A stretch of 64,000 nt of DNA, from the NCBI GenBank assembly GCA_000773965.1, contig JRUP01000018.1:124001-188000 (forward strand). The letters are read 5' to 3'. The DNA is from Enterobacter cancerogenus. GTDB lineage: Bacteria; Pseudomonadota; Gammaproteobacteria; Enterobacterales; Enterobacteriaceae. This document shows positions 1 to 64,000 of this stretch, piece by piece. The stretch's first letter is position 1; each line of letters starts with the position of its first letter. The notes beneath the pieces were generated by a model. It ran no database searches. It worked only from the letters and a program-made list of their open reading frames with translations, and was not told where the DNA came from. Made by a program: the position numbers and the translations under genes.

Positions 1-249
1 CTCTTTGAAGCTGGTGGAGAAACGCGGCACGGCTTCGAGGCTGATCTCGGACAGCTTCTGCACCCGGCCGGGTCCCGCGCTGCCGGCATAGCCACTCAGA
101 CGCTCGTTACGCGCTGCCGCAGGCGAGGCGGCAATACGCACCTCGGTGATGGTGTTCCACGCATTGCAGGCGCTGCATTGCCCCTGCCAGCGTGGATAAT
201 CTGCGCCGCACTCGTTACAAACGAAGGCGCGTTTTGCCGCTTTGGCCAA
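1..249 (-). CDS. radA: DNA repair protein RadA, N-terminal part (cut by window edge)
   Basis: RadA is a RecA-like ATPase that helps process recombination intermediates. Only its first 83 codons are present. The N-terminal zinc finger is visible as C-x2-C (CNEC) followed by C-x2-C (CSAC), with the typical YPRWQGQC stretch between, and then the NERLSGYAGS segment. The Walker motifs lie beyond the window. The likely start is TTG at 249, because it gives the usual MAKA-type N-terminus and has a GAGG ribosome site 7 nt upstream. The gene follows serB on the same strand with a 13-nt gap, the same order as in E. coli (serB-radA-nadR). Confidence 0.95.
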   Translation of the reverse strand, partial: MAKAAKRAFVCNECGADYPRWQGQCSACNAWNTITEVRIAASPAAARNERLSGYAGSAGPGRVQKLSEISLEAVPRFSTSFKE

Positions 250-262
250 ATCAAATCCTCAG

Positions 263-1240
263 TTAACGCTCTTCGTGAATCAGGCTGCCGGTCAGGATGC
301 AGAACACCCCCATCAGATCGGCATGACGGATAATGATCGACGCCTGCTCATTCACTTTTGGTTTAGCATGGTAAGCGATACCCAATCCCGCCGCCTTGAT
401 CATCGGCAGATCGTTGGCGCCATCGCCAATCGCAACCGTTTGTTCTGGCGCGATTTCATGACGTTCAGCGAGATTCTTTAAGGTATCTGCTTTAAATTGG
501 GCATCCACAATCTGCCCCAGCACTTCGCCCGTCAGCTTACCATCGCGCATTTCCAGCTCATTGGCGACGGCCGCAGCCAGATGCAATGTCTGACGCAAAT
601 GGTCGGCGTAGTAAGTGAAGCCGCCGGAGGCAATCGCCACCTGCCAGCCCAGCGCCTGCAGTTTATGCACCAGCGTGGTCAGGCCTGGCATCAGTGGCAG
701 CGTATCGCGTACCTGCTTAAGGATGTTGGCATCAGCGCCCGCCAGTTTTGCCACGCGCTCACGCAGGCTGGCTTTGAAGTCCAGTTCACCGCGCATCGCG
801 CGTTCGGTGACTTCTGACACCTGCTCGCCGCAGCCCGCCAGTTTGGCGATCTCATCGATGCATTCGATCTGAATCGCGGTGGAATCCATGTCCATCACCA
901 GCAATCCTGGGGTTTTCAGATGCGGGATCTTGCCAAGCGGCGCCACATCAAATCCCACATCGTGCGCCAGTTTGGTCGCACGGGGCGTCAGCGAACCGGC
1001 CAGACGAACCACCTGATACTCATCGACATTCCAGGCACTGACGATCACCATCGCCGCACCCAGCAGATGCTGATAATCGGTCAGTTTTTGTTTATCGAGT
1101 CCGCGCCCATACAGCAACCAGCCAGTCCGACCGGCACGGTAATCCAGCGGCATCACTTCATCACCGCTGAGAGAAAGGGGTAGACCCGGCCAGAGTGAAA
1201 CATCGGCGGGCAGATCGCACCAGGTAAGACGATTTGGCAT
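263..1240 (-). CDS. serB: phosphoserine phosphatase
   Basis: SerB hydrolyses O-phosphoserine to serine, the last step of serine biosynthesis, in the cytosol. The protein is 325 residues (E. coli 322). It has an N-terminal ACT-like regulatory half and a C-terminal HAD phosphatase half with the nucleophile motif DMDST, the IASGG motif and the GDGANDLPM metal site. The start chosen is ATG 1240 (MPNRLTWCDLP), preceded by AGGAG at the correct distance; an in-frame ATG 33 nt further upstream adds residues not found in the family. It is divergent from ytjB and upstream of radA, as in E. coli. Confidence 0.97.
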   Translation of the reverse strand: MPNRLTWCDLPADVSLWPGLPLSLSGDEVMPLDYRAGRTGWLLYGRGLDKQKLTDYQHLLGAAMVIVSAWNVDEYQVVRLAGSLTPRATKLAHDVGFDVAPLGKIPHLKTPGLLVMDMDSTAIQIECIDEIAKLAGCGEQVSEVTERAMRGELDFKASLRERVAKLAGADANILKQVRDTLPLMPGLTTLVHKLQALGWQVAIASGGFTYYADHLRQTLHLAAAVANELEMRDGKLTGEVLGQIVDAQFKADTLKNLAERHEIAPEQTVAIGDGANDLPMIKAAGLGIAYHAKPKVNEQASIIIRHADLMGVFCILTGSLIHEER

Positions 1241-1347
1241 TACAGCTCCTGTAGGGACAACAAAACCACGCAAGAGGCTACCTTGTCTGCGCGGGTTCTG
1301 GCAACATAATTGCCAGCCTTTCTGCTGTTACGTCACACGGGTTTCTG

Positions 1348-2025
1348 ATGGTTAAAACCGCACTGAAATTTCGCCTGCATCGCACGGTGATTGTTCTTAT
1401 CTCGCTGGCCCTGTTAGTGGTGCTGATGCAAGGGGCATCCTGGTTCAGTCTCGGCCATCAAATGGCACGCTCTGAGCAGGTGGAAGAACTCGCGCATACG
1501 CTGACGCGTCAGGTAGCGTTTAGCCTGAAACCGCTGATGGACAACAGCGACGATAACCGCACGCAAATCGAAGCCATCCTTAATCAGATGACCGACAACA
1601 GCCGCATTCTTGATGCCTCGGTATATGCCGACGACGGCAGCCTGGTGGCGCACAGCGGCGAAAGCATTAACGTGCGCGATCGTCTGGCGCTGGATGGTAA
1701 ACGTGCCGGCAGCTACTTCAACCATCAAATCGTGCAGCCGCTGGAAGGCAAAGAGGGACCGCAGGGCTTTCTGCGTGTGACGCTGGATACCCACGTGCTG
1801 GTCACCGAATCACGCCAGGTGGACAACACCACCAACATTCTGCGGTTGATGATGCTGCTCGCGCTGGCGATTGGCATCATCCTGACACGCACCCTGCTGC
1901 GCGACCGCCGTACCCGCTGGCAGCAATCACCGTTCCTGCTCACCGCCAGCCGCGCGGTAAAAGAGGATAAGGAACGTGAGGAAGAAAAAGCGGCCACCAA
2001 CTCAGAGAATGAAAAAAGCCTTTAA
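1348..2025 (+). CDS. ytjB: membrane protein YtjB/Smp
   Basis: YtjB (Smp) is a conserved enterobacterial inner-membrane protein of unknown molecular function, normally encoded divergently from serB. The 225-residue product has a cytoplasmic basic N-terminus, one membrane segment at about residues 13-32, a periplasmic domain of about 130 residues, and a second membrane segment at about 165-182. It ends in a charged tail. It matches E. coli YtjB over its length (LKFRLHR, DNTTNILRLM, TRWQQSPFLLTAS). Its stop overlaps the convergent yjjJ gene by 4 nt. Confidence 0.93.
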   Translation: MVKTALKFRLHRTVIVLISLALLVVLMQGASWFSLGHQMARSEQVEELAHTLTRQVAFSLKPLMDNSDDNRTQIEAILNQMTDNSRILDASVYADDGSLVAHSGESINVRDRLALDGKRAGSYFNHQIVQPLEGKEGPQGFLRVTLDTHVLVTESRQVDNTTNILRLMMLLALAIGIILTRTLLRDRRTRWQQSPFLLTASRAVKEDKEREEEKAATNSENEKSL

Positions 2026-3344
2026 GCCATTTTGCGGATGGTCTCATCCAGCGTATCCAACTGCTGCCATGCTTGCGTGGCGATACGCTGGAAGTTGGCG
2101 CTGAACGTTTCGTCATCCGCAATCGCCTGCCAGTAGGTTTTCGCCATAGTGCTGGCAGCACGCCACACCTCACCTGGTAATGAAAAATCCAGCGTTAATG
2201 ACAGTTCATCACGCATATGCCCCTGCGCGTTCGGTGCCAGTGCCATAGGCAGCATGTCGTAGGCTGGCGTCAGACTGAATTTTTCCTGGTCGGTGAAGAA
2301 AGACAAATTCCCTGCGTGCATATCACTGTTACCAATCAGGCGACCAAATGCCCATTGCAAGGTGCCACGCTGTAGGGTGACATCATCAATGCGCTGCTGA
2401 TGGTGCAGTTCACGCAGCGCGGCAGGCCAGTGTTGTTGATGACCAACAAACTCTGCGCTGACGGCCTCAAGTGAACTCATCTCACGTCGACCACGCTCAC
2501 CGATGCGATCAAAACGCTGCACTTCGAGAAATAACTGCTCTGCACCTTCAATCAACTGGCTCTGCGCCGCGGCCACGCCTGTAGCATGCAAATGCTTTAA
2601 TGCCAGATGTTCCGCACGTAGCAAATCGCGCCAGCGCTGCGCATTATCACTGTGGCGCGCCACAGTGAATTTCACCAGACAGTGACGATCGCCATTGTCT
2701 GTCGCGGCATAACAGAGGAATTTAGGTTGCTCGCCCCCCGCTGATGACCCGGGCTCATCCCCACTCAGCGCATGATGTGCTCGCTGCGGATACGTTAACG
2801 TTTTCTCTTTTTCGCTGATGGCGTGCGGTGCTTCCTGCTCTAACCAACGCTGATAGGTGTGTTCACCGATGATGAACGCGCCCGGCATATCGACACCACC
2901 GCTTGCCAACGCCATTAAGCACTGATCATCACTCCACAGGCGAATGTCATCATTCAATCCTAATGGGTGGGCATTCTCTCTCCCCCACTGACGACCGATA
3001 AAGCCCTGCGGGCGCATATCCTGTAAAAACCACGGCAACCCTTCGAAAAAGTGGCCTCGGCCCTGCTCATCCTGATGCAGGCAACTGCCCTGCGGCCAGG
3101 TGGGTAACAAAGCACCCGCGGGCTGCGCCTGGCCTTGTGCAGAAATGCGATACAGTGGGAAGCGGCTTTCGCCGCGAATCGGACGGAGCAAGGCATAACG
3201 CGTCGCGCGGGCTTTGCCCCATTTCACGATTTGGGGCTGTTGTCGTAATTGCCGCGACAACGTCGCCTGACTAATGCCAGAGCGTTGCAGTAAATCGGCT
3301 GCACTGAGCGGTCCCGCTAGCAGCAAACTTTGCAGATCGGCCAT
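2022..3344 (-). CDS. yjjJ: HipA-like kinase-fold protein YjjJ (HipH)
   Basis: This is a 440-residue HipA-family protein of the YjjJ type. A helix-turn-helix-like N-terminus (about 8-35, LLQRSGISQATLSRQL) replaces the separate HipB antitoxin. The kinase-like core shows a glycine-rich loop (SSAGGEQPKF), the catalytic loop GNSDMHAGN and the metal-binding segment PAYDMLP, so the active residues appear intact. No hipB-like gene is next to it. In E. coli YjjJ has been reported as toxic when overexpressed; the target is not deducible here. It lies downstream of yjjG, from which it is separated by a terminator. Confidence 0.88.
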   Translation of the reverse strand: MADLQSLLLAGPLSAADLLQRSGISQATLSRQLRQQPQIVKWGKARATRYALLRPIRGESRFPLYRISAQGQAQPAGALLPTWPQGSCLHQDEQGRGHFFEGLPWFLQDMRPQGFIGRQWGRENAHPLGLNDDIRLWSDDQCLMALASGGVDMPGAFIIGEHTYQRWLEQEAPHAISEKEKTLTYPQRAHHALSGDEPGSSAGGEQPKFLCYAATDNGDRHCLVKFTVARHSDNAQRWRDLLRAEHLALKHLHATGVAAAQSQLIEGAEQLFLEVQRFDRIGERGRREMSSLEAVSAEFVGHQQHWPAALRELHHQQRIDDVTLQRGTLQWAFGRLIGNSDMHAGNLSFFTDQEKFSLTPAYDMLPMALAPNAQGHMRDELSLTLDFSLPGEVWRAASTMAKTYWQAIADDETFSANFQRIATQAWQQLDTLDETIRKMA

Positions 3345-3410
3345 TGTCGTTCACCCTATCAGCGTCTGATGAATAGATTCGTGAATAGATTTATGCATAG
3401 ATTTTATAAT

Positions 3411-3432
3411 AAAAAAAGCCCGCACAGCGGGC
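3411..3432 (-). terminator. Rho-independent terminator after yjjG
   Basis: A 6-bp GC stem (GCCCGC/GCGGGC, loop ACA) is followed on the minus strand by seven T residues. It lies 41 nt past the yjjG stop and before the yjjJ start, so it closes the holD-rimI-yjjG transcript. Confidence 0.85.
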
Positions 3433-3472
3433 TTCTTCGAATCATCACAACGTTAACGGTGAATAGATACTT

Positions 3473-4156
3473 TTAGCGTTCTGTCAGCAACGCCTGCAGT
3501 TCTGCCAGCGTCTTCACCTGCCAGGTCGGTTTAATATGTTCCGGTAGTGGGCGAGTACCATGATCAATCCAGCAGGTTTTCACTCCCGCATTCATGCCGC
3601 CCAGAATGTCAGATTCAGGCGTATCACCGACCATCAACACGCGGCTGCGATCCGGGTTGCCAAGCAACGCTAGCGTGTGGTCGAAAATTGCCACATCCGG
3701 CTTCGGTACGCCGACCTGCTCAGAAATCACCAGCTCATCGAAGAACTCGCGGAATCCAGTGCGTTCCAGACGCGCCTGCTGCAAAGCGGTAAAACCGTTG
3801 GTGATGATGGCGATCTTCACTTTGCCTTTCAACGCATTCAACAGCTCGGCGGCGCCTTCCAGCGGCAGGCAGATCTCCGCCATCGCACTGAGAAAATCGC
3901 TGTTCAGCACTTCGGGCGCGACGCTGAGTTTCTCACCCCATAAGGTGAAACGACGTGTTTGCAACTGCAACGCCGAAATGGTGCCGTTTTGATAATCGAC
4001 CCACAGCGGTTTGTTGATCGCCTGATAATCGGCGTAATCCTGATCGCTGAAGTGCACGTCATAGCTGGCAAACATGCGCTGTAAACCGGCGTAAGCGTCA
4101 AAATGAAAAAGTGTGTCATCCGCATCAAACAGGATGCAGTCCCAGTCGTTTAACAT
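3473..4156 (-). CDS. yjjG: pyrimidine 5'-nucleotidase YjjG
   Basis: YjjG is a HAD-family phosphatase that in E. coli dephosphorylates dUMP, dTMP and non-canonical pyrimidine monophosphates (a house-cleaning role). The 227-residue protein has the nucleophile motif DADDT near residue 11, the ITNGF motif at about 115 and the metal site [11 protein letters not shown] near 175. The length matches E. coli (225). It is the last gene of the holD-rimI-yjjG group, with 11 nt between the rimI stop and its ATG. Confidence 0.95.
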
Positions 4157-4167
4157 AGTGTCCCTTT

Positions 4168-4608
4168 TTAGAGAGTGAGCGCCATGATAATGGCATCTTC
4201 ACGGCCGTTGGCGGTGGGATAGTAGTTGGGGCGTACGCTGACCTGATGGAAATCCAGTTGCTCATACAACGCAATCGCCGGGTGATTCGAGGCTCGCACC
4301 TCTAGCCACAGCGTCAGCACTTCGCGCTTTTCCAGTTCAGCAATCAAATGCTGCAGCAGCTGGCGCGCAAAGCCGCGGCGCTGGAAATCCGGATCGACCG
4401 CAATGTTGAACAGCGAGGCCTCATCCAGTACCACTTGCGTAATGGCAAATCCGGCCAGTTTACCCTCGGCTTCCAGACGATAATTCACAAAACGTTCGCC
4501 CTGGTTGCTGGCAAACGTCTGCTCGCTCCACGGAAAAGCGTGGCTGCGACGTTCAATGGCCAGCAGCTGCGGCTGGTCTTCAGGGGTGACTAAAGAGATG
4601 GCTGTCAT
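4168..4608 (-). CDS. rimI: ribosomal protein bS18-alanine N-acetyltransferase RimI
   Basis: RimI is a GNAT enzyme that acetylates the N-terminal alanine of ribosomal protein S18. The 146-residue product shows the conserved [14 protein letters not shown] region, the acetyl-CoA loop [10 protein letters not shown] and the C-terminal NYYP motif. The start is ATG 4608 (MTAISLV), which fits the family length. The gene overlaps the end of holD by 29 nt in another frame, indicating translational coupling. Confidence 0.95.
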
Positions 4609-4990
4609 GGTTACACATCTGTTGCCACAGGGCGCGTTTTGCCGCACCACTGCTGATTAATTCGTTGAAAACGGCGGTGGAAAAGGTGATGCCGTTAAAG
4701 GTGTATTCGCTCTCGACGCCCAGCAACCAACCGGCACAATCCAACTGCTCAGGCAGCATCGGCAGCTGTTCCGGCGTCAGCGTCATCACCTGCGAAGGCT
4801 GAATATTCAGGGCATGCAGGACATCGCGAATTAAGGGTTCCTGCAGCGCGGGAGCATGTTCCGCTACCATCACCAGGCGGGTGTCCGGGGCCAGCGTCAC
4901 GGCAATTTCACCCTGCAGCACGCGCGGACGCCGCAATTGATACTGCGTAATCCCCATTTGCTGTAGAAGCCAGTCTCGCCTTGTGCTCAT
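4580..4990 (-). CDS. holD: DNA polymerase III psi subunit
   Basis: HolD (psi) links the clamp-loader complex to chi (HolC) and single-strand-binding protein. The 136-residue protein (E. coli 137) begins STRRDWLLQQMGITQYQLRRP, the conserved N-terminus used for chi/clamp-loader contact, and carries the RLVMV and LTPEQLPMLP segments. ATG 4990 was chosen over an upstream ATG at 5062, because the latter lies inside the promoter region shared with divergent rsmC. Confidence 0.93.
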   Translation of the reverse strand: MSTRRDWLLQQMGITQYQLRRPRVLQGEIAVTLAPDTRLVMVAEHAPALQEPLIRDVLHALNIQPSQVMTLTPEQLPMLPEQLDCAGWLLGVESEYTFNGITFSTAVFNELISSGAAKRALWQQMCNHDSHLFSHP

Positions 4991-5096
4991 GCTATTACCC
5001 GTTATGCTGCCAGAATGCGACGCTATGCTAGCAAACCCATCGAACATGCGCCAACAAAGCACTATAATCCCCGCTCTGATTTAACAGGAGCGTTCC

Positions 5097-6131
5097 ATGT
5101 CTGCTTTTACCCCGGCCAGCGAAGTCATTCTGCGCCACAGTGATGAATTTACCGCCCGCCATGTTTTGTTTGCTGGCGACCTGCAGGATGACCTGCCCGC
5201 CCAGCTGGAAACCGCATCATCGCGCGTGCACACCCAGCAGTACCATCACTGGCAGAACCTGAGCCGTCGCCTCGGTGAACGTGCGGTTTACAGCATGGTG
5301 GCCACTGCCGCCGATGTTGAAGGCTGCGATACGCTGGTTTATTTCTGGACGAAGAACAAGCCAGAAGCGCAGTTCCAGCTGCAAAACCTGCTGTCGCTGA
5401 TGCCGGTCGGCTGCGATATCTTTGTGGTCGGTGAAAACCGCAGTGGCGTGCGCAGTGCGGAAGGCATGCTGGAAGACTGGACGAAACTGGAAAAAGTCGA
5501 CAGTGCACGTCGTTGCGGTCTCTATCATGGTCGTCTGGATACACAGCCAACCTTTGATGCCAGCAGCTACGGCAATACTTACATGATCGAGCACCTCACC
5601 ATCCACACGCTGCCGGGTGTATTCAGCCGCGATGGTCTGGATATCGGCAGCGATCTGCTGCTCTCCACGCTGGAGCCGCACTTCCGTGGCAAAGTGCTGG
5701 ATATCGGCTGTGGCAGCGGCGTGCTGGCCACCGTGATGGCGCAAATCTCTCCACGCATCCGTTTGTGGCTGTGTGATGTACACGCCGCAGCGATTGAAGC
5801 CAGTAAACTGACGCTGGCCGCCAACGAACTGGAAGGGGAAGTGTTTGCCAGTAACGTCTTCTCGGATGTCACCGGCCGCTTCGATATGATCATCTCCAAT
5901 CCACCGTTCCATGATGGCCTGCAAACCAGCCTCGATGCGGCCAACACGCTGATTCGTGGTGCGCTGAAGCATCTGAACAGCGGCGGTGAACTGCGTATTG
6001 TCGCCAACGCCTTCCTGCCTTATCCGCAGATTCTGGATGAGACCTTCGGCAACCACGAAGTGCTGGCGCAGACTGGACGCTTTAAGGTGTACCGTGCGGT
6101 GTACGGTCGCGGTGCTAAAACGCGTAAATAA
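5097..6131 (+). CDS. rsmC: 16S rRNA (guanine1207-N2)-methyltransferase RsmC
   Basis: RsmC methylates N2 of G1207 in 16S rRNA within the 30S subunit, using S-adenosylmethionine. The 344-residue protein has the two-domain layout of the family. A degenerate methyltransferase-like N-terminal half is followed by a catalytic half with the SAM loop [12 protein letters not shown] (about 200-211) and the catalytic NPPFHDG motif (about 268). A GGAG ribosome site precedes ATG 5097. It is divergent from holD. Confidence 0.97.
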
Positions 6132-6202
6132 CGCATTTTGATCTTCATGACGGTGAAAATGTTGTTTTTTGCAGCAATCGTTTCATCGTCGTGAAATATG
6201 TA

Positions 6203-6230
6203 TTGACGCAAAGAGTAAAATCTCTAGAAT
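6203..6230 (+). promoter_or_regulatory. promoter of the tRNA-Leu operon
   Basis: TTGACG (-35) and TAGAAT (-10) are separated by 16 bp and followed by a GC-rich discriminator (GCGCC), as expected for a stringently controlled stable-RNA promoter. It lies about 40 nt before the first tRNA. Confidence 0.8.
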
Positions 6231-6272
6231 GCGCCTCCGTGGTTAGCAATACTTTAGAGTGTTGCAGGGTAC

Positions 6273-6359
6273 GCGACGGTGGCGGAATTGGTAGACGCGC
6301 TAGCTTCAGGTGTTAGTGTCCTTACGGACGTGAGGGTTCAAGTCCCTCCCCTCGCACCA
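6273..6359 (+). tRNA. leuQ: tRNA-Leu (CAG), copy 1
   Basis: An 87-nt class II tRNA with encoded CCA, a long variable arm and anticodon CAG in the loop CTTCAGGT. It corresponds to the first of the E. coli leuQPV genes. The acceptor stem has a C5-C68 mismatch. The T arm is GAGGG/CCCTC around TTCAAGT. Confidence 0.97.
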
Positions 6360-6389
6360 ATAATCACAAAGTTTATATCATAGCACTGA

Positions 6390-6476
6390 GCGATGGTGGC
6401 GGAATTGGTAGACGCGCTAGCTTCAGGTGTTAGTGTTCTTACGGACGTGAGGGTTCAAGTCCCTCCCTTCGCACCA
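6390..6476 (+). tRNA. leuP: tRNA-Leu (CAG), copy 2
   Basis: Second 87-nt copy, identical in the body to copy 3. It differs from copy 1 in the acceptor stem (position 5 T, position 68 T) and by one base of the variable arm (GTTCTT instead of GTCCTT). Anticodon CAG and encoded CCA are present. Confidence 0.97.
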
Positions 6477-6511
6477 ATGCGATGATATAAACCAAAAAAA
6501 GACAACACAAT

Positions 6512-6598
6512 GCGATGGTGGCGGAATTGGTAGACGCGCTAGCTTCAGGTGTTAGTGTTCTTACGGACGTGAGGGTTCAAGTCCCTCCCTTCGCACCA
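6512..6598 (+). tRNA. leuV: tRNA-Leu (CAG), copy 3
   Basis: Third 87-nt copy, same sequence as copy 2, with anticodon CAG and encoded CCA. The three genes are spaced 30-35 nt apart and share one promoter. Confidence 0.97.
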
Positions 6599-6653
6599 CG
6601 TTGTCTTACTTTCCTGGCAGTAAATTCCCAATGTTGAATTAAACCAAAAAAAT

Positions 6654-6674
6654 CACGCGCTAAGCGTGTTTTGT
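6654..6674 (+). terminator. terminator after the tRNA-Leu cluster
   Basis: A 5-bp stem CACGC/GCGTG with loop GCTAA, preceded by an A-run and followed by TTTTG. It sits about 55 nt beyond the third tRNA. The U-tract is short, so it is a moderate terminator. Confidence 0.6.
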
Positions 6675-6698
6675 CGTTTCTGCCGTTCGAAAACGGCA

Positions 6699-6983
6699 TC
6701 AAATAATGTGGAAGTTCACCGTAACGGCCGCAGCGCCCCCGGCCAATGCCAGGCAAGAAGGCAGCAGCAGATAGTGACGCAGACGATGATGGAACAGCAT
6801 CACTACCGTCAGCAACAGTGCCACAATCATCACCACGCGCCACTGGCTGAAACTCGGCTCCCACAGCGCGAAAATCGGTAAAGCCGCACAGGGCAATAAA
6901 ACTCCCCAACCGCTGTCTAGCCGCTTACCCATCATCCAGCTCACGCCCCATAAGCCGCAGGCAGCCATCATCGCCATGATCAT
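6699..6983 (-). CDS. small inner-membrane protein, DUF1435-like (YjjZ position)
   Basis: A 94-residue, strongly hydrophobic protein with about three predicted membrane segments (roughly 1-18, 26-44, 48-66) and a hydrophobic C-terminal stretch. Its position between the tRNA-Leu cluster and fhuF is that of E. coli yjjZ (DUF1435), so it is tentatively assigned to that family; function is unknown. The ATG at 6983 has GAGGG 7 nt upstream. A Fur-box-like palindrome lies just upstream, suggesting iron control. An ATG at codon 3 is an alternative start. Confidence 0.6.
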   Translation of the reverse strand: MIMAMMAACGLWGVSWMMGKRLDSGWGVLLPCAALPIFALWEPSFSQWRVVMIVALLLTVVMLFHHRLRHYLLLPSCLALAGGAAAVTVNFHII

Positions 6984-6999
6984 CGCGCAACCCTCAAAT

Positions 7000-7018
7000 G
7001 ATAAATATTCGTATTATC
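7000..7018 (-). promoter_or_regulatory. candidate Fur box upstream of the DUF1435-like gene
   Basis: The 19-bp site matches the Fur consensus (GATAATGATAATCATTATC) at 14 of 19 positions by hand alignment and is an imperfect palindrome with GATAAT/ATTTATC ends. It sits 17 bp upstream of the start codon at 6983, in promoter position. Confidence 0.5.
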
Positions 7019-7212
7019 ATATGACAATATTTCTCATCTTGCAGCGAATTTTTTATTGCGGGACGCGTTGGATGACAGATTTACTGGAAAATGCTAAATT
7101 GCCGCCGATAACTATTTCGATAACACGTCAATAACGTGCTCACTATCCGATTTGCGGGAGTATTTCCCACGGGTAGCGCTTTGATATTTCAGGGCTGTGA
7201 AGAGTAATAATA

Positions 7213-8307
7213 ATGAAATTACAATCTTATGATGAGTTGAAACACAGCAAATATCGGCTTTCGCTGATGCTCTTTTTGTTTTTAAATGTCGCCGTTTCGC
7301 TTTTTTGCCTGTTACCTTTTTTAGGCACAGATAGCCCGGTAAGCTCGCTGCCAGTAGGGATTGTCGCGGCTTTCAGCCTGACATTACTGACCGTTTGTCT
7401 GATGATGCCAAAACGGAAATTACCGCTATTAAATCCTGTTGCCATGATATTAGGTGCGCTCTGGGCATGGCACATTAACCACAGGTATCATCAGGTTTTT
7501 TATTTTGATGGCAGTTTTTTAATAATCAGCTTGTTAAGCGTATTTTTTGTCAGTGCCATTGCGCTCAGTGATTATTTGATCGCATTTTGTTTACACATTA
7601 CGCCCCCCGTATTAACCGTATTGTTATTAGATGATGGTCAGCATTTAATGATGATCATTTTTACGATCACGCTGCCGTTGATTGGTTTCTCGCTGCATCA
7701 TTTAATGCGCCGCCGTTTTGATACTTTTACCCGACGACTGGTAAGCCAGCTGTATGAGGAAAAAGAGAGTTTTAGCGATTTGAGTATGCTGGATCCGCTC
7801 ACTGGTTTGTATAACCGCCGTGGCCTGAAAAATCGCCTCGACACCATCCTGGAAAACCACGCGGGCAGTCATTACGTACTGCTACTGGATATTGACCACT
7901 TTAAAGCCTATAACGACAACTACGGTCATGCGATGGGCGATCAGGCGCTGGCGCGGGTGTCAGTTGCCATTCGTGATGCCGTACGTTCACGCGATGTGGT
8001 AACACGGTATGGCGGTGAAGAGTTTCTGGTGCTGATGACCAACGTTAACGCATCGATTGCGATGAAGCTGGCGGAGCGCATTCGTCAGTACGTAGTGGAC
8101 CTCGAAATCCCGCATCGCTTTAATGAAAAGGTCTCCACCCATGTCACCATCAGTGCCGGGATCGCGCCTATTTTTGGCGATGAGTTTGACCAGGCGGTGG
8201 CAAATGCTGACCGCGCATTATACGTCGCGAAAAATCAGGGGCGTAACACCATACTCGCCTGGGAAGATTTGCCGAGGCTGACGCAAGTCAGTAATGACCT
8301 GATGTAA
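7213..8307 (+). CDS. membrane-bound diguanylate cyclase (GGDEF)
   Basis: Predicted to make cyclic di-GMP from two GTP. The 364-residue protein has an N-terminal membrane sensor of about 165 residues with roughly six hydrophobic segments. The GGDEF domain (about 190-350) starts with DPLTGLYNRRGL. The catalytic motif is GGEEF, in the active form. An inhibitory site RSRD (RxxD) lies exactly five residues before GGEEF, so product feedback is expected. The gene stands alone and is AT-richer at its 5' end than its neighbours. It separates the DUF1435-like gene from fhuF, which are adjacent in E. coli. Confidence 0.9.
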   Translation: MKLQSYDELKHSKYRLSLMLFLFLNVAVSLFCLLPFLGTDSPVSSLPVGIVAAFSLTLLTVCLMMPKRKLPLLNPVAMILGALWAWHINHRYHQVFYFDGSFLIISLLSVFFVSAIALSDYLIAFCLHITPPVLTVLLLDDGQHLMMIIFTITLPLIGFSLHHLMRRRFDTFTRRLVSQLYEEKESFSDLSMLDPLTGLYNRRGLKNRLDTILENHAGSHYVLLLDIDHFKAYNDNYGHAMGDQALARVSVAIRDAVRSRDVVTRYGGEEFLVLMTNVNASIAMKLAERIRQYVVDLEIPHRFNEKVSTHVTISAGIAPIFGDEFDQAVANADRALYVAKNQGRNTILAWEDLPRLTQVSNDLM

Positions 8308-8406
8308 TCGGTAGATGAGCGAAGCCATTTATCACGGAGCGGCATCGGATCCTGATAAGTGGCGCCATCCCCCTTCTTCGCTTGATGACATCTTGTTCGC
8401 ATTGAC

Positions 8407-8425
8407 AGTAACGATTATCATTTGT
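8407..8425 (+). promoter_or_regulatory. candidate Fur box upstream of fhuF
   Basis: The core GATTATCATT, within a 19-bp window matching the Fur consensus at about 12 of 19 positions, lies 32 bp before the fhuF start. fhuF is a classical Fur-repressed gene in E. coli. Confidence 0.45.
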
Positions 8426-8456
8426 CTCACGATTCCCGTTATCACTCAGGACCGGC

Positions 8457-9251
8457 ATGACAATCATTACGCGTCAGGATCATCGCTTTAGCGACCATCC
8501 TCTGATCTTTATGCAGAGCGACCGCAGCTTAGCGAGCGCACTGGAAGATCTGATGCGTGATCAACGAAGCTACATGCTGGATAACGTCAAACTCGGCCAG
8601 GCCGCTCCCGCAGGGACCTTGACGCTGGCCGAGTGGTCCACTCCGCTGCACTATCGTCGCCTGACACAGCGCTATAGCGATTATCTCTATCGCAATCACC
8701 CCGATGTGCAACAGGAAGCCAAACCGCTGCAGTCACTTTGGGCACAATGGTATTTTGGCTTGCTGTTGGCCCCGCTGATGCTGATGTTGCTGCAGGAGCC
8801 GCGGGCATTGAAGTGCGCCCCCCATCTGATTCATGTGGAATTTCATGAAAACGGCCATCCCTGTGCTTTCTGGATTGATGTGCAGGAAGATGAAGAGGCG
8901 CGTTACCTGAGTGCACAGCAGCGTATTGACCGCCTGATTCAGCAATGCCTGATCCCCGCTGTCAACGGCATGACGCAGCACGGTGATATCAACGCCAAAC
9001 TCATCTGGAACAACATGGGTTATTCGTTTTACTGGTTCCTCGGTGAACTGAAAGGCCAGTTATCCGCGCCCGTCATCACTCAGCTGGAATAAGCATTGTT
9101 CTTCACCCAGACGCTGCTGGATGGCAGCGACAATCCGCTTTATCGCACCATGATCCCGCGTCATGGCGAGATGGAACGTCGCAGTTGCTGCCAGCGCTAT
9201 CGCATTCCGGACGTGGAACGCTGTGGTAACTGCACGTTAAAAGTGGTTTAA
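8457..9251 (+). pseudogene. fhuF: ferric iron reductase FhuF, interrupted by an in-frame TAA
   Basis: FhuF reduces ferric iron in hydroxamate siderophores in the cytoplasm, using a C-terminal [2Fe-2S] cluster. The reading frame opens at ATG 8457 and follows E. coli FhuF (LWAQWYFGLLLAPLMLMLL, KLIWNNMGYSFYWFLGELK) for 211 codons to a TAA at 9090-9092. The same frame then continues for 52 more sense codons that still match FhuF (ALFFTQTLL, DNPLYRT, CCQRYRIPDVERCGNC) to TAA at 9251. Without the first stop the protein would be 264 residues (E. coli 262). The TAA replaces one codon and there is no frameshift. The truncated product lacks all four cluster cysteines (CC-x10-C-x2-C). Alternatives are a sequencing error or stop-codon readthrough. 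Confidence 0.85.
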
Positions 9252-9346
9252 CCTGCGCGCATTCTGTTACAGATTCTCTTTTTATCCCGTTTACACTTTT
9301 CCCCCCTTATGGCAGCTTTTAGGCTCTGTTTTTACCGGAGAAAAAA

Positions 9347-9811
9347 ATGAGCCTGGAGTCGGTACGGCACTTCTTTGCCGAACATGCACCGGATATCGAC
9401 ATCATCGAGATGCCGGAAAGCACCGCCACGGTAGAACTGGCCGCACGCGTCCATGGCGTGATGCCGGGGCAAATCGCCAAAACCCTGTCGTTGAAAGTGA
9501 AGGATGCCATTGTGCTGATCGTCACGCGCGGTGATGCCCGCCTCGACAACCGCAAGCTGAAAGCCGCACTCGGCGCTAAGGCCCGCATGTTGAGTGTCGA
9601 TGAGGTGGTGAACTGGACCGGACATCCGGTGGGCGGCGTCTGCCCCTTTGGACTGGAAAATCCGCTGACCGTTTATTGTGATGTGACCCTGCGCGGTTTT
9701 GATGAAGTGCTGCCCGCGGCAGGTTCGATTCACAGTGCAGTGCGCATTTCGCCACAGCGCATGGCTGAGCTGACTGCGGCGAAATGGGTCGACGTCTGCG
9801 AGGCGCTTTAA
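9347..9811 (+). CDS. YbaK/EbsC-family aminoacyl-tRNA deacylase
   Basis: A 154-residue single-domain protein of the YbaK/ProXp family, which hydrolyses mischarged aminoacyl-tRNAs in trans. Family features are the conserved lysine in QIAKTLSLKV, the DARLDNRKLK segment and the GHPVGGVCPFGL loop near residue 92. Substrate specificity cannot be read from sequence alone. It has a GGAG ribosome site 6-7 nt before ATG 9347. Its end overlaps the convergent transporter gene by 4 nt. Confidence 0.88.
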   Translation: MSLESVRHFFAEHAPDIDIIEMPESTATVELAARVHGVMPGQIAKTLSLKVKDAIVLIVTRGDARLDNRKLKAALGAKARMLSVDEVVNWTGHPVGGVCPFGLENPLTVYCDVTLRGFDEVLPAAGSIHSAVRISPQRMAELTAAKWVDVCEAL

Positions 9812-11028
9812 CGCTGTTCGCGCGCCACGGCACCGGATATTTCGATACCCCGCGTCTCTCGCCCGAAGGCGACAAACACGCAAATCAGCACCGCCACCGT
9901 ACCGGCAACGATTGCCATCCCCAGGCCGTAGTTGCCGCCGTGAGCCTCGGCAATGCGTGACTGCAAGGTCGCATTGACCGAGGCAATCAGATTACCCAAC
10001 TGATAAACAAAGCCCGGCAGTACCGCACGTGCATTCGCAGGCACCAGTTCTGTAAGATAGGTCGGCACCACGCCCCATGCGCCCTGCACCATAAACTGCA
10101 TCAGGAACGCGCCGATGCCAATCATCCAGGATCCGCTGGAGAACGCCCACAGCGGCAACACTGGCAGCGCAAGGAAGGAGGCAAGGATAATCGCTTTCTT
10201 ACGGCCAATGCGTTCTGACAGCGCACCAAAGGTAATCCCGCCCAGCATCGCCGCAATGTTGTAGCTGATGGCGATGATGCTCACGGTGTGCGGATCAAAC
10301 TGATGCTGCACTTTCAGGAAAGTCGGATAGAGATCCTGGGTGCCATGGCTAAAGAAGTTAAAGCACGCCATCAGCAGCACCATGTAGATGCAGATTTTCC
10401 AGTGCTGACGAATAATCGGCAGCAGCGCCGTGCTCTCTTTACGCTCGCGTGCAGCCAGCCAGACCGGGGATTCCGGCACTTTAAAATAGATAAACGGCAG
10501 CAGCAGAATCGGCAATGCGCCAATCAGGAACATGCCGCGCCAGCCTACCGACTCGAAAAACAGTCCGAAAATGATCGATGCCAGCAAGTAGCCACAAGGG
10601 TAGCCCGCCTGGAAGATGCCGGACATCAGCCCACGCGAGCGATCCGGAATGGTTTCCATTGCCAGTGACGATGCCACGCCCCAGATGCCGCCCATCGCCA
10701 CGCCGTAAATCACGCGGAAGGCGAGGAAGGCGGTGAAGTTCGGTGACCATGCAGAGAGCAGCTCAAACAGTGAGAACATCACGATATTGAGCATCAGAAT
10801 CGGGCGGCGGCCATACTTCTCAGCCAGACGGCCAAAAATCAGCGCGCCAATTGGTCGAACCGCCAGCGTGAGCATAATGGCAACAGAAACATCGGAGACG
10901 CTGGTGTTGAAATACTGCGCAAGATCGCTGAGTACAAACACCAGGATAAAGAAGTCGAACGCATCCAGCGTCCAGCTGGCGAAACTGGCAAACGCCACGT
11001 TTCGCTGGGTCGCAGTCCAGTTGAACAT
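9808..11028 (-). CDS. MFS transporter, sialate/lactate:H+ symporter (NanT/JEN-like) type
   Basis: A 406-residue inner-membrane permease with 12 predicted segments. The first segment carries the DAFDFFI motif typical of the SHS group, and the loop after the second segment carries the MFS signature (GRLAEKYGRRP). A second copy, LSERIGRKKA, follows the seventh segment. The substrate is probably an organic acid, but no neighbouring catabolic genes identify it. It is separated from the upstream nucleoside hydrolase gene by about 290 nt and probably has its own promoter. Confidence 0.85.
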   Translation of the reverse strand: MFNWTATQRNVAFASFASWTLDAFDFFILVFVLSDLAQYFNTSVSDVSVAIMLTLAVRPIGALIFGRLAEKYGRRPILMLNIVMFSLFELLSAWSPNFTAFLAFRVIYGVAMGGIWGVASSLAMETIPDRSRGLMSGIFQAGYPCGYLLASIIFGLFFESVGWRGMFLIGALPILLLPFIYFKVPESPVWLAARERKESTALLPIIRQHWKICIYMVLLMACFNFFSHGTQDLYPTFLKVQHQFDPHTVSIIAISYNIAAMLGGITFGALSERIGRKKAIILASFLALPVLPLWAFSSGSWMIGIGAFLMQFMVQGAWGVVPTYLTELVPANARAVLPGFVYQLGNLIASVNATLQSRIAEAHGGNYGLGMAIVAGTVAVLICVFVAFGRETRGIEISGAVAREQR

Positions 11029-11315
11029 AGGGGGTATCCTGTCTGATTAGCTTCCGGTTCATTGACCAGAATTTATTGGAACGTTATCCGGCGAATGATT
11101 TCGCTGGTTATTATTGTGTTAACTATTTGTATATAGCATGTCAGAAAGGGGGGCTGCGGCGGGGAATTGTCAGGGAGTGATTCGCGGTGTAAGGAAGCGT
11201 GTCATCGAGTGAAAGATTGCACCGCCGTACAGCAGTGCCATCTGAAAGGGCAAATTCCTGGCGGTATGACAGGAAGACGGGTGCGGCTCAGTGTGCCGCA
11301 CCCATCTCTGGGCAT

Positions 11316-12299
11316 TCAGCGCTGCAGTTGATTAAACGCCTTCTCAATCATCTCCAGCAGCAACGGATTGTTGACGTTCTGCATCACGTGCACCAATGCC
11401 CCGGTCTGCTCCGGCACGCCAATGTCCAGGCGCAGTGGCGACCGATACCGCCAGCTCTTGCCGCGCGTTGCGCCAGCGCGTAACTCAATATCGACAAAGT
11501 AATCCACCCCATCCGCCACGCGCTGATTCAATAGCCAGGCAATCACCAGCGCATCGTGGATCCAGCAGCCTGGCAGATGGCGGGTGCGAATCGAGTAATC
11601 AATCCACGGGCGCAACGTTTCACGGACAAACTGCGGTAACGGATGATCGTTGGTCGTCAGACGATTAAGATCCTGATGGGTCATCAATGTTTGTGTCGTG
11701 GCGTCCATCGGCACCAGCGTGATGGCTGCACCGCTGTGCAGCACCTGATGCGCCGCTTCGGGATCCAGACCAAAGTTGGTGTCTTTGATGTAATCATCTA
11801 AAGCGAACACACCGCCCATAATCACAATTTCTGCCACGGATTCAGCCATCTGTGGATAACGCTGCAACGCCTGCGCCACGTTAGTCAGCGGACCGATCGC
11901 CACCAGAGTAAATTCGCCGGGATTATCGCAAATCAGCTGGCCCATCACGCCTGCGGCATCATTGCCATCTGCCGCGAGCAACTGCGGCTTACGCACGCCC
12001 CGCCACAGCTCACTCAGGGTCGCGTCTTTTACACCATCGAGGCGCGCGCGCCAGGGGGCAGGATCTTCACGAAGTGCCTGCAACGCGCCCTGCACTACGG
12101 GAATATTCAGCCCTAATCGCTGGAGTAAATCTTTGGCAACCTGCGCCCCTAACGCACTCGGCGTATTGCCGGTGACGGTAGTGATCAGTTCAACCGACAG
12201 CGAAGGTGATGCCAACGCCAGTGCCAGCGCCAGGCCGTCATCGGTGTTCGCCCCTGCAATTCCATTTCCCGGATCACAATCAATAATCAGTCTTTTCAT
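11316..12299 (-). CDS. inosine-uridine type nucleoside hydrolase
   Basis: A cytosolic enzyme splitting ribonucleosides into base and ribose. The 327-residue protein has the N-terminal calcium site, here in an expanded form (DCDPGNGIAGANTDDGLAL) in which the usual DPGxDD loop carries extra residues. It also has the IVIMGGVFALDD motif near residue 165 and the C-terminal HDALVIAW motif that contributes the last aspartate. It lies 12 nt after the LacI-type regulator and behind an MHS transporter on the same strand, so the three likely form one nucleoside or ribose-compound uptake and cleavage operon. Confidence 0.9.
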   Translation of the reverse strand: MKRLIIDCDPGNGIAGANTDDGLALALALASPSLSVELITTVTGNTPSALGAQVAKDLLQRLGLNIPVVQGALQALREDPAPWRARLDGVKDATLSELWRGVRKPQLLAADGNDAAGVMGQLICDNPGEFTLVAIGPLTNVAQALQRYPQMAESVAEIVIMGGVFALDDYIKDTNFGLDPEAAHQVLHSGAAITLVPMDATTQTLMTHQDLNRLTTNDHPLPQFVRETLRPWIDYSIRTRHLPGCWIHDALVIAWLLNQRVADGVDYFVDIELRAGATRGKSWRYRSPLRLDIGVPEQTGALVHVMQNVNNPLLLEMIEKAFNQLQR

Positions 12300-12311
12300 G
12301 ATGTTATAGGT

Positions 12312-13334
12312 TTATTTTTGTTGAGTAAGCAGGCAGCCACAGGACTCACCGATTTCAAGATAGTGAGGGAACTCTGCCAGTTGGGCTTCGCCATCCCCAT
12401 TTTTCAGCATGGCGATAGCGCTGCGTGCCATTTCCCGCAGCGGTTGACGTACGGTCGTCAATGTCGGGACATGGAACGCGGATTGATCGGTGCCGTTAAA
12501 GCACACCAGGGCGACATCCTGCGGCACGCGCAAACCGTGTTCAGAGAGCGCACGGATACAGCCAATCGCCTGGCCTTCATTGCTGGTAAACAGCGCGCGC
12601 GGCACCTGTCCGCCGGCAATCATACGTTTTGTGGCGTCATAACCGCCTTGTCGCGAGTAGCTGGCAGGGAAAATCAGGGCTTCATCTGCCTGCAGGCCTT
12701 TTTCTGCCATGGCATCGCGCCAGCCCTGAATACGATCCTGGGCATTCAACATCTCCAGCGGACCGCTGATCATGCCAACCTGTTGATAACCGTGGCTGAG
12801 CAGATGTTCAGTCACCTGACGCGAGGCCTCGCGCTCATTGACCCGCAACATGCTCACGCCAGGACGGGGGGCAACGCGATCCAGCATCACCAGCGGTGTA
12901 CCACTGGCCTGAATCACATCAATGTATGGGTGGCGGTCGACACTGGTATAAAACAGGCCATCCACCTGACGATTCAGCAAGCCCTGAATCAGTTCCAGCT
13001 CACGCTTGCGATCATCTCCGGCATCCCCCAGCAGCATCACGTGGCCGTGATCCAGCGACTCCTGCAGCAGCATATGCGCCATCGAAGCCACGAAGGGGTT
13101 GCTGATATTTGGCACTACCAGGCCAAAGGTTTTGGTGCTGCCGGATGCCAATGCTCGCGCCACCGCATTCGGTCGATAGCCCGTCTGTTTAATCGCTTCC
13201 AGCACGCGCAGCCGCGTGGCTTCCGCCACCGGGCGCGGTCCGTTGTTAATCACATAGCTCACTACCGCCACTGAGGTGCCGGCGGCTTTCGCCACATCGC
13301 TACGTGTTACATTTCCGCCTGTGGATTTCGCCAA
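12312..13334 (-). CDS. LacI-family transcriptional regulator
   Basis: Likely represses the adjacent transporter and nucleoside hydrolase genes until a ligand binds. A LacI helix-turn-helix at about residues 10-35 (RSDVAKAAGTSVAVVSYVIN) and the hinge helix (NAVARALAS) precede a periplasmic-binding-protein-like sensor domain (about 65-335). The TTG at 13334 is chosen because GAGG lies 8 nt before it and the resulting 340 residues is the usual family length. The upstream in-frame ATG at 13394 adds 20 residues unlike the family. It sits between the transporter and hydrolase genes. Confidence 0.85.
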   Translation of the reverse strand: MAKSTGGNVTRSDVAKAAGTSVAVVSYVINNGPRPVAEATRLRVLEAIKQTGYRPNAVARALASGSTKTFGLVVPNISNPFVASMAHMLLQESLDHGHVMLLGDAGDDRKRELELIQGLLNRQVDGLFYTSVDRHPYIDVIQASGTPLVMLDRVAPRPGVSMLRVNEREASRQVTEHLLSHGYQQVGMISGPLEMLNAQDRIQGWRDAMAEKGLQADEALIFPASYSRQGGYDATKRMIAGGQVPRALFTSNEGQAIGCIRALSEHGLRVPQDVALVCFNGTDQSAFHVPTLTTVRQPLREMARSAIAMLKNGDGEAQLAEFPHYLEIGESCGCLLTQQK

Positions 13335-13411
13335 TGCTCTTGCCTCTGCATGAATGCCATTGGCCGGAATAACCGGCCAATGGCACTGTTTCACTTACAG
13401 CGTGTTGCGCG

Positions 13412-14806
13412 TCAGATCGCATCTTCCGGTAGATTCAGATCGCGCCCACGCGTTTCCGGTGCCACAAACGTGGTCAGAAAACCGATGGTCGCCATCGCCG
13501 AGAAGTACACGGCAATCGCCCACCAGTGTCCGGTGTACGATAACAGCGCCGCAGCCACTAAAGGTGCCGTCCCTCCAGAAAGGATAGACCCCAGCTCCTT
13601 CGCCACCGCCATCTTGGTGTAACGGTGTCTAACGCCGAACATTTCCACACCCCACGCGGCCTGCACCCCAAAAATACCGAGGGAAGCCAGCGCCATGCCC
13701 ACGACCATCACCGGGATCACAATCGCCGGGTCACGGCTGTCCATCAGGCTGAATGCCGGCCAGGCGTAAATCATCAGCAGCAGACAGAAACCACGGTAGG
13801 TGATACGGCGGCCAAAGCGGTCAGACATCCAACCGGCAAACGGAATAATCAGGAAACCCAGCAGCGAGGCAATAAACACCGCCGTCGTTGGCACCGACTT
13901 ATCGAGCATCAGCACTTTCGCGACATAACCGACGATAAAGCCCTGCGCCAGATAGGAAGGACCGTTTTCGCCGATACGTAAGCCGACCATCGTCCAGAAC
14001 GCACGGCTGCGCTGCCAGAAACTGCGGGTATCAACCTCGGCGGCGGCATGCTGCAATGTGGCGCTACGCTCTGCCTGCAAAAGTGCCTGCTGACGTTCAA
14101 ACACCGGAGTTTCACGCAGATGGCGACGCAGCCATAACGCGACCACGGCAATCAGAACGCTACTGAGGAACGGAATACGCCATCCCCAATCCAGCAAGGT
14201 TTGTTTATCCATCTGAATCACCGCCAGCCACACCAGCGAAGCGATCAGCGTGCCACTATTCGAGCCAAGGGCAATCACGGAAGAGACCAGACCGCGACGC
14301 GCAACCGGGGCATATTCGCCCAGCATCACGGTGCCACCAGACAGTTCCGCACCGGCGCCCAACCCTTGGGTAAAGCGCAACAGCACCAGACAAGCGGGTG
14401 CCCAGACGCCGATCGTGGCGTAAGAAGGGATGAGACCAATCAAGGTTGTCGATGCGCCCATCAGGATGATGGTGGCGATCATCACGGTCTTGCGGCCTTT
14501 GCGGTCACCGATCCAGCCAAACAGCAGCGCACCAATTGGACGTGCAATAAACCCGACGGACCAGGTGGCAAAACTGGAGAGCAGCGCCATAGCGGGTGTG
14601 GCATTGGGGAAAAACACATCGCCAAAGATGATGCCTGCTGCCAGGCCATAGAGTGCGAAATCCGCATACTCCATTGCCGTGCCGAGCCAGCAAGAGAAGG
14701 TGGCGCGCCAGAAATCTTTGCGGCCAGAAGAGGTTTCCAGCCGCATGTCAGCAGCTGAAGAGGTGCTCAGTGAAGTTTGTTGCGAAACGGACTGATGTAC
14801 CGTCAT
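13412..14806 (-). CDS. MFS transporter, metabolite:H+ symporter (MHS/ProP-like)
   Basis: A 464-residue, 12-segment inner-membrane permease. The first segment carries the MHS signature (GTAMEYADFALYG), followed by FIARPIGALLFGWIGDRKGRK. A long loop of polar sequence sits between segments 6 and 7. The start is ATG 14806 (MTVHQSV) with an AGGG site upstream; an ATG at 14905 would add 33 non-family residues. It is the first gene of the operon with the LacI regulator and nucleoside hydrolase. A nucleoside or related substrate is inferred from context only. Confidence 0.85.
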   Translation of the reverse strand: MTVHQSVSQQTSLSTSSAADMRLETSSGRKDFWRATFSCWLGTAMEYADFALYGLAAGIIFGDVFFPNATPAMALLSSFATWSVGFIARPIGALLFGWIGDRKGRKTVMIATIILMGASTTLIGLIPSYATIGVWAPACLVLLRFTQGLGAGAELSGGTVMLGEYAPVARRGLVSSVIALGSNSGTLIASLVWLAVIQMDKQTLLDWGWRIPFLSSVLIAVVALWLRRHLRETPVFERQQALLQAERSATLQHAAAEVDTRSFWQRSRAFWTMVGLRIGENGPSYLAQGFIVGYVAKVLMLDKSVPTTAVFIASLLGFLIIPFAGWMSDRFGRRITYRGFCLLLMIYAWPAFSLMDSRDPAIVIPVMVVGMALASLGIFGVQAAWGVEMFGVRHRYTKMAVAKELGSILSGGTAPLVAAALLSYTGHWWAIAVYFSAMATIGFLTTFVAPETRGRDLNLPEDAI

Positions 14807-15151
14807 GACCTTTTCCCTGAAATAGGTGAAAACAGCAAACGCCCTTCCGTGGGACGGTTCCCTTGCAACAAGCGGAACTCCCCGGTGAAGACGTTCAGTA
14901 GGCAAACCTGGATGAAAGTCAAAAGAACTCCCTGGTGTTGGAATTCACTCATTCGCCTGTTCTCGTCGATGTTTTTTTCATCGATCGCATTAGTAAGGCA
15001 AATGTAACCACGTCATCTCAAGGCCAACTTTGTCTCTGGCACCGTGAGTTATCACTGTGGACACAGTCTATCTACGCGCGTAGATAAATCAAGTGATAAA
15101 AGTGAAAATAATTAATTTATCTTCACTATAGCTCGGGATTAGAAAGCAAAA
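14807..15151. other. intergenic region upstream of the MHS transporter
   Basis: 345 nt without a supported gene. It holds the promoter of the transporter operon on the minus strand. It also contains a perfect 18-bp palindrome at 15069-15086 that could be an operator. The stretch from 15090 to 15140 is AT-rich. Confidence 0.5.
15069..15086. promoter_or_regulatory. perfect 18-bp palindrome, candidate operator
   Basis: TATCTACGCGCGTAGATA reads identically on both strands and has a central CG, as LacI-family operators do. It lies about 260 bp upstream of the MHS transporter start and about 70 bp before the short hypothetical frame at 15152. The LacI-type regulator encoded nearby is the obvious candidate binder, but this is inference. 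Confidence 0.4.
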
Positions 15152-15391
15152 ATGGCGTTAATTCATAACATTACAGCTCATTCAAACCAACAGCAGCGCA
15201 TTAACCTCAAGGCAATTAACGAGCGTTGCTTATCATTAGCTGAGTTGTGGCTGATCCTTCATCGCGCTTTTTTTCGCACAAATCAGTTAAGCTTTAATGA
15301 CAATTGCGAATTAATCTTAAAACCCTTTCGCCAGTGCGGTTCAGCTATCACCTGCATTACACTGGGTAAAAATCACACAGGGCGCCTATGA
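15152..15391 (+). CDS. hypothetical short frame, doubtful
   Basis: A 79-residue open frame whose TGA overlaps the ATG of the histidine phosphatase gene by 4 nt, which would fit coupling. There is no clear ribosome site and no recognisable domain, and the composition is not clearly coding. It may simply be leader sequence. Confidence 0.2.
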   Translation: MALIHNITAHSNQQQRINLKAINERCLSLAELWLILHRAFFRTNQLSFNDNCELILKPFRQCGSAITCITLGKNHTGRL

Positions 15392-15942
15392 CCATCATCC
15401 TCATGCGACACGGTAAACCTGACCATCCGATCAGCGGGCGCTTTACTGCGCGAGCGCTGGCCGACTGGTGTGAAGGCTATGACCTGGCCGACATTTGCGA
15501 CTCGCCGCCGCCGCGCAGTATGGCCATCGCTCGAATGGCTCGCGTGATCGCCTCCAGCCCGCTACCCCGCGCGCGTTCATCGCTCACGCGTCTCGGTCTG
15601 CAACCGCATGAGGTGGATGAGGTTTTCAGTGAAGTGGCCATGCCGCTGCTGCCGTTCGAACGCCTGCACCTGCCGCTGACCGTTTGGCTCGCTCTTTTGC
15701 GCCTGTTATGGTTATGCGGTTACGCCGGGCATGTGGAATCCTTGACCCATGCCCGAGCACGGGCGCGTCAGGCGGCAGATAAGTTGGTCACGTTATCAAA
15801 ACAGGGAACGGTATTACTGGTGGGGCACGGCATCATGAACAAAATGATCGCCCGGGAATTGCGTAAACGCGGCTGGCAGGCGGAAAAACATGCCAGCAGC
15901 CGCCACTGGAGCAGCGCGATTTACCACCGCCCGTTTATTTAA
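15388..15942 (+). CDS. histidine phosphatase family protein
   Basis: A 184-residue branch-1 histidine phosphatase. The N-terminus carries the catalytic RHG motif (LMRHGKP, residues 6-11), the second arginine lies in ASSPLPRA near 55, and the second histidine is in the GHG motif near 149. A hydrophobic stretch (about 96-112) replaces part of the usual cap. Substrate unknown; the family includes sugar-phosphate and protein phosphatases. Confidence 0.85.
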   Translation: MTIILMRHGKPDHPISGRFTARALADWCEGYDLADICDSPPPRSMAIARMARVIASSPLPRARSSLTRLGLQPHEVDEVFSEVAMPLLPFERLHLPLTVWLALLRLLWLCGYAGHVESLTHARARARQAADKLVTLSKQGTVLLVGHGIMNKMIARELRKRGWQAEKHASSRHWSSAIYHRPFI

Positions 15943-16012
15943 CCCTGATACATCCAATCAAACGTCGCGTTCAGGTGCCTGACGAACGTTGCCACAAGGA
16001 GATGCCCCGCCG

Positions 16013-16963
16013 TCAGTTCAACTGGAAGTAACTCAGCACCTCACAGCCTTTTCCGACGTTCGGGGTCGCTATCACTTTCATTTGCAGCAAATCAATCACG
16101 CTCAATGACCCATCGCCTTCATTGGCAATCAACAGCGTTCGATTATCAGCACTGAAACAGCCATCCATCGGTTTGTTGCCGACCGGAACATCCCCCAACG
16201 GATTGAGTAAATCATCAAATAGTGTGATGAGCGGCTCCTGATCGCCAATTGCTACCAATCGCTCACCGTTGGCGCTAAAACGTACCACCTGGCAGGGCTG
16301 TTGATGGGCCGTGAGTTTAATGCGCTGGCGAATACGATGGCTTTGGCGATCGACCACATACAGTAACGGCGCGTCGGCCGCGCTAGCGACCAGATAAGGA
16401 TGCTTCGGCGAGGCCGCGATACCGGAGATCGGCCCCGGCAGCAGAATGTTGTCAATGATGCGCCCTTCTGCCTCGCACAGATCCACCACCGTGATGCTGG
16501 CGTCTTCTTCGTTCTCTGTGAACAATTTACGCCCGCTGGGTGAGAGCGTCAGACGATGCGCATTGTGCGATGGCAGCTTAATCATTTTTTCCACCCTATC
16601 GGTAACGGGATCGATGACTGCCACGGCCGCACTGTTTTCACAGCAGAGGTAGACTTTGCCATCGCGGCCCAATTGGCCACTGTGGGGCGACTGCAACGGA
16701 GATAAGTCGATAAAACCGCTGATCTGGCGTTTGCGTAGATCGATCACCGCCACTTTGTGACCAGGGTGGGGATTGTCTCCATGAATGCCGTCACCATAGA
16801 TCGGCACATAGGCTTTCTCTTGCTCAGGCAACATCAGTAGCTCATGCGGACGCGGCGGAAACGCATTCAGCTCCTGTTGCACGGCAAAGGTGTCGGGATC
16901 GAGAAACAGAACCCGATTCCCCTGCTTATCGACCGCCAGTAATCCACGGTTGTGTGGCTGCAT
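16013..16963 (-). CDS. YVTN-type beta-propeller protein
   Basis: A 316-residue protein built of repeated blades with recurrent VAVIDL/ITVVDL/LSVIDL strands (about every 40-45 residues), as in YVTN/surface-antigen and cytochrome-d1-like propellers. There is no signal peptide, so it appears cytosolic. Function is unknown; some relatives are lactonases or scaffold proteins, but no catalytic residues can be assigned. It is transcribed alone. Confidence 0.75.
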   Translation of the reverse strand: MQPHNRGLLAVDKQGNRVLFLDPDTFAVQQELNAFPPRPHELLMLPEQEKAYVPIYGDGIHGDNPHPGHKVAVIDLRKRQISGFIDLSPLQSPHSGQLGRDGKVYLCCENSAAVAVIDPVTDRVEKMIKLPSHNAHRLTLSPSGRKLFTENEEDASITVVDLCEAEGRIIDNILLPGPISGIAASPKHPYLVASAADAPLLYVVDRQSHRIRQRIKLTAHQQPCQVVRFSANGERLVAIGDQEPLITLFDDLLNPLGDVPVGNKPMDGCFSADNRTLLIANEGDGSLSVIDLLQMKVIATPNVGKGCEVLSYFQLN

Positions 16964-17379
16964 AGTGCCTCCTTTGTGTTAACCACCTCGTCTAAGCGTA
17001 GTTAACCTGCATCAGGAAGGGGCAAATCCCTGCCAGGCCAGCGAAAAATGTAGCCGCTTTAAACCATTTGAATGCGGGTATTTTTTATCTAAGCCGCAGC
17101 CAGCGCCAAGGCCAAGTTATTTTATTAGGAATAGTCCTAATGATGATTAATTATAAAATCAGTCGGCCATTCAATTATTTCCGGGAAATTTTACCCTTAA
17201 CGGATCCTTCATTTTCCGTTTTATCTGAAAGAAAAAAAAAGTCATAGCCTCTAAGGCCAGAATGCTTTATTAAGCTGATGTGAGTACTTTTTACACACAG
17301 CCGTGAGGAAACATAAGAGCGCATAAGCTGCCAGCATCAGGGAATCCTTGCCACCATAATCACAATAATCAGGTGCACC
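16964..17379. other. intergenic region upstream of the glycosyltransferase-like gene
   Basis: 416 nt with no supported gene, increasingly AT-rich towards 17250. It contains an RcsAB-box-like inverted repeat at 17126-17139 and an A-run near 17232. It probably holds divergent promoters for the propeller gene and the capsule-type gene. Confidence 0.5.
17126..17139 (+). promoter_or_regulatory. candidate RcsAB box
   Basis: TAGGAATAGTCCTA matches the RcsAB consensus TAAGAATATTCCTA at 12 of 14 positions and is part of a TTAGGA/TCCTAA inverted repeat. It lies about 240 bp upstream of a capsular-polysaccharide-type gene, the class of target controlled by Rcs phosphorelay in Erwinia and Pantoea. Confidence 0.45.
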
Positions 17380-18393
17380 ATGAATAAAAAACGTCTCCAG
17401 CCAGCGCTCGCGCTCTGGCAGAACTGGAAAAGAATCGCTTTTACCAGCCAGACATTACTGCAGAAAAAACAGCATACTGCGCTCTGCGCGCCGGAGTACG
17501 ATCCTAGCGAAGAGGACAATATCGTTTTGTTTTCTGGCGAAAAGTCGCTGCCAGAAATACCAAAAAAAGTGTGGATGTATTGGGATAATGAATATTTACC
17601 GAAATCCATGATGTTAAATATTCAAAAGCTGCGCAAAGATAATCCTGATCACGATATCTATTTGCTCAATCGATTAACGGTAAAAGAAGTTTTACCTGAT
17701 TTTATTTTCACCTCAACATTATTAAGCGAACAGCAAAAAAGCGAAGTCATTCGTCTGGAACTGCTGTTGCGCTACGGCGGTATTGCCATTGATTGCAGCA
17801 CGCTGTTATTTGAAGACCTCTCATGGGTACATCGTGCTCATCAAGAGCGCTGCATGGATGTGATTGGTTATTATCGTGAAAACTCCACCGTCAATTATCT
17901 GGCGCCAGTGATTGAAAACTGGTTTCTGGCGGCGGCTCCGAATAACCCGTTTATTCGTGAATGGCAGAAGCAATACGCCCCCATCAAACATCTGGGTGAG
18001 CAGAATTATTTCAACGAGCTCAACAAGCGCGATGACTTTTCACTCCTGACCCAGAAAATTGATCAACCGCAGCAGCAGTTGGGTTCATTGGCACAACAGG
18101 CGGCGATGCGGGAATATCGTCGGGTGAATCTCTATCTGCGCAAATGTGAAGCCAACGCTTACTATTATCAGCGTTTGAGCGGCTGGAAAAGCGAGGCGTT
18201 TGCACATGCCATCCTGTTCAACCAGCGTCCTATGACGCCACCACCGGTGATTAAGCTCAGCGGTAACGAACAGATGCACCTCGACTTCAACCTGCGTTTA
18301 GGCAATTACAACCGCAGCAGCCTGCTGGGTGAGATGATGCAACCGCATGCGGCGATGGCGTTGGCTTCACCCATCAACAAAGCGCGCGCGTAG
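17380..18393 (+). CDS. capsular polysaccharide synthesis-type glycosyltransferase
   Basis: A 337-residue protein resembling the Caps_synth / Gly_transf_sug (GT32-like) group. Visible signatures are PKKVWMYWDN at about 61, the LNR segment at about 99, and SEVIRLELLLRYGGIAIDCSTL at about 125-145, where the usual DxD of GT32 enzymes is replaced by DCS. It probably transfers a sugar to a surface polysaccharide. No other capsule genes are adjacent. The 3' end overlaps the convergent lysR gene by 27 nt. Confidence 0.75.
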   Translation: MNKKRLQPALALWQNWKRIAFTSQTLLQKKQHTALCAPEYDPSEEDNIVLFSGEKSLPEIPKKVWMYWDNEYLPKSMMLNIQKLRKDNPDHDIYLLNRLTVKEVLPDFIFTSTLLSEQQKSEVIRLELLLRYGGIAIDCSTLLFEDLSWVHRAHQERCMDVIGYYRENSTVNYLAPVIENWFLAAAPNNPFIREWQKQYAPIKHLGEQNYFNELNKRDDFSLLTQKIDQPQQQLGSLAQQAAMREYRRVNLYLRKCEANAYYYQRLSGWKSEAFAHAILFNQRPMTPPPVIKLSGNEQMHLDFNLRLGNYNRSSLLGEMMQPHAAMALASPINKARA

Positions 18394-19290
18394 CCAGTGG
18401 ATAAAGGTGGTCACCGCCCGTGGCACCTGTGCCGCATACGGGCGCACCACCCACAGCCGATCGGCAAAAGCATCCACGGTTTGCCACTGCGGCAGAACCT
18501 GTTGCAACGTGCCTGCTGCCAGCGCCGCTGCGGCGCTGAAATCGGGCAGCATGGCAATGCCCAGCCCTTGCAACGCGGCATCGCGGATTGATTCGCTGTT
18601 ATTGGTGGCAAAGTTACCCTGAATTTTCACCTGCACGGATTCACTGCCGCCACTCACCGGGCGGAAACGCCATTGTGGCGATTCCAGACCACGCGGGTAG
18701 TAGAGGCAGTTATGTTGCTGCAACGATTCTGGCACCTGAGGCACACCGTTTTGCGCCAGATAGGCCGGCGAGGCCACTAACAGCGCGCGCGTCTCACACA
18801 GCGGCAACGACACATGGGTTTCGGGCAATGTCTGGCTATGGCGGATGGCGAGATCAAATCCTTCACTGCCTAACGACACTAAGCGATCGGTAACATCCAG
18901 CTGCAGCCGCACCTGCGGATACTCTCGCAAAAAATCACCGATAATCGGCACCAGCTGCTGACGTGCAAACGCCACCGGCGCGCTGACACGCACCAGGCCG
19001 CGAACTGGCCCGGCCTCATCACGCACGCTGAAAAAGCTTTGGGCGATGCGCGCGAAAGGATCGCGCAACTCATCCACCAGCTTCTCGCCCGCCGAGGTCA
19101 GACGCACGCTGCGCGTGGTGCGCTGCACCAGTGACACCCCCGCCATCTCTTCCAACTCTTTAATCTTTTGGCTCATGGCCGCTTTGCTGACATCTAATCG
19201 TTCAGCTGCACGAGTAAAACTGCCCAGTTCAGCCAGCACCGTTAGCCAGTGCAAATGCACCCAGAGCGCATCAGTTTTGATTTCTTTCAT
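18367..19290 (-). CDS. LysR-family transcriptional regulator
   Basis: 307 residues. The winged helix-turn-helix occupies about 12-70 (FTRAAERLDVSKAAMSQKIKEL) and the substrate-binding domain about 98-300. It is divergent from the tautomerase gene with about 120 nt between their starts, the classical layout for a LysR protein controlling its neighbour and itself. The ligand is unknown. Confidence 0.92.
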   Translation of the reverse strand: MKEIKTDALWVHLHWLTVLAELGSFTRAAERLDVSKAAMSQKIKELEEMAGVSLVQRTTRSVRLTSAGEKLVDELRDPFARIAQSFFSVRDEAGPVRGLVRVSAPVAFARQQLVPIIGDFLREYPQVRLQLDVTDRLVSLGSEGFDLAIRHSQTLPETHVSLPLCETRALLVASPAYLAQNGVPQVPESLQQHNCLYYPRGLESPQWRFRPVSGGSESVQVKIQGNFATNNSESIRDAALQGLGIAMLPDFSAAAALAAGTLQQVLPQWQTVDAFADRLWVVRPYAAQVPRAVTTFIHWLRARFVDG

Positions 19291-19410
19291 ATGGATTGTT
19301 CAAAATAATAAATAATCATTTCAACCAGCGCGCTTTTTCTTTCCTGCAGCAAGCGGCAGCATAAAGCCACATCCTACTCTTATCTTGTGAGCAAAAACGA
19401 GGGTTTATTT

Positions 19411-19800
19411 ATGCCGTTACTGACTTTTGATGTGATTCAGGGCCGTTCTGAATCAGAAATTCGTACCTTGCTGGACGCCGCGCACCGCGCGGTATTAACC
19501 GCGTTCAAAGTACCCGCGCGGGATCGCTATCAGATTGTTCATGAGAATAAACGCTATCAAATGGTGTTTCAGGATACCGGGCTGGGTTTCGAGCGGACCG
19601 ATAACCTGGTGATGGTACGCGTGTACACCAGCCCAAGAAGCGAAGAACAGAAAACGCTATTCATGGCAGAGTTAGCGCGCGAGTTGCAGGAAAATTGTGG
19701 CGTGCAGGGCAACGATCTGATGATCAGTTTTATCACTAACAGCAAAGGCGACTGGAGCTTTGCCGACGGCGAAGCGCAGTATCTGACTGGCAAGCTCTGA
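19411..19800 (+). CDS. tautomerase family protein (Tautomerase_2-like)
   Basis: A 129-residue protein starting MPLLTFDVIQGRS. After removal of Met the N-terminal proline would be the catalytic base of the tautomerase superfamily. ATG 19411 has GAGGG 7 nt upstream; an in-frame GTG at 19387 would bury the proline and is rejected. The length (twice that of 4-oxalocrotonate tautomerase) suits the longer subfamily. Likely controlled by the divergent LysR protein. Confidence 0.85.
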   Translation: MPLLTFDVIQGRSESEIRTLLDAAHRAVLTAFKVPARDRYQIVHENKRYQMVFQDTGLGFERTDNLVMVRVYTSPRSEEQKTLFMAELARELQENCGVQGNDLMISFITNSKGDWSFADGEAQYLTGKL

Positions 19801-20012
19801 TCCCTCCTCGCCCCTCGCTGGCAGCGACGCGTGCGTTGCTGCCAGGTCAAACCATAGTCAATCTAAACCTGCCTTAAACGGATCGGAACCCGCCGCACAA
19901 TTCTGTGTGGTTATGTTGCAGCACTGTGACAGCCCATATAAATTGACGCATAACCCCCAAAGAGGGCCGAGGGCGCAGGGATGGCGTCACTATTTTATGT
20001 GAGGATCAAACC

Positions 20013-22310
20013 TTGTCCGAGTTGGTTTCGGTTGTACTCTTTTTAGCGGCAATCGCCGTTTACTCCTGTAAAGCCGGGCGAAATAAATTCTGGTTTATCC
20101 TGATCTTAGTATTGCTCACGTTGTTTATCGTGCTCAATGCCACGCTGTTTGCCAGCAACTATTTTACCGGCGATGGCATCACCGATGCGGTGCTCTATAC
20201 CCTGACCAACAGCCTGACAGGTGCCGGCGTCAGTAAATATGTGGTGCCCGCTATTGGATTAATCATTGGCCTGTTTTTGCTGTTTTGCCTGCTTTCCTGG
20301 CTGCTACGCCGCCGTAAACGGCCGCATCATTTAGGCTGGAGTTTACTGGCTATCGCCTGCGCCGCCGGTTCGGTGCAAACTACACCTGCATTTCGTCAGG
20401 TGAAGGATCTTATTGCCTCGCACTCACGTCTGGCCGACTCTGATTTCGATAACTATTATAAGACGCCCAATAAAACCATTCCCGACCCCAAACTTAACCT
20501 GGTGTACATCTACGGTGAGAGCCTTGAACGCACCTATTTTGATCAAGATGCTTTCCCCGGACTCGCGCCGGAACTGAGTCGCGAAAAAGACCTGAGCATC
20601 GATTTCAGTGAAACCGAACAGTTGCCAGGCACCGATTACACCATCGCGGGGATGGTGGCTTCGCAATGCGGTATTCCCCTTTTTGCGCCTTTTGATGGCA
20701 ACGCCTCGGCCTCGCTTTCCAGCTTCTACCCACAGAATATTTGCCTCGGCGATATCCTGAAGAACTCCGGTTATGAAAACTGGTTTATTCAGGGCGCGGA
20801 TTTACGCTTTGCGGGCAAGGACACCTTCCTGCTGTCACACGGCTTTTCGCCCGCACATATGTATGGTTCAGAAGAGTTAAAGAGCCGGGTTGCCGATCCT
20901 GGCTACCGCAACAACTGGGGTTTTTACGATGACACGGTGATGGACGAAGTGTTTGAGAAGTATGAAGAACTTTCACGTCAGCAAAAGCGTTTTGCCTTAT
21001 TTACCCTGACGGTGGACACCCATCATCCTGACGGCTTTATCTCGCGCAGCTGTCAGCGTAAAAGTTACAGCTACGATGGAAAACCCAATCAATCCTTCGG
21101 CGCTGTGGCCTGCTCACAAGAGCATGTCGCGCGTTTGATTGCGCGTATCAAAGCGTCGCCCTGGTTTAAAAACACCATCATCGTGGTCAGTTCGGACCAT
21201 CTGGCCATGAATAACACCGCGCATCAATACCTGATTAAGCAGCCGCGCCGCGATCTGTTTATGGTGATTCGTGGTGACGAGCCACAGGCGGAAGTGCTGG
21301 ATGGCAAACGCAGCACCCTGGATAACGGTGCGACGGTACTGGATATTCTGGGCGGTGATAAGGCGATTGGCCTCGGTCGCAGCGGCCTCTCTTCGACGTC
21401 CTTATCGGCACAGTTTAATGATATGGCGCAGAAGGTAACGGCATGGAAAGCCGATATCATTCAGCTGTGGAAATTCCCCAGTAAGATGGATGTCTTCACC
21501 ATCGATCAGCCCAAAAACACCTTCAGCTTCTCGGGATCAACCTTCAAATTGCCGATTCTGTTCCGCGTCGGGCAGGATCGCGTAGAGCCACTGCCAGAAG
21601 GTGAATATTCTGCTCCACTGCGCTACCAGCTCGCGGACTTTACCGCCTCGGATAAATTCGTCTGGGTCGATCGCTGCTTCAAGATGGGCCGCTTATGGCA
21701 GCCTGATTTGGCCCTCTCTACCGATCTCTGTGTCGCCATGGGCCAGATGGGCGCAAAACCGACGGTAACGCGCATCGATAAACCGCAGTGGAAGGGCAAA
21801 GCGCAATTCCCGAAAGTCGAGGTGAGTGCCGCGACTTATCAACTCAATGAGCAGCAGATTCGTGTGGAAGATAACGATATCCGCTATCAGGCCGACCGAT
21901 TCCTGCTGACGGTGCCAGGCGCACCCGACAGCGTGAAGCGTTTCACTGGAATTTCGCGCCCCGAAAGCTGGGGACGTTGGTCAAATGCGAATCTGGCACC
22001 TGAAGTGAACATCGAATATGTCGAACCTTTACCGTCTCGCTTTGATGTGCAGATCACCGCGCGCGCTTTTGGACCCAATGCGCATCGACTGATTCCAGTC
22101 CGCGTAGGTAATGAAGAGCAGATGTTGAATCTGGGCAATGATTTCTCAACCACTACACTGCACTTCAGCAACCCCAACGGCAGTCACAACCTGATTATTG
22201 CGCCACCGGAGCCGCAACTCTCTAACGTCGGCAATATTACCGGGCAGGATCCGCGCAAATTGGGCATTGGTATGGTGGAGATAAAAATTATTCCACATCC
22301 GCAAAATTAA
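20013..22310 (+). CDS. opgB: phosphatidylglycerol-membrane-oligosaccharide glycerophosphotransferase OpgB (MdoB)
   Basis: OpgB transfers phosphoglycerol from phosphatidylglycerol to periplasmic osmoregulated glucans at the outer face of the inner membrane. The 765-residue protein (E. coli 763) has about three or four N-terminal membrane segments (residues 4-120). A periplasmic alkaline-phosphatase-like catalytic domain follows, with [22 protein letters not shown] and the metal site SSDHLAMNN. It starts at TTG 20013 with GAGG 8 nt upstream, giving the conserved MSEL N-terminus. A strong terminator follows. Confidence 0.97.
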
Positions 22311-22329
22311 GCCATTCCCCCCCCCATGC

Positions 22330-22357
22330 AGGCCTGCCAATGCGCAGGCCTTTTTTT
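22330..22357 (+). terminator. Rho-independent terminator after opgB
   Basis: A perfect 8-bp stem AGGCCTGC/GCAGGCCT with a 6-nt loop is followed by seven T residues, 20 nt past the opgB stop. Confidence 0.9.
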
Positions 22358-22494
22358 ATTAGTTGTTTTCGTTACTTATTGTAAGCATTGATTTTTTTCG
22401 AGATGCCGCGCAAAATCCATTTTATCACATTGTGAAACTATCACCTGCTGGATAGGCTTTCATTTTCACGGAAGGACACCAGAGGAATGAAAGG

Positions 22495-23214
22495 ATGATA
22501 CTGACCATGATTAACACGCATAAAGCCTATAAAGCGTTACAGGATGCAGGCGTCGCCGATAGACAGGCTGAGGTAATGGTGGAGATTTTTGCTGATATGC
22601 AGCAGGAGAATGCCTTAACCAAATTTGACTTGTCACAGGCAACAGAAAGCCTGATCCGGGCACAAAGCGCGACAAATAACCGACTCGATGCTCTCGAAGG
22701 CCGCTTAGACCAATTTCAAAACGAGGTTAAATTACAATTTCACGGCGTGAATCAGCGGTTTGAAGTGCTCGAAAAAAGTATTGATGAGCGGTTTGATGTG
22801 CTCGAAAAAAATATTGATGAGCGGTTTGATGTGCTCGAAAAAAATATTGATGAGCGGTTTGATGTGCTCGAAAAAAGTATTGATGAGCGGTTTGATAAAG
22901 TTGATAAAAGATTCGATAAAATCGATGAGAGGTTCGCAAGAATCGATGAAAAGTTTGAGAAGATCGATGAGAAATTCGCAAAAATCGATGAAAAGTTTGA
23001 GAGGATTGATGAGAAATTCTTAAAAATCGATGAGAAATTCGAAAAAATCGACGAACGGTTCAATCAACAAGACATTAAAATCAACGCGTTAGACCAACGG
23101 ATGCAGATTGGTTTTACCGAGTTAAAACAAGACAACATCTGGATCAGACGCGTTCTGCTCACTATCGCCACCGCATTGATTGCCATAACGACCAAATATC
23201 TTTTAAACAGCTGA
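22495..23214 (+). CDS. repeat-built coiled-coil protein with C-terminal membrane anchor
   Basis: 239 residues, not assigned to a characterised protein; the overall plan resembles DUF1640/CCDC90-type coiled-coil proteins. Residues 1-90 are helical. Then four nearly identical 11-residue units (VLEK-S/N-IDERFD) are followed by eight 7-residue units (xIDExFx). A short linker leads to one membrane segment at about 216-235 (VLLTIATALIAITTKYLL). The coiled coil therefore shifts from hendecad to heptad periodicity. The start at ATG 22495 has GAGG about 9 nt upstream; ATG 22507 is an alternative. Stands alone between opgB and a GNAT gene. Confidence 0.75.
   Translation: MILTMINTHKAYKALQDAGVADRQAEVMVEIFADMQQENALTKFDLSQATESLIRAQSATNNRLDALEGRLDQFQNEVKLQFHGVNQRFEVLEKSIDERFDVLEKNIDERFDVLEKNIDERFDVLEKSIDERFDKVDKRFDKIDERFARIDEKFEKIDEKFAKIDEKFERIDEKFLKIDEKFEKIDERFNQQDIKINALDQRMQIGFTELKQDNIWIRRVLLTIATALIAITTKYLLNS
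22765..22896 (+). repeat. four tandem 33-bp coding repeats
   Basis: Units begin at 22765, 22798, 22831 and 22864, each GTGCTCGAAAAAA...GATGAGCGGTTTGAT. They differ only at the AGT/AAT codon (Ser/Asn). Each unit is the 21-bp heptad unit plus a 12-bp VLEK insert. Confidence 0.95.
22897..23064 (+). repeat. eight degenerate 21-bp coding repeats
   Basis: Eight in-frame 21-bp units encode heptads of the form K/R-I/V-D-E/K-K/R-F-x. They are more diverged than the 33-bp units, suggesting they are older. Confidence 0.9.
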
Positions 23215-23243
23215 GCCAGGCGGGCAGCCCGGCCCTCACAGCC

Positions 23244-23948
23244 TTAACGCAGCGCTTCCAGTTTCATGCGCTGCGTCCCTTCTGCATTGAAATTCTCCGC
23301 TGCCAACCAGCGTTCGAATGCCTGCTTAAGCGGCGGCCATTCGCCATCAATAATCGAGAACCAGCAGGTATCACGACTGCGCCCTTTATAAACAATCGCC
23401 TGGCGAAACAGGCCTTCAAACTGGAATCCCAGCCGCAATGCCGCTTTGCGTGAAGGTAGATTACAGCTGTCGCATTTCCATTCATATCGACGATAGCCCA
23501 ACTGTTCAATGGCATAACGCATCAGCAGATAGTGCGCTTCTGTTGCCATAGAGGTTTGCTTGAGCAGCGGTGAAAACGCCACATGCCCCACTTCCACAAC
23601 GCCGTGCGTGGTGTCGATGCGCATCAACGCCAATGTGCCCACCGCACGCTGACTGCGCAGATCAATCACCGCAAAATGCATCGGATCCTTACCCTGCTCA
23701 ATCTTGCGCGCATAAGCCAGATACTCCGCTTCACTGGTAAAGGGCTCAGCAAACATATAAGTCCAGTCACCACCATCAATGGCCAGCGCATAGGCGGCGT
23801 AGAGATCGCGACCGTGGCGTTCCGCACTTAAAGGTTCCAGACGGCAGTATTGGCCTTTGAAAGTCTCATAAGAGGGCCAGCTGCGCGGTTGCCAATCTGG
23901 TAATGGTGCACCGACTGGTTGTCCGTAGGCATTGATGTGTTGCGTCAT
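23244..23948 (-). CDS. GNAT family N-acetyltransferase (RimJ/RimL-like)
   Basis: A 234-residue Acetyltransf_3-type protein. Conserved parts are CRLEPLSAERHG at about 34, the VGTLALMRID and VEVGHVAFSPLLKQTSMATEA acetyl-CoA region (about 103-138), and the C-terminal SRKAALRLGFQFEGLFRQ at about 165, typical of RimJ/RimL relatives. The acetyl acceptor is unknown. Transcribed alone. Confidence 0.88.
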   Translation of the reverse strand: MTQHINAYGQPVGAPLPDWQPRSWPSYETFKGQYCRLEPLSAERHGRDLYAAYALAIDGGDWTYMFAEPFTSEAEYLAYARKIEQGKDPMHFAVIDLRSQRAVGTLALMRIDTTHGVVEVGHVAFSPLLKQTSMATEAHYLLMRYAIEQLGYRRYEWKCDSCNLPSRKAALRLGFQFEGLFRQAIVYKGRSRDTCWFSIIDGEWPPLKQAFERWLAAENFNAEGTQRMKLEALR

Positions 23949-24092
23949 GGTTCAGTTCCTTTGTCAGTGAAAGCGTAATGAGCAGCGTGCCACTTTTCCG
24001 GCGCATTAAAAAGCACCCGAGAGGATGAATCTGAAGGAGGAGGGATCGGTAGGAAGCGTGGCAGCCTGACGGCCGCCACACAAAGGGAGGGA

Positions 24093-24587
24093 TTAACCCT
24101 TAAAGAAGATGTCGCCAGATTTACCCATCACAATCTTGCCGCTGTCGTCGGTGATCAGGATGTAGTTGGCATTGATGTAAGCCCAGTGTGTACCAGGCTG
24201 CGGCGCTGGCAGATGGCGTGGCTGCCACTCCACAATGGTGTACTGCTTTTTACGATACTCATCGGGTACCACATCACCGACTTTGTACTCTTTGTAGTCG
24301 ATAATGATGGTATTCAGATCGTAATTATTTTGCCCGGCAGGGGCATCTTGCATCCCGTTCTGCGATGGGCGAATCGGTGCCACATCACCGCTGGATTCGG
24401 CTGGTTCATTGCTGGCCGGGGCATCCACTGCCGGAGCCTGAGTTTGTGCGTCGGGTGCAGTCTGCTGCACCTGAGGTGGCGGTGGTACGTTATCCGTTTG
24501 CTCGCCTTCAGCCAGTGCGGCTGGAGTCAGGCTCAAAGCGCCCAGAAAAATTCCTGCAGAAAGAAGGGTGACGTGTGTCCTGCGCAT
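24093..24587 (-). CDS. periplasmic RcnB-like protein
   Basis: 164 residues. A signal peptide (about 1-26, ending ALA) is followed by a low-complexity Pro/Gln/Ala-rich stretch (about 30-85) and a C-terminal RcnB-type domain with YTIVEWQPRHLPAPQPGTHW and NYILITDDSGKI. RcnB proteins modulate nickel/cobalt homeostasis in the periplasm in E. coli. No rcnA efflux gene is adjacent, so a metal role is only inferred. Confidence 0.8.
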   Translation of the reverse strand: MRRTHVTLLSAGIFLGALSLTPAALAEGEQTDNVPPPPQVQQTAPDAQTQAPAVDAPASNEPAESSGDVAPIRPSQNGMQDAPAGQNNYDLNTIIIDYKEYKVGDVVPDEYRKKQYTIVEWQPRHLPAPQPGTHWAYINANYILITDDSGKIVMGKSGDIFFKG

Positions 24588-24746
24588 TGGTGATTTCCAC
24601 TCTGGTTAATTATTAACTGTCCAATTTACTGACAAGTGCAGCACGCAGAAGGTTCCCCCGGCGCGTTTGCGCGTCAAATTTCGCTGCACAGCATACCTCA
24701 GCAAAAGCGACTTTTGGCGCAGTAAAATTGCAAGCAACCATGTTCG

Positions 24747-25928
24747 TTACTCTGCCTGATTCTTCTGTGCCAGATCCATCAACAGAGCAATGCCCAGATA
24801 GTTGCTCCAGTTAAAGGCATTTTGCAGCACCACAATCGCATTGCCATTTTGTTTATCAAAACCGATAAAGCTGGAGTAACCGCCAATGTAACCCACCTGG
24901 TAAGTGATTTTCTGATCACCATAGGTGTCTGTTACCCAGGCAATATTCTGCGATTGATTGCCATGTTGCTCGTAACCGTGATTGACCTGCGCAAAAGCTG
25001 CATTGATCGGTGCGCTGGCGTCATTGTGCAGATGCGCATCCAGATAGCGGATTAAATCACGTGCGTTGCTATACAAACTGGCGGCGGCCACCATGTTATT
25101 GCTGAATGCCCAATCCGGCGTCAACTCACCACGCGGAATCAGCTTTGGCTGGTCGCCCGCATGGCCCAGCGCACGCATCGGGTAGCCACGCAGGCTTTGT
25201 GGTTTGAAGCTGCTGCTGGTCATGCCCAGGGGTTGGAACAGATTGCGTTGCGCCAGGCTTTCGATGTCCTGATGCAGACGATGCTTCAGAATATAGCCGA
25301 GCAGCGCATATCCCAGATTGGAATACTGCGCCGCGGGTTTTGCTGGTGCGTCAAAATCAGCCAGATAGCTCAGCACTGCATCGCTATCGAGGTTGCCGTA
25401 AAAATTCTCACCGCTGCGCAGATACGCCATAAATTTCATAAACATCGGCAAATCCATATCCTGACGCGGCAGGCCAGAGGTGTGCGTGACCAGTTGCAGC
25501 AGCGTGATGCGTTTTGCATCTTCACTGAGCGGCACTTCCGGCGGCAGCAGCGTAGCAAGCGTATCGTTCCAGCGAAGCTCGCCGCGATCTACCAGCTCAA
25601 TGATCACCTCCGCCGTTATGCCTTTGCTGAGCGAACCAAGCGCAAACAGCGTATCCGGTGTGATCGGATAACGGTGTACCGCATCAGTTACGCCAAAACT
25701 ATAAAACTGCGCAGGCTGGCGCTGATGGATAATCGCAATGCTGATGCCCGACACCTGCTTTTGCTGCATGTAGTGCCGCACGATGTCATCGACGTTTTCA
25801 TTGAAGGTCGCATGGGAGAGATAGACTTTATCGCCGACCGGCGCAGAAGTTTGTGACAGCGTGCCACAGGCGCTCAATAGCAAACTGAAGCACAACAGCA
25901 GCGATCGCGGAATGATGCAGCGCATCAC
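24747..25928 (-). CDS. serine hydrolase lipoprotein, class C beta-lactamase/EstB-like
   Basis: 393 residues with a lipoprotein signal (lipobox LSAC, cysteine at about 21), so probably anchored in a membrane facing the periplasm. The beta-lactamase-like domain carries the nucleophile motif SLSK at about 98-101 and the YSN motif near 203. A KTG-like C-terminal motif is replaced by GYIGGYSSF, as in many esterase or DD-peptidase relatives, so beta-lactam resistance should not be assumed. Single gene. Confidence 0.82.
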   Translation of the reverse strand: MMRCIIPRSLLLCFSLLLSACGTLSQTSAPVGDKVYLSHATFNENVDDIVRHYMQQKQVSGISIAIIHQRQPAQFYSFGVTDAVHRYPITPDTLFALGSLSKGITAEVIIELVDRGELRWNDTLATLLPPEVPLSEDAKRITLLQLVTHTSGLPRQDMDLPMFMKFMAYLRSGENFYGNLDSDAVLSYLADFDAPAKPAAQYSNLGYALLGYILKHRLHQDIESLAQRNLFQPLGMTSSSFKPQSLRGYPMRALGHAGDQPKLIPRGELTPDWAFSNNMVAAASLYSNARDLIRYLDAHLHNDASAPINAAFAQVNHGYEQHGNQSQNIAWVTDTYGDQKITYQVGYIGGYSSFIGFDKQNGNAIVVLQNAFNWSNYLGIALLMDLAQKNQAE

Positions 25929-26039
25929 CGATTATTCCTGGTGAAAGTTTTCATAGCAATTGATTTATAAGATATTTTTTATTTTTAGCAAAACGTGCGA
26001 TGGGTGTTTGTGGCGAAATATAACACAGATGGGGGTAAT

Positions 26040-26064
26040 CGCCACCTGCCAGAAACAGGTGGCG
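26040..26064 (-). terminator. hairpin downstream of the MetQ-like gene
   Basis: A perfect 9-bp stem CGCCACCTG/CAGGTGGCG with a 7-nt loop lies 8 nt past the stop at 26073. No U-run follows, so it may stabilise the mRNA end rather than terminate on its own. Confidence 0.4.
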
Positions 26065-26072
26065 GCTGGGAA

Positions 26073-26855
26073 TTATTTATTCACCGGAATCACCGAACCT
26101 TGATAGTGCTGGTTGATAAATTCAGCAGTTTGCTTTGACTCCAGATCTTTGGCTAATTCGAGAATCCGCGGATCATGGGCCAGTTTTGGCGTCGTCACCA
26201 GCACGTTCGCATACGGATTATCTTTTGCCTGCTCCAGCGCCAGCGCATCTTTCGATGGCACTAACCCCGCCTGCAACGCGTAGTTACCGTTAATGATCGC
26301 CAGTTGCGCATCATCCAGTGCACGCGGCAGCTGTGGCGCTTCGATTTCAATGATCTTGAGATGATGCGGATTGTCACTGATGTCTGCCGTCGTCACCAGC
26401 GAACTGGCGTTGCTGCCCTTGAGCTTAATCAGACCGCTATCCTGCAGCAGATACAGCGCACGGCTGAGATTGGTGACATTATTGGGCACTGCAACCTGCG
26501 CGCCATCAGGCAGATCTTTCAGGGATTTAACTTTATGCGAGTAAATACCCAACGGCTCAATATGCACCGTCGCCACCACTGCAAATTTCTCACCCAACGC
26601 TTTTTCCTGATCGCGCAAATAAGGCACATGCTGGAAGTAGTTTGCATCCACATCGCCGCGCGCTAACAGTTCATTGGCGTTAAGATTGCCGTTGAGCTCA
26701 ATCACTTTCAGGTCGAGCTTTTTATCGGTTTGTTTGATGTGGTTGAGGATTTCGCTGTGCGGCACCGGATCGGCCGCCACACGCAAGGCAGCTGCCGAAG
26801 CATAAGTGCTGAATACCGAGAGCAGTGCCAGGGTTGCTATCACCTTTTTAGTCAT
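26073..26855 (-). CDS. MetQ/NlpA-family substrate-binding protein without lipobox
   Basis: A 260-residue periplasmic binding protein of the methionine-binding NlpA group (VAADPVPHSEIL, DVDANYFQHVPYL, VPNNVTNLSRALYLLQ, RALDDAQLAIINGNYA). Residues 1-21 form a normal signal peptide ending ASA. There is no cysteine, so unlike MetQ it should be soluble in the periplasm. It lies 18 nt downstream of a 2-oxoglutarate oxygenase gene. No permease or ATPase gene is next to it, so it must borrow an ABC transporter or serve another role. Confidence 0.85.
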   Translation of the reverse strand: MTKKVIATLALLSVFSTYASAAALRVAADPVPHSEILNHIKQTDKKLDLKVIELNGNLNANELLARGDVDANYFQHVPYLRDQEKALGEKFAVVATVHIEPLGIYSHKVKSLKDLPDGAQVAVPNNVTNLSRALYLLQDSGLIKLKGSNASSLVTTADISDNPHHLKIIEIEAPQLPRALDDAQLAIINGNYALQAGLVPSKDALALEQAKDNPYANVLVTTPKLAHDPRILELAKDLESKQTAEFINQHYQGSVIPVNK

Positions 26856-26873
26856 GTGCTTTCCTTACTTTTA

Positions 26874-27890
26874 TTATGATTGAACGGTGTTCTGGGCGTC
26901 GGCGTAGTAACGCGCTGCCACGTCGCGATGCGATCGCAAACGCCCTTTGAGATAGTTCCAGCCCACTTCACGCAGCAAGGGATTGGTGGGATCGCTGGTC
27001 GGCCCGTGCGCTTCTGCCGCCAGCTGCGGCGGTAATTGATAAATCGGCACTTCGGCATCTAGCTGTGCACCGAGGAAAAAGGCGATGGAAACACGCTCTT
27101 TGCGTGCAGGTGGCGATACCACACGGTGTACCGTGGCACGCAGATAACCATTGGTGGCTATCTCCAGCAATTCGCCGATGTTCACCACAAATGCGCCCGG
27201 TTTCGGCAATGCATCCACCCAGTGACCCGGCGTCACTTCAACCTGTAAGCCGGGCTGCTCATCCTGTAGCAGAAACGTCAGGAAGCCTGAATCTTTGTGC
27301 GCGCCGACGCCCTGCTGGCTGGCATCGCTGGCCTGGCCGGGATAACGAATCAGTTTCACATGCTCGTTGGGATGCGTGCCGTACAGTGCATCAAATGCAT
27401 TTGGCGGCAACGACAACGACTTGGCAAACGCACGCAGCAGGCGCAGTGCAATACCGGTCATCGCCTGCTGCCAGGCGTGGATCACCGGCCTGAGTTGCGG
27501 CAGCGCCTCTGGCCATAGATTTGGCCCCTGCAGTCGCTTCCAGGCGGGATCGCCCGCTTGTAACGCTAACGCCACACGTTCCGCGCCAATATCAAACTGC
27601 TCACGCTGGTCGCGTTGCTCACGGGTATATTCCACGCCAGCCCGGTTGTAGCCGCGGAAATGCGGTGAGTGGATCATCGAGACACGCTGCTTCTCCTCAT
27701 CCGGCAGGGCAAAAAATGCCTGCGTGATGCTTTGCACGTTCTGCAGCAACTGTGGATTGATGCCATGATTGATCAGGTAGAAAAAACCGACATCGCGCGC
27801 CGTGGTGCGCAGTTCGGCGAGATAAGGCGACTGATCAGCATCCGGGAGTTCCAGCAGTGCCAAATCCAGCACCGGCAATGTTTCTGCCAT
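26874..27890 (-). CDS. 2-oxoglutarate/Fe(II) oxygenase, isopenicillin-N-synthase-like
   Basis: 338 residues. The N-terminal DIOX_N domain (PVLDLALLELPD, FFYLINHGI) is followed by the Fe(II)/2OG domain. The facial triad is visible as H-x-D in GAHKDSGFLT (about 199-201) and the distal H in ATVHRVVSP (about 257), with RVS as the 2OG-binding arginine motif. The substrate is unknown. Coupling with a methionine-type binding protein suggests scavenging of a sulfur or amino-acid compound; this is inference. Confidence 0.87.
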   Translation of the reverse strand: MAETLPVLDLALLELPDADQSPYLAELRTTARDVGFFYLINHGINPQLLQNVQSITQAFFALPDEEKQRVSMIHSPHFRGYNRAGVEYTREQRDQREQFDIGAERVALALQAGDPAWKRLQGPNLWPEALPQLRPVIHAWQQAMTGIALRLLRAFAKSLSLPPNAFDALYGTHPNEHVKLIRYPGQASDASQQGVGAHKDSGFLTFLLQDEQPGLQVEVTPGHWVDALPKPGAFVVNIGELLEIATNGYLRATVHRVVSPPARKERVSIAFFLGAQLDAEVPIYQLPPQLAAEAHGPTSDPTNPLLREVGWNYLKGRLRSHRDVAARYYADAQNTVQS

Positions 27891-28098
27891 ACAATTTGGT
27901 CCTTAACGCAGTAAAGTTCTGCGTTTACGCTGCCACTGGCGTTCCATTCCAGCCAATACTGTTGCGCAATATGTTATGGCGAATGATTTTTAGGAAAGCT
28001 TCAGCAATCGATATGCAAAAAGCGGTAAATCCGTGCCGCTTCCCGCTATAATCGCGCCGTCAAAATTTTGCCTACCCGCACCGCACAGGAGATGCCGT

Positions 28099-28776
28099 AT
28101 GAACCAAGGCCCGTTAACCGAGAAAGAACTGAACTGGCTGGAAGATATGCTGGAGAAATACGGCAATGAACAGTCGGTGGTGGATACCTCCGAGCTGGAC
28201 GGCATGCTGACGGCGCTGCTCTCCGGCCCGAACGATATCGAACCGAGCGAGTGGCTGGTGGCGATGTGGGGTGACAAGAAGCACATTCCAAAATGGTCCA
28301 ACGAGCGTGAAATGGATCGCTTTATGGCGCTGATTTTCCAGCACTTCAACGACATTGCCGAGCGTCTGGCGGAGTTCCCGGATCAGTTTGATCCGCTGTT
28401 TGGCATGCAGGAGATGGAAGGTCAGGAGTTCACCGTAGTGGAAGACTGGTGTTATGGCTATCTGCGCGGCGTGGCGTTAGATCAAGATTGGGATCAACTG
28501 CCAGAGAGCCTGCAATCGGCGATGGCCGCCATTACGCTGCACGGCAGTGAATCGGAGCTGGCAAAGCGTGAAGCGTTCTCGCCAGAAGAGTTCGAGGCCA
28601 GCATTGACGCCATCCGCCCGGCGGCGCTGGAACTGCATGAATACTGGCAGGAACAGCGCATGGCGCAGCCCGATCCCGAACCCCAACTGCCGCACTTCGC
28701 GGGCGAGAAAACCGGCCGTAACGATCCCTGCCCGTGCGGCAGCGGCAAGAAGTACAAGCAGTGTTGCGGTAAATAA
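28099..28776 (+). CDS. yecA: YecA/UPF0149-family protein with SEC-C zinc motif
   Basis: A 225-residue protein matching E. coli YecA (221) from end to end. The UPF0149 domain ([39 protein letters not shown]) is followed by a C-terminal SEC-C zinc-binding motif [18 protein letters not shown], the same module as at the SecA C-terminus. ATG 28099 has AGGAG upstream. Function is not established; association with ribosomes or secretion has been proposed for the family. Confidence 0.93.
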
Positions 28777-28792
28777 CGCCTCATCACCGTGA

Positions 28793-28814
28793 GAGGGCGC
28801 CAGGCCGCGCCCTC
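28793..28814 (+). terminator. hairpin after yecA
   Basis: A perfect 8-bp stem GAGGGCGC/GCGCCCTC with loop CAGGCC lies 16 nt past yecA, between two convergent genes. No T-run follows, so its strength as a terminator is uncertain. Confidence 0.4.
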
Positions 28815-28915
28815 CCCTCAATCTGCTTTCAATGCTGCGACTTCACTGAACCCAACTCAGGACGTGTACGGCCATTAGGCCCTTGTGCCGGCTTTTCACA
28901 AAATCCCACAACGCA

Positions 28916-29965
28916 TTAAGAGGCGGGCTTCACCTCAGTGACCAGGGTCGGCAATTGCCATGCACCGCCAGCGCGAATCGCACGACACATGCCGGTGGTA
29001 GCATCACTGCTCTGCACGAAATCCTTGCCATCCCATACCCAGGCCGCGGTACTCCAACAGTCGCCAATGCCGCGCCCTTTCTGCGCCTCGGAAATCACGC
29101 CCTGACTGTAATCGGAACCGGAATCGGTGATCAGCTGCGGTTTACCCTGCAACGCACGATCCATTAGCCAATAGCCATAGCCTTCGTTATAGGCACCGCG
29201 CCAGCACAGCGCGGCAATCAGCACATGCGTATCATCCACTGGCGTTAACGTGAGCGGCTCAGCGCCCTCTTCAGGTTGATCATCCGTGGGATCCAGATTA
29301 TCGCAGCTGTCGTCATCGGTCAGCGAAGCAATCAGCTTCGGCTTGAGCAACGCCAGTTCATCCGCACTCAACGGGCGCGGCGCGGCTTTCTCAACTTTGA
29401 CCTGCTGAATCACCGGCATTGCGACCGCCGCAGGAACACTGTTTTCAGGCTTATTGCCCTTGCGCACCAGCGCGCCAAGCGTACTCAGACGACCCTGTGC
29501 ATCGTCCATCTTCAGCAGCGTGGCAAAGGCACCATTGCTGGAAAGCTCGAACGGCTCTTCGCCGCCGCGAAACTCCACTTTGCTACCGCCTTTGATGGCA
29601 TTAATCAGCGCCAGCGTTTGCGCATCGGTCAGCGTCCACTCATCGTTCTCGGCTTTGGTGACCTCGCCCTGCGCGTGATCATCAATCCACAGCGCCAGTG
29701 CATCCACTTGCTTTGAGTCATCATCGCCAGTATCGGCCAGCACCACGCGTCCATGGGTCGGTGCATTGGGCCCGCCCTCACGCGTGAGCAGGACTGAACC
29801 ACCCGCGCCCTCTTCAGCGCTGTAACCCGCAGCGCGGCAGGTTAAGGTATTGTCGCAGGCGAGTTCCCAGTCTTTATGGCTGAAGGAGACGCCATCTTCA
29901 TCTGCCAGTAAGGGCGCGCTCAAACTGGTGAGCAGCGCGAACGCCAGCAGCAATCGGGTTTTCAT
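28916..29965 (-). CDS. DUF1176 periplasmic protein
   Basis: A 349-residue protein with a signal peptide (about 1-21, ending LLA). It matches the DUF1176 family layout: FSHKDWELACDNTLTCRAAGY at the N-terminus and a C-terminal GIGDCWSTAAWVWDGKDFVQSSDATTGMCR block, with paired cysteines likely forming disulfides. Function unknown. Single gene. Confidence 0.85.
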   Translation of the reverse strand: MKTRLLLAFALLTSLSAPLLADEDGVSFSHKDWELACDNTLTCRAAGYSAEEGAGGSVLLTREGGPNAPTHGRVVLADTGDDDSKQVDALALWIDDHAQGEVTKAENDEWTLTDAQTLALINAIKGGSKVEFRGGEEPFELSSNGAFATLLKMDDAQGRLSTLGALVRKGNKPENSVPAAVAMPVIQQVKVEKAAPRPLSADELALLKPKLIASLTDDDSCDNLDPTDDQPEEGAEPLTLTPVDDTHVLIAALCWRGAYNEGYGYWLMDRALQGKPQLITDSGSDYSQGVISEAQKGRGIGDCWSTAAWVWDGKDFVQSSDATTGMCRAIRAGGAWQLPTLVTEVKPAS

Positions 29966-30350
29966 GCCATCACTCCATAACGGTAAAGGTGGCTAGTGTG
30001 ATGATTTTTAGTGCGCGGGAGAAGTGAATTTTTTGCGCTGATAGGTTTTCCATGATCCTGCGTGATAATGACGCCACACCAGTGAATCGGATGCCTCGCA
30101 AGAAAATAAAACTCACTATTTCCTTTTTTTTAAAAGATTTTTTAATAAGTGAATGGCAACTGGCGCGCTGATATTAGAGCAGAAAAGGAGTCTGAAGTGG
30201 CATGACCGCTGGGTTGATGGAAACATCGGCGTTAACGTTTCACGTAATGAGCCACATTGGCTTGAGTGGAACGCGTTATTTGGTCAGGTATTGAACGACT
30301 CACAGCTTGCGCACATACTCTCATCACCTTCATTGAACGCCCGATGCCTT
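29966..30350. other. intergenic region before the ImmA/DUF4411 module
   Basis: 385 nt. The last 200 nt remain open in the frame of the downstream gene, but show no family resemblance. The 30100-30150 stretch is very AT-rich with a T-run, consistent with a promoter. No other gene is supported. Confidence 0.4.
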
Positions 30351-31496
30351 ATGACAATTGCCAATATTAATCCTGCCATGCTCAGTTGGTCCCGCGAACG
30401 GGCAGGTTTTACCCTGGAGAAATTGGCACAAAAGTGCGGCATCACCCTGGAACGTCTACAGGAATGGGAAAGTGGCCAGCAACCCTTAACATTCAATCAG
30501 GCAATGGCGTTTGCTGGCAAAGTACATGTTCCCTTTGGCTACCTTTTCCTGCCCCATCCTCCCGAAGAACAACTTCCCATCCCAGACTTGCGCACAATTG
30601 GCAGCAAAGGGCCACTGCGCCCAAGTGCTGAATTGATCGACCTGCTGAAAGTTATGCTGATGCGCCAGGAATGGTACAGAGAGTACTTACAGCAACAGTT
30701 AATTGCGGCACCCAATATTAGTGGGCGTTTTACCGTCGGCAGTTCAGCTAATGCGATAGTTGAGGATATGCGCCACAAGCTTAATCTACCAGCGCACCCA
30801 ACACGCGGTACCTGGGAGAACTATTACAATGAATTGATAAAGCGTATCGAAGATCTCGGTATTCTGGTAATGCGAGCGCCTTATCTCAATCATCATACGC
30901 GTCCTTTCAACGTGGATGAGTTTAGAGGATTCGCCATTGCGGATGATTTTGCTCCCATTATCTTCATAAATCATGCAGATACACCCGGCGCTCGACTATT
31001 TACATTAATTCATGAGCTTGGCCATATCTGGATTGGACAATCCGGTGTTTCAGATGGAGGCACATCAACTCACAGACAGGAAGAAATCCTGTGCAATGCT
31101 GTTGCTGCAGAATTCCTGGTTCCGGCGAGTGAGTTCCTCTCTTTATGGAATGCCTATAAGGAAAACTGGCGTGAAAATCTTGCCCCGCTGGAAGGGCACT
31201 TTCATGTCAGTTGTTGGGTCATCGCCCGCAGAGCTTTGACACTTCAGTTGATTTCCCATGAGGATTATCAGCAATTTATCCAAGAGCAGAAACTTACCCA
31301 TCAACAGCGCAGTAAAAATGATAGCGGCGGTCCCAGTTATTTCAGAACGAAGAAGGCACAAATAAGTCCCTCTTTTTCTCGTGCTGTCTTAAGCCAGGCA
31401 CTAAGTGGTCAAATGTTATTACGTGAAGCCAGCGATTTGCTGGATGGTATGCAGCCTTCCAGGCTATCAAAATTTGCAGAGGAGATGGGGCTTTGA
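30351..31496 (+). CDS. XRE-ImmA/IrrE protein (HTH plus zinc metallopeptidase)
   Basis: 381 residues from ATG 30351. A helix-turn-helix (about 12-65, LSWSRERAGFTLEKLAQKCGI) is followed by a COG2856-type peptidase domain with HELGH at about 226-230 and a downstream EE-x3-NAVAAEFLVP segment. The usual role is as repressor/antitoxin of an adjacent toxin or mobile-element gene, cleaving or sequestering a partner. Its TGA overlaps the TTG start of the next gene by 4 nt. The frame is open 66 codons further upstream (30153), but that extension has no family match. The ribosome site at 30351 is weak. Confidence 0.85.
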   Translation: MTIANINPAMLSWSRERAGFTLEKLAQKCGITLERLQEWESGQQPLTFNQAMAFAGKVHVPFGYLFLPHPPEEQLPIPDLRTIGSKGPLRPSAELIDLLKVMLMRQEWYREYLQQQLIAAPNISGRFTVGSSANAIVEDMRHKLNLPAHPTRGTWENYYNELIKRIEDLGILVMRAPYLNHHTRPFNVDEFRGFAIADDFAPIIFINHADTPGARLFTLIHELGHIWIGQSGVSDGGTSTHRQEEILCNAVAAEFLVPASEFLSLWNAYKENWRENLAPLEGHFHVSCWVIARRALTLQLISHEDYQQFIQEQKLTHQQRSKNDSGGPSYFRTKKAQISPSFSRAVLSQALSGQMLLREASDLLDGMQPSRLSKFAEEMGL

Positions 31497-31990
31497 AATA
31501 TTTGCTGGATGCAAACACTTATATCATGGCGAAAAACTTTTATTACGGAATGGATATTTGCCCCGGCTATTGGGAATGGCTGGATAGACAGTTTGCATTC
31601 AACATTGTCGGCAGCGTAGACATGATCGCCCGCGAATTACGAGACGGAAATGATGAGCTATCAGACTGGGTAAAAGCGAGGCCTGCACATTTCATTGCTA
31701 ATGATGATCATGATACCCAGCTGATTTTTCAACAAATAGTGGAAGGTGTAATGAAAGCCGATTTCAATCCAGGGTCACGCGATTTATTTCTGGCAAAAGC
31801 TGACCCATGGATCATCGCAAAAAGTAAAAGCATTGGGGCTACCGTTATCACGCATGAACTTCCTCTGCCTGCCAACGCACGCAAAGTGAAAGTGCCCAAT
31901 ATCTGCCACCAATTTGGTGTTCCTTGCATGACCACATTTGAGTTTTTAAGAAAGCTCAACGCGCGTTTCGTACTGGAACGGCACGATTAA
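31493..31990 (+). CDS. DUF4411 family protein, PIN-like putative toxin
   Basis: 165 residues beginning at TTG 31493 (MKYLLDANTYI), with GGAG upstream. The pattern of acidic residues is that of PIN-fold nucleases: D6 in LLDANTYI, a glutamate in MIARELRDG (about 47), and DPW at about 102 in KADPWIIAKSKS. DUF4411 genes commonly follow XRE-ImmA genes, as here, and the pair is regarded as a likely type II toxin-antitoxin module. RNase activity is inferred. Confidence 0.83.
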   Translation: MKYLLDANTYIMAKNFYYGMDICPGYWEWLDRQFAFNIVGSVDMIARELRDGNDELSDWVKARPAHFIANDDHDTQLIFQQIVEGVMKADFNPGSRDLFLAKADPWIIAKSKSIGATVITHELPLPANARKVKVPNICHQFGVPCMTTFEFLRKLNARFVLERHD

Positions 31991-32030
31991 TAGCCGCAAC
32001 TGCACGTGAAATGATCGCGCGGCGTTGGCA

Positions 32031-32360
32031 TTACTCATACAGCCAGCGCCCCGCTTTGGCGGATTCGATCAGCATGCTCAGAGTAAAATCCGGCACCACA
32101 GGAACTTCGCGCTTGTTGAAGGGATTCAGGATCTGCGCCAGTGACGGTTCGTCCGGATAATAGGTATCAATCAAAAATCCACCGCGATCCACCGCGAATT
32201 CGCTGAAGAACTCGTCCATTAACGCCTGCGCTTCTTCGCGCTCGAAGTTAAGATCGGTATCGATATCAATTTGTGGCGTCAGCATTTTTTGCTTGAACAG
32301 ATAGACGCCGTCGTAGCGACGCACTAATTCGTAGATACGCTGGTCGATTTCGTCGGTCAT
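32031..32360 (-). CDS. DUF1493 family protein
   Basis: A 109-residue acidic cytosolic protein resembling DUF1493 (YELVRRYDGVYLFKQK, DLNFEREEAQALMDEFFSEFAVD, LTLSMLIESAKAGRW-type C-terminus). Function unknown. GGAGG lies just before ATG 32360. It is the gene after cheW on the same strand, in the place where cheR/cheB or receptor genes would be expected, but a gap of 80 nt makes cotranscription uncertain. Confidence 0.7.
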   Translation of the reverse strand: MTDEIDQRIYELVRRYDGVYLFKQKMLTPQIDIDTDLNFEREEAQALMDEFFSEFAVDRGGFLIDTYYPDEPSLAQILNPFNKREVPVVPDFTLSMLIESAKAGRWLYE

Positions 32361-32440
32361 GATCCACCTCCTGCTAAACGAGCGGTTATTCTGCCACGCA
32401 ATCTCATCCGCCTGGTAGCGTAAAAGATAGCGCGGTGCCG

Positions 32441-32935
32441 CTACGCTAACGCATCGGTCACAGCATCCATGGCATCCAATTCCTCACGGCTCAGCAGTTT
32501 CTCAATATTCACCAAAATCATCATACGATTATCCACCACACCCAGACCCAACAAATAACGGCTGGAAAGCGCTGCCGAGACATCTGGCGTGGGTTTGATC
32601 TGCTCGTGATCCAGTGACAGCACGTCCACCACGCCATCCACGACAATACCGACAATGCGGTCGCTGAGATTCAGCACAATCACGACGGTGTTCTCATTCT
32701 GGTGAACCACCTGGAGGCTGAACCGCACGCGCAAATCTACAATCGGCACGATGACACCGCGCAGGTTGGTCACGCCGGTGAGAAAGTCCGGCGCATTGGG
32801 CACGCGCGTCGCCCGGTCGCAGCCACGGATCTCCTGCACTTTGAGAATATCGATGCCGTACTCTTCATCGCCGAGACGAAAAATCAGATACTCCTGCGCT
32901 GCCGTATCACTCTGAAGCGCTTTCGATAATGTCAT
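32441..32935 (-). CDS. cheW: chemotaxis coupling protein CheW
   Basis: A 164-residue scaffold linking chemoreceptors to the CheA kinase. It has the single CheW/SH3-like domain, with [23 protein letters not shown] at the N-terminus and [18 protein letters not shown] in the centre. The start overlaps the cheA stop by 4 nt (ATGA), so the two are translationally coupled. Confidence 0.97.
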
Positions 32936-35055
32936 GCTGCTACCTCCTGTTGGCTGACACGCAGACGGTCAGCGTTTTCCTGTGGATGCGCTAAGGTTGC
33001 CAGCTCAACCACATCCAGAATCAGCGCCACGCTGCCATCACCGAGAATGGTGGCAGCAGATACGCCGGTCACTTTGCGATAGTTTTGTTCGAGGTTTTTC
33101 ACCACTACCTGCTGCTGGCCAATCAGCTGATCGACCCACAGCGCGTAGCGACAGCCGGCGCTCTGCACAATCACCACGATGCCGTTATCACTCGGGGCTT
33201 GCCCGCTTACCGAAAAACGCTGACGCAGCATCACCAGCGGTAAATACTCGCCACGCACCTGCAGCAAACGTTCGTCACCCACATAGCGGTACAGCATCTC
33301 CTCCTGCGGCATCAGCGATTCCATCACCGCACCCAGCGGCAACACATAAATCTCCTCGGCTACCCTGACCAACATGCCGTCGAGGATCGCCAGCGTCAGC
33401 GGCAACAGGATGCGGACTGTGGTGCCCTTTCCCTGCCGCGATTGCACTTCCACATGGCCGCCCATCGACAGAATATTACGCCGCACCACATCCATACCCA
33501 CGCCGCGCCCGGAGACATCGGTGACACTTTCTGCGGTGGAGAATCCGGCGGCGAAGATGAGCATCCACACTTCGTCATCGCTGAGCGTGTCGCTAATGCT
33601 CATGCCCTGCGAGCGCGCTTTGGCGAGAATTTTTTCCCGATTGAGGCCTGCGCCATCATCGGTCACTTCGATCACGATATTGCCGCCGTGATGTTCAGCG
33701 GAGAGCGTCAGATTACCGGTCCCCGGTTTGCCCTGGGCAATGCGCTGCGCTTTGGCTTCAATACCGTGGTCAAGACTATTGCGCACCAGATGAGTCAACG
33801 GATCGATAATGCGTTCAATCAGGCTCTTATCCAGCTCGGCGGAACCGCCTTTCAGGGTGAGCTCCACCTGTTTATCGAGGCGCGATCCGAGGTCATGCAC
33901 CAGACGGGGAAAACGGCTAAAAACGTAGTCCATCGGCATCATACGAATCGACATAACCGACTCTTGCAGTTCACGCGTGTTGCGCTCCATTTGCGCCACG
34001 CAGTTGAGCAACGCGTCATGATTGGCGTTATCCAATGTTTGGGTGAGCTGAGACAGCATTGCCTGGGTGATGATCAGCTCGCCGACCTGATTGATGATTT
34101 GATCGACTTTGCTAACGGCAACACGAATGCTGCTGGATTCCTGGCTGGCCGCACGCGGCGCGGTGGAAGGCGTGGGTGCCGGGGGTGAAGACGTGGAAGT
34201 GGAAGTGGCTGGCACCGGAGCTGTAGAAGTGCCCGGGAACGCGGTTGGCACCGGAGCTGCAGAAGTGCCCGGGGACGCGGTTGGCACCGGAGCTGCAGAA
34301 GTGCCCGGGGACGCGGTTGGCGCCGGAGCAGTAAGCGGCGCCGGAGATATCGGCGCAGAAGGTGCAGCCAGTGCGAAAGCAGCGGGCTCGGGTTCCGCAG
34401 TCAATGTGGGGGCGGCTGGTACGGCGACCACCGGCTCAATAGCGATCTGCGTGTCATTCAGCACAAAACCAAGCACCGCACGAATATCGTCGGCTGGCGT
34501 AGCGGTGGCGAGCACCACTTTCAGGCTTTTCGACGTCTGCTCCTGGTGGCGCAGCGACCCGAGGTTTTCCAGCTCTTGTCTGAGCAGCGTTTGTTCGCCT
34601 TCTTCGATATCACTCAGCGTAATGCATAATTCAACTTCAGCGGCATCACCTGCTATCGCAGCTGGCTCGGCAGCCTCAAGCGCAATCTGCCGCAGGGCTT
34701 TGCAGATGTATTGAAAGCGCGCCTCATCGGGCGGCTGAGACGCGCGGTACGCGGCAAGCTGGTTTTGCATGATGTCTTTGCTCTCCAGCAACAGCTGAAC
34801 CGTTGCCCGGTTAAGCCTGCGTTCACCGCTGCGCGCTTCATCCAGCAAGTTTTCCAGCAGATGGGTGGTTTTCTGCAGCGCATCAAAACCAAAGGTGCCC
34901 GCCCCGCCCTTCAGCGAGTGCGCGGCGCGAAAGATGGCATTGAGCTGCTCAATATCGGGCGCGGCAATATCCAGCTGCAACAGGTGCAGTTCCATCTCTG
35001 CCAGCAACTCTTCAGCTTCACTGAAAAATATCTGAGAAAAATCATTCAATTCCAT
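32932..35055 (-). CDS. cheA: chemotaxis histidine kinase CheA
   Basis: 707 residues, longer than E. coli CheA (654). Domains in order are the Hpt (P1) domain with phosphorylatable His46 in [13 protein letters not shown] and a P2-like response-regulator-docking domain (about 145-220). A Pro/Thr/Ala linker (about 225-330) with three 12-residue repeats follows. Next come dimerisation P3, kinase P4 with N-box [12 protein letters not shown] and G-boxes DDGAGL and GRGVGMDVV, and the CheW-like P5. ATG 35055 has AAGGA upstream. The start overlaps motB by 14 nt. The partners CheY, CheB and CheZ are not encoded in the window. Confidence 0.97.
34220..34327 (-). repeat. three tandem 36-bp repeats in the CheA linker
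   Basis: Units at 34220-34255, 34256-34291 and 34292-34327 are nearly identical and encode [16 protein letters not shown] 12-residue repeats on the minus strand. They account for part of the extra length of this CheA. Confidence 0.9.
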
Positions 35056-35941
35056 CGGAGTGTCCTTCAACAGGCTGAATGGAGGCATCCTGCAATAGGG
35101 CATCAGGGTGCTGCGCGAGGGTATTTTCCATCTGGATCTCCTGCTCTTTCATGTGGCTGAGGACAAGAATGCTGATGCGGCGATTACGCGGATCCTCTGG
35201 TGTACTTTCTTCCAGCGGCATACGGCTGGCGGTGCCAATCACCCGCAGAAAACGTTCATCCGCCAATCCGCTATGCGTCAGCACGCGTCGCGTGGCGTTG
35301 GAACGTCCCGCTGACAGTTCCCAGTTGCTGTATCCACTGACACCGCCCGCGTAGGGCAGCGAATCGGTGTGGCCGGTCAAACTGATCGCATTCGGCAACT
35401 CGTTGAGCAGCGGCACCAACGCCTCCAGAATGCCCAACATGTAGGGTTCGGGCTGCTCGCTGCCCAGCTTGAACATCGGGCGCTGTTGCGAATCGGTAAT
35501 CTGAATCAGCAGACCATCCTGCGTGAGCGTCAGCAGCAGATTGGACTGGAAATTATTCAGTCGGGGATCGGTGGCAATCATCTGCCGCAGTTTCTGTTTT
35601 GCCCGCTTCAGGCTCTCCATCTGTCGCTTCAACGCATCCAGCCTGCTTTTATAGACTTCTCCCTGCTGTTTAATCAGATCGTCCCCGCCGCCGGGAATGA
35701 CGCTGTCGCTGAGGCTGGCTTTGTTGCCCTGCGCCAGCGTGGTTTTTAACGGGGTGCGAAAGTAATCGGCAATCATTTCGCGTTGCTGCGCGGTGGACTG
35801 CGACAGTAGCCACATCACTAAAAAGAACGCCATCATCGCGGTGATGAAATCGGCATAAGCGATTTTCCACGTCCCCCCATGATGCGCATGTTTATGCTTT
35901 TTACGGCGGCGAACGATGATGACCGGGCTGCCGTCCTTCAT
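35042..35941 (-). CDS. motB: flagellar stator protein MotB
   Basis: 299 residues. A basic cytoplasmic N-terminus precedes one membrane segment (about 29-48, ADFITAMMAFFLVMWLL) that holds the proton-binding aspartate (Asp31, equal to E. coli Asp32). The plug region (YFRTPL) is followed by an OmpA-like peptidoglycan-binding domain (SLTGHTDSLPY, NWELSAGRSNATRRVL). It overlaps motA by 4 nt. Confidence 0.97.
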   Translation of the reverse strand: MKDGSPVIIVRRRKKHKHAHHGGTWKIAYADFITAMMAFFLVMWLLSQSTAQQREMIADYFRTPLKTTLAQGNKASLSDSVIPGGGDDLIKQQGEVYKSRLDALKRQMESLKRAKQKLRQMIATDPRLNNFQSNLLLTLTQDGLLIQITDSQQRPMFKLGSEQPEPYMLGILEALVPLLNELPNAISLTGHTDSLPYAGGVSGYSNWELSAGRSNATRRVLTHSGLADERFLRVIGTASRMPLEESTPEDPRNRRISILVLSHMKEQEIQMENTLAQHPDALLQDASIQPVEGHSDGIE

Positions 35942-36831
35942 GCGCTGGCGTCCGACGGCTTCATTTTGCTGGCGTTCGATTTCACGCTACGCACGTGCTC
36001 TTCCAGCTCTTCAAAGGAGGGGCGTTCGCTGGTGAAGATAGTCTTGCGACCAAATTCCACCGCTATCTGTGGCGCATAACCATTTAGGCTGGAGAGCAGC
36101 GTGACTTTGATGCACTGCAAAATTTTGACCTGATCGCTGCTCTTCTGTCGTAGTAGCGTAGCGAGCGGCAGCACGAAACCGTAAGCCAGCAGGATGCCGA
36201 GGAAAGTGCCCACCATGGCGTGGGCGATCAGTACGCCCAGCTCGGAGGCCGGGCGATCGGCGGCGGCCAGCGCATTCACCACCCCCATCACCGCCGCCAC
36301 AATACCGAAAGCAGGAAAGCCATCACCCAGCGTATTCATGCTGTTGGCCGGCACTTCCAGTTCCTCTTCGCAGGTTTCAATTTCCTCATCCATCAGCGCT
36401 TCGATTTCATGCGCATTCATGCTGCCGGCGATCATCAGGCGAAAATAATCCAGCACGAAATTTTTTAGCATGGGGTCGTGTAGCAGGCGTGGATAGGCGC
36501 TGAAGATCTCACTGCTTTCCGGCTCTTCAATGTCCTTCTCCAGTGACATCAACCCCTGGATGCGGCTCTTCGACAGCAAGAGGAACAGCAAAGCCATCAA
36601 ATCCATGTAAATCGCTTTGCTGTAGCTGCGGCCAACAAACAACTTTACCAGCGCTTTGCCCGTGGCCTTCAGCGACTTAACATTATTGCCCACCAGAAAA
36701 GCACCCATCCCTGCACCGCCGATGATCAGCAGTTCGATAGGTTGAAACAGCGCGGCCATTTGACCGCCAGCCAGCATAAATCCGCCAAACACTGTTGATA
36801 TAACAACAAGATAGCCAAAAATAACTAACAC
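35938..36831 (-). CDS. motA: flagellar stator protein MotA
   Basis: 297 residues with four membrane segments and the large cytoplasmic loop between segments 2 and 3. Torque-generating charges of the loop are in the RLLHDPML region, and GDGFPAFGIVAAVMGVVNAL forms segment 3. It starts at GTG 36831 with AAGGAG 5 nt upstream. It follows flhC, as in E. coli, with about 80 nt for a possible own promoter. Confidence 0.97.
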   Translation of the reverse strand: MLVIFGYLVVISTVFGGFMLAGGQMAALFQPIELLIIGGAGMGAFLVGNNVKSLKATGKALVKLFVGRSYSKAIYMDLMALLFLLLSKSRIQGLMSLEKDIEEPESSEIFSAYPRLLHDPMLKNFVLDYFRLMIAGSMNAHEIEALMDEEIETCEEELEVPANSMNTLGDGFPAFGIVAAVMGVVNALAAADRPASELGVLIAHAMVGTFLGILLAYGFVLPLATLLRQKSSDQVKILQCIKVTLLSSLNGYAPQIAVEFGRKTIFTSERPSFEELEEHVRSVKSNASKMKPSDASA

Positions 36832-36914
36832 GATTGCTCCTTGTATTATTGATAGCCCGCGCCAGACTGGCCACGGGCGTATGACTTTCTTGTCACTGAA
36901 ATAGGGCTAGCGCC

Positions 36915-37493
36915 TCAGGCAATGACCGGCATAAAAGCAGCGGCGGCCTGAATGTGCCGTTGATTAACGTGGTCAACCTGAGATTTTTTACTGGCGCGTG
37001 AGGGTGGGCTGCACAAACTGCAGGTAAAGGGTTTCTTGATGTTCTCGGTGATCACCACATATCCCCCCTGACAGATCCGGCACGCTTTACGGGAAATAAT
37101 GCCGCACTCAATAAAGCGAACTAACGTCCAGGCGCGCGTCAGACCTAATATGGGCTCCTCATGACTCTGGCCGTAACACTGTTCCAGATAGAGCCGATAC
37201 GTTTTCATCAACACGTTAATCGGCGGACCTTTTTCCGTCACTTGCAAATACAGGTAGATGTTATAAAACATCGACGAGTGAATATTCTGCTCCCACGACA
37301 TAAACCAATCTTCGGAGAAAGGCAGCATGCCTTTCGGCGGTGGACATCCACGTAACTCCTTATACAAGCGTAATAGTCGTCGTCGACTTAGAGATGTCTC
37401 AGCTTCTAAAACCTGCATACGTGCTCCGAGAGAGATCAACTCCATGGCGATTTGGACGTCATGCACTTCCTGCAATAAATTTCTTTCACACAT
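36915..37493 (-). CDS. flhC: flagellar master regulator subunit FlhC
   Basis: 192 residues, the same length as E. coli FlhC. FlhC binds DNA in the FlhD4C2 complex that activates class II flagellar promoters. The core LYKELRGCPPPKGMLPFSEDWFMSWEQN is highly conserved, and the C-terminal zinc site shows C-x2-C (CRIC) and C-x2-C (CSLC). ATG 37493 lies 10 nt after the flhD stop; upstream in-frame ATGs lie within flhD. Confidence 0.97.
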   Translation of the reverse strand: MCERNLLQEVHDVQIAMELISLGARMQVLEAETSLSRRRLLRLYKELRGCPPPKGMLPFSEDWFMSWEQNIHSSMFYNIYLYLQVTEKGPPINVLMKTYRLYLEQCYGQSHEEPILGLTRAWTLVRFIECGIISRKACRICQGGYVVITENIKKPFTCSLCSPPSRASKKSQVDHVNQRHIQAAAAFMPVIA

Positions 37494-37503
37494 TCTCGCC
37501 CCC

Positions 37504-37845
37504 TTAATCCACAGCCACAGGTTCTTTATTAAGTGAATTAAGCAAATCCGTCGACAAGATAATGCCGGTGTGAATTTTCTGCAGTGCCTCAATCCGCGAT
37601 TCTTTCGTGAGATTCTCAATCAAAACTTCATCATCAATGCGTAAGCGGCAAATAAATTGATTGGTCGAGGCCAGCTTCATCAATTGGGGTAACGTCAGCG
37701 CCTTCAAATTATCAGTGGTAGACTCCGATAATCCAAGGCGAAAACCTGCCGCAAATTTATCCTGTCGAATTAATTGTTTCGCCAGTAGAAGGTAAGATAA
37801 ATTCATATCGTGGATATGCTGAAGATACTCATCAAAGTCAGACAT
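37504..37845 (-). CDS. flhD: flagellar master regulator subunit FlhD
   Basis: 113 residues (E. coli 116-119). It matches FlhD over its length (HDMNLSYLLLAKQLI, LKALTLPQLMKLASTNQFICRL, LQKIHTGIILSTDLLNSLN). With FlhC it switches on the flagellar cascade. ATG 37845 (MSDFDEYLQH) aligns with the E. coli N-terminus and has AAGG upstream; ATG 37902 would add 19 residues. Confidence 0.96.
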   Translation of the reverse strand: MSDFDEYLQHIHDMNLSYLLLAKQLIRQDKFAAGFRLGLSESTTDNLKALTLPQLMKLASTNQFICRLRIDDEVLIENLTKESRIEALQKIHTGIILSTDLLNSLNKEPVAVD

Positions 37846-38156
37846 TGATAACACCTTATATTTATCGTGCAAAGCAGAGGTCATTAAGAGAGGAATATCC
37901 ATTCCCCATGTGATGCTGATAATCGTGTGGTCGTAGGGTGAACATTTTTGTGACTATCGATCATCCCAACAGCCGACGATTGAGCCGCATCCAGCAATGG
38001 AAAAATGATAGCCATCAGAAATTTCCGTAACAACACGTCAGAAAACCCTCACATAAAAAACCCAATTAACCACATGATTAACAAGGATAATAACATTATT
38101 AATTGTTATTAATTATCGACGATGTCCTTTTACAACTTTGCAGGTGCTGCATCACT
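37846..38156. other. flhDC upstream region
   Basis: 311 nt between fliA and flhD on the minus strand, AT-rich from 38040 to 38130. A long leader with regulator sites is expected here, as in other enterobacteria. I could not assign specific CRP, H-NS or RcsB sites with confidence. Confidence 0.4.
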
Positions 38157-38885
38157 TTAGATTGCTCCATCATAATCCATTCGACTACGCAAACGTTTTA
38201 TTGCCAGACTGTGAAGTTGACTCACTCGTGTTTCCGTAATGTCGAGAAGCAAAGCAATCTCGCGCATATTGAGATCATAGTGATAATAAAACTGTAAGAT
38301 GCGCTGCTCCCGCTCAGGAATATAACGTACGTAGTCAGCAATACGCTCAATTAAATCCTCCTGAATAGAGTGATGCAGGGGATTCAGTGATGCATGTTCT
38401 TCATCAGCTTGTTCCCAAAGATCGGCATAATGCTCTTGCAATTCATCCATGGAAAAAAGTTGGCTATTGTTATTATCTGCCAGCATCTGTTGAAAATCCC
38501 GCAGCGATACGCCCATTCGTTCGGCAATATCTCTTTCACTGGCACTGGCGCCCTGCTCCTGTTCAATTATCTGGATAACCGCAGATATCTCACGCGAATG
38601 AGTTCTGACCCGACGCGGCACCCAATCACGTTCTCGCAATTCATCGATTAACGCCCAGCGTACGCGTTGTGTAATCCAGGCGCTGAGCGTGACGCCTTTC
38701 TTCGCGTCATAACTGTCAACCGCAGCAATAAATCCTATCGCACCTGCCTGAATGAGATCATCGAACTCGACGCTAGCCGGTAATCTTTTTTGCAGGCGTA
38801 ACACTTCTTGCCGCACCAGATAATGGTAGGTTAGCCACAGCTCGTTTTTATCATTCAGACCGGATGCGGTATATAACCCATCCAT
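38157..38885 (-). CDS. fliA: flagellar sigma factor FliA (sigma-28)
   Basis: 242 residues. Region 2 (PASVEFDDLIQAGAIGFIAAVDSYD, TLSAWITQRVRWALIDELRERDWVPR) and region 4 (EREQRILQFYYHYDLNMREIALLLDITETRVSQLHSLAIKRLR) are clear. It directs class III flagellar promoters and is held by FlgM. ATG 38885 is chosen for its GGTGG site and LYTA-type N-terminus; ATG 38897 is possible. No fliZ follows. fliA sits next to flhDC here rather than near fliC. Confidence 0.96.
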   Translation of the reverse strand: MDGLYTASGLNDKNELWLTYHYLVRQEVLRLQKRLPASVEFDDLIQAGAIGFIAAVDSYDAKKGVTLSAWITQRVRWALIDELRERDWVPRRVRTHSREISAVIQIIEQEQGASASERDIAERMGVSLRDFQQMLADNNNSQLFSMDELQEHYADLWEQADEEHASLNPLHHSIQEDLIERIADYVRYIPEREQRILQFYYHYDLNMREIALLLDITETRVSQLHSLAIKRLRSRMDYDGAI

Positions 38886-39005
38886 ATTGCCACCCATCTG
38901 ATAGTCTTGATATTAATTATCAGCTGAGCGTTATTATTTATATAGCGCAATAAGGTCTTAGTACCTGGGCTATTTAATCTCTTTATTTCACTAATGAGTA
39001 ATACG

Positions 39006-40643
39006 TTAAAACGATTCCCACTGCGTATTCTCTTTTGCCGATATCAGATCCTGATGGCGGTTATTCACTTTATTGACCAAACGAGCCGGTTGTGCGGAGC
39101 CTTCATGACTTAACACAAACTGTGCCACCAGCTTCTCCAGCGCGTCGGACTGCGCTTCTAATCCACCCGCCGCCATCGCCGCTTCTTCCACCATCGCCGC
39201 GTTCTGTTGAGTCACCAGATCCATTTCGTTTACCGCCTGCGAAATCTGGTTGATACCGGTGCTCTGCTCATCTGACGCTGAGGTAATTTCCCCCATAATC
39301 TGCGTCACCTGCGCCACCGAGCTGACAATATCCTGCATCACAACGCAGGCCTGGTTCACCTGGCGCGATCCCGTATCCATATTGCTGACGCAGGTGTGGA
39401 TCAGCTGATTGATCTCTTTGGCTGCATCAGCGCTGCGCCTGGCGAGGTTACGCACCTCTTCAGCCACCACCGCGAAACCACGCCCCTGCTCACCAGCGCG
39501 TGCCGCTTCGACTGCGGCATTCAGCGCCAGGATATTGGTTTGATTAGCAATGCTGTCAATCACGCCGTTGATATCCGCGATTTGGCGCGAACTGACGGTG
39601 ATCTGCGCCATGATCTGCTCCAGACTTTGCATCACATTGCCGCCCTGCTGCGCATTGTCACTGGCACTGACCGCCAGCTGGCGCGCGGTGTGGGCGTTGT
39701 CGGCATTCTGCCGCACCGTGGTTTTGATCTCCTCCATACTGGCGGCGGTCTGCTGCAACGAGGCCGCCTGCTCTTCAGTGCGTGCCGACAGATCGCTGTT
39801 GCCCTGGGCGATTTCCTGCGCATTGGTATGAATGTGCTGCACACTCTCGCGAATACTGAGGATGGTGCCGGTCAGCGACATGCGCATCTGTTCCAATTCG
39901 CTCAACATAGTGCCGATTTCATTGGCGCTGCCGATCTCGACACGGCGGCTCAAATCACCTGCTGCCACACGCTTCAGCACCTCCACCGTGTCTTCCATAC
40001 GACGCACCAGCGTCTTGCGCAGCCAGATACGCACACTAATCAGTAAGAGTGCCGCCAGAACGGTAACGCTGATCCCAATCACCAGCATGGTGCGGTAATT
40101 GCTCGCCGCATGGCTGACATACTCCTGATTCTGCTTAAAATTAATCTGGTTGTAGCCCTCAATGCGTTGATTTAACGTAGTGCGCAACGCCAGTTCACTC
40201 TCCAGTGAACCGCGATAACTCTCCTGGCGCTGAAGCTGATCCAGCTTAACGTGCACCACGTCATACACGGCTTTAAAAGCGGTGTTCACCTCTTCGGCGA
40301 CTTTGGTTTCCTCTTCGCTGTTAAAAGGTGAACTCATAAACTGCTGCATATCTTCTTCAGCGCTTTTCAGGATCAGCGCCGTGGTTTGCAGCAGTGTTGG
40401 CGAGGCCGTTTCTCCCTGCGCCTGCAGCAGCATAATGCCGTTGGTGTTAGCCAGTGCTGCACTGATGTTATAGGCAGCATCGCGCATCTGATTATTGCTG
40501 TACGAAGCGATCTGTATTTTATTAAAGTTCTCGTTATTGGAATAAGCGTTAAATAACGAAAAAGTGACGGTAGAAAAGAGGACGACAGCAAATAACAAAA
40601 CAATCAGACTGACCGCAGTGTAGATTTTTATTTTATTAAACAT
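39006..40643 (-). CDS. methyl-accepting chemotaxis protein, Tar/Tsr-like
   Basis: 545 residues. One membrane segment (about 7-29), a periplasmic four-helix TarH-like ligand domain (about 30-185), a second membrane segment (about 187-208), HAMP (about 209-262) and the methylation/signalling coiled coil follow in order. The hairpin tip SIANQTNILALNAAVEAARAGEQGRGFAVVAEEVR is invariant. The C-terminus ends QWESF, a variant of the NWETF pentapeptide that tethers CheR and CheB. The ligand is unknown. It lies directly after flgL, which is unusual. Confidence 0.95.
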   Translation of the reverse strand: MFNKIKIYTAVSLIVLLFAVVLFSTVTFSLFNAYSNNENFNKIQIASYSNNQMRDAAYNISAALANTNGIMLLQAQGETASPTLLQTTALILKSAEEDMQQFMSSPFNSEEETKVAEEVNTAFKAVYDVVHVKLDQLQRQESYRGSLESELALRTTLNQRIEGYNQINFKQNQEYVSHAASNYRTMLVIGISVTVLAALLLISVRIWLRKTLVRRMEDTVEVLKRVAAGDLSRRVEIGSANEIGTMLSELEQMRMSLTGTILSIRESVQHIHTNAQEIAQGNSDLSARTEEQAASLQQTAASMEEIKTTVRQNADNAHTARQLAVSASDNAQQGGNVMQSLEQIMAQITVSSRQIADINGVIDSIANQTNILALNAAVEAARAGEQGRGFAVVAEEVRNLARRSADAAKEINQLIHTCVSNMDTGSRQVNQACVVMQDIVSSVAQVTQIMGEITSASDEQSTGINQISQAVNEMDLVTQQNAAMVEEAAMAAGGLEAQSDALEKLVAQFVLSHEGSAQPARLVNKVNNRHQDLISAKENTQWESF

Positions 40644-40693
40644 AGGATTTACTCTCGCGCTACACGATGATATTGAGAATCAGAAAGGTAAAT

Positions 40694-41590
40694 TTATAAT
40701 TTATTGAACAAGTTCATTTTTTGCATCGACTGAAAGACCATCATCGACGCATTTAACGCATATTCAGACATCTTAGAATCCATAATTAACGATGTCATGA
40801 TGCCGTAATCTGCGCCAATCGCATTTTGTACTTTGACGATGGTGTCATTGATCAAACTCTCACCGCTTAAATCGAGGCTATCAAGTTGCTGCAGATGGGT
40901 GCCCAGTTCAGCCTGCGCTTTGCCCAGTCGATCCATGCCTTTGTCGACCGCCTGGCTGGCGGCGCTCAGGGCTTTCTCCAGTTCGTCTCTGTCGATAGGA
41001 TCACGGCTCAACTCCGCTACCGCCTTATCCAGATCGGCAAAGATGTCGCCAAATACCGCATCACCCAACCGGCTAACTGACATGCCGGTGCCATCTGCCA
41101 CGGTTTGATGGCGTGCTTCGCTGCCACCCTGATAGTTGCCTGCTGCATCAAAGGGTGCAGTATCACTATGATAACCTGAGAAAATATAGCGTCCCTGACT
41201 GTCGCGGGTATTAGCAAGATCGAATAAGGTGCCGCGAATGCCGGATAACTCTTTCCCCAGCGCAGCGCGGTCTTCTGCGGAATAGGTATCGCTTTTCGCC
41301 GCGATGATTTTCTCCGTCAGGCTGGTAGTGATGATACTGCCGACGCTGCTGAGAATACTCTCCTCGTGCTCCATGGCACTGCGCGCGGCGGATCGCACGC
41401 TGCGGTACAGCTCCAGTTTTGCCAGCGCGTCCTGGTTTTTTACCGCGTCGGTGGCACCTTGCGGATCGTCTGATGCGCGTAACAGTGATTTACCTGCCGA
41501 GAGGCGCAAGTAAATATTGTTATTCTCACTCACACGCTGCGACATACTTTCCGCATTCTGTTTGAACATATATAAAGTGCTTAATCGCAT
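40694..41590 (-). CDS. flgL: flagellar hook-filament junction protein FlgL
   Basis: 298 residues forming, with FlgK, the junction between hook and filament. The flagellin-like N-terminus (MRLSTLYMFKQNAESM) and C-terminal helix (MTSLIMDSKMSEYALNASMMVFQSMQKM) are visible. It ends the flg operon and starts 11 nt after flgK. Confidence 0.95.
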   Translation of the reverse strand: MRLSTLYMFKQNAESMSQRVSENNNIYLRLSAGKSLLRASDDPQGATDAVKNQDALAKLELYRSVRSAARSAMEHEESILSSVGSIITTSLTEKIIAAKSDTYSAEDRAALGKELSGIRGTLFDLANTRDSQGRYIFSGYHSDTAPFDAAGNYQGGSEARHQTVADGTGMSVSRLGDAVFGDIFADLDKAVAELSRDPIDRDELEKALSAASQAVDKGMDRLGKAQAELGTHLQQLDSLDLSGESLINDTIVKVQNAIGADYGIMTSLIMDSKMSEYALNASMMVFQSMQKMNLFNKL

Positions 41591-41601
41591 CGCTGACTCC
41601 T

Positions 41602-43236
41602 TTATTTAATCGATAGCAGCGTGTCAAATAACGTGGTGGCGGTTTGCAATATTTGACTGTTGGCCTGGTAGTACTGCATAAACATCTGCATATTCACCAT
41701 CTCTTCATTCATATCCACGCCGCTCAGCGACTGTTTGGTGTTGAATTTGTCATCGAGATCTATTTTGGCCGATTCCAGTCCGGAATTAACCGCGCGCGCA
41801 TTGGAGCCGATGGTGCCAACCAGTTGGGTATAGGCATCGGTGAGCGTATTTTTGCCGATCAGTTTTTCATCCTGAATTTTCAGCATCAGTTCCAGATTTT
41901 TGTTATTGGAACTGCCGCCAGCAGGATCATCAGAGGCGGCAAACTTGCTGGCGCTGTCCAGTGCTCGGCCAATCCCTTCAGCAGCACCGGCCATCGGATT
42001 GAGGCTAAAGCTGTCGCCCGCATTCACGCCAGCAGGTAGCTCGATTTCCACGCCGTCAAATGACAGCACGCCGCCCGTCACCGTCGCCGGAACTGTGCGA
42101 CCATCCGCACCGGTGACATGCCAGTCCGTGCCATCTAAGCTGACGTTATAATCTTCGGCATTCACCGCTTTGTAGTCGGTAACGCGGATGGAATCGAGCC
42201 GGCCACTGCCGGTGTTTTGGCTATTAGCGAGGGCTTTGATCTCCGGCAGCGAGAACAGATCCTGACCGGGATTGCCGTCCGCATCAAAGCCCGCATGGTG
42301 CTGCTCGTTTAAGCGGCTCGCCATCATAAAAGCGATCTGATTCAGCTCATTGCGCGCCACCGCCAGATCTTCATTACGGAATTTAAATAATCCGGCGAGA
42401 CGGCCTTTGGTGACGCTGGTTTCACTCAGGGGCTCAGGCTTGCCATTGTGACCCACATAGGAGACCACGGTTTTATTGGGATCGCTGGCGGACGGCGAGG
42501 TTTGTAACTTATAGGCGCGATCGCCGGCGATAAGGGGGCGCCCATCAGGCAGTGTCACATCCACACGGCCCGAGGCTTTGTCTTCAGTGATCTCTACACC
42601 CAGCTGTTCGCTGAGCTTTTCCAGCAAGCCATCGCGTTGGTCCAGCAGATCAGCGGGGGGATTACCGCCCTGCGTCTGCACTCGCTCCAGCTGTTTATTG
42701 ATATTGGCTAACTGGTCGCTGTAGCTGTTGATGTCCTTCACGCTCTGCTCAATATGCGTGTTGGTGCTTTTCTCCAGTCCAGTGAGTTTTTTACCGCTGT
42801 CGTTAAAGCGCTGCGTTAATACACCCAGCGCACTAAATAGTGCGGAACGCGCTGGCCCATCAGAAGCATCACCGCTCAGCGTGGCCATGGCCTTGAACAG
42901 ATTGTTGAGCGAAACCGAGACGTTGTCGGATTCGTCGCCGAGCATATTGTCGATTTCAGACAGTTGCTCCTGTCGCCCCTTCAGCCCGGCCCAGTTGCTG
43001 ATAGAGCTGCGCAGTTGTGAATTGGCAAAAGCGTCATAAGCGCGATCGACGCCATTCACCTGGGCACCGTAACCAAAAAAGCCCAGCGAGGTGTTCATGC
43101 CGCCTGATTCACCAATCAAAATATTGCGGCGGCTGTAGTTGTCGGACATGCCGTTAGTCAGATTACTGCCCACCACACTCAGGGCCGCCTGACCGGTGCT
43201 TAAACCACTTCGGGCTAAATTAAACAGGTTGTTCAT
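41602..43236 (-). CDS. flgK: flagellar hook-filament junction protein FlgK
   Basis: 544 residues (E. coli 547). The N-terminal rod-hook domain (NLFNLARSGLSTGQAALSVVGSNL) and the C-terminal domain (SLSGVDMNEEMVNMQMFMQYYQANSQILQTA) are conserved, with a variable middle. The 74-nt gap from flgJ leaves room for the additional FliA-dependent promoter known for flgKL. Confidence 0.96.
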   Translation of the reverse strand: MNNLFNLARSGLSTGQAALSVVGSNLTNGMSDNYSRRNILIGESGGMNTSLGFFGYGAQVNGVDRAYDAFANSQLRSSISNWAGLKGRQEQLSEIDNMLGDESDNVSVSLNNLFKAMATLSGDASDGPARSALFSALGVLTQRFNDSGKKLTGLEKSTNTHIEQSVKDINSYSDQLANINKQLERVQTQGGNPPADLLDQRDGLLEKLSEQLGVEITEDKASGRVDVTLPDGRPLIAGDRAYKLQTSPSASDPNKTVVSYVGHNGKPEPLSETSVTKGRLAGLFKFRNEDLAVARNELNQIAFMMASRLNEQHHAGFDADGNPGQDLFSLPEIKALANSQNTGSGRLDSIRVTDYKAVNAEDYNVSLDGTDWHVTGADGRTVPATVTGGVLSFDGVEIELPAGVNAGDSFSLNPMAGAAEGIGRALDSASKFAASDDPAGGSSNNKNLELMLKIQDEKLIGKNTLTDAYTQLVGTIGSNARAVNSGLESAKIDLDDKFNTKQSLSGVDMNEEMVNMQMFMQYYQANSQILQTATTLFDTLLSIK

Positions 43237-43310
43237 CGCTATTCACCGCTTGTCTTAGGGGTTGCTCTCTACCTTTCATCGGTGATTCGCCGATTCTCTA
43301 AAACACCGGA

Positions 43311-44189
43311 TTAAAATATTTTCGTCAGATCACTTTGATAGGCGGCAGCAGGTTGTTGCAGCGTGGTCTTAACCTTATTAATCAGCGAGATAAGCTTCTG
43401 CGCATAAGCGGGATCGGTGGCATAGCCGCTGGATTGCAGGGCGCTAGCACCCTGCTCCGCTGAGGTGGCGCGCACCACTGACTGGTAGCGCGCGTTGTGG
43501 CTTAACAGCGCGGCATAATCGCCCAGCCCCTGCTCGTAAGAGTCATAGACGCGAAATACCGCTTTTACCTGCTTTTTCACGCCATTGATGTATTCGCTGG
43601 TGGTAATTTCACTGGTTTTTCCCCGCCAGCCCGCGCTGGCTTTGATGCCAAACAGGTTATGACTCGGGGAACCATCGGCGGCCGGAATTTCGCGCTGGCC
43701 CCAACCCGACTCCAGTGCCGCCTGCGCCACGATCAAATGCGCATGCAGGCCGGTTTGCTGCGCCACCCGCTGCGCAGCAGGCAGTAAGCGTGCGATAAAG
43801 GGATGCGTGCTTTCAGTCTGAGGAGAAAAGGCCAGCGGTGCGGGTAAGCGCAGCGGAACACTGGCGCGGCGTGACGGCGGGATCGGGGAGCGCATATCGC
43901 CATCACCTGATTGCCGTACAATCATTTCGGCAAATCCCAATTGGCCACTGCGGGCGATTTCCTGCGCCACCTGCTGATCGTGCATCGCAGTAAACATGTC
44001 GGAAGCCGCGCTGTGCATTAGCTCATCTTTGAAGGTGGCATCGCGCATGCTCTTCATCATCATCTGCACAAAAATGCTTTCCATCTGCTGCGCAGCAGCC
44101 TGCAGCGCTTCAGGTGAGGAGCGCTTTGCTTCGCGCTTGAGCACATCCAGCGAACGCAGATCAAATGCCGGACGATCGGCGATCATCAT
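43311..44189 (-). CDS. flgJ: flagellar rod assembly protein/muramidase FlgJ
   Basis: 292 residues. The N-terminal half is the rod-capping domain ([20 protein letters not shown]). The C-terminal half (about 135-285) is a glucosaminidase-like domain ([22 protein letters not shown]), so this is the bifunctional form that cuts peptidoglycan for rod passage. Its start overlaps the flgI stop by 4 nt. Confidence 0.95.
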
Positions 44190-45295
44190 TCGATCTCCAG
44201 ACGCGCGCGCAGGCAGCCCGCATTTTTCATCGCCTGCAGTATCGCCATCAACTCATTCGGCGTAGCGCCTAAGGTATTTAACGCTCGCACCACATTGTTA
44301 AGATCGGTGCTGCTGCGTACATTTTGCAGCGCACCGCCGCTATCACGCACCGAGATATCCGTTTGCGGCGTCACCACCGTTTCACCGCCGGCAAACGGCG
44401 TGTTGGGTTGGCTGACCACATTACTTTGCGCCACTTCCACCGACAGCGATCCATGCGCCACCGCGCAGCTCTCCAGCGTAACGTGGCGATTGATCACCAC
44501 CGATCCGGTACGCGAGTTGACCACCACTCTGGCATCCTGCACCGCCACGCGTAGCGGGATGTTCTCGATATTGGCGAGAAATCGCACGCGTGAAGGGCCA
44601 TCAGCGGGCGCAAACAGGCGCACCGTGCGCGCATCTTCCGCGATGGCCGCCCCTCCGCTGTAACGCTGATTGATGGCATCGCTGATCTGCTGCGCCAGCG
44701 AGAAATCGGAGTGATTCAGCTGCAATCGCACCACGCTCTGCTGAGCGAAATCATTCGGCACTTCACGTTCAACGGTGGCGCCCGCACTGATTCGGCCGCC
44801 ATTCAGTTGATTGACTTGCACGCGGCTGCCGCCTGCCTGCGCACCTGCGCCGGAGATCAGCACGTTGCCCTGCGCCATGGCGTAGATTTGGTTGTCGGCG
44901 GCCTTCAGGGGCGTCATCAGCAAGGTGCCACCGCGCAAGCTTTTGGCGTTGCCCAGTGAAGAGACTAAAATATCCAGTTTTTCACCGGGTCGCGCAAACG
45001 GCGGCAGCTCCGCGGTCACCATTACCGCCGCAATATTTTTGAGCTGCATATTGGTGCCAGGCGGCACAGTAATACCGAGCTGCGACAGCATGTTTGTCAG
45101 GCTTTGCCCGGTAAAGGGTGCCTGCATGGTTTGATCGCCGGTGCCATCCAGCCCCACCACCAGTCCATAGCCCATCAGCGCGTTAGAACGTACGCCCTGC
45201 ACGGTGACCAGATCGCGGATACGTTCGGCCTGTGCGGCGGGCAGCACGCTAACTAACAGCAGGCTGACAATACAAACAACAAAGGCTCTGTTCAT
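44186..45295 (-). CDS. flgI: flagellar P-ring protein FlgI
   Basis: 369 residues with a signal peptide (about 1-22, ending AQA), exported by Sec to build the P ring in the peptidoglycan. The conserved start of the mature protein ([31 protein letters not shown]) is clear. ATG 45295 is 7 nt after flgH; earlier in-frame ATGs lie within flgH. Confidence 0.96.
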
Positions 45296-45302
45296 GGTGA
45301 TC

Positions 45303-45983
45303 TCAGAAAGGTGAAAGGTTGAGAAACAGGCGTTGCAGCCAACCCATGGTCTGGGCTTCATTGATATAGCCATCACCGACATATTCGATACGCGCATCCG
45401 CCACCTGCGTGGACGGCACAGTGTTGCTGCCGCTGATGGTGCGTGGGTTCACCACGCCGGAGAAACGAATAAATTCAGTCCCCTGATTGATGGCGATTTG
45501 CTTTTCGCCCACCACGCCAAGATTGCCGTTGGGCAGCAGTTGATTCACCGTGACGGTAATGGTGCCGGTGAAGGTATTACGCGCCGCCGCACCGCCTTTG
45601 CCGCTGAAATCGTTCTTGCCTTTGGCATCCAGATCCCACTTGCCGTCACCCAGCCAGCGATTGAGTTTGTCCGGCACCGACAGCAGCTCCATGCCCGCCG
45701 AACCATTACGATTGGCGTTGGCCGAGGCACTTTTGCTGGCGCTGACGTTTTCCTGCAATAGGATAGTTAAGGTGTCACCCACGTTGCGCGGGCGCCGATC
45801 CTCGAACAGCGGCTGATAGCCGTAATTCATGCCCTGCCCCGCCATGAACAGCGAACCGCCGCTGGCGAACGTTGCCATCGGTAACGGAGCGGCCGAAGTC
45901 GGCCCCGCTACCAACGGCTGCTGTAAAATATGTGCACAGCCGCTCGCCAGCAGCGCGGCACTCACTATCACCACACGTCGCAT
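45303..45983 (-). CDS. flgH: flagellar L-ring lipoprotein FlgH
   Basis: 226 residues with a lipoprotein signal (LLASGC), forming the outer-membrane L ring. It matches E. coli FlgH strongly ([47 protein letters not shown]). ATG 45983 with AGGA 7 nt upstream is preferred to a GTG at 46004. Confidence 0.96.
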
Positions 45984-46003
45984 GTTGATTCCTGTGTTGA
46001 GCA

Positions 46004-46786
46004 CTACAGCTGCGTGAGGCGTTGCAGCATCTGGTCAGAAGCCGATACTGCTTTGCTGTTGATCTCATACGCGCGCTGCACCTGGATCATGGTGACCAAC
46101 TCTTCCGCGACGTTGACGTTGGAGGTCTCAACGTACTTTTGCTTCAGCGAACCGGCATCTTCCATGCCCGGATTCAGCTCGTTCGGTGCGCCCGATGACT
46201 GGGTTTCGCGATAGAGGTTGCCGCCCACGCTTTCCAGCCCGGCTTCGTTGATAAAGGTCGCCAGCGTCAGTTGACCGATTTGCTGTGGCTGCGCCTGACC
46301 GGGCTGCGTCACGCTGACGATGCCGTCATTGCTGATTGACAGAGATTTCGCATCCGGCGGGATCACAATCCCCGGCTGCACCGGATGCCCCTCCGCATTC
46401 ACCAACTCACCGTTCTCGTTTTTATCGAAGTGCCCATCGCGGGTATACGCGGTGCTGCCATCGGGCATTTGCAGCTGGAAAAACCCTTTGCCCTCAATGG
46501 CGACATCGGTTTCATTGCCGGTTTCGTTATAGCCGCCCTGGGTGTGGATCCGCTGCGTCGAGACCGGACGCACGCCGGTGCCCAACTGCAAACCGCTGGG
46601 CAGCGTGCTCTGTTCCGAGGCCTGCGCACCCGGCTGACGCAAGGTTTGATACAGCAGATCCTGGAACACCGCGCGCTGGCGCTTGAAGCCGTTGGTGTTA
46701 ACGTTGGCGAGATTGTTGGAAATGACATCCATATTGGTCTGCTGCGCTTCCAGACCGGTTTTTGCAATCCATAACGATCGGATCAT
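46004..46786 (-). CDS. flgG: flagellar distal rod protein FlgG
   Basis: 260 residues, the usual FlgG length. The N-terminal signature ([32 protein letters not shown]) and C-terminal helix ([33 protein letters not shown]) are present. It forms the distal rod. Confidence 0.97.
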
Positions 46787-46807
46787 TGAGATCTCCCTGG
46801 CAGGCGC

Positions 46808-47545
46808 TTAGCCCACGCTTAATAACTGATTGGCTTTCTGCGCGTTTTCATCAGCGCTGCGGATCACTTTCATGTTCATGTCGAAACCGCGCGAGTTGGC
46901 GATCATCTCGGCCATGGTGTGCACCGGGCTGACATTACTGCCCTCCAGCGCTTCCGGACTGAGACGCAGCGTCTCATCCTGCGCCAGCGCATTCCCGGTT
47001 GCGGCACGGAACAGGCCATCATCGCCATGCCGCAACTCGCTCATGTGCGCACTGACCAGCTTGATGCGACCGACCGGCACCACCGCGGTGGCATCATTGC
47101 CTGCACCCAGCGCGGAAATCGTGCCATCGGCGGCCACGGTGACGTGCGATTGCGGTGGCACCGTCAGCGCCGCGCCATCGCCCATCAGCGGCCTGCCGTT
47201 GATGCGCAAGCCCCCTTCGTTATCGACGTCAATGTTGCCGTTGCGGGTGTAACCCTCGCTGCCATCCTCTAACGCCACGCTAAGCCAGGCGTTTTGCGGC
47301 AGCGCCACGTCGAGAGTGCGTCCGGTGTGGGTAATCGGCCCCATGCTGCTGTCATGCATCGGGGTCGAAGCCGCCACCAGCGCACGCGTGGGCAGACTGT
47401 CACCGTTGACTGGTACGGCGCGAAAGGCTGCCAGCTGAGCGCGAAAGCCAGCGGTGGAACTGTTTGCCAGATTGTTGGAGGTCACGGCCTGGCGGTTTAA
47501 CGCCGCCTCCGCGGCCGTCATGGCGGTATAAATGGCGCGATCCAT
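46808..47545 (-). CDS. flgF: flagellar proximal rod protein FlgF
   Basis: 245 residues (E. coli 251). The rod-protein N-terminus (DRAIYTAMTAAEAALNRQAVTSNNLANSSTAGF) and C-terminal helix (MAEMIANSRGFDMNMKVIRSADENAQKANQLL) are conserved. Part of the flgBCDEFG rod/hook block. Confidence 0.96.
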   Translation of the reverse strand: MDRAIYTAMTAAEAALNRQAVTSNNLANSSTAGFRAQLAAFRAVPVNGDSLPTRALVAASTPMHDSSMGPITHTGRTLDVALPQNAWLSVALEDGSEGYTRNGNIDVDNEGGLRINGRPLMGDGAALTVPPQSHVTVAADGTISALGAGNDATAVVPVGRIKLVSAHMSELRHGDDGLFRAATGNALAQDETLRLSPEALEGSNVSPVHTMAEMIANSRGFDMNMKVIRSADENAQKANQLLSVG

Positions 47546-47556
47546 CGTCGATGTCC

Positions 47557-48762
47557 TTAACGCAGGTTAGTCAGCGTTTGCAGTAGTTCGGATTGGGTTT
47601 TGATGGTCTGGGAATTGGACTGGTAGTTGCGTTGGTAGATGATCATGTTGACCATCTCTTGCCCCATATCAACGTTTGAGCCCTCCAGCGAACTGCCTTT
47701 AAAACTGCCAAAGCTGCCGCTTCCGGCAATGCCAAGGAAGGGTTGACCAGAGCCGGGAGATTCAGCCCAGGCATTGCCGCCCTGAGGCGACAGACCACCG
47801 CTGTTGGGGAAATCAGCCAGCACAATCTGCGCCACGGTCTGTTTTTTGCCGTTGCTGTAGGTGACCACGATCTCGCCGTTATCACCGATGACAAAGTTTT
47901 GATACTTGCCCGGTGCCTGGCCATCGATCTCGTTGAGCTTGATGCTGCTGTCACCGCTGTATTTGGTGATAGCAGAGAGATCCAGATTGATGTCCAGCGG
48001 CTCCGATCCGTTCAGCGACAGGCCTTTGATGTTGATGTTGGCGTCCGGCATGTCGATGTGGCCGCTGGAATTAAAATTCAGCTCCAGTTCGCTGTAACCA
48101 GCGGGATCGGGCGCAGTTTCATCGCGCGCATAGGCCTTCCATTCCCCCTCCGCAGTCTGCACAAAGTAGAGTTTGATGGTGTGCTTATTGCCGAGACTGT
48201 CAGTGGCTTCAATCTGGCTGCTGTAGTTATAGGTTTTTTGGTCTTCGTGATTAAACGGGTCGGTGATGACGTTATCGTCGTCTGCTTTCAGGTTGCCGTT
48301 CAGTGATCCTTTGGACGAGGCATCCGGCGGCATATCGTCAGTGGGAATGCGGATTTTCCCCACCGGCGCGCCGGGTTCAATGGTCGGCGGCGTACCGGTT
48401 GCCTGAAAGCCAGTGAGGAACAGGCCATTGCTTTTGTTGTAAATATTGCCGTCAGCATCACTGTCGAACTGACCGTTGCGTCCGTAAAACACGCCGCCAG
48501 CCTCGTTTTCCATGCGGAAGAACCCGCGCCCACTCAGCGCCATGTCCAGCTTGCCGCCGGTGAAATTGATCCCACCGTCGGCGAAGTTCTGGTTGACGTT
48601 GGAGACCTGTACGCCTAATCCCACCGAGCCGGCGAAAATATCGGAGAAGGTTATCGAGCCGCTTTTAAAGCCGCTGGTTTGCGAGTTGGCAATGTTGTTA
48701 CCCACGACATCGAGGGCTTTGGAGGCGGCGTTGAGGCCGCTAAGACCTTGTGAAAAGCTCAT
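47557..48762 (-). CDS. flgE: flagellar hook protein FlgE
   Basis: 401 residues (E. coli 402), the subunit of the universal joint. The N-terminus SFSQGLSGLNAASKALDVVGNNIANSQTSGFK and C-terminus NVDMGQEMVNMIIYQRNYQSNSQTIKTQSELLQTL are typical. Confidence 0.97.
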   Translation of the reverse strand: MSFSQGLSGLNAASKALDVVGNNIANSQTSGFKSGSITFSDIFAGSVGLGVQVSNVNQNFADGGINFTGGKLDMALSGRGFFRMENEAGGVFYGRNGQFDSDADGNIYNKSNGLFLTGFQATGTPPTIEPGAPVGKIRIPTDDMPPDASSKGSLNGNLKADDDNVITDPFNHEDQKTYNYSSQIEATDSLGNKHTIKLYFVQTAEGEWKAYARDETAPDPAGYSELELNFNSSGHIDMPDANINIKGLSLNGSEPLDINLDLSAITKYSGDSSIKLNEIDGQAPGKYQNFVIGDNGEIVVTYSNGKKQTVAQIVLADFPNSGGLSPQGGNAWAESPGSGQPFLGIAGSGSFGSFKGSSLEGSNVDMGQEMVNMIIYQRNYQSNSQTIKTQSELLQTLTNLR

Positions 48763-48786
48763 AATGATTTCCCAGAAAGTGAGGCA

Positions 48787-49464
48787 CTATTTTTGGATCA
48801 CCACCACATCGCCGATACGGATGGGATCGTGGTCAAGCAGATGTAACACCGCGCCGTCCGGCGTAATGGTGACGCCCTGCACCTGTTCCTGAATCAACCC
48901 GGAGATTTTTGGCGGCTCACCGTCAGGGTTTTTCGCGTCAAAGCTCAGGGTGTATTCCCGGTCTTGCTGCGGGCCGGGGTCCGGCTGGAAGTTTTGTAAA
49001 TCGTCGAGGGTGAAGGTCTTCACGCCCGCCTTCACGTTCTTAAGCTGTGCGGTGTAGCTGTTGCCTTCAGCATCGGTGAACGTGACGGTGACCATTTCGG
49101 CTTCGCCACCCAGCAGGAAGCTAAAGGTGTCGTTCGCCTCATCCCCCTCTTCAGCGCCACCAAACGACACTGTCGGGTCGCCCTCGATCAGAATGCTGCG
49201 GCCGACCCATGCGGCGGTGCCCATGCCGCCCAGTTGCGCCATCAGCGCCTGTACATCCGCCACTGAGCTATTGAGTTTTTCGACGCCCGCCGCCGTGGAG
49301 AACTGCGCCAGCTGCGAGGTGAGTTGATTGTTATCCATCGGATTGGTGGGATCCTGGTTTTGCATCTGCGCCACCAGCAGTTTCAGAAAGCTGGCGCTAA
49401 GATCGCCTGCACTGCTGCCCGATCCGTCGCCGCTGCCATTGTTGTTATTGACCTGAGGTATCAC
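48787..49464 (-). CDS. flgD: hook assembly scaffold FlgD
   Basis: 225 residues. FlgD caps the growing hook. The N-terminal export/capping region shows FLKLLVAQMQNQDPTNPMDNNQLTSQLAQFS. The C-terminal Tudor-like and Fn3-like domains are recognisable by position. Glycine/serine-rich residues 8-20 form a flexible lead. Confidence 0.95.
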   Translation of the reverse strand: MIPQVNNNNGSGDGSGSSAGDLSASFLKLLVAQMQNQDPTNPMDNNQLTSQLAQFSTAAGVEKLNSSVADVQALMAQLGGMGTAAWVGRSILIEGDPTVSFGGAEEGDEANDTFSFLLGGEAEMVTVTFTDAEGNSYTAQLKNVKAGVKTFTLDDLQNFQPDPGPQQDREYTLSFDAKNPDGEPPKISGLIQEQVQGVTITPDGAVLHLLDHDPIRIGDVVVIQK

Positions 49465-49476
49465 GGTTGCACTTCC

Positions 49477-49881
49477 TTATTGGCCGAGAGTGAGCGTTTT
49501 CTGCATCAGCGCTTTAGCGGAGTTCATCACTTCAACGTTGGCCTGATAGCTGCGTGAGGCCGAGAGCGTGTTGACCATCTCGTGCACCACATTGACGTTG
49601 GGCATGCGCACATAGCCCTGCGGATCCGCCAGCGGATGGCCCGGCTGATACTCCAGACGTTCAGGTGCACTGCTCTCCACCACCTCACTGACCCTGACGC
49701 CGCCGATATCACTGCCCGGCGCGGCATCAACACGAAACAACACCTGGCGGGCGCGATAAGGCTGCTGATCGGGACCCGCCACACTGTCGGCATTGGCCAT
49801 ATTGCTGGCGCTAACGTTGAGCCGCTGCGATTGCGCCGCCATCGCCGAACCGGCAATATCAAATACGCTAAATAACGCCAT
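49477..49881 (-). CDS. flgC: flagellar proximal rod protein FlgC
   Basis: 134 residues, exactly the family length. The N-terminus [27 protein letters not shown] and C-terminus [37 protein letters not shown] are conserved. It starts 4 nt after the flgB stop. Confidence 0.97.
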
Positions 49882-49885
49882 TTAT

Positions 49886-50299
49886 TTACCCCTGACTCAG
49901 CACGGTCATCATTTTCTTTATATCCGCCCCAAGAAAAGTGAGGCTGGATTGGTATTTCAGGGCGTTATCTGCAAAATTAACGCGCTCGCGATCCATATCG
50001 ACGCTATTACCATCGGCACTGGGCTGATCGGGAATGCGATATAACAGGCTATCGTCATTGAAATTTGTCGCTTGCGCCGCGATATGACGGTCTGCGGTTA
50101 ATGACAAAGACACCGCTGATTTACCAGTAGCAGGAGATGCCATGGCACTTTTTAATTGCTGAGAGAAATCGATATCCCGTGCCAGGTAGCCCGGCGTATC
50201 CGCATTGGCAATATTGGCCGCCAGCACGTCCTGACGGCGAGAGAGTATATTGAGTGCATGCTGTTGAAAGCGAAACGCCTCATCGAGTTTAGTGTTCAT
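49886..50299 (-). CDS. flgB: flagellar proximal rod protein FlgB
   Basis: 137 residues (E. coli 138), first gene of the flgBCDEFGHIJKL operon. The rod signature (ALNILSRRQDVLAANIANADTPGYLARDIDF) is near the N-terminus and DMDRERVNFADNALKYQSSLTFL near the C-terminus. It is divergent from flgA; the 213-nt region between them should hold both class II promoters. Confidence 0.97.
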   Translation of the reverse strand: MNTKLDEAFRFQQHALNILSRRQDVLAANIANADTPGYLARDIDFSQQLKSAMASPATGKSAVSLSLTADRHIAAQATNFNDDSLLYRIPDQPSADGNSVDMDRERVNFADNALKYQSSLTFLGADIKKMMTVLSQG

Positions 50300-50512
50300 A
50301 ATAAGGGAGATCCTGCCTCACGTTATCCAAACATCAGCAGTCTAATCAGGAATAATGAAATATCACACTGTGAAGAGTGCACAGAAATAGGGGTTATTAG
50401 TCTGTTAAATACATACCCGGTTAATTACCTTCAAAAACGAGACTATTTAGCTCGTTTGAATATTCATTATTCCATTTATCATAACGGGGATGACGATATA
50501 AAAGGCATCCTG

Positions 50513-51202
50513 ATGAGACATGATGTTATACGCCCGATCATTTTATTTCTCGTAGCCCTTTCCGCGCCGGCGCAAGCCAGCACTGCGGCTGAGCAGCGCT
50601 TGCAGCCTAAGCTGGATGCGTTATTAAAACTCCCCGATCACCAGGGTGAGATTGTACGTAGCGCAACGCTGCTGGCGACGTCAGAACAGCTGGCAGCCCT
50701 GTGTGATGCGCCCGTATTGAGTCTGGCGGGTAAAGATTCGCGTCTGGCGGGCAGGCGCACGCTGGTCGCACGTTGTGGTGCGCGTAAGCACTTTTTAGCC
50801 ATCCGTATTCACGCTCAGGGACGCTGGTGGGCAGCGCGAACGTCTTTGCCTGCCGGACATGTGCTGCAAGCGGGCGATATCGTGGCGCAGCGTGGCGATC
50901 TCGCCGGTCAACCTGCGGGTTTGATCTTTCAGCAGCGCGATATCCTCGGCCAGCGCCTGATACGTGACGTTGAAGCGGGCAAGCCGCTGTTATCTCAGCA
51001 ATTGCGCCAGCCGAGGTTATTGCGTGCCGGTCAGACGGTGGAGGTAATCACACTCGGCGAGGGATTTCGTGTGCGCAGTCAGGGCAAGGCGCTGCATCAT
51101 GCGGCGGAAAACGACACGTTGCGGGTGCAGATGCGCAATGGACAGACGCTAAGCGGGCTTGTCAGCGCCGGCGGTTTGGTGGTGATCTCGCTAACACAAT
51201 AA
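50513..51202 (+). CDS. flgA: P-ring assembly chaperone FlgA
   Basis: 229 residues with a signal peptide (about 1-22, ending AQA). FlgA assists FlgI polymerisation in the periplasm. The SAF-domain region (WWAARTSLPAGHVLQAGDIV, GQRLIRDVEAGKPLL) and C-terminal VRVQ-type strands match the family. The start is ATG 50513 with AAGG 8 nt upstream; the frame is open much further upstream, but that runs antisense through flgB. Confidence 0.93.
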   Translation: MRHDVIRPIILFLVALSAPAQASTAAEQRLQPKLDALLKLPDHQGEIVRSATLLATSEQLAALCDAPVLSLAGKDSRLAGRRTLVARCGARKHFLAIRIHAQGRWWAARTSLPAGHVLQAGDIVAQRGDLAGQPAGLIFQQRDILGQRLIRDVEAGKPLLSQQLRQPRLLRAGQTVEVITLGEGFRVRSQGKALHHAAENDTLRVQMRNGQTLSGLVSAGGLVVISLTQ

Positions 51203-51204
51203 TT

Positions 51205-51231
51205 TTTAGATTTCTCAGCGATCCCCGATGT
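51205..51231 (+). promoter_or_regulatory. candidate sigma-28 promoter of flgM
   Basis: TTTAGATT, 11 nt, CCCGATGT resembles the FliA consensus TAAAGTTT-N11-GCCGATAA at 5 of 8 and 5 of 8 positions. It is 34 nt before flgM, which is usually transcribed from both class II and class III promoters. Confidence 0.35.
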
Positions 51232-51265
51232 AAAGGCTATACAACCTATTGCTTTCGAGGATCCC

Positions 51266-51544
51266 ATGATTGACCGAACTCAACCTGTTTCACCCATTGC
51301 GGGCACCCATGAGCTACCTGCCCGCTCCACACCACAATCACTCCGCGCCCGCCCGGATGCGGAGCGTCAAAGCACCGTGAGCCTGAGCAGTGTGATGAAG
51401 CAACTCCAGACGGATGATAGTCGCGATGTGAATGTCGCACGCATTGCCGAATTGCGCACCGCACTGGAAGCCGGTGATTTGCCGATTGCCGCAGAAGAGA
51501 TCGCGCGCGGCATGGTGCACTCCCTTATCTCGCCACAACAGTGA
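51266..51544 (+). CDS. flgM: anti-sigma-28 factor FlgM
   Basis: 92 residues (E. coli 97). FlgM binds FliA until the hook is complete and is then exported. The disordered N-terminal half and the sigma-binding C-terminal helices (SRDVNVARIAELRTALEAGDLPIAAEEIARGMV) are typical. A GAGG site precedes ATG 51266. Confidence 0.93.
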   Translation: MIDRTQPVSPIAGTHELPARSTPQSLRARPDAERQSTVSLSSVMKQLQTDDSRDVNVARIAELRTALEAGDLPIAAEEIARGMVHSLISPQQ

Positions 51545-51556
51545 GGTGTTTAAGTG

Positions 51557-52000
51557 ATGGAGACACTGCATACAACACTGCTTCAGATGAAAAGCACGCT
51601 GGAGGAGCTGGATGCCATTATGGTAGCCGAGGCGAATCAGCTTGATCGCCCCCAAATCAACCCTGTGGCGCTACAGGTGCTCACTGACAGCAAGAGTCAG
51701 TTACTTGCGACCTTGCAGCATCACGATGAGATGCGGCTGCAGCAGGAGGCAAGCTTAGCCATTGCCGCGCCCTATCCGCATCGCGTGCAGCTGTTTGTGT
51801 GCTGGCAGCAAATCACCGAACGCGTCCGTCGCAGTAAGGCTTTGAATAGTGAGGTGGAGGCGCGTTTACAACATCATCTGGAGAAAACCCAGCGGGTACA
51901 GAAGGTGGTGGATCAGGTGGGGCATCATCATACGCTATACGGGTCTGGCGGGGAGTCTGGCCCAGCGGTGTTGGGTAGGAAATACGATATCAGTGTTTAG
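51557..52000 (+). CDS. flgN: flagellar export chaperone FlgN
   Basis: 147 residues, helical; chaperone for FlgK and FlgL. It matches FlgN in layout (helical hairpin, SQLLATL, C-terminal LYGSGG). GTG at 51554 is an alternative start, with GAGG 7 nt upstream. It lies 12 nt after flgM. Downstream comes the non-coding, palindrome-rich gap. Confidence 0.88.
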   Translation: METLHTTLLQMKSTLEELDAIMVAEANQLDRPQINPVALQVLTDSKSQLLATLQHHDEMRLQQEASLAIAAPYPHRVQLFVCWQQITERVRRSKALNSEVEARLQHHLEKTQRVQKVVDQVGHHHTLYGSGGESGPAVLGRKYDISV

Positions 52001-52122
52001 GGACGGGGTGGGTACGCCTGGTAGTGGGCTGGCTATGGCCCTGCATGGGCTGGAGTGAGCTTGATATAGGGTCGGTGCGGGCTAGGGTGAACGAGTAGTA
52101 GGCTCGGCGTGGATTGGGTGCG

Positions 52123-52332
52123 GGCCCCGAGGCATCTGCTGCGGCACGGGCAGTCCTCGCGCCGCTGACGCGGTGCCCTCGACTTCCACGTCGTGCCTAC
52201 GGATCGTTCGGGGATCGACCATCCCTGGTCGGCCCCGAACTGATTCACGCATCCCTGCGTGAATCTCCTGGCCCAACGTAAAAGTCTCGGCGCTGCGAAT
52301 AGCCCTTTTGCCGCAGCAGACGCCTCGGGGCC
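52123..52332 (-). repeat. palindromic element L (TIR-bounded, hairpin-rich)
   Basis: 210 bp bounded by 24-nt terminal inverted repeats (52123-52146 and 52309-52332) that match at 23 of 24 positions. Inside are a 31-nt GC-rich core (52150-52180) and two hairpins with TCCC loops. The hairpins are at 52217-52230 (stem GACCA/TGGTC) and 52242-52265 (10-bp perfect stem GATTCACGCA/TGCGTGAATC). On the minus strand the loops read GGGA. No coding potential and no clear target-site duplication are seen. Confidence 0.85.
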
Positions 52333-52450
52333 TGCAACATTGTGCCTGTTTGTATAAACCACAAGCCCCCAACGCTCTGCCTGTATCATCAGTCACAAAC
52401 ATAAGCCGATACGCTCTTTGTTCCTGGCCAAACGCACCGACATTGAAGAG

Positions 52451-52649
52451 CAGGCTGGGGCCGCATTTGGGCTGGCATTTCGCAGCGCTGAACGGAATGA
52501 GGAAGCCAGGAGAGCCAGCATGGATGCTGGCGAAAGGTGCAGCCGGAACAGGGATGTTCCGTCTGCACCGGTCCGTCAGGCTGACGAGTGAAGTGAGGGC
52601 ACCGCGTCAGCGGCGCAAGGACCGCCAGCCCAAATGCGGCCCCAGTCTG
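52451..52649 (+). repeat. palindromic element R (same family, opposite orientation)
   Basis: 199 bp bounded by inverted repeats 52451-52476 and 52624-52649 (25 of 26 positions, with a perfect inner 22). The 31-nt core (52595-52625) matches the core of element L at 29 of 31 positions on the opposite strand. Two hairpins lie at 52514-52531 (perfect 7-bp stem, loop TGGA) and 52538-52567 (12 of 13 paired, loop GGGA). The terminal repeats differ in sequence from those of element L, although the inner architecture is the same. Confidence 0.85.
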
Positions 52650-52720
52650 CGCCAGCTCTCCGCCGTTAACCCCCCAGCAGTAAAACTTGCCAGTCACCAG
52701 CCTGCACCAGCATCCACACC

Positions 52721-53020
52721 TTACAACACCGCATAAGCACGGGCAGACTGGCGAGATTTACGCAGCGCGGCGATCTCACCGTGCAGCGTTGCCAACCGAG
52801 CCGGAATGCACTGCATCAACTGCGCATCCTCCGCCAGTAACTGCGCTAAACACACTGCATCCGCCTGACTGAAATCACACGCACACAGCGCTTTCATCCG
52901 CTGTGTATATTCCACAATCTCCTCGCTGAATGCCTCCCACCCTTCCTGTTGCGCCAGTGCGCTCAGCCGCTGGTTCAGTGCCAGCAAGGCTTGAATCTGC
53001 TCTTTCACATCACTGAGCAT
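52721..53020 (-). CDS. fliT: flagellar chaperone/regulator FliT
   Basis: A 99-residue helical protein. FliT escorts FliD to the export gate and, when free, inhibits FlhDC. Assigned from position after fliS, size and the helical pattern; sequence conservation in the family is low. Overlaps fliS by 11 nt. Confidence 0.85.
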   Translation of the reverse strand: MLSDVKEQIQALLALNQRLSALAQQEGWEAFSEEIVEYTQRMKALCACDFSQADAVCLAQLLAEDAQLMQCIPARLATLHGEIAALRKSRQSARAYAVL

Positions 53021-53411
53021 ATTTCACCTGCGGATCAATGGCTTTCCAGGTATCGGACATCTCCACCATCAACGTAATCAGCTGCGGTAACGACTCAGCT
53101 GATTGATTGACACTCGCCAACAGCAAATTGCGCGACACATATTCATACAGCCGCTCCAGATCGGCGGCGATCTGCCCGCCCACCTGATGATCAAGCCCGG
53201 CACGCAAACCGTTATCAATGATGTTAATTGCACGTGAGATCATCTCGCCCCGTCGGGCAACATTGCCGGTTTGAAAATAGATCTCAGCGCGGCGCATGGC
53301 ATTGATCGCGCCTTCGAACAACAGCGCGATCAGCTGGTGCGGTGTTGCGCCGCTTACCTGACTCTCTAATGAAACCGCAGAATAGGCGCGGTTACCGGTT
53401 TGACCGTACAT
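53010..53411 (-). CDS. fliS: flagellin export chaperone FliS
   Basis: 133 residues. FliS prevents premature flagellin polymerisation. Conserved parts are AYSAVSLESQVSGATPHQLIALLFEGAINAMRRAEIY and GEMISRAINIIDNGLRAGLD. It begins 10 nt after fliD. Confidence 0.95.
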   Translation of the reverse strand: MYGQTGNRAYSAVSLESQVSGATPHQLIALLFEGAINAMRRAEIYFQTGNVARRGEMISRAINIIDNGLRAGLDHQVGGQIAADLERLYEYVSRNLLLASVNQSAESLPQLITLMVEMSDTWKAIDPQVKYAQ

Positions 53412-53421
53412 CGCCCGTTCC

Positions 53422-54927
53422 TCAGCCTAATCCTGCCAGCGCACCCTGCAACTGATTGCTCATTGCCTGCATATCCGTCATCGCTTTATCCAGACGCATA
53501 AACTCTTTCTGCTGGCGCTTCAGGCTCTCTTCGATGCGCTGTTCCATGCGCTCGATCTGCTTCGCAACCCGCGCTTCTTGATCTTTAAGCCCTTTAACAG
53601 TCGAAGCGATGATGCCTTCCGTTTTGGGGATCGACTCGTTATCGCCCAGATAACTTTTGAACACCTCGCTCATCTGGCCCTTGATGCCCTGCGCACCGTC
53701 TTTACCAAGGAACAGCGCTTCCACCTCTTTCGGGTGCTCTTTCAACGCGGCATCCAGCTTTTTACTGTCGATACTCAGCGTGCCCAGCGTCGCGGTGCGA
53801 TCTTCGCCGGGCTTTAACTCCTCGAACTTCACGGTGATACCGATTCTGGCTAGCGAGTAATACAACTCGCTCGACTCACCATAGTTGCCGCCGGCAGCCG
53901 ATTTCATCTGGCTATTCAGACGGCGTAAGGTGCCATCGCTGAACAGTGGGCCATTTTGCTTGTTCTGCTCATCGGAATTTTTTTCCGGTGGCTTATAGGT
54001 GCTGGCGCTGGCGGAAGTACTGAGGAAGCTGTTGTAATTATTGATGAACTCCTCAATCAGGCTTTTCACCTTTGAAGTATCCGCCGTCACTGACAGCGTT
54101 TCAGGCTTAAACTGACCGGGATCGTCCGGATCTTTTTCCGAGACTTCACGCAGCTCAAAAGTAATGCCTTCAATCGCATCGCTGATAGTGTTTGAACTGC
54201 GCTCCACCGTGATGCCATCGATTTTCATCAGCGCATTTTGCGCAGCGCTGATCTGCTTCATGCGCGTTGGATCGTAACCCGGATCTCCCGGCACGTTGGC
54301 GGCTTTGGGATCGTAGTTGAGTACACCGGCCAGCTGGCTGTCTCCGCTGACTTCCATCTTGATTTGGCCGTCACTGCCGGTTTTTTTCGAGGTCACCACC
54401 AGCTGAAACTTGCCGCCTTCAGCAGGCATCACTGAGGCGCTGACATCACCATTCAGCGCATTGATCTTCTTCGCCACTTGCGCCAGCGAGGTTTCATCGT
54501 CTTTCAACTCCACCGACAGCGGTTTACCGTTGCCCAGCGTGATGGTCAGAGTGCGCGTTGCCGAGCCATCCCCCAGCTGTGCGCTGTTACTGTCCTGCTC
54601 CGGCGAGCCAATTTTGTGTGCTTTCGCCAATTTTTCGACAATCACCGAATAGCTGTCGGGAATTGCGCCTTTTCCGGCGGTGGCTTTGAAAGCTTTGTTA
54701 TCGCCAATGCTGACACCGTTAAAACCTTCATCCTGCAGCTTATCAAGATTCGATTTTAACGAGGCCAGTGAATTAGAGATTTTTCCCCATGACGATACCT
54801 GACCGTTAAATTTATTCTGCTTATTTAAATAGGGATTCAGCTTCTTGCTCTCCCCATTTTTTATCTGCTCCATCAGTGCGGGGATATCTAAGCCGGATCC
54901 GCCCAATCCTGAAATAGGTGTCATCAT
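53422..54927 (-). CDS. fliD: flagellar filament cap FliD
   Basis: 501 residues. FliD forms the cap that folds incoming flagellin at the filament tip. The conserved N-terminus (ISGLGGSGLDIPALMEQI), D2/D3 region (KIDGITVERSSNTISDAIEGITFELREVSE) and C-terminal coiled coil (about 450-500) are visible. ATG 54927 (MMTPISG) has AAGGA 8 nt upstream; ATG 55005 is rejected as outside the family. First gene of fliDST, divergent from fliC. Confidence 0.95.
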   Translation of the reverse strand: MMTPISGLGGSGLDIPALMEQIKNGESKKLNPYLNKQNKFNGQVSSWGKISNSLASLKSNLDKLQDEGFNGVSIGDNKAFKATAGKGAIPDSYSVIVEKLAKAHKIGSPEQDSNSAQLGDGSATRTLTITLGNGKPLSVELKDDETSLAQVAKKINALNGDVSASVMPAEGGKFQLVVTSKKTGSDGQIKMEVSGDSQLAGVLNYDPKAANVPGDPGYDPTRMKQISAAQNALMKIDGITVERSSNTISDAIEGITFELREVSEKDPDDPGQFKPETLSVTADTSKVKSLIEEFINNYNSFLSTSASASTYKPPEKNSDEQNKQNGPLFSDGTLRRLNSQMKSAAGGNYGESSELYYSLARIGITVKFEELKPGEDRTATLGTLSIDSKKLDAALKEHPKEVEALFLGKDGAQGIKGQMSEVFKSYLGDNESIPKTEGIIASTVKGLKDQEARVAKQIERMEQRIEESLKRQQKEFMRLDKAMTDMQAMSNQLQGALAGLG

Positions 54928-55035
54928 TTTTAAATTCCTTAATTCATCGAGGGTATCAACTCTTCCCATCGGTGCCGGCAGGATTTCGCTTAATAATTTA
55001 CACAATGATTTTCATCCATCGTCTTAAGTCTCGAT

Positions 55036-55062
55036 ATAGCGGCAAACCTGTCGTGATTTTTT
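55036..55062 (-). promoter_or_regulatory. candidate sigma-28 promoter of fliDST
   Basis: On the minus strand AAAA, 15 nt, GCCGCTAT resembles the short FliA consensus TAAA-N15-GCCGATAA (3 of 4 and 6 of 8). It is about 110 nt upstream of fliD in the fliC-fliD intergenic region. Confidence 0.35.
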
Positions 55063-55194
55063 GCCTTTGCATGAAAAAACAAAAAATTATTTCAGCACCT
55101 GATGGCTGCCCCGATGAATAAGGTATGCGTCACCTCTCACGCATATTCCCGCTGCCACACTTAAGCAGCATTCACTGGAAAAAGGATATCGATT

Positions 55195-56634
55195 ATGGCC
55201 CAGGTCATTAATACCAACGCACTGAGTCTGATGGCTCAAAACAACCTGAACAAATCACAGAACTCACTGGGAACAGCGATTGAGCGCCTCTCTTCGGGTT
55301 TGCGTATTAACAGCGCCAAAGATGATGCCGCCGGTATGGCCATCTCTAACCGCTTCACCTCATCGGTGCGCGGTTTAACGCAGGCAACGCGCAATGCCAA
55401 TGACGGCATTTCACTGGCGCAAACCACTGAAGGCGCGCTGGAAGAAGTGAACGAAAACCTGCAGCGTATTCGTGAACTGACGGTGCAGGCGAAGAACGGC
55501 ACCAACTCCAAAGAAGACCGCGAGTCGATCAAAAAGGAGATTACCGCACGTCTGGATGAGATTGGCCGTATCGCCGAATCCACCAACTTCAACGGCGTGA
55601 AAATGCTGGATGGATCGCAGGAAAAACTGTCGATTCAGATCGGTGATAAAGATGGCCAGACCATTGATATTAAGCTGCCAAAAATGGCGCTGGGTTCGCT
55701 GGGTCTGGATACCTTTGCTAAAGACTTTGAGAAAATCATCGACAGTCTGCCGATGGATTCGAAGTTTACTGCTGCAGGGACGGCTCGGGCTGATGGTGAT
55801 ACGTTCACAGTACCAGGTATGACCGAGCAGTTTGAACTGACCACCGCTGAACTTGGCAAGATCGCCACTGCAATTGGTGGTGCTGCTGCCACCACTGAAG
55901 TTTTCACCGTCGATGACGGCAAAGGCAATATGCGCTTCTTTGCGGCAGACTCTGCCATCCCGGGTAGCCAGGTCGAGTTAAACATCGCATTTACCGATGG
56001 TACGCCGGGTAACCCTACGACCATCGATACCGTGTCAGTGAAAGAGAAAATCTCCGACCTCGACATCGATATCCTGCGCAATGGCCCAAGCGAGCTAAAG
56101 AACCTGAAAAATCAGGGCATCGGCGCGCAAATCGGTAGCAAACTGATTGATGAAGCCACGCTGAATCAGATGTCCAATGACATCTTCGGTGCCGACATGG
56201 CGGACACCGAGATGCAGATCTTTAAAGCCGACAACGGCAATTACTTCGCCGTCAACAAAGACGGCGAAGTGAAATCCTTTACCTGGGATGATGCCGCAGG
56301 CGGCGCTACCGCGGTAGCTGATGCCAGTGCGCGTGACACTCATGAAGTGCAGAAGGTCGCAAATCACCTGTTGGATCGCCTCGATAGCGCCATGACCGAC
56401 GTCAACAGCTTCCGCTCGGATCTGGGGGCGATTCAAAACCGCTTTGGCTCGATCATTGCCAACCTCAACTCCACCGTCATCAACACCAGCGAAGCGCGTT
56501 CGCGTATTCAGGATGCTGACTTCTCAGTCGAAGTCTCTGCCATGAGCCGCGCCAACATCCTGCAGCAAGCGGGTGTTTCGGTGCTGTCGCAGGCAAATCA
56601 GGTGCCGCAGAACGTCCTGAGCCTGCTGCGTTAA
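55195..56634 (+). CDS. fliC: flagellin FliC
   Basis: 479 residues. The conserved D0/D1 ends (N-terminal MAQVINTNALSLMAQNNLNK and C-terminal SRANILQQAGVSVLSQANQV) flank a variable central region of about 230 residues (about 170-400) exposed on the filament. The TLR5-contact segment (LQRIRELTVQAKNGTN) and a flg22-type segment (IERLSSGLRINSAKDDAAG) are present in enterobacterial form. It is divergent from fliD. A terminator follows 39 nt after the stop. Confidence 0.97.
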   Translation: MAQVINTNALSLMAQNNLNKSQNSLGTAIERLSSGLRINSAKDDAAGMAISNRFTSSVRGLTQATRNANDGISLAQTTEGALEEVNENLQRIRELTVQAKNGTNSKEDRESIKKEITARLDEIGRIAESTNFNGVKMLDGSQEKLSIQIGDKDGQTIDIKLPKMALGSLGLDTFAKDFEKIIDSLPMDSKFTAAGTARADGDTFTVPGMTEQFELTTAELGKIATAIGGAAATTEVFTVDDGKGNMRFFAADSAIPGSQVELNIAFTDGTPGNPTTIDTVSVKEKISDLDIDILRNGPSELKNLKNQGIGAQIGSKLIDEATLNQMSNDIFGADMADTEMQIFKADNGNYFAVNKDGEVKSFTWDDAAGGATAVADASARDTHEVQKVANHLLDRLDSAMTDVNSFRSDLGAIQNRFGSIIANLNSTVINTSEARSRIQDADFSVEVSAMSRANILQQAGVSVLSQANQVPQNVLSLLR

Positions 56635-56992
56635 TCTGTGCATCTCCTTAATTGCATTCAGCGTGCAATATTCGCCCTCCGCGTGGAGGGCTTTTTTGCT
56701 TCTGCCCGCGATTTTCTGATGAAAAATACTAATCATTTATACCCGAACAAATAACGTGAAATGGCCATTGGCCTTGTTAATTATCGATAAAAAATAACTC
56801 TATAAATATTACGGGTTAGATCAAATAAATAACCTTAATGATTAAGAGGATTTTGGGTGGCTTTCGGGAAAATAAACGCGGGAGGGCGTTGAAAATCTGG
56901 CACTCTTTAGCCGCAAAAAATGGGATCGGTTAGCGCAAAAATAACATTAACAACCGACTCGCTCTTTACCCTAATTGATAGACGACTTCTCT
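56635..56992. other. fliC downstream / regulator upstream region
   Basis: 358 nt holding the fliC terminator and then a strongly AT-rich stretch (56720-56850), typical of a promoter under H-NS-type silencing. No gene is supported. Confidence 0.4.
56674..56697 (+). terminator. Rho-independent terminator after fliC
   Basis: A perfect 7-bp stem GCCCTCC/GGAGGGC with loop GCGT is followed by six T residues. Confidence 0.92.
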
Positions 56993-57757
56993 ATGCCTAA
57001 CACAATCTTGCTTGGTCAGGCGGCCAGATTAGATCGACGTACGCGCATCCTGAGCCGGACGCTGGATAATATGTCCGTGACGCTGCCCGCCAGCGCCGCG
57101 CGCTGCCTGTATGCACTCGCGGAGGCGCAAGGCGAAGTGCTGACGCATGAACAACTGATGGAGATTGGCTGGCGTCGTGCCGGTTATGCCGTCACCGATA
57201 ACAGCGTGCGCGTGATGATCAATAAACTGCGCCGTGCGTTGATATCGCTGGAGCTTGAGCAGCAGATTAGCCTGCTGGCCGTCACGCGCAGCGGTTACCG
57301 CCTAATCATCAATACCCCATCTGTGGTCGAGCCAACCGCCGCACTGATAATACCCCTTTCGCTACCTGCACGGAGCCCGCTGAATGGGCGGCGAGTAGCA
57401 GGCGTCACCGTCGCTGGCATCACTGCCGGGTGTCTGGTGGCTTTACTGGTACAACACTTTTTTCTGCTTACGCCAAAACCGATTGATTTTGTCAGCTGGC
57501 AAGGGCCGGCCATCCCTGTTGGCAGCAGCGTCTGGGTGCCGAAAGGACATCACACACAGCACGCATTGATTGAAAGCACGTTACGCACTTATCGCCGTTA
57601 TGTACTGGAGACGAACCCGGATAAACCTGCGGCCAGGGTGCTGTACGTCACCCTCAGTTCAGCCAACAATCCGCAACATCAGGGTGTGATTGCGTGCCAG
57701 CAACCCTTTGAGGAAGCGAATAATGTGTGTGAATCGTTCTATTTTCGCGTCAATTAA
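56993..57757 (+). CDS. membrane-anchored winged-helix regulator, CadC/ToxR-like
   Basis: 254 residues. An OmpR/PhoB-type winged helix (about 25-100; ARCLYALAEAQGEVLTHEQLMEIGW, NSVRVMINKLRRAL, TRSGYRLI) is followed by one membrane segment (about 136-156, VTVAGITAGCLVALLVQHFFLL). A periplasmic domain of about 95 residues with two cysteines near the C-terminus completes it. This is the ToxR/CadC plan, in which a periplasmic signal drives transcription. ATG 56993 was chosen; TTG 56975 is in frame. The gene overlaps the next by 35 nt. Its position between fliC and fliR is not standard for flagellar loci. Confidence 0.8.
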   Translation: MPNTILLGQAARLDRRTRILSRTLDNMSVTLPASAARCLYALAEAQGEVLTHEQLMEIGWRRAGYAVTDNSVRVMINKLRRALISLELEQQISLLAVTRSGYRLIINTPSVVEPTAALIIPLSLPARSPLNGRRVAGVTVAGITAGCLVALLVQHFFLLTPKPIDFVSWQGPAIPVGSSVWVPKGHHTQHALIESTLRTYRRYVLETNPDKPAARVLYVTLSSANNPQHQGVIACQQPFEEANNVCESFYFRVN

Positions 57758-58247
57758 ATCCCCGCTGCTCTGGCTGTTTATCGGGGGCTTTGTACTGGCT
57801 TTTAGCGCGGTCATCGGACGCTGGCTAATCACCACCACTCAGCAGTCCCAATGCCTGTTTCCTCTGGCGTTTTATGACATCAAAAGTGAGCGTGAATGGG
57901 TGCTGACGCAGGGGATTTACCGCAGCTATCGCGATGGCTTCAGCCAGGGCCATCTCAGCTATCTCGGCACGCTTTCTCGTTTTAAGGATGGGCAGTTGAC
58001 GGCACCGATCACCCCGATTCATCGTGCGGTGTGGTTTAACGGTGAGTTCAACCACAACCTGCTTAAAATCACCGTCACACAACACAGTCGTGGCCTGGGT
58101 GACAAAAGCCGCGACGAAGACGTGCAGAAGTATGTCTTCCCGCATTGGCAGGCCGGTGATGTCAGTTTGATTGCCCTCTATCTGTTCAATGGCCGCGTGC
58201 TGGCCTCCGGTACAGAGAGCGTGGCGCGTAATGTCTGCATCAGATAG
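57723..58247 (+). CDS. single-pass membrane protein paired with the CadC/ToxR-like regulator
   Basis: 174 residues, not recognised. A short cytoplasmic N-terminus is followed by one membrane segment (about 13-35, LLWLFIGGFVLAFSAVIGRWLI) and a periplasmic domain of about 135 residues with two cysteines. The layout is that of ToxS/TcpH-type partners that stabilise a ToxR-like regulator, and the 35-nt overlap points to coupled translation. ATG 57723 with GAGG about 10 nt upstream is preferred to ATG 57690. No sequence similarity to ToxS is claimed. Confidence 0.65.
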   Translation: MCVNRSIFASIKSPLLWLFIGGFVLAFSAVIGRWLITTTQQSQCLFPLAFYDIKSEREWVLTQGIYRSYRDGFSQGHLSYLGTLSRFKDGQLTAPITPIHRAVWFNGEFNHNLLKITVTQHSRGLGDKSRDEDVQKYVFPHWQAGDVSLIALYLFNGRVLASGTESVARNVCIR

Positions 58248-58257
58248 CCAGAAATAT

Positions 58258-59037
58258 CTAGCGTAGCGCGGCTAACAGCTGTTCAAGATGAGCAAACACG
58301 CGTGCGGTGAGGTGGGTAAAAAAGGGTGGCAAGGTCTCGCCCATCAGGAACAGCGCCAGCATGCCTGCGCCTAACGTCAGGGGAAAACCCACCACGAAGA
58401 TCGAGAGCTGCGGGGTTAGACGGTTCAATAACCCCAGCGTCATATTGATACAGAGCAACAGCGTGATAATCGGCAATCCCAGCATCAATCCCTGACTGAA
58501 GATCAACCCGCCCTGCATCACCAGATAACGGAGGCCAGCCGCGTGCAGCGGTTCAGCATTCACTGGCAGGCTGGTAAAGCTCTCTGCCAGCAGCGCCAGC
58601 AGCCACAGATGACCATTGATACTGAGAAACAGCAGCATCGCCAGCAGGTTGAGCAGACGTGATATCACCGGCGTGTTGCCGCTATTAGGGTCAAAAAAGG
58701 TGGCGAAGGAGAGTCCCATCTGCATGCCAATGATCTCGCCGCACAAACGCACCGCAGCGAAAAGCAGCTGCAGCATCAGACCGAGCGCGGCACCGATCAC
58801 AACTTGCTTCACCACCAGCCAGGCACCGTGCCACGATATCAACGCCACCTGAGCATCTTCCACGCTGCTGGCAATCAGCAAGGCGATAAGCAGCGCCAGT
58901 GCGGCACGCAGCCGTTTACTGATTGCCTTCTCACTGAAAATCGGCGCAACAAACAGTAGCGCAGCCACGCGCACCATAATAAAAAACACGTGGGCAATCT
59001 GCGCGGTCAGCAGCTCAAATGGGATGCCAAACGCCAT
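58258..59037 (-). CDS. fliR: flagellar export gate protein FliR
   Basis: 259 residues with about six hydrophobic segments, part of the FliPQR export gate. Typical segments include RVAALLFVAPIFSEKAISKRLRAALAL and GLSFATFFDPNSGNTPVISRLLN. Its ATG shares one base with the fliQ stop. Confidence 0.96.
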   Translation of the reverse strand: MAFGIPFELLTAQIAHVFFIMVRVAALLFVAPIFSEKAISKRLRAALALLIALLIASSVEDAQVALISWHGAWLVVKQVVIGAALGLMLQLLFAAVRLCGEIIGMQMGLSFATFFDPNSGNTPVISRLLNLLAMLLFLSINGHLWLLALLAESFTSLPVNAEPLHAAGLRYLVMQGGLIFSQGLMLGLPIITLLLCINMTLGLLNRLTPQLSIFVVGFPLTLGAGMLALFLMGETLPPFFTHLTARVFAHLEQLLAALR

Positions 59038-59306
59038 TAGCCGATCGCGAATGAGATGCTGGTGAACACCGTGCGCATGTATTCAATAAAGATTTTCAGC
59101 ATCCACGGACCCAGTAACACGGCAACGCCGACAATCATCAGGATCTTCGGGATAAAGGTCATGGTCATTTCATTGATTTGAGTGGCGGCCTGCATGATGC
59201 TGATCGCCAGCCCGGTGACCAGTGCGACCAGCAGCAACGGCCCGGCAATCATCAACCCTACCTTTATCGCCTGCATGCCCAGCACCATCACACTTTCGGG
59301 TGTCAT
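59037..59306 (-). CDS. fliQ: flagellar export gate protein FliQ
   Basis: 89 residues, exactly the family length, with two membrane hairpins (MTPESVMVLGMQAIKVGLMIAGPLLL; IPKILMIVGVAVLLGPWML). ATG 59306 lies 10 nt after fliP. Confidence 0.97.
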   Translation of the reverse strand: MTPESVMVLGMQAIKVGLMIAGPLLLVALVTGLAISIMQAATQINEMTMTFIPKILMIVGVAVLLGPWMLKIFIEYMRTVFTSISFAIG

Positions 59307-59316
59307 TCGCGGCTCC

Positions 59317-60045
59317 TTAGCTGTAGAAACTTTGTGCCAGTGAACCCAGCAGCAGCTGCCAGCCGTCGACCAACACAAACAGCATCAGCTTGAACGGCAG
59401 CGCGATAGTGGTAGGCGGCACCATCATCATGCCCAGTGCCATCAGAATACTGGCGACCACTAAATCGATAATTAAAAACGGGATGAATATCGTGAAACCA
59501 ATCTGGAAAGCGGTTTTCAATTCGCTGGTGACAAAGGCGGGCACCAGAATACTGAGCGGCACCGCATCCGGCCCGTTCATCGGCGGCGCTTTGGCGATAC
59601 GTGCAAATAGCGCGAGATCCGCTTCACGCGTTTGATCCAGCATAAACGCGCGCAGTGGTTTAACCCCTTCCGCCAACGCCACCTCCATAGTGATGCTGTT
59701 GCTTTGCAGCGGCTGCCACGCTTTTTCGTAGATTTGGTTCAGCACCGGCGACATCACGTAGAAAGTGAGAAACAGTGCCAGCCCGACCAGCACCTGATTT
59801 GGTGGTGCGGTCGGCGTCCCCAGCGCATTACGCAGCAATCCCAGCACAATCACGATGCGGGTAAAGCCGGTCATCATCAGCAAAATACCGGGAATGAAGG
59901 TAAAACCACTGAGCAACACCAGCGTCTGCAGCGGCAGTGTCCAGCCCTCTGCAGCGTTGGGTCGGGCGATGACAATGTCGCTGTTGGCGGCCCCGGCGCT
60001 GGCGGTGAAGAGCAGCAGCAACGCTATGACTGCGCGCCCTTTCAT
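59317..60045 (-). CDS. fliP: flagellar export gate protein FliP
   Basis: 242 residues with a cleavable signal peptide and four membrane segments. Signature stretches are [41 protein letters not shown] and [25 protein letters not shown]. Overlaps fliO by 4 nt. Confidence 0.97.
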
Positions 60046-60332
60046 CGTCCGTCCTTAGCTTGAGGTTGCGGTGATTGGCTCAGGCAGGTAATTTGATGCG
60101 CTGTGACGCCGAGTAACAGTCGCTGCTCACCGATATCCACCAGCACCAGCCGCTCGCGTGCGCCGAGCGAGAGACGTGCCACCACGTTAATGGCCGGATG
60201 ACTGCGTTGATAACGCTGCAGCCAGCCGCTGCGTTTCGCACTCCACGCCAGCAGCAGCATCAGTAAAATCACCAATCCCAGCGCACCGAGCAGCGTCATA
60301 AGCAGCGAATCATCCGCAGAATGCGTGATCAT
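60042..60332 (-). CDS. fliO: flagellar export component FliO
   Basis: 96 residues, a short form. One membrane segment (about 12-29) is followed by a cytoplasmic domain with the family strand [29 protein letters not shown]. It helps assemble FliP. Overlaps fliN by one base. Confidence 0.92.
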
Positions 60333-60700
60333 TAGCGGCTTAACCGGTGCATGCGCTCAGACGGCGTGATGATTTCGGTGATGCGAATACCAAATTTATC
60401 CGACACCACCACCACTTCGCCCTGGGCAATCAGGTAGCCATTGATCAGGATATCCAGCGGTTCTCCCGCCAGACCATCCAGTGTCACGACTGAACCCTGG
60501 CTGAGACGCAGCAGCTCTTTGATGGTCATTTTGGTGCGGCCCAGTTCCACGGTCATTTTCACCGGAATATCCATAATCAGGCTCAGATCGTCAGTGTTTT
60601 GCGACGCGCTGCTGGCGGCCTGCTGCTCGCTCATGGCGTCTCCCCAAAGATTATCGATAGAGGGATCTTCAGCGCCCGTCGAGGTGGGGTTATCGCTCAT
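60332..60700 (-). CDS. fliN: flagellar motor switch protein FliN
   Basis: 122 residues. The SpoA domain (LIMDIPVKMTVELGRTKMTIKELLRLSQGSVVTLDGLAGEPLDILING) follows an acidic/alanine-rich N-terminus. It forms the C ring with FliM and FliG. ATG 60700 overlaps the end of fliM by 11 nt. Confidence 0.97.
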   Translation of the reverse strand: MSDNPTSTGAEDPSIDNLWGDAMSEQQAASSASQNTDDLSLIMDIPVKMTVELGRTKMTIKELLRLSQGSVVTLDGLAGEPLDILINGYLIAQGEVVVVSDKFGIRITEIITPSERMHRLSR

Positions 60701-61700
60701 GGGGATGTGGCTCCTTGCTAATTGATGACAATGCGGGCTGAACTTTTTGTTCAACCTTGAGGGCATATTGGTTATTCACGGCGCCGTAGTGCGCGGTGAA
60801 TATCGGCACACCGCCGGCGCTGGCGGTGATGCGATCCTGTTTGTCGAAGGTCAGTACATCGCCCTGCTGCATGCGCAGCACCGATGAGAGCCGGGTTTCC
60901 ATTTGCGCAAAGGTCGCCACCAGCTCCAGCTCGGTTTCGCGCATCTCGCCCGCCAGCATGCCGCGCCAGTGGGCATCTTCACTGCGGGAGTGGCTAAGCG
61001 GTGGATTGCTTAACAGTTCGCGCAGCGGCTCGAGGGTGCTAAACGGGATACAAATATTGAATTCGCCGCGATGCGAGCCAATCTCGACCGCAAACGGAGT
61101 GGTGACCACCACGTCATTGGGTGATGAGGTGATGTTGGTAAACTTCACCTGTATTTCTGAGCGGATGTACTCGGTTTTGATGCTGAAAATGGTGCTCCAG
61201 GCGAACTCATAGGCTTCGCGCGCCATGCTCACCATGCGGTTAATCACGCGCTGCTCGGTGGGGGTGAATTCGCGCCCATCGGCTTTGGTGGGAAAACGCC
61301 CATCGCCGCCAAACAGGTTATCCACTGCCATAAACACCAGTCCCGGTGAGAAGGCCATCAGCGAGGTGCCGCGCAACGGATGCAGATGCAGCAGATTCAG
61401 GTTGGTGGGCACCGGCAAATTGCGCGCGAACTCGTGGTAGGACTGGATTTGAATATTGCCAGCGGTCACATCCGGGCCACGTCGCAGCAGATTAAACAGC
61501 CCGATGCGAAACTGGCGAGCGAAGCGCTCATTAATAATCTCCAGCGAGTGAAGACGCTCACGAATCACCCGACGCTGCGTGTGCGGATCGTAAGGCCGGA
61601 TATCACTGGCTTCTGCACTCCCTGAGACTGGGGCGCTGCTATCACTGTCGGCATTCAGCAGGCGATCAATTTCATCCTGAGACAAAAAGCTATCGGACAT
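60690..61700 (-). CDS. fliM: flagellar motor switch protein FliM
   Basis: 336 residues (E. coli 334). The N-terminal CheY-binding segment (SDSFLSQDEIDRLLN) is followed by the CheC-like middle domain and the C-terminal SpoA domain. It binds phosphorylated CheY, which is not encoded in this window. Confidence 0.97.
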   Translation of the reverse strand: MSDSFLSQDEIDRLLNADSDSSAPVSGSAEASDIRPYDPHTQRRVIRERLHSLEIINERFARQFRIGLFNLLRRGPDVTAGNIQIQSYHEFARNLPVPTNLNLLHLHPLRGTSLMAFSPGLVFMAVDNLFGGDGRFPTKADGREFTPTEQRVINRMVSMAREAYEFAWSTIFSIKTEYIRSEIQVKFTNITSSPNDVVVTTPFAVEIGSHRGEFNICIPFSTLEPLRELLSNPPLSHSRSEDAHWRGMLAGEMRETELELVATFAQMETRLSSVLRMQQGDVLTFDKQDRITASAGGVPIFTAHYGAVNNQYALKVEQKVQPALSSISKEPHPHER

Positions 61701-61705
61701 AGTAT

Positions 61706-62194
61706 TTACCGCAGAATAAATTCATTAATTAACACTTCAGCGGGCGTGATCGCCTGTTGATGTGGCAATGGCTGGCTGAGCGCCGTTTGAATTTCGGCAA
61801 TCAACTGATGCTTTCCTTCATCCGTTGATAACGTTTCATAAGTTTGCTGGGTGAATAACATAAATAGCCGACTGCGATATTCCGGCATAAATTTCGCTAA
61901 CGTCGCCGATGACTGTGAATCAATAAAACTCACCGTAATGCCTAAATACAGCACGCGGTCGGCTTCTTCCTCAGTGGGTTTAAGACTGACGGTGAAAGTA
62001 TTCAGCGGCACATAGACCGGATCTACTTTTTCTATTACCGGTTCTTTCGGCACGTCAGTCGAGATGCTCTGTTTTTCCAGCCAAAACCAATAGGCTACGC
62101 CTCCACCGGTGGCTAACAGGCTGAGCGCGAGAAATATTAAAATGAGTGTTCGCAGGCGGCTACGCTTTGGTTTATCGGTCTTTTCTTCTTCCAT
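61706..62194 (-). CDS. fliL: flagellar basal body protein FliL
   Basis: 162 residues (E. coli 154). A basic N-terminus, one membrane segment (about 15-35) and a periplasmic stomatin-like domain associated with stators are present. ATG 62194 (MEEEKTDK) is preferred to an ATG at 62233, though its ribosome site is weak. Confidence 0.93.
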   Translation of the reverse strand: MEEEKTDKPKRSRLRTLILIFLALSLLATGGGVAYWFWLEKQSISTDVPKEPVIEKVDPVYVPLNTFTVSLKPTEEEADRVLYLGITVSFIDSQSSATLAKFMPEYRSRLFMLFTQQTYETLSTDEGKHQLIAEIQTALSQPLPHQQAITPAEVLINEFILR

Positions 62195-62317
62195 AATGAA
62201 TACACTCAGCGTGAGAGTTAATAGACTCAACAATATTGATGAAGAGCATGATTATAATATTTTTTGATGGGGTGGAATGAGCCAATGTCATTTCACACCT
62301 GAGGCTAATTCATCCTT

Positions 62318-63478
62318 TTATACGAAGGTATTTATTCCATAAATATTTCCTGGTGCTGACGCTATTAACTCTGTGGTGGATTCGTCTTCTCCCGCTCGAT
62401 GGTCATCTGCATCGTCAGGCGATGGTGGCTGTGAGGATCCGCGCTGGCCATCTGCATTGGCATGCGGGTTTTCACTGCCCACGCTGGCTTGCCCCAGCTG
62501 CACGCCGGACTCGGCCATCGCCGCTCGCAGTTGCGGTAATGCCTGCTCAATGACCTGACGTACGCCAGCATGTTCGCTGACGATATGTATCTGCGCCTGT
62601 TCTTGCTGCATGCGCAGGGAAATTTGCAACGAGCCTAAGCTCTCCGGGTGCAGACGGATCTCCGCACTGTGCACGCTTTGGCGGCTCAGTATCGCAATCT
62701 GCTGGCTGAATTCCTGCTTCCAAGCGGGGGCTTCAGGTGGATGTTGCAGGGCAACCGTGACCGTTGCCGGCACGGGCAGCGCACGCTGTAACAGCGGCGG
62801 AGTAGGATGATTGGTGGAGAGTCCCAGCTCGGCGATCGCGGTGGTGTCAGTGTGCGATGCCAGAATCGGTGTCATTTGTCGCTCGGCGAGGAGCCCGCTG
62901 GCTGCCGTGGCAGAGACTTCAGGTTGCGGCACAGGTGACCGCCTGCCTGAACCTGGCGGACTAAACCGATCGGCGGGCGCGCCGCGCATGTCGGTGAGAA
63001 GCGGACTGCGCGTTTTCACGACAGGCTGGCTACTCGCGTTGGCAACAAGTGCATGGCGCGTATCCGCGACGGACAGGCGACCCTTATCGGCGAAAAGCGC
63101 ATGGCGCATGTCCACAGCAGCGAATTTCCCGCTGGTGTCAGACACAACGTTGTTTAATCCGTTCGCGTTGGCGGTGACCGATCTGTGCAGGTTGGCCGCC
63201 TGTTGGTTTGCCGACTGTTGGCTCACCCGCTGTTGCAACTGCCAGCGAGGGTTGTCACTGTCCGAAATTGCAGACACTGGTGCACGCGCTTGATCCGCGA
63301 GCGCTGGCACCGGCCCGGCTTTCACGGTGGCCAATACCGATAGCAAAGGTTCCTCCATCGCTAGCATGCCATCCTGCTTCTCCAGCAGCAGTTCGCTAAA
63401 ATCCTCGTCAGTCGGCTCGCGGGTTTTCAACACATCGCTGAGTTTGCCGTTAAGCAGTGCCGTGATATCCATCGTCAT
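62318..63478 (-). CDS. fliK: flagellar hook-length control protein FliK
   Basis: 386 residues. FliK measures hook length and switches export specificity. The N-terminal two thirds are low-complexity and variable. The C-terminal domain shows the family block EIRLHPESLGSLQISLRMQQEQAQIHIVSEHAGVRQVIEQALPQLRAAM. ATG 63478 overlaps the fliJ stop by 4 nt. Confidence 0.93.
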   Translation of the reverse strand: MTMDITALLNGKLSDVLKTREPTDEDFSELLLEKQDGMLAMEEPLLSVLATVKAGPVPALADQARAPVSAISDSDNPRWQLQQRVSQQSANQQAANLHRSVTANANGLNNVVSDTSGKFAAVDMRHALFADKGRLSVADTRHALVANASSQPVVKTRSPLLTDMRGAPADRFSPPGSGRRSPVPQPEVSATAASGLLAERQMTPILASHTDTTAIAELGLSTNHPTPPLLQRALPVPATVTVALQHPPEAPAWKQEFSQQIAILSRQSVHSAEIRLHPESLGSLQISLRMQQEQAQIHIVSEHAGVRQVIEQALPQLRAAMAESGVQLGQASVGSENPHANADGQRGSSQPPSPDDADDHRAGEDESTTELIASAPGNIYGINTFV

Positions 63479-63924
63479 AACCGCCCTCGTTGAGGATTGA
63501 TTCGCTGCGCACACTCATCCATCAGCTTCTGCTCACGACGGCTGGCCGCCTGCGCCTCAGCACTCTGCCGCCGCGCCAGCAAGGTTTCAAACGCGTTCAG
63601 GCGCTGCTTGTCATTAATCCAGCATTTTTTCGCGCCATCGACGGCACGTTCGCACTGTTCGACCTGGTGCTCATGTTGCCTGACCACCTGATTGAGCGAC
63701 ACGATAAACGCCTGATGATTGACCAGATGCGCCACCGACATACCGCTGCCCGTCATGCCCAGCCGCAGTGACTGCTGATACTCATCTGCATAGGTTTTTA
63801 GCTGCTGATGCTGCGCCACGGCGTGCTGCAACGTCTGCTGCACCTGCCCCAGCGTTTGCGTGGAGGCGGTCAGTGTCTCTTCGGCTCTGTCACGTAACAT
63901 AACCATGGGATTGCGCATGTGCAT
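63475..63924 (-). CDS. fliJ: flagellar export protein FliJ
   Basis: 149 residues, a helical hairpin like the ATP synthase gamma subunit that acts in the export ATPase ring. It is identified by the coiled-coil pattern, by NHQAFIVSLNQVVRQHEHQ, and by its place between fliI and fliK. ATG 63924 has GGAG 5 nt upstream; GTG 63930 overlapping the fliI stop is an alternative. Confidence 0.93.
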   Translation of the reverse strand: MHMRNPMVMLRDRAEETLTASTQTLGQVQQTLQHAVAQHQQLKTYADEYQQSLRLGMTGSGMSVAHLVNHQAFIVSLNQVVRQHEHQVEQCERAVDGAKKCWINDKQRLNAFETLLARRQSAEAQAASRREQKLMDECAQRINPQRGRL

Positions 63925-63926
63925 TG

Positions 63927-64000
63927 TCACTCCGGGATGTCAGGGAATAATTGAGCCAGCGCCGCTATCGCAGTGGGATAATCGCTGCGTTGGTGGATCG
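63927..64000 (-). CDS. fliI: flagellum-specific ATPase FliI, C-terminal end (cut by window edge)
   Basis: Only the last 24 codons are present (HQRSDYPTAIAALAQLFPDIPE then TGA). They fit the C-terminal helix of FliI and its expected position upstream of fliJ. Confidence 0.85.
   Translation of the reverse strand, partial: IHQRSDYPTAIAALAQLFPDIPE

Follow-up and report, generated by a model that had tools for sequence, protein, structure and literature searches.

Between the convergent genes flgN (51554..52000, + strand, left flank; PF05130, 43.1 bits) and fliT (52721..53020, - strand, right flank; PF05400, 30.8 bits) of the window, the 64,000-nt stretch of DNA analysed here, lie two oppositely oriented hairpin elements, each bounded by terminal inverted repeats (TIRs). 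What kind of element these are, and what might maintain them, is the question raised by this locus.

Two structured elements in the flgN-fliT gap

The L-type element spans 52119..52336 (218 bp, GGA-loop strand -); its 28-nt outer TIR arm (52119..52146, 93% complementary) pairs with the inner arm at 52309..52336. The R-type element spans 52450..52650 (201 bp, GGA-loop strand +), with a 27-nt inner arm at 52450..52476 (96% complementary) that pairs with the outer arm at 52624..52650. The initial annotation had both elements ending in their inverted repeats, and they do, but the arms reach slightly past the limits it gave (52123-52332 and 52451-52649). Upon recounting, its TIR matches (23/24 for L and 25/26 for R) were exact, and the 31-nt core that it found common to L (52150..52180, - strand) and R (52595..52625, + strand) at 29/31 positions on opposite strands is the best ungapped 31-mer match of L against R. 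The 4-nt TCCC and TCCA loops were likewise correct for the strand that had been read, and are GGGA and UGGA on the opposite strand. Pfam matches of the flanking genes to FlgN and FliT agree with the reported location, and the four ORFs that run across the elements include none matching Pfam at E 0.1, as expected from the reported lack of protein-like ORFs.

L and R are TIR-bounded and structured beyond chance. The best 24-nt inverted repeat within 52000-52720 scored 23, compared with a maximum of 20 in 100 dinucleotide shuffles, and the folding z-scores were -13.3 (L) and -10.0 (R), with none of 200 shuffles equally stable. A simple consensus scan detected neither a promoter-like site in the gap nor a rho-independent terminator at L or R, the sole terminator-like site in the gap being located at 52689-52701, outside both elements. 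An sRNA of the CsrB/RsmZ type with its own promoter and terminator was rejected because neither signal was found at L or R. The L/R spacer (52337..52449) resembles at both ends the ~45-bp core of tightly spaced pairs, and its middle is unrelated, as judged by eye from an alignment. Elsewhere in the window, positions 6273-6595 contain three tandem tRNA genes of 84 bases each.

A catalogued RNA core within a dispersed repeat

The cores of both elements match the Rfam family RF01731 (TwoAYGGAY) at or above its gathering threshold of 43 bits: the R core (52507..52584, + strand, loops UGGA and GGGA) scored 54.7 bits, and the L core (52199..52270, - strand, two hairpins with CA-GGGA-UG loops) scored 44.0 bits. 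The base preceding GGA in the loops is frequently G or missing, not the Y of AYGGAY. Rfam lists RF01731 in clan CL00106, which we take to be the clan of CsrB-like RNAs. A search of 20,395 E. coli records with R as query gave no match; E. coli carries ERIC, and by this search R therefore lacks similarity to ERIC. The initial annotation had not recognised the elements as ERIC, REP or a named MITE, which holds for REP and ERIC by the tests made but not for the core, which is catalogued as RF01731. It had also staked its reading on there being no known, catalogued repeat or IS remnant at the site; neither was found, and the RNA core alone proved to be catalogued.

TwoAYGGAY was reported from human gut, gamma-Proteobacteria and Clostridiales, and was considered probably an RNA and probably not cis-regulatory, according to excerpts of the original description (PMC2864571). 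Excerpts of the literature found under the name RF01731 give no sign of TwoAYGGAY as an interspersed repeat, and literature searches, judged mostly from listings, showed no link of the L/R repeat with CsrA or Pantoea. Within this scope, the L/R unit has a known RNA core, and its genomic form, a paired dispersed repeat in Pantoea, is new.

At E 1, the genome that contains the window (5.67 Mb, 101 contigs) yielded 20 RF01731 matches, and 10 of these exceeded the cut-off. BLAST searches with the two halves recovered 14 near full-length copies of R and, for L, 13 hits that were 136 bp or longer, plus fragments. Of 60 genomes in the genus, inferred to be Pantoea, 51 had RF01731, as did 95 of 295 genomes of the order, representing 28 of 99 genera and often in multiple copies, so that the family is testable in other hosts too; none of 14 control genomes had a match. 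Scanning named sequences for the shared core identified at least 107 stretches, and among the matches listed all belong to Pantoea or Erwinia sp. S63. All 107 stretches were used for the pairing and gene-context counts, with more loci in existence, and the first 80 for subtypes, spacers, single-element orientation and GGA-loop counts. The named loci are 8-kb blocks, and some "single" elements may be pairs cut at a block edge. Pantoea megaplasmids also carry the repeat, 46 of 47 records being typed non-mobilizable. A phage or viral origin was discarded, as phage records and viral contigs gave no match.

Copies were located at contig starts in L114, L126, L132, L147, L163 and L166 and at contig ends in L102, L143, L148 and L153. 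Because copies run into contig ends, the repeat evidently breaks draft assemblies, and draft copy numbers are likely underestimates. The window's genome also contains two weak RF01731 matches (L019 1508-1619, 26.9 bits, ~112 bp; L020 near 1501-1614, 26.8 bits) that belong to another type with a different outer stem.

L and R form a recurrent back-to-back unit

All 10 two-element sites in the window's genome, with fragments set aside and one site containing a partial L, consist of one L and one R with their GGA strands directed outward. Among the at least 107 named loci, all 48 adjacent pairs are L plus R placed back to back, 32 in the order L-/R+ and 16 in the order R-/L+; collapsing shared flanks leaves 36 distinct sites. 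The opposite-facing L and R thus make up a single recurrent L/R heterodimer and are not arranged this way by chance. The initial annotation had argued that this was "not one simple duplicated MITE", and a simple duplicated MITE is ruled out: L and R are two stable subtypes that remain separate across the species sampled.

Spacing varies. The first 80 loci contain 37 pairs; in eight of these the 5' extensions overlap by an identical 18 bp, and others have inserts of up to 400 bp, some of which are partial copies of an L arm. Partial L 5' halves were observed in the spacers of the wide pairs at L116 (2854-2986), L103 (5628-5737), L140 (941-1052) and L158 (612-723). Tandem copies of ~40 bp of the R outer end lie just outside the element at L142 (5228-5392) and L109 (6358-6481), and the 3' flanks of L033 and L038 likewise contain tandem ~40-bp copies of this end, as if repeatedly duplicated. 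One site exists in four genomes as a full pair (L167), as L plus a piece of R (L139 and L174), and as a truncated L (L074). At least some single elements are therefore decayed pairs.

Sites are concentrated at the 3' ends of genes

Gene context was scored with a longest-ORF heuristic applied identically to sites and control gaps; 38 of 105 sites were excluded because no gene could be called within 600 bp on one of their two sides. The remaining 67 sites, drawn from the at least 107 loci, comprised 48 convergent, 17 codirectional and 2 divergent ones, as compared with 52 convergent, 184 codirectional and 101 divergent among 337 control gaps (odds ratio for convergent 13.8, Fisher p 2e-19). At 15 of the 17 codirectional sites the element was closer to the 3' end of the upstream gene. 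Collapsing shared sites (n = 46) left 34 convergent, 12 codirectional and none divergent. The window's genome gave the same picture: its 18 scored sites, with four short R fragments excluded, were 11 convergent and 7 codirectional, all seven of the latter closer to the 3' end, with none divergent. Three annotated plasmid sites were available, of which two are convergent (malQ/malM and PQQ dehydrogenase/phytase-like) and the third has codirectional neighbours, with a gap in the annotation.

Eight single elements at codirectional sites, among which L150/C43 and L119/L171 represent the same sites in two species each, were antisense to the upstream gene in five cases and sense in three. This distribution argues against a plain 3'-UTR role, which would predict a bias. 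Tail-to-tail bias is usual for intergenic repeats, according to the excerpted sources (PMC2718517, PMC1525189), and therefore placement alone does not show function.

A sample from other families (37 loci from 15 genomes, three of undetermined context; L025, truncated at a contig end, was scored ~110 bp off) gave a convergent share of 13/34 as against 4/25 control gaps, and its codirectional copies lay closer to the 3' end in eight cases and to the 5' end in nine. The codirectional copies in this sample show no 3' preference, and the Pantoea pattern is not yet extendable to all RF01731. In another family, the locus L238 (G164 C1 3659500-3663800) contains RF01731 copies at a spacing of 436-612 bp inside a tandemly duplicated compound repeat that also holds GTCATCCCCGTGTAAACGGGGATCTCC-like palindromes; a cassette-like reading of this array was rejected in favor of tandem duplication of the compound repeat. 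In family f12 (flanks of L024-L028, L030 and L031), a second palindrome, GTTACTTTTCTTT...AAAGAAAAGTAAC, abuts most RF01731 copies examined.

The arms co-vary and the fold is retained

The initial annotation had suspected that the arms co-vary, and alignments of 40 R and 39 L sequences confirmed it. The alignments combine the window's own elements with a hand-thinned set from the first 80 named loci, where 49 R and 45 L copies were eligible and 39 and 38 of them, respectively, were retained. In R, 27 of the 63 pairs had changed on both sides, and in L 25 of the 72; the predicted fold was kept in 98.3% (R) and 97.2% (L) of cells. None of 500 shuffles reached any of the measures, and sliding the partners by 1-3 columns lowered pairing to 34-43%. 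Because the outer TIR stem itself co-varies (15 of 26 pairs in R, 13 of 19 in L), the L and R arms look different from each other.

Copies at the same site in different species were compared over the pairs predicted from both strands, using 12 R and 15 L hand-picked comparisons, one of which (L139/L074) includes a truncated copy. Among 442 such pairs in R, 21 had changed on both sides and stayed Watson-Crick, as had 13 among 479 in L, where about 2 and 1, respectively, are expected if the two sides change independently. Conversion by another copy or hairpin-templated (palindrome) repair could contribute to these double changes.

The GGA strand is modestly preferred. Among pairs that both strands predict, G-T columns outnumbered A-C columns by 12 to 6 in R and by 12 to 6 in L, and cells by 26 to 6 (R) and 16 to 7 (L). 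Over the union of either-strand pairs, the column counts were 25 vs 15 (R) and 28 vs 15 (L), and same-site single changes were 26 vs 11 (R) and 20 vs 10 (L); the cell counts were 160 vs 110 in L but reversed in R (95 vs 137). Consensus energies also favored the GGA strand over the other, at -102 vs -90 kcal/mol (R) and -106 vs -63 kcal/mol (L). Scored on the fold predicted from the GGA strand, G-U exceeded A-C by 93 to 7 (R) and 158 to 13 (L), but the fold of the opposite strand gave an excess on itself too (136 vs 28 and 104 vs 18). The raw ratios are largely a product of fold choice, since each strand's fold favors itself, and a strong strand claim based on 93:7 and 158:13 was withdrawn after the recount over both strands' folds. 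Selection at the RNA level is likely but not proven, and the strand preference, being only modest, lowers the probability of the RNA/CsrA reading considered below.

Loop GGA motifs and the predicted link to CsrA

GGA is present in the loop of hairpin 1 in 39 of 40 R and 38 of 39 L sequences, and of hairpin 2 in 36 of 40 R and all 39 L sequences, and it stays while neighbouring stem bases vary. Stem-loop 2 of the R core in the window, GGAACAGGGAUGUUCC, fits 11 of the 12 positions of the SELEX consensus RUACARGGAUGU, as quoted in an excerpt of PMC4844966. A motif screen, likewise available in excerpt, had matched TwoAYGGAY to the CsrA-binding motif and predicted CsrA binding (PMC4333381). The window's genome encodes one CsrA (PF02599, 92.4 bits), identical at 59 of 61 residues to PDB 1y00, presumably the E. 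coli CsrA protein, and it contains CsrB (185.7 bits) with the motifs CAGGAUG, CAGGACG and AUGGAUG. From this fit, the hairpins are predicted to be CsrA docking sites. Within one copy the GGA loops are not significantly enriched, as two GGA loops arose in 35 and 43 of 300 shuffles. A co-occurrence comparison was uninformative: the presence of CsrA in all 95 RF01731-positive genomes says little because 286 of the 295 genomes have CsrA.

Presence, absence and mobility

A fliT match was found in 7 of the 60 genomes of the genus, including the window's own. Five of these have the flgN-fliT junction without the element, namely G021, the closest relative identified (fliT 94% identical), and four others, and in the seventh (L098) a flgN match is absent beside fliT. 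At the G021 junction, 11 bp like the L outer end are joined to bases like the R outer flank, as judged by eye; an untouched empty site was therefore rejected, and the junction may be a deletion scar. Given this possible scar, the junction shows presence and absence of the element, not insertion. No clean target duplication was seen at two sites compared with element-free relatives. The Y1 transposase domain (Y1_Tnp, PF01797) had no match in the window's genome, whereas the E. coli positive control matched, and a RAYT-mobilised REP was rejected for this genome. We know of no transposase that matches the L/R repeat.

What may maintain the repeat

The likeliest single reading of these results, to which we give a little less than an even chance, is that L/R is a BIME-like heterodimer repeat of Pantoea and near relatives maintained as CsrA-binding hairpins. 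Two structured units of ~200 nt, set back to back at gene 3' ends, form one dispersed repeat. Read-through from either flank would transcribe the far half in the GGA sense, and this RNA would fold into a long TIR stem bearing two CsrA-type hairpins that a CsrA dimer could bridge. CsrA so bound might protect the 3' end of the transcript, titrate CsrA, or both, and outward inverted pairing would provide one GGA-sense module per read-through RNA, whichever the direction. The repeat may have spread by an enzyme acting in trans or by one now extinct.

The strongest competitor is a repeat of REP/BIME type acting at the DNA level, a possibility to be taken seriously even though we doubt it: hairpin DNA spread by a transposase, with CsrA irrelevant, arm complementarity arising from hairpin-templated repair, conversion or the needs of the transposase, and 3' ends serving as the least harmful landing places. 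Heterodimers and tail-to-tail placement are indeed usual for REPs and intergenic repeats (excerpts of PMC3733652, PMC2718517 and PMC1525189), the tandem copies of the element end outside R fit such an origin, and the strand preference is modest. Palindrome repair, however, does not predict a loop GGA that stays fixed beside varying stems, the ~200-nt unit far exceeds REP length, and the genome lacks a Y1 transposase, even if CGTC-tagged REPs, too, occur without RAYT (PMC3733652, in excerpt).

Returning to CsrA binding, a bolder extension, which we regard as speculative and rather unlikely, is that the elements are transposable CsrA decoys. A mobile heterodimer would seed CsrA-binding hairpins at dozens of gene ends, its copy number together with host-gene transcription would determine how much CsrA is free and would draw unrelated genes into the Csr network, and RF01731 would comprise elements of this kind throughout the order.

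A terminator or insulator that works in both directions between convergent genes, its hairpins stopping or stabilising transcripts with GGA being incidental, would account for the 48 of 67 convergent sites, and the flgN-fliT junction of two relatives, L094 and L097, carries hairpins with T runs that look like terminators, as seen by eye; L and R themselves lack a terminator-like site, and a terminator needs neither GGA loops nor the L/R pairing rule, which makes this explanation improbable. An attC-like site for single-strand DNA recombination or integration, recognised by fold instead of sequence, would suit the conserved fold and variable arms but is very improbable given the short L/R spacers (none above 400 bp among the 80 loci) and the lack of any copy in the phage records and viral contigs searched.

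For an orphan Rfam family, these results supply a genomic identity in Pantoea, that of a paired repeat dispersed over gene 3' ends, together with a partner that can be tested. Should CsrA bind, the repeat family would act on a global regulator as a heritable dial that varies in copy number, and it would be a case in which selection after insertion has acted on the RNA of an interspersed bacterial repeat as well as on its DNA.

Comparison with known systems

Like MITEs, the L/R elements are TIR-bounded, noncoding and interspersed, and their presence varies among species; unlike in MITEs, their arms vary between copies yet co-vary, no clean target duplication was seen at the two sites examined, and no matching transposase is known. 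The resemblance to REP, BIME and REPIN sequences includes extragenic location, bias to 3' ends, inverted heterodimers and some singles derived from dimers, but the L/R units are ~200 nt long (201 and 218) compared with the 20-40 nt of REP palindromes, their host genome is without a Y1 transposase, and each encloses a double hairpin whose GGA loops are fixed. CsrB/CsrC and RsmX/Y/Z are sRNA genes with a promoter and a terminator. They share with L/R the GGA motifs of CAGGAUG/AUGGAUG type, which are also present in the genome's own CsrB, whereas the L/R repeat occupies ~20 sites per genome and neither a promoter nor a terminator was found for it in the window. The closest relative is TwoAYGGAY (RF01731) itself, with which L and R share the double hairpin core with GGA loops and whose gathering score both exceed; CsrA binding had been proposed for this family before (PMC4333381, in excerpt). 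In the excerpted papers TwoAYGGAY is a candidate RNA or CsrA-binding sRNA, whereas in the present analysis it forms the core of a paired, TIR-bounded repeat dispersed at the 3' ends of genes.
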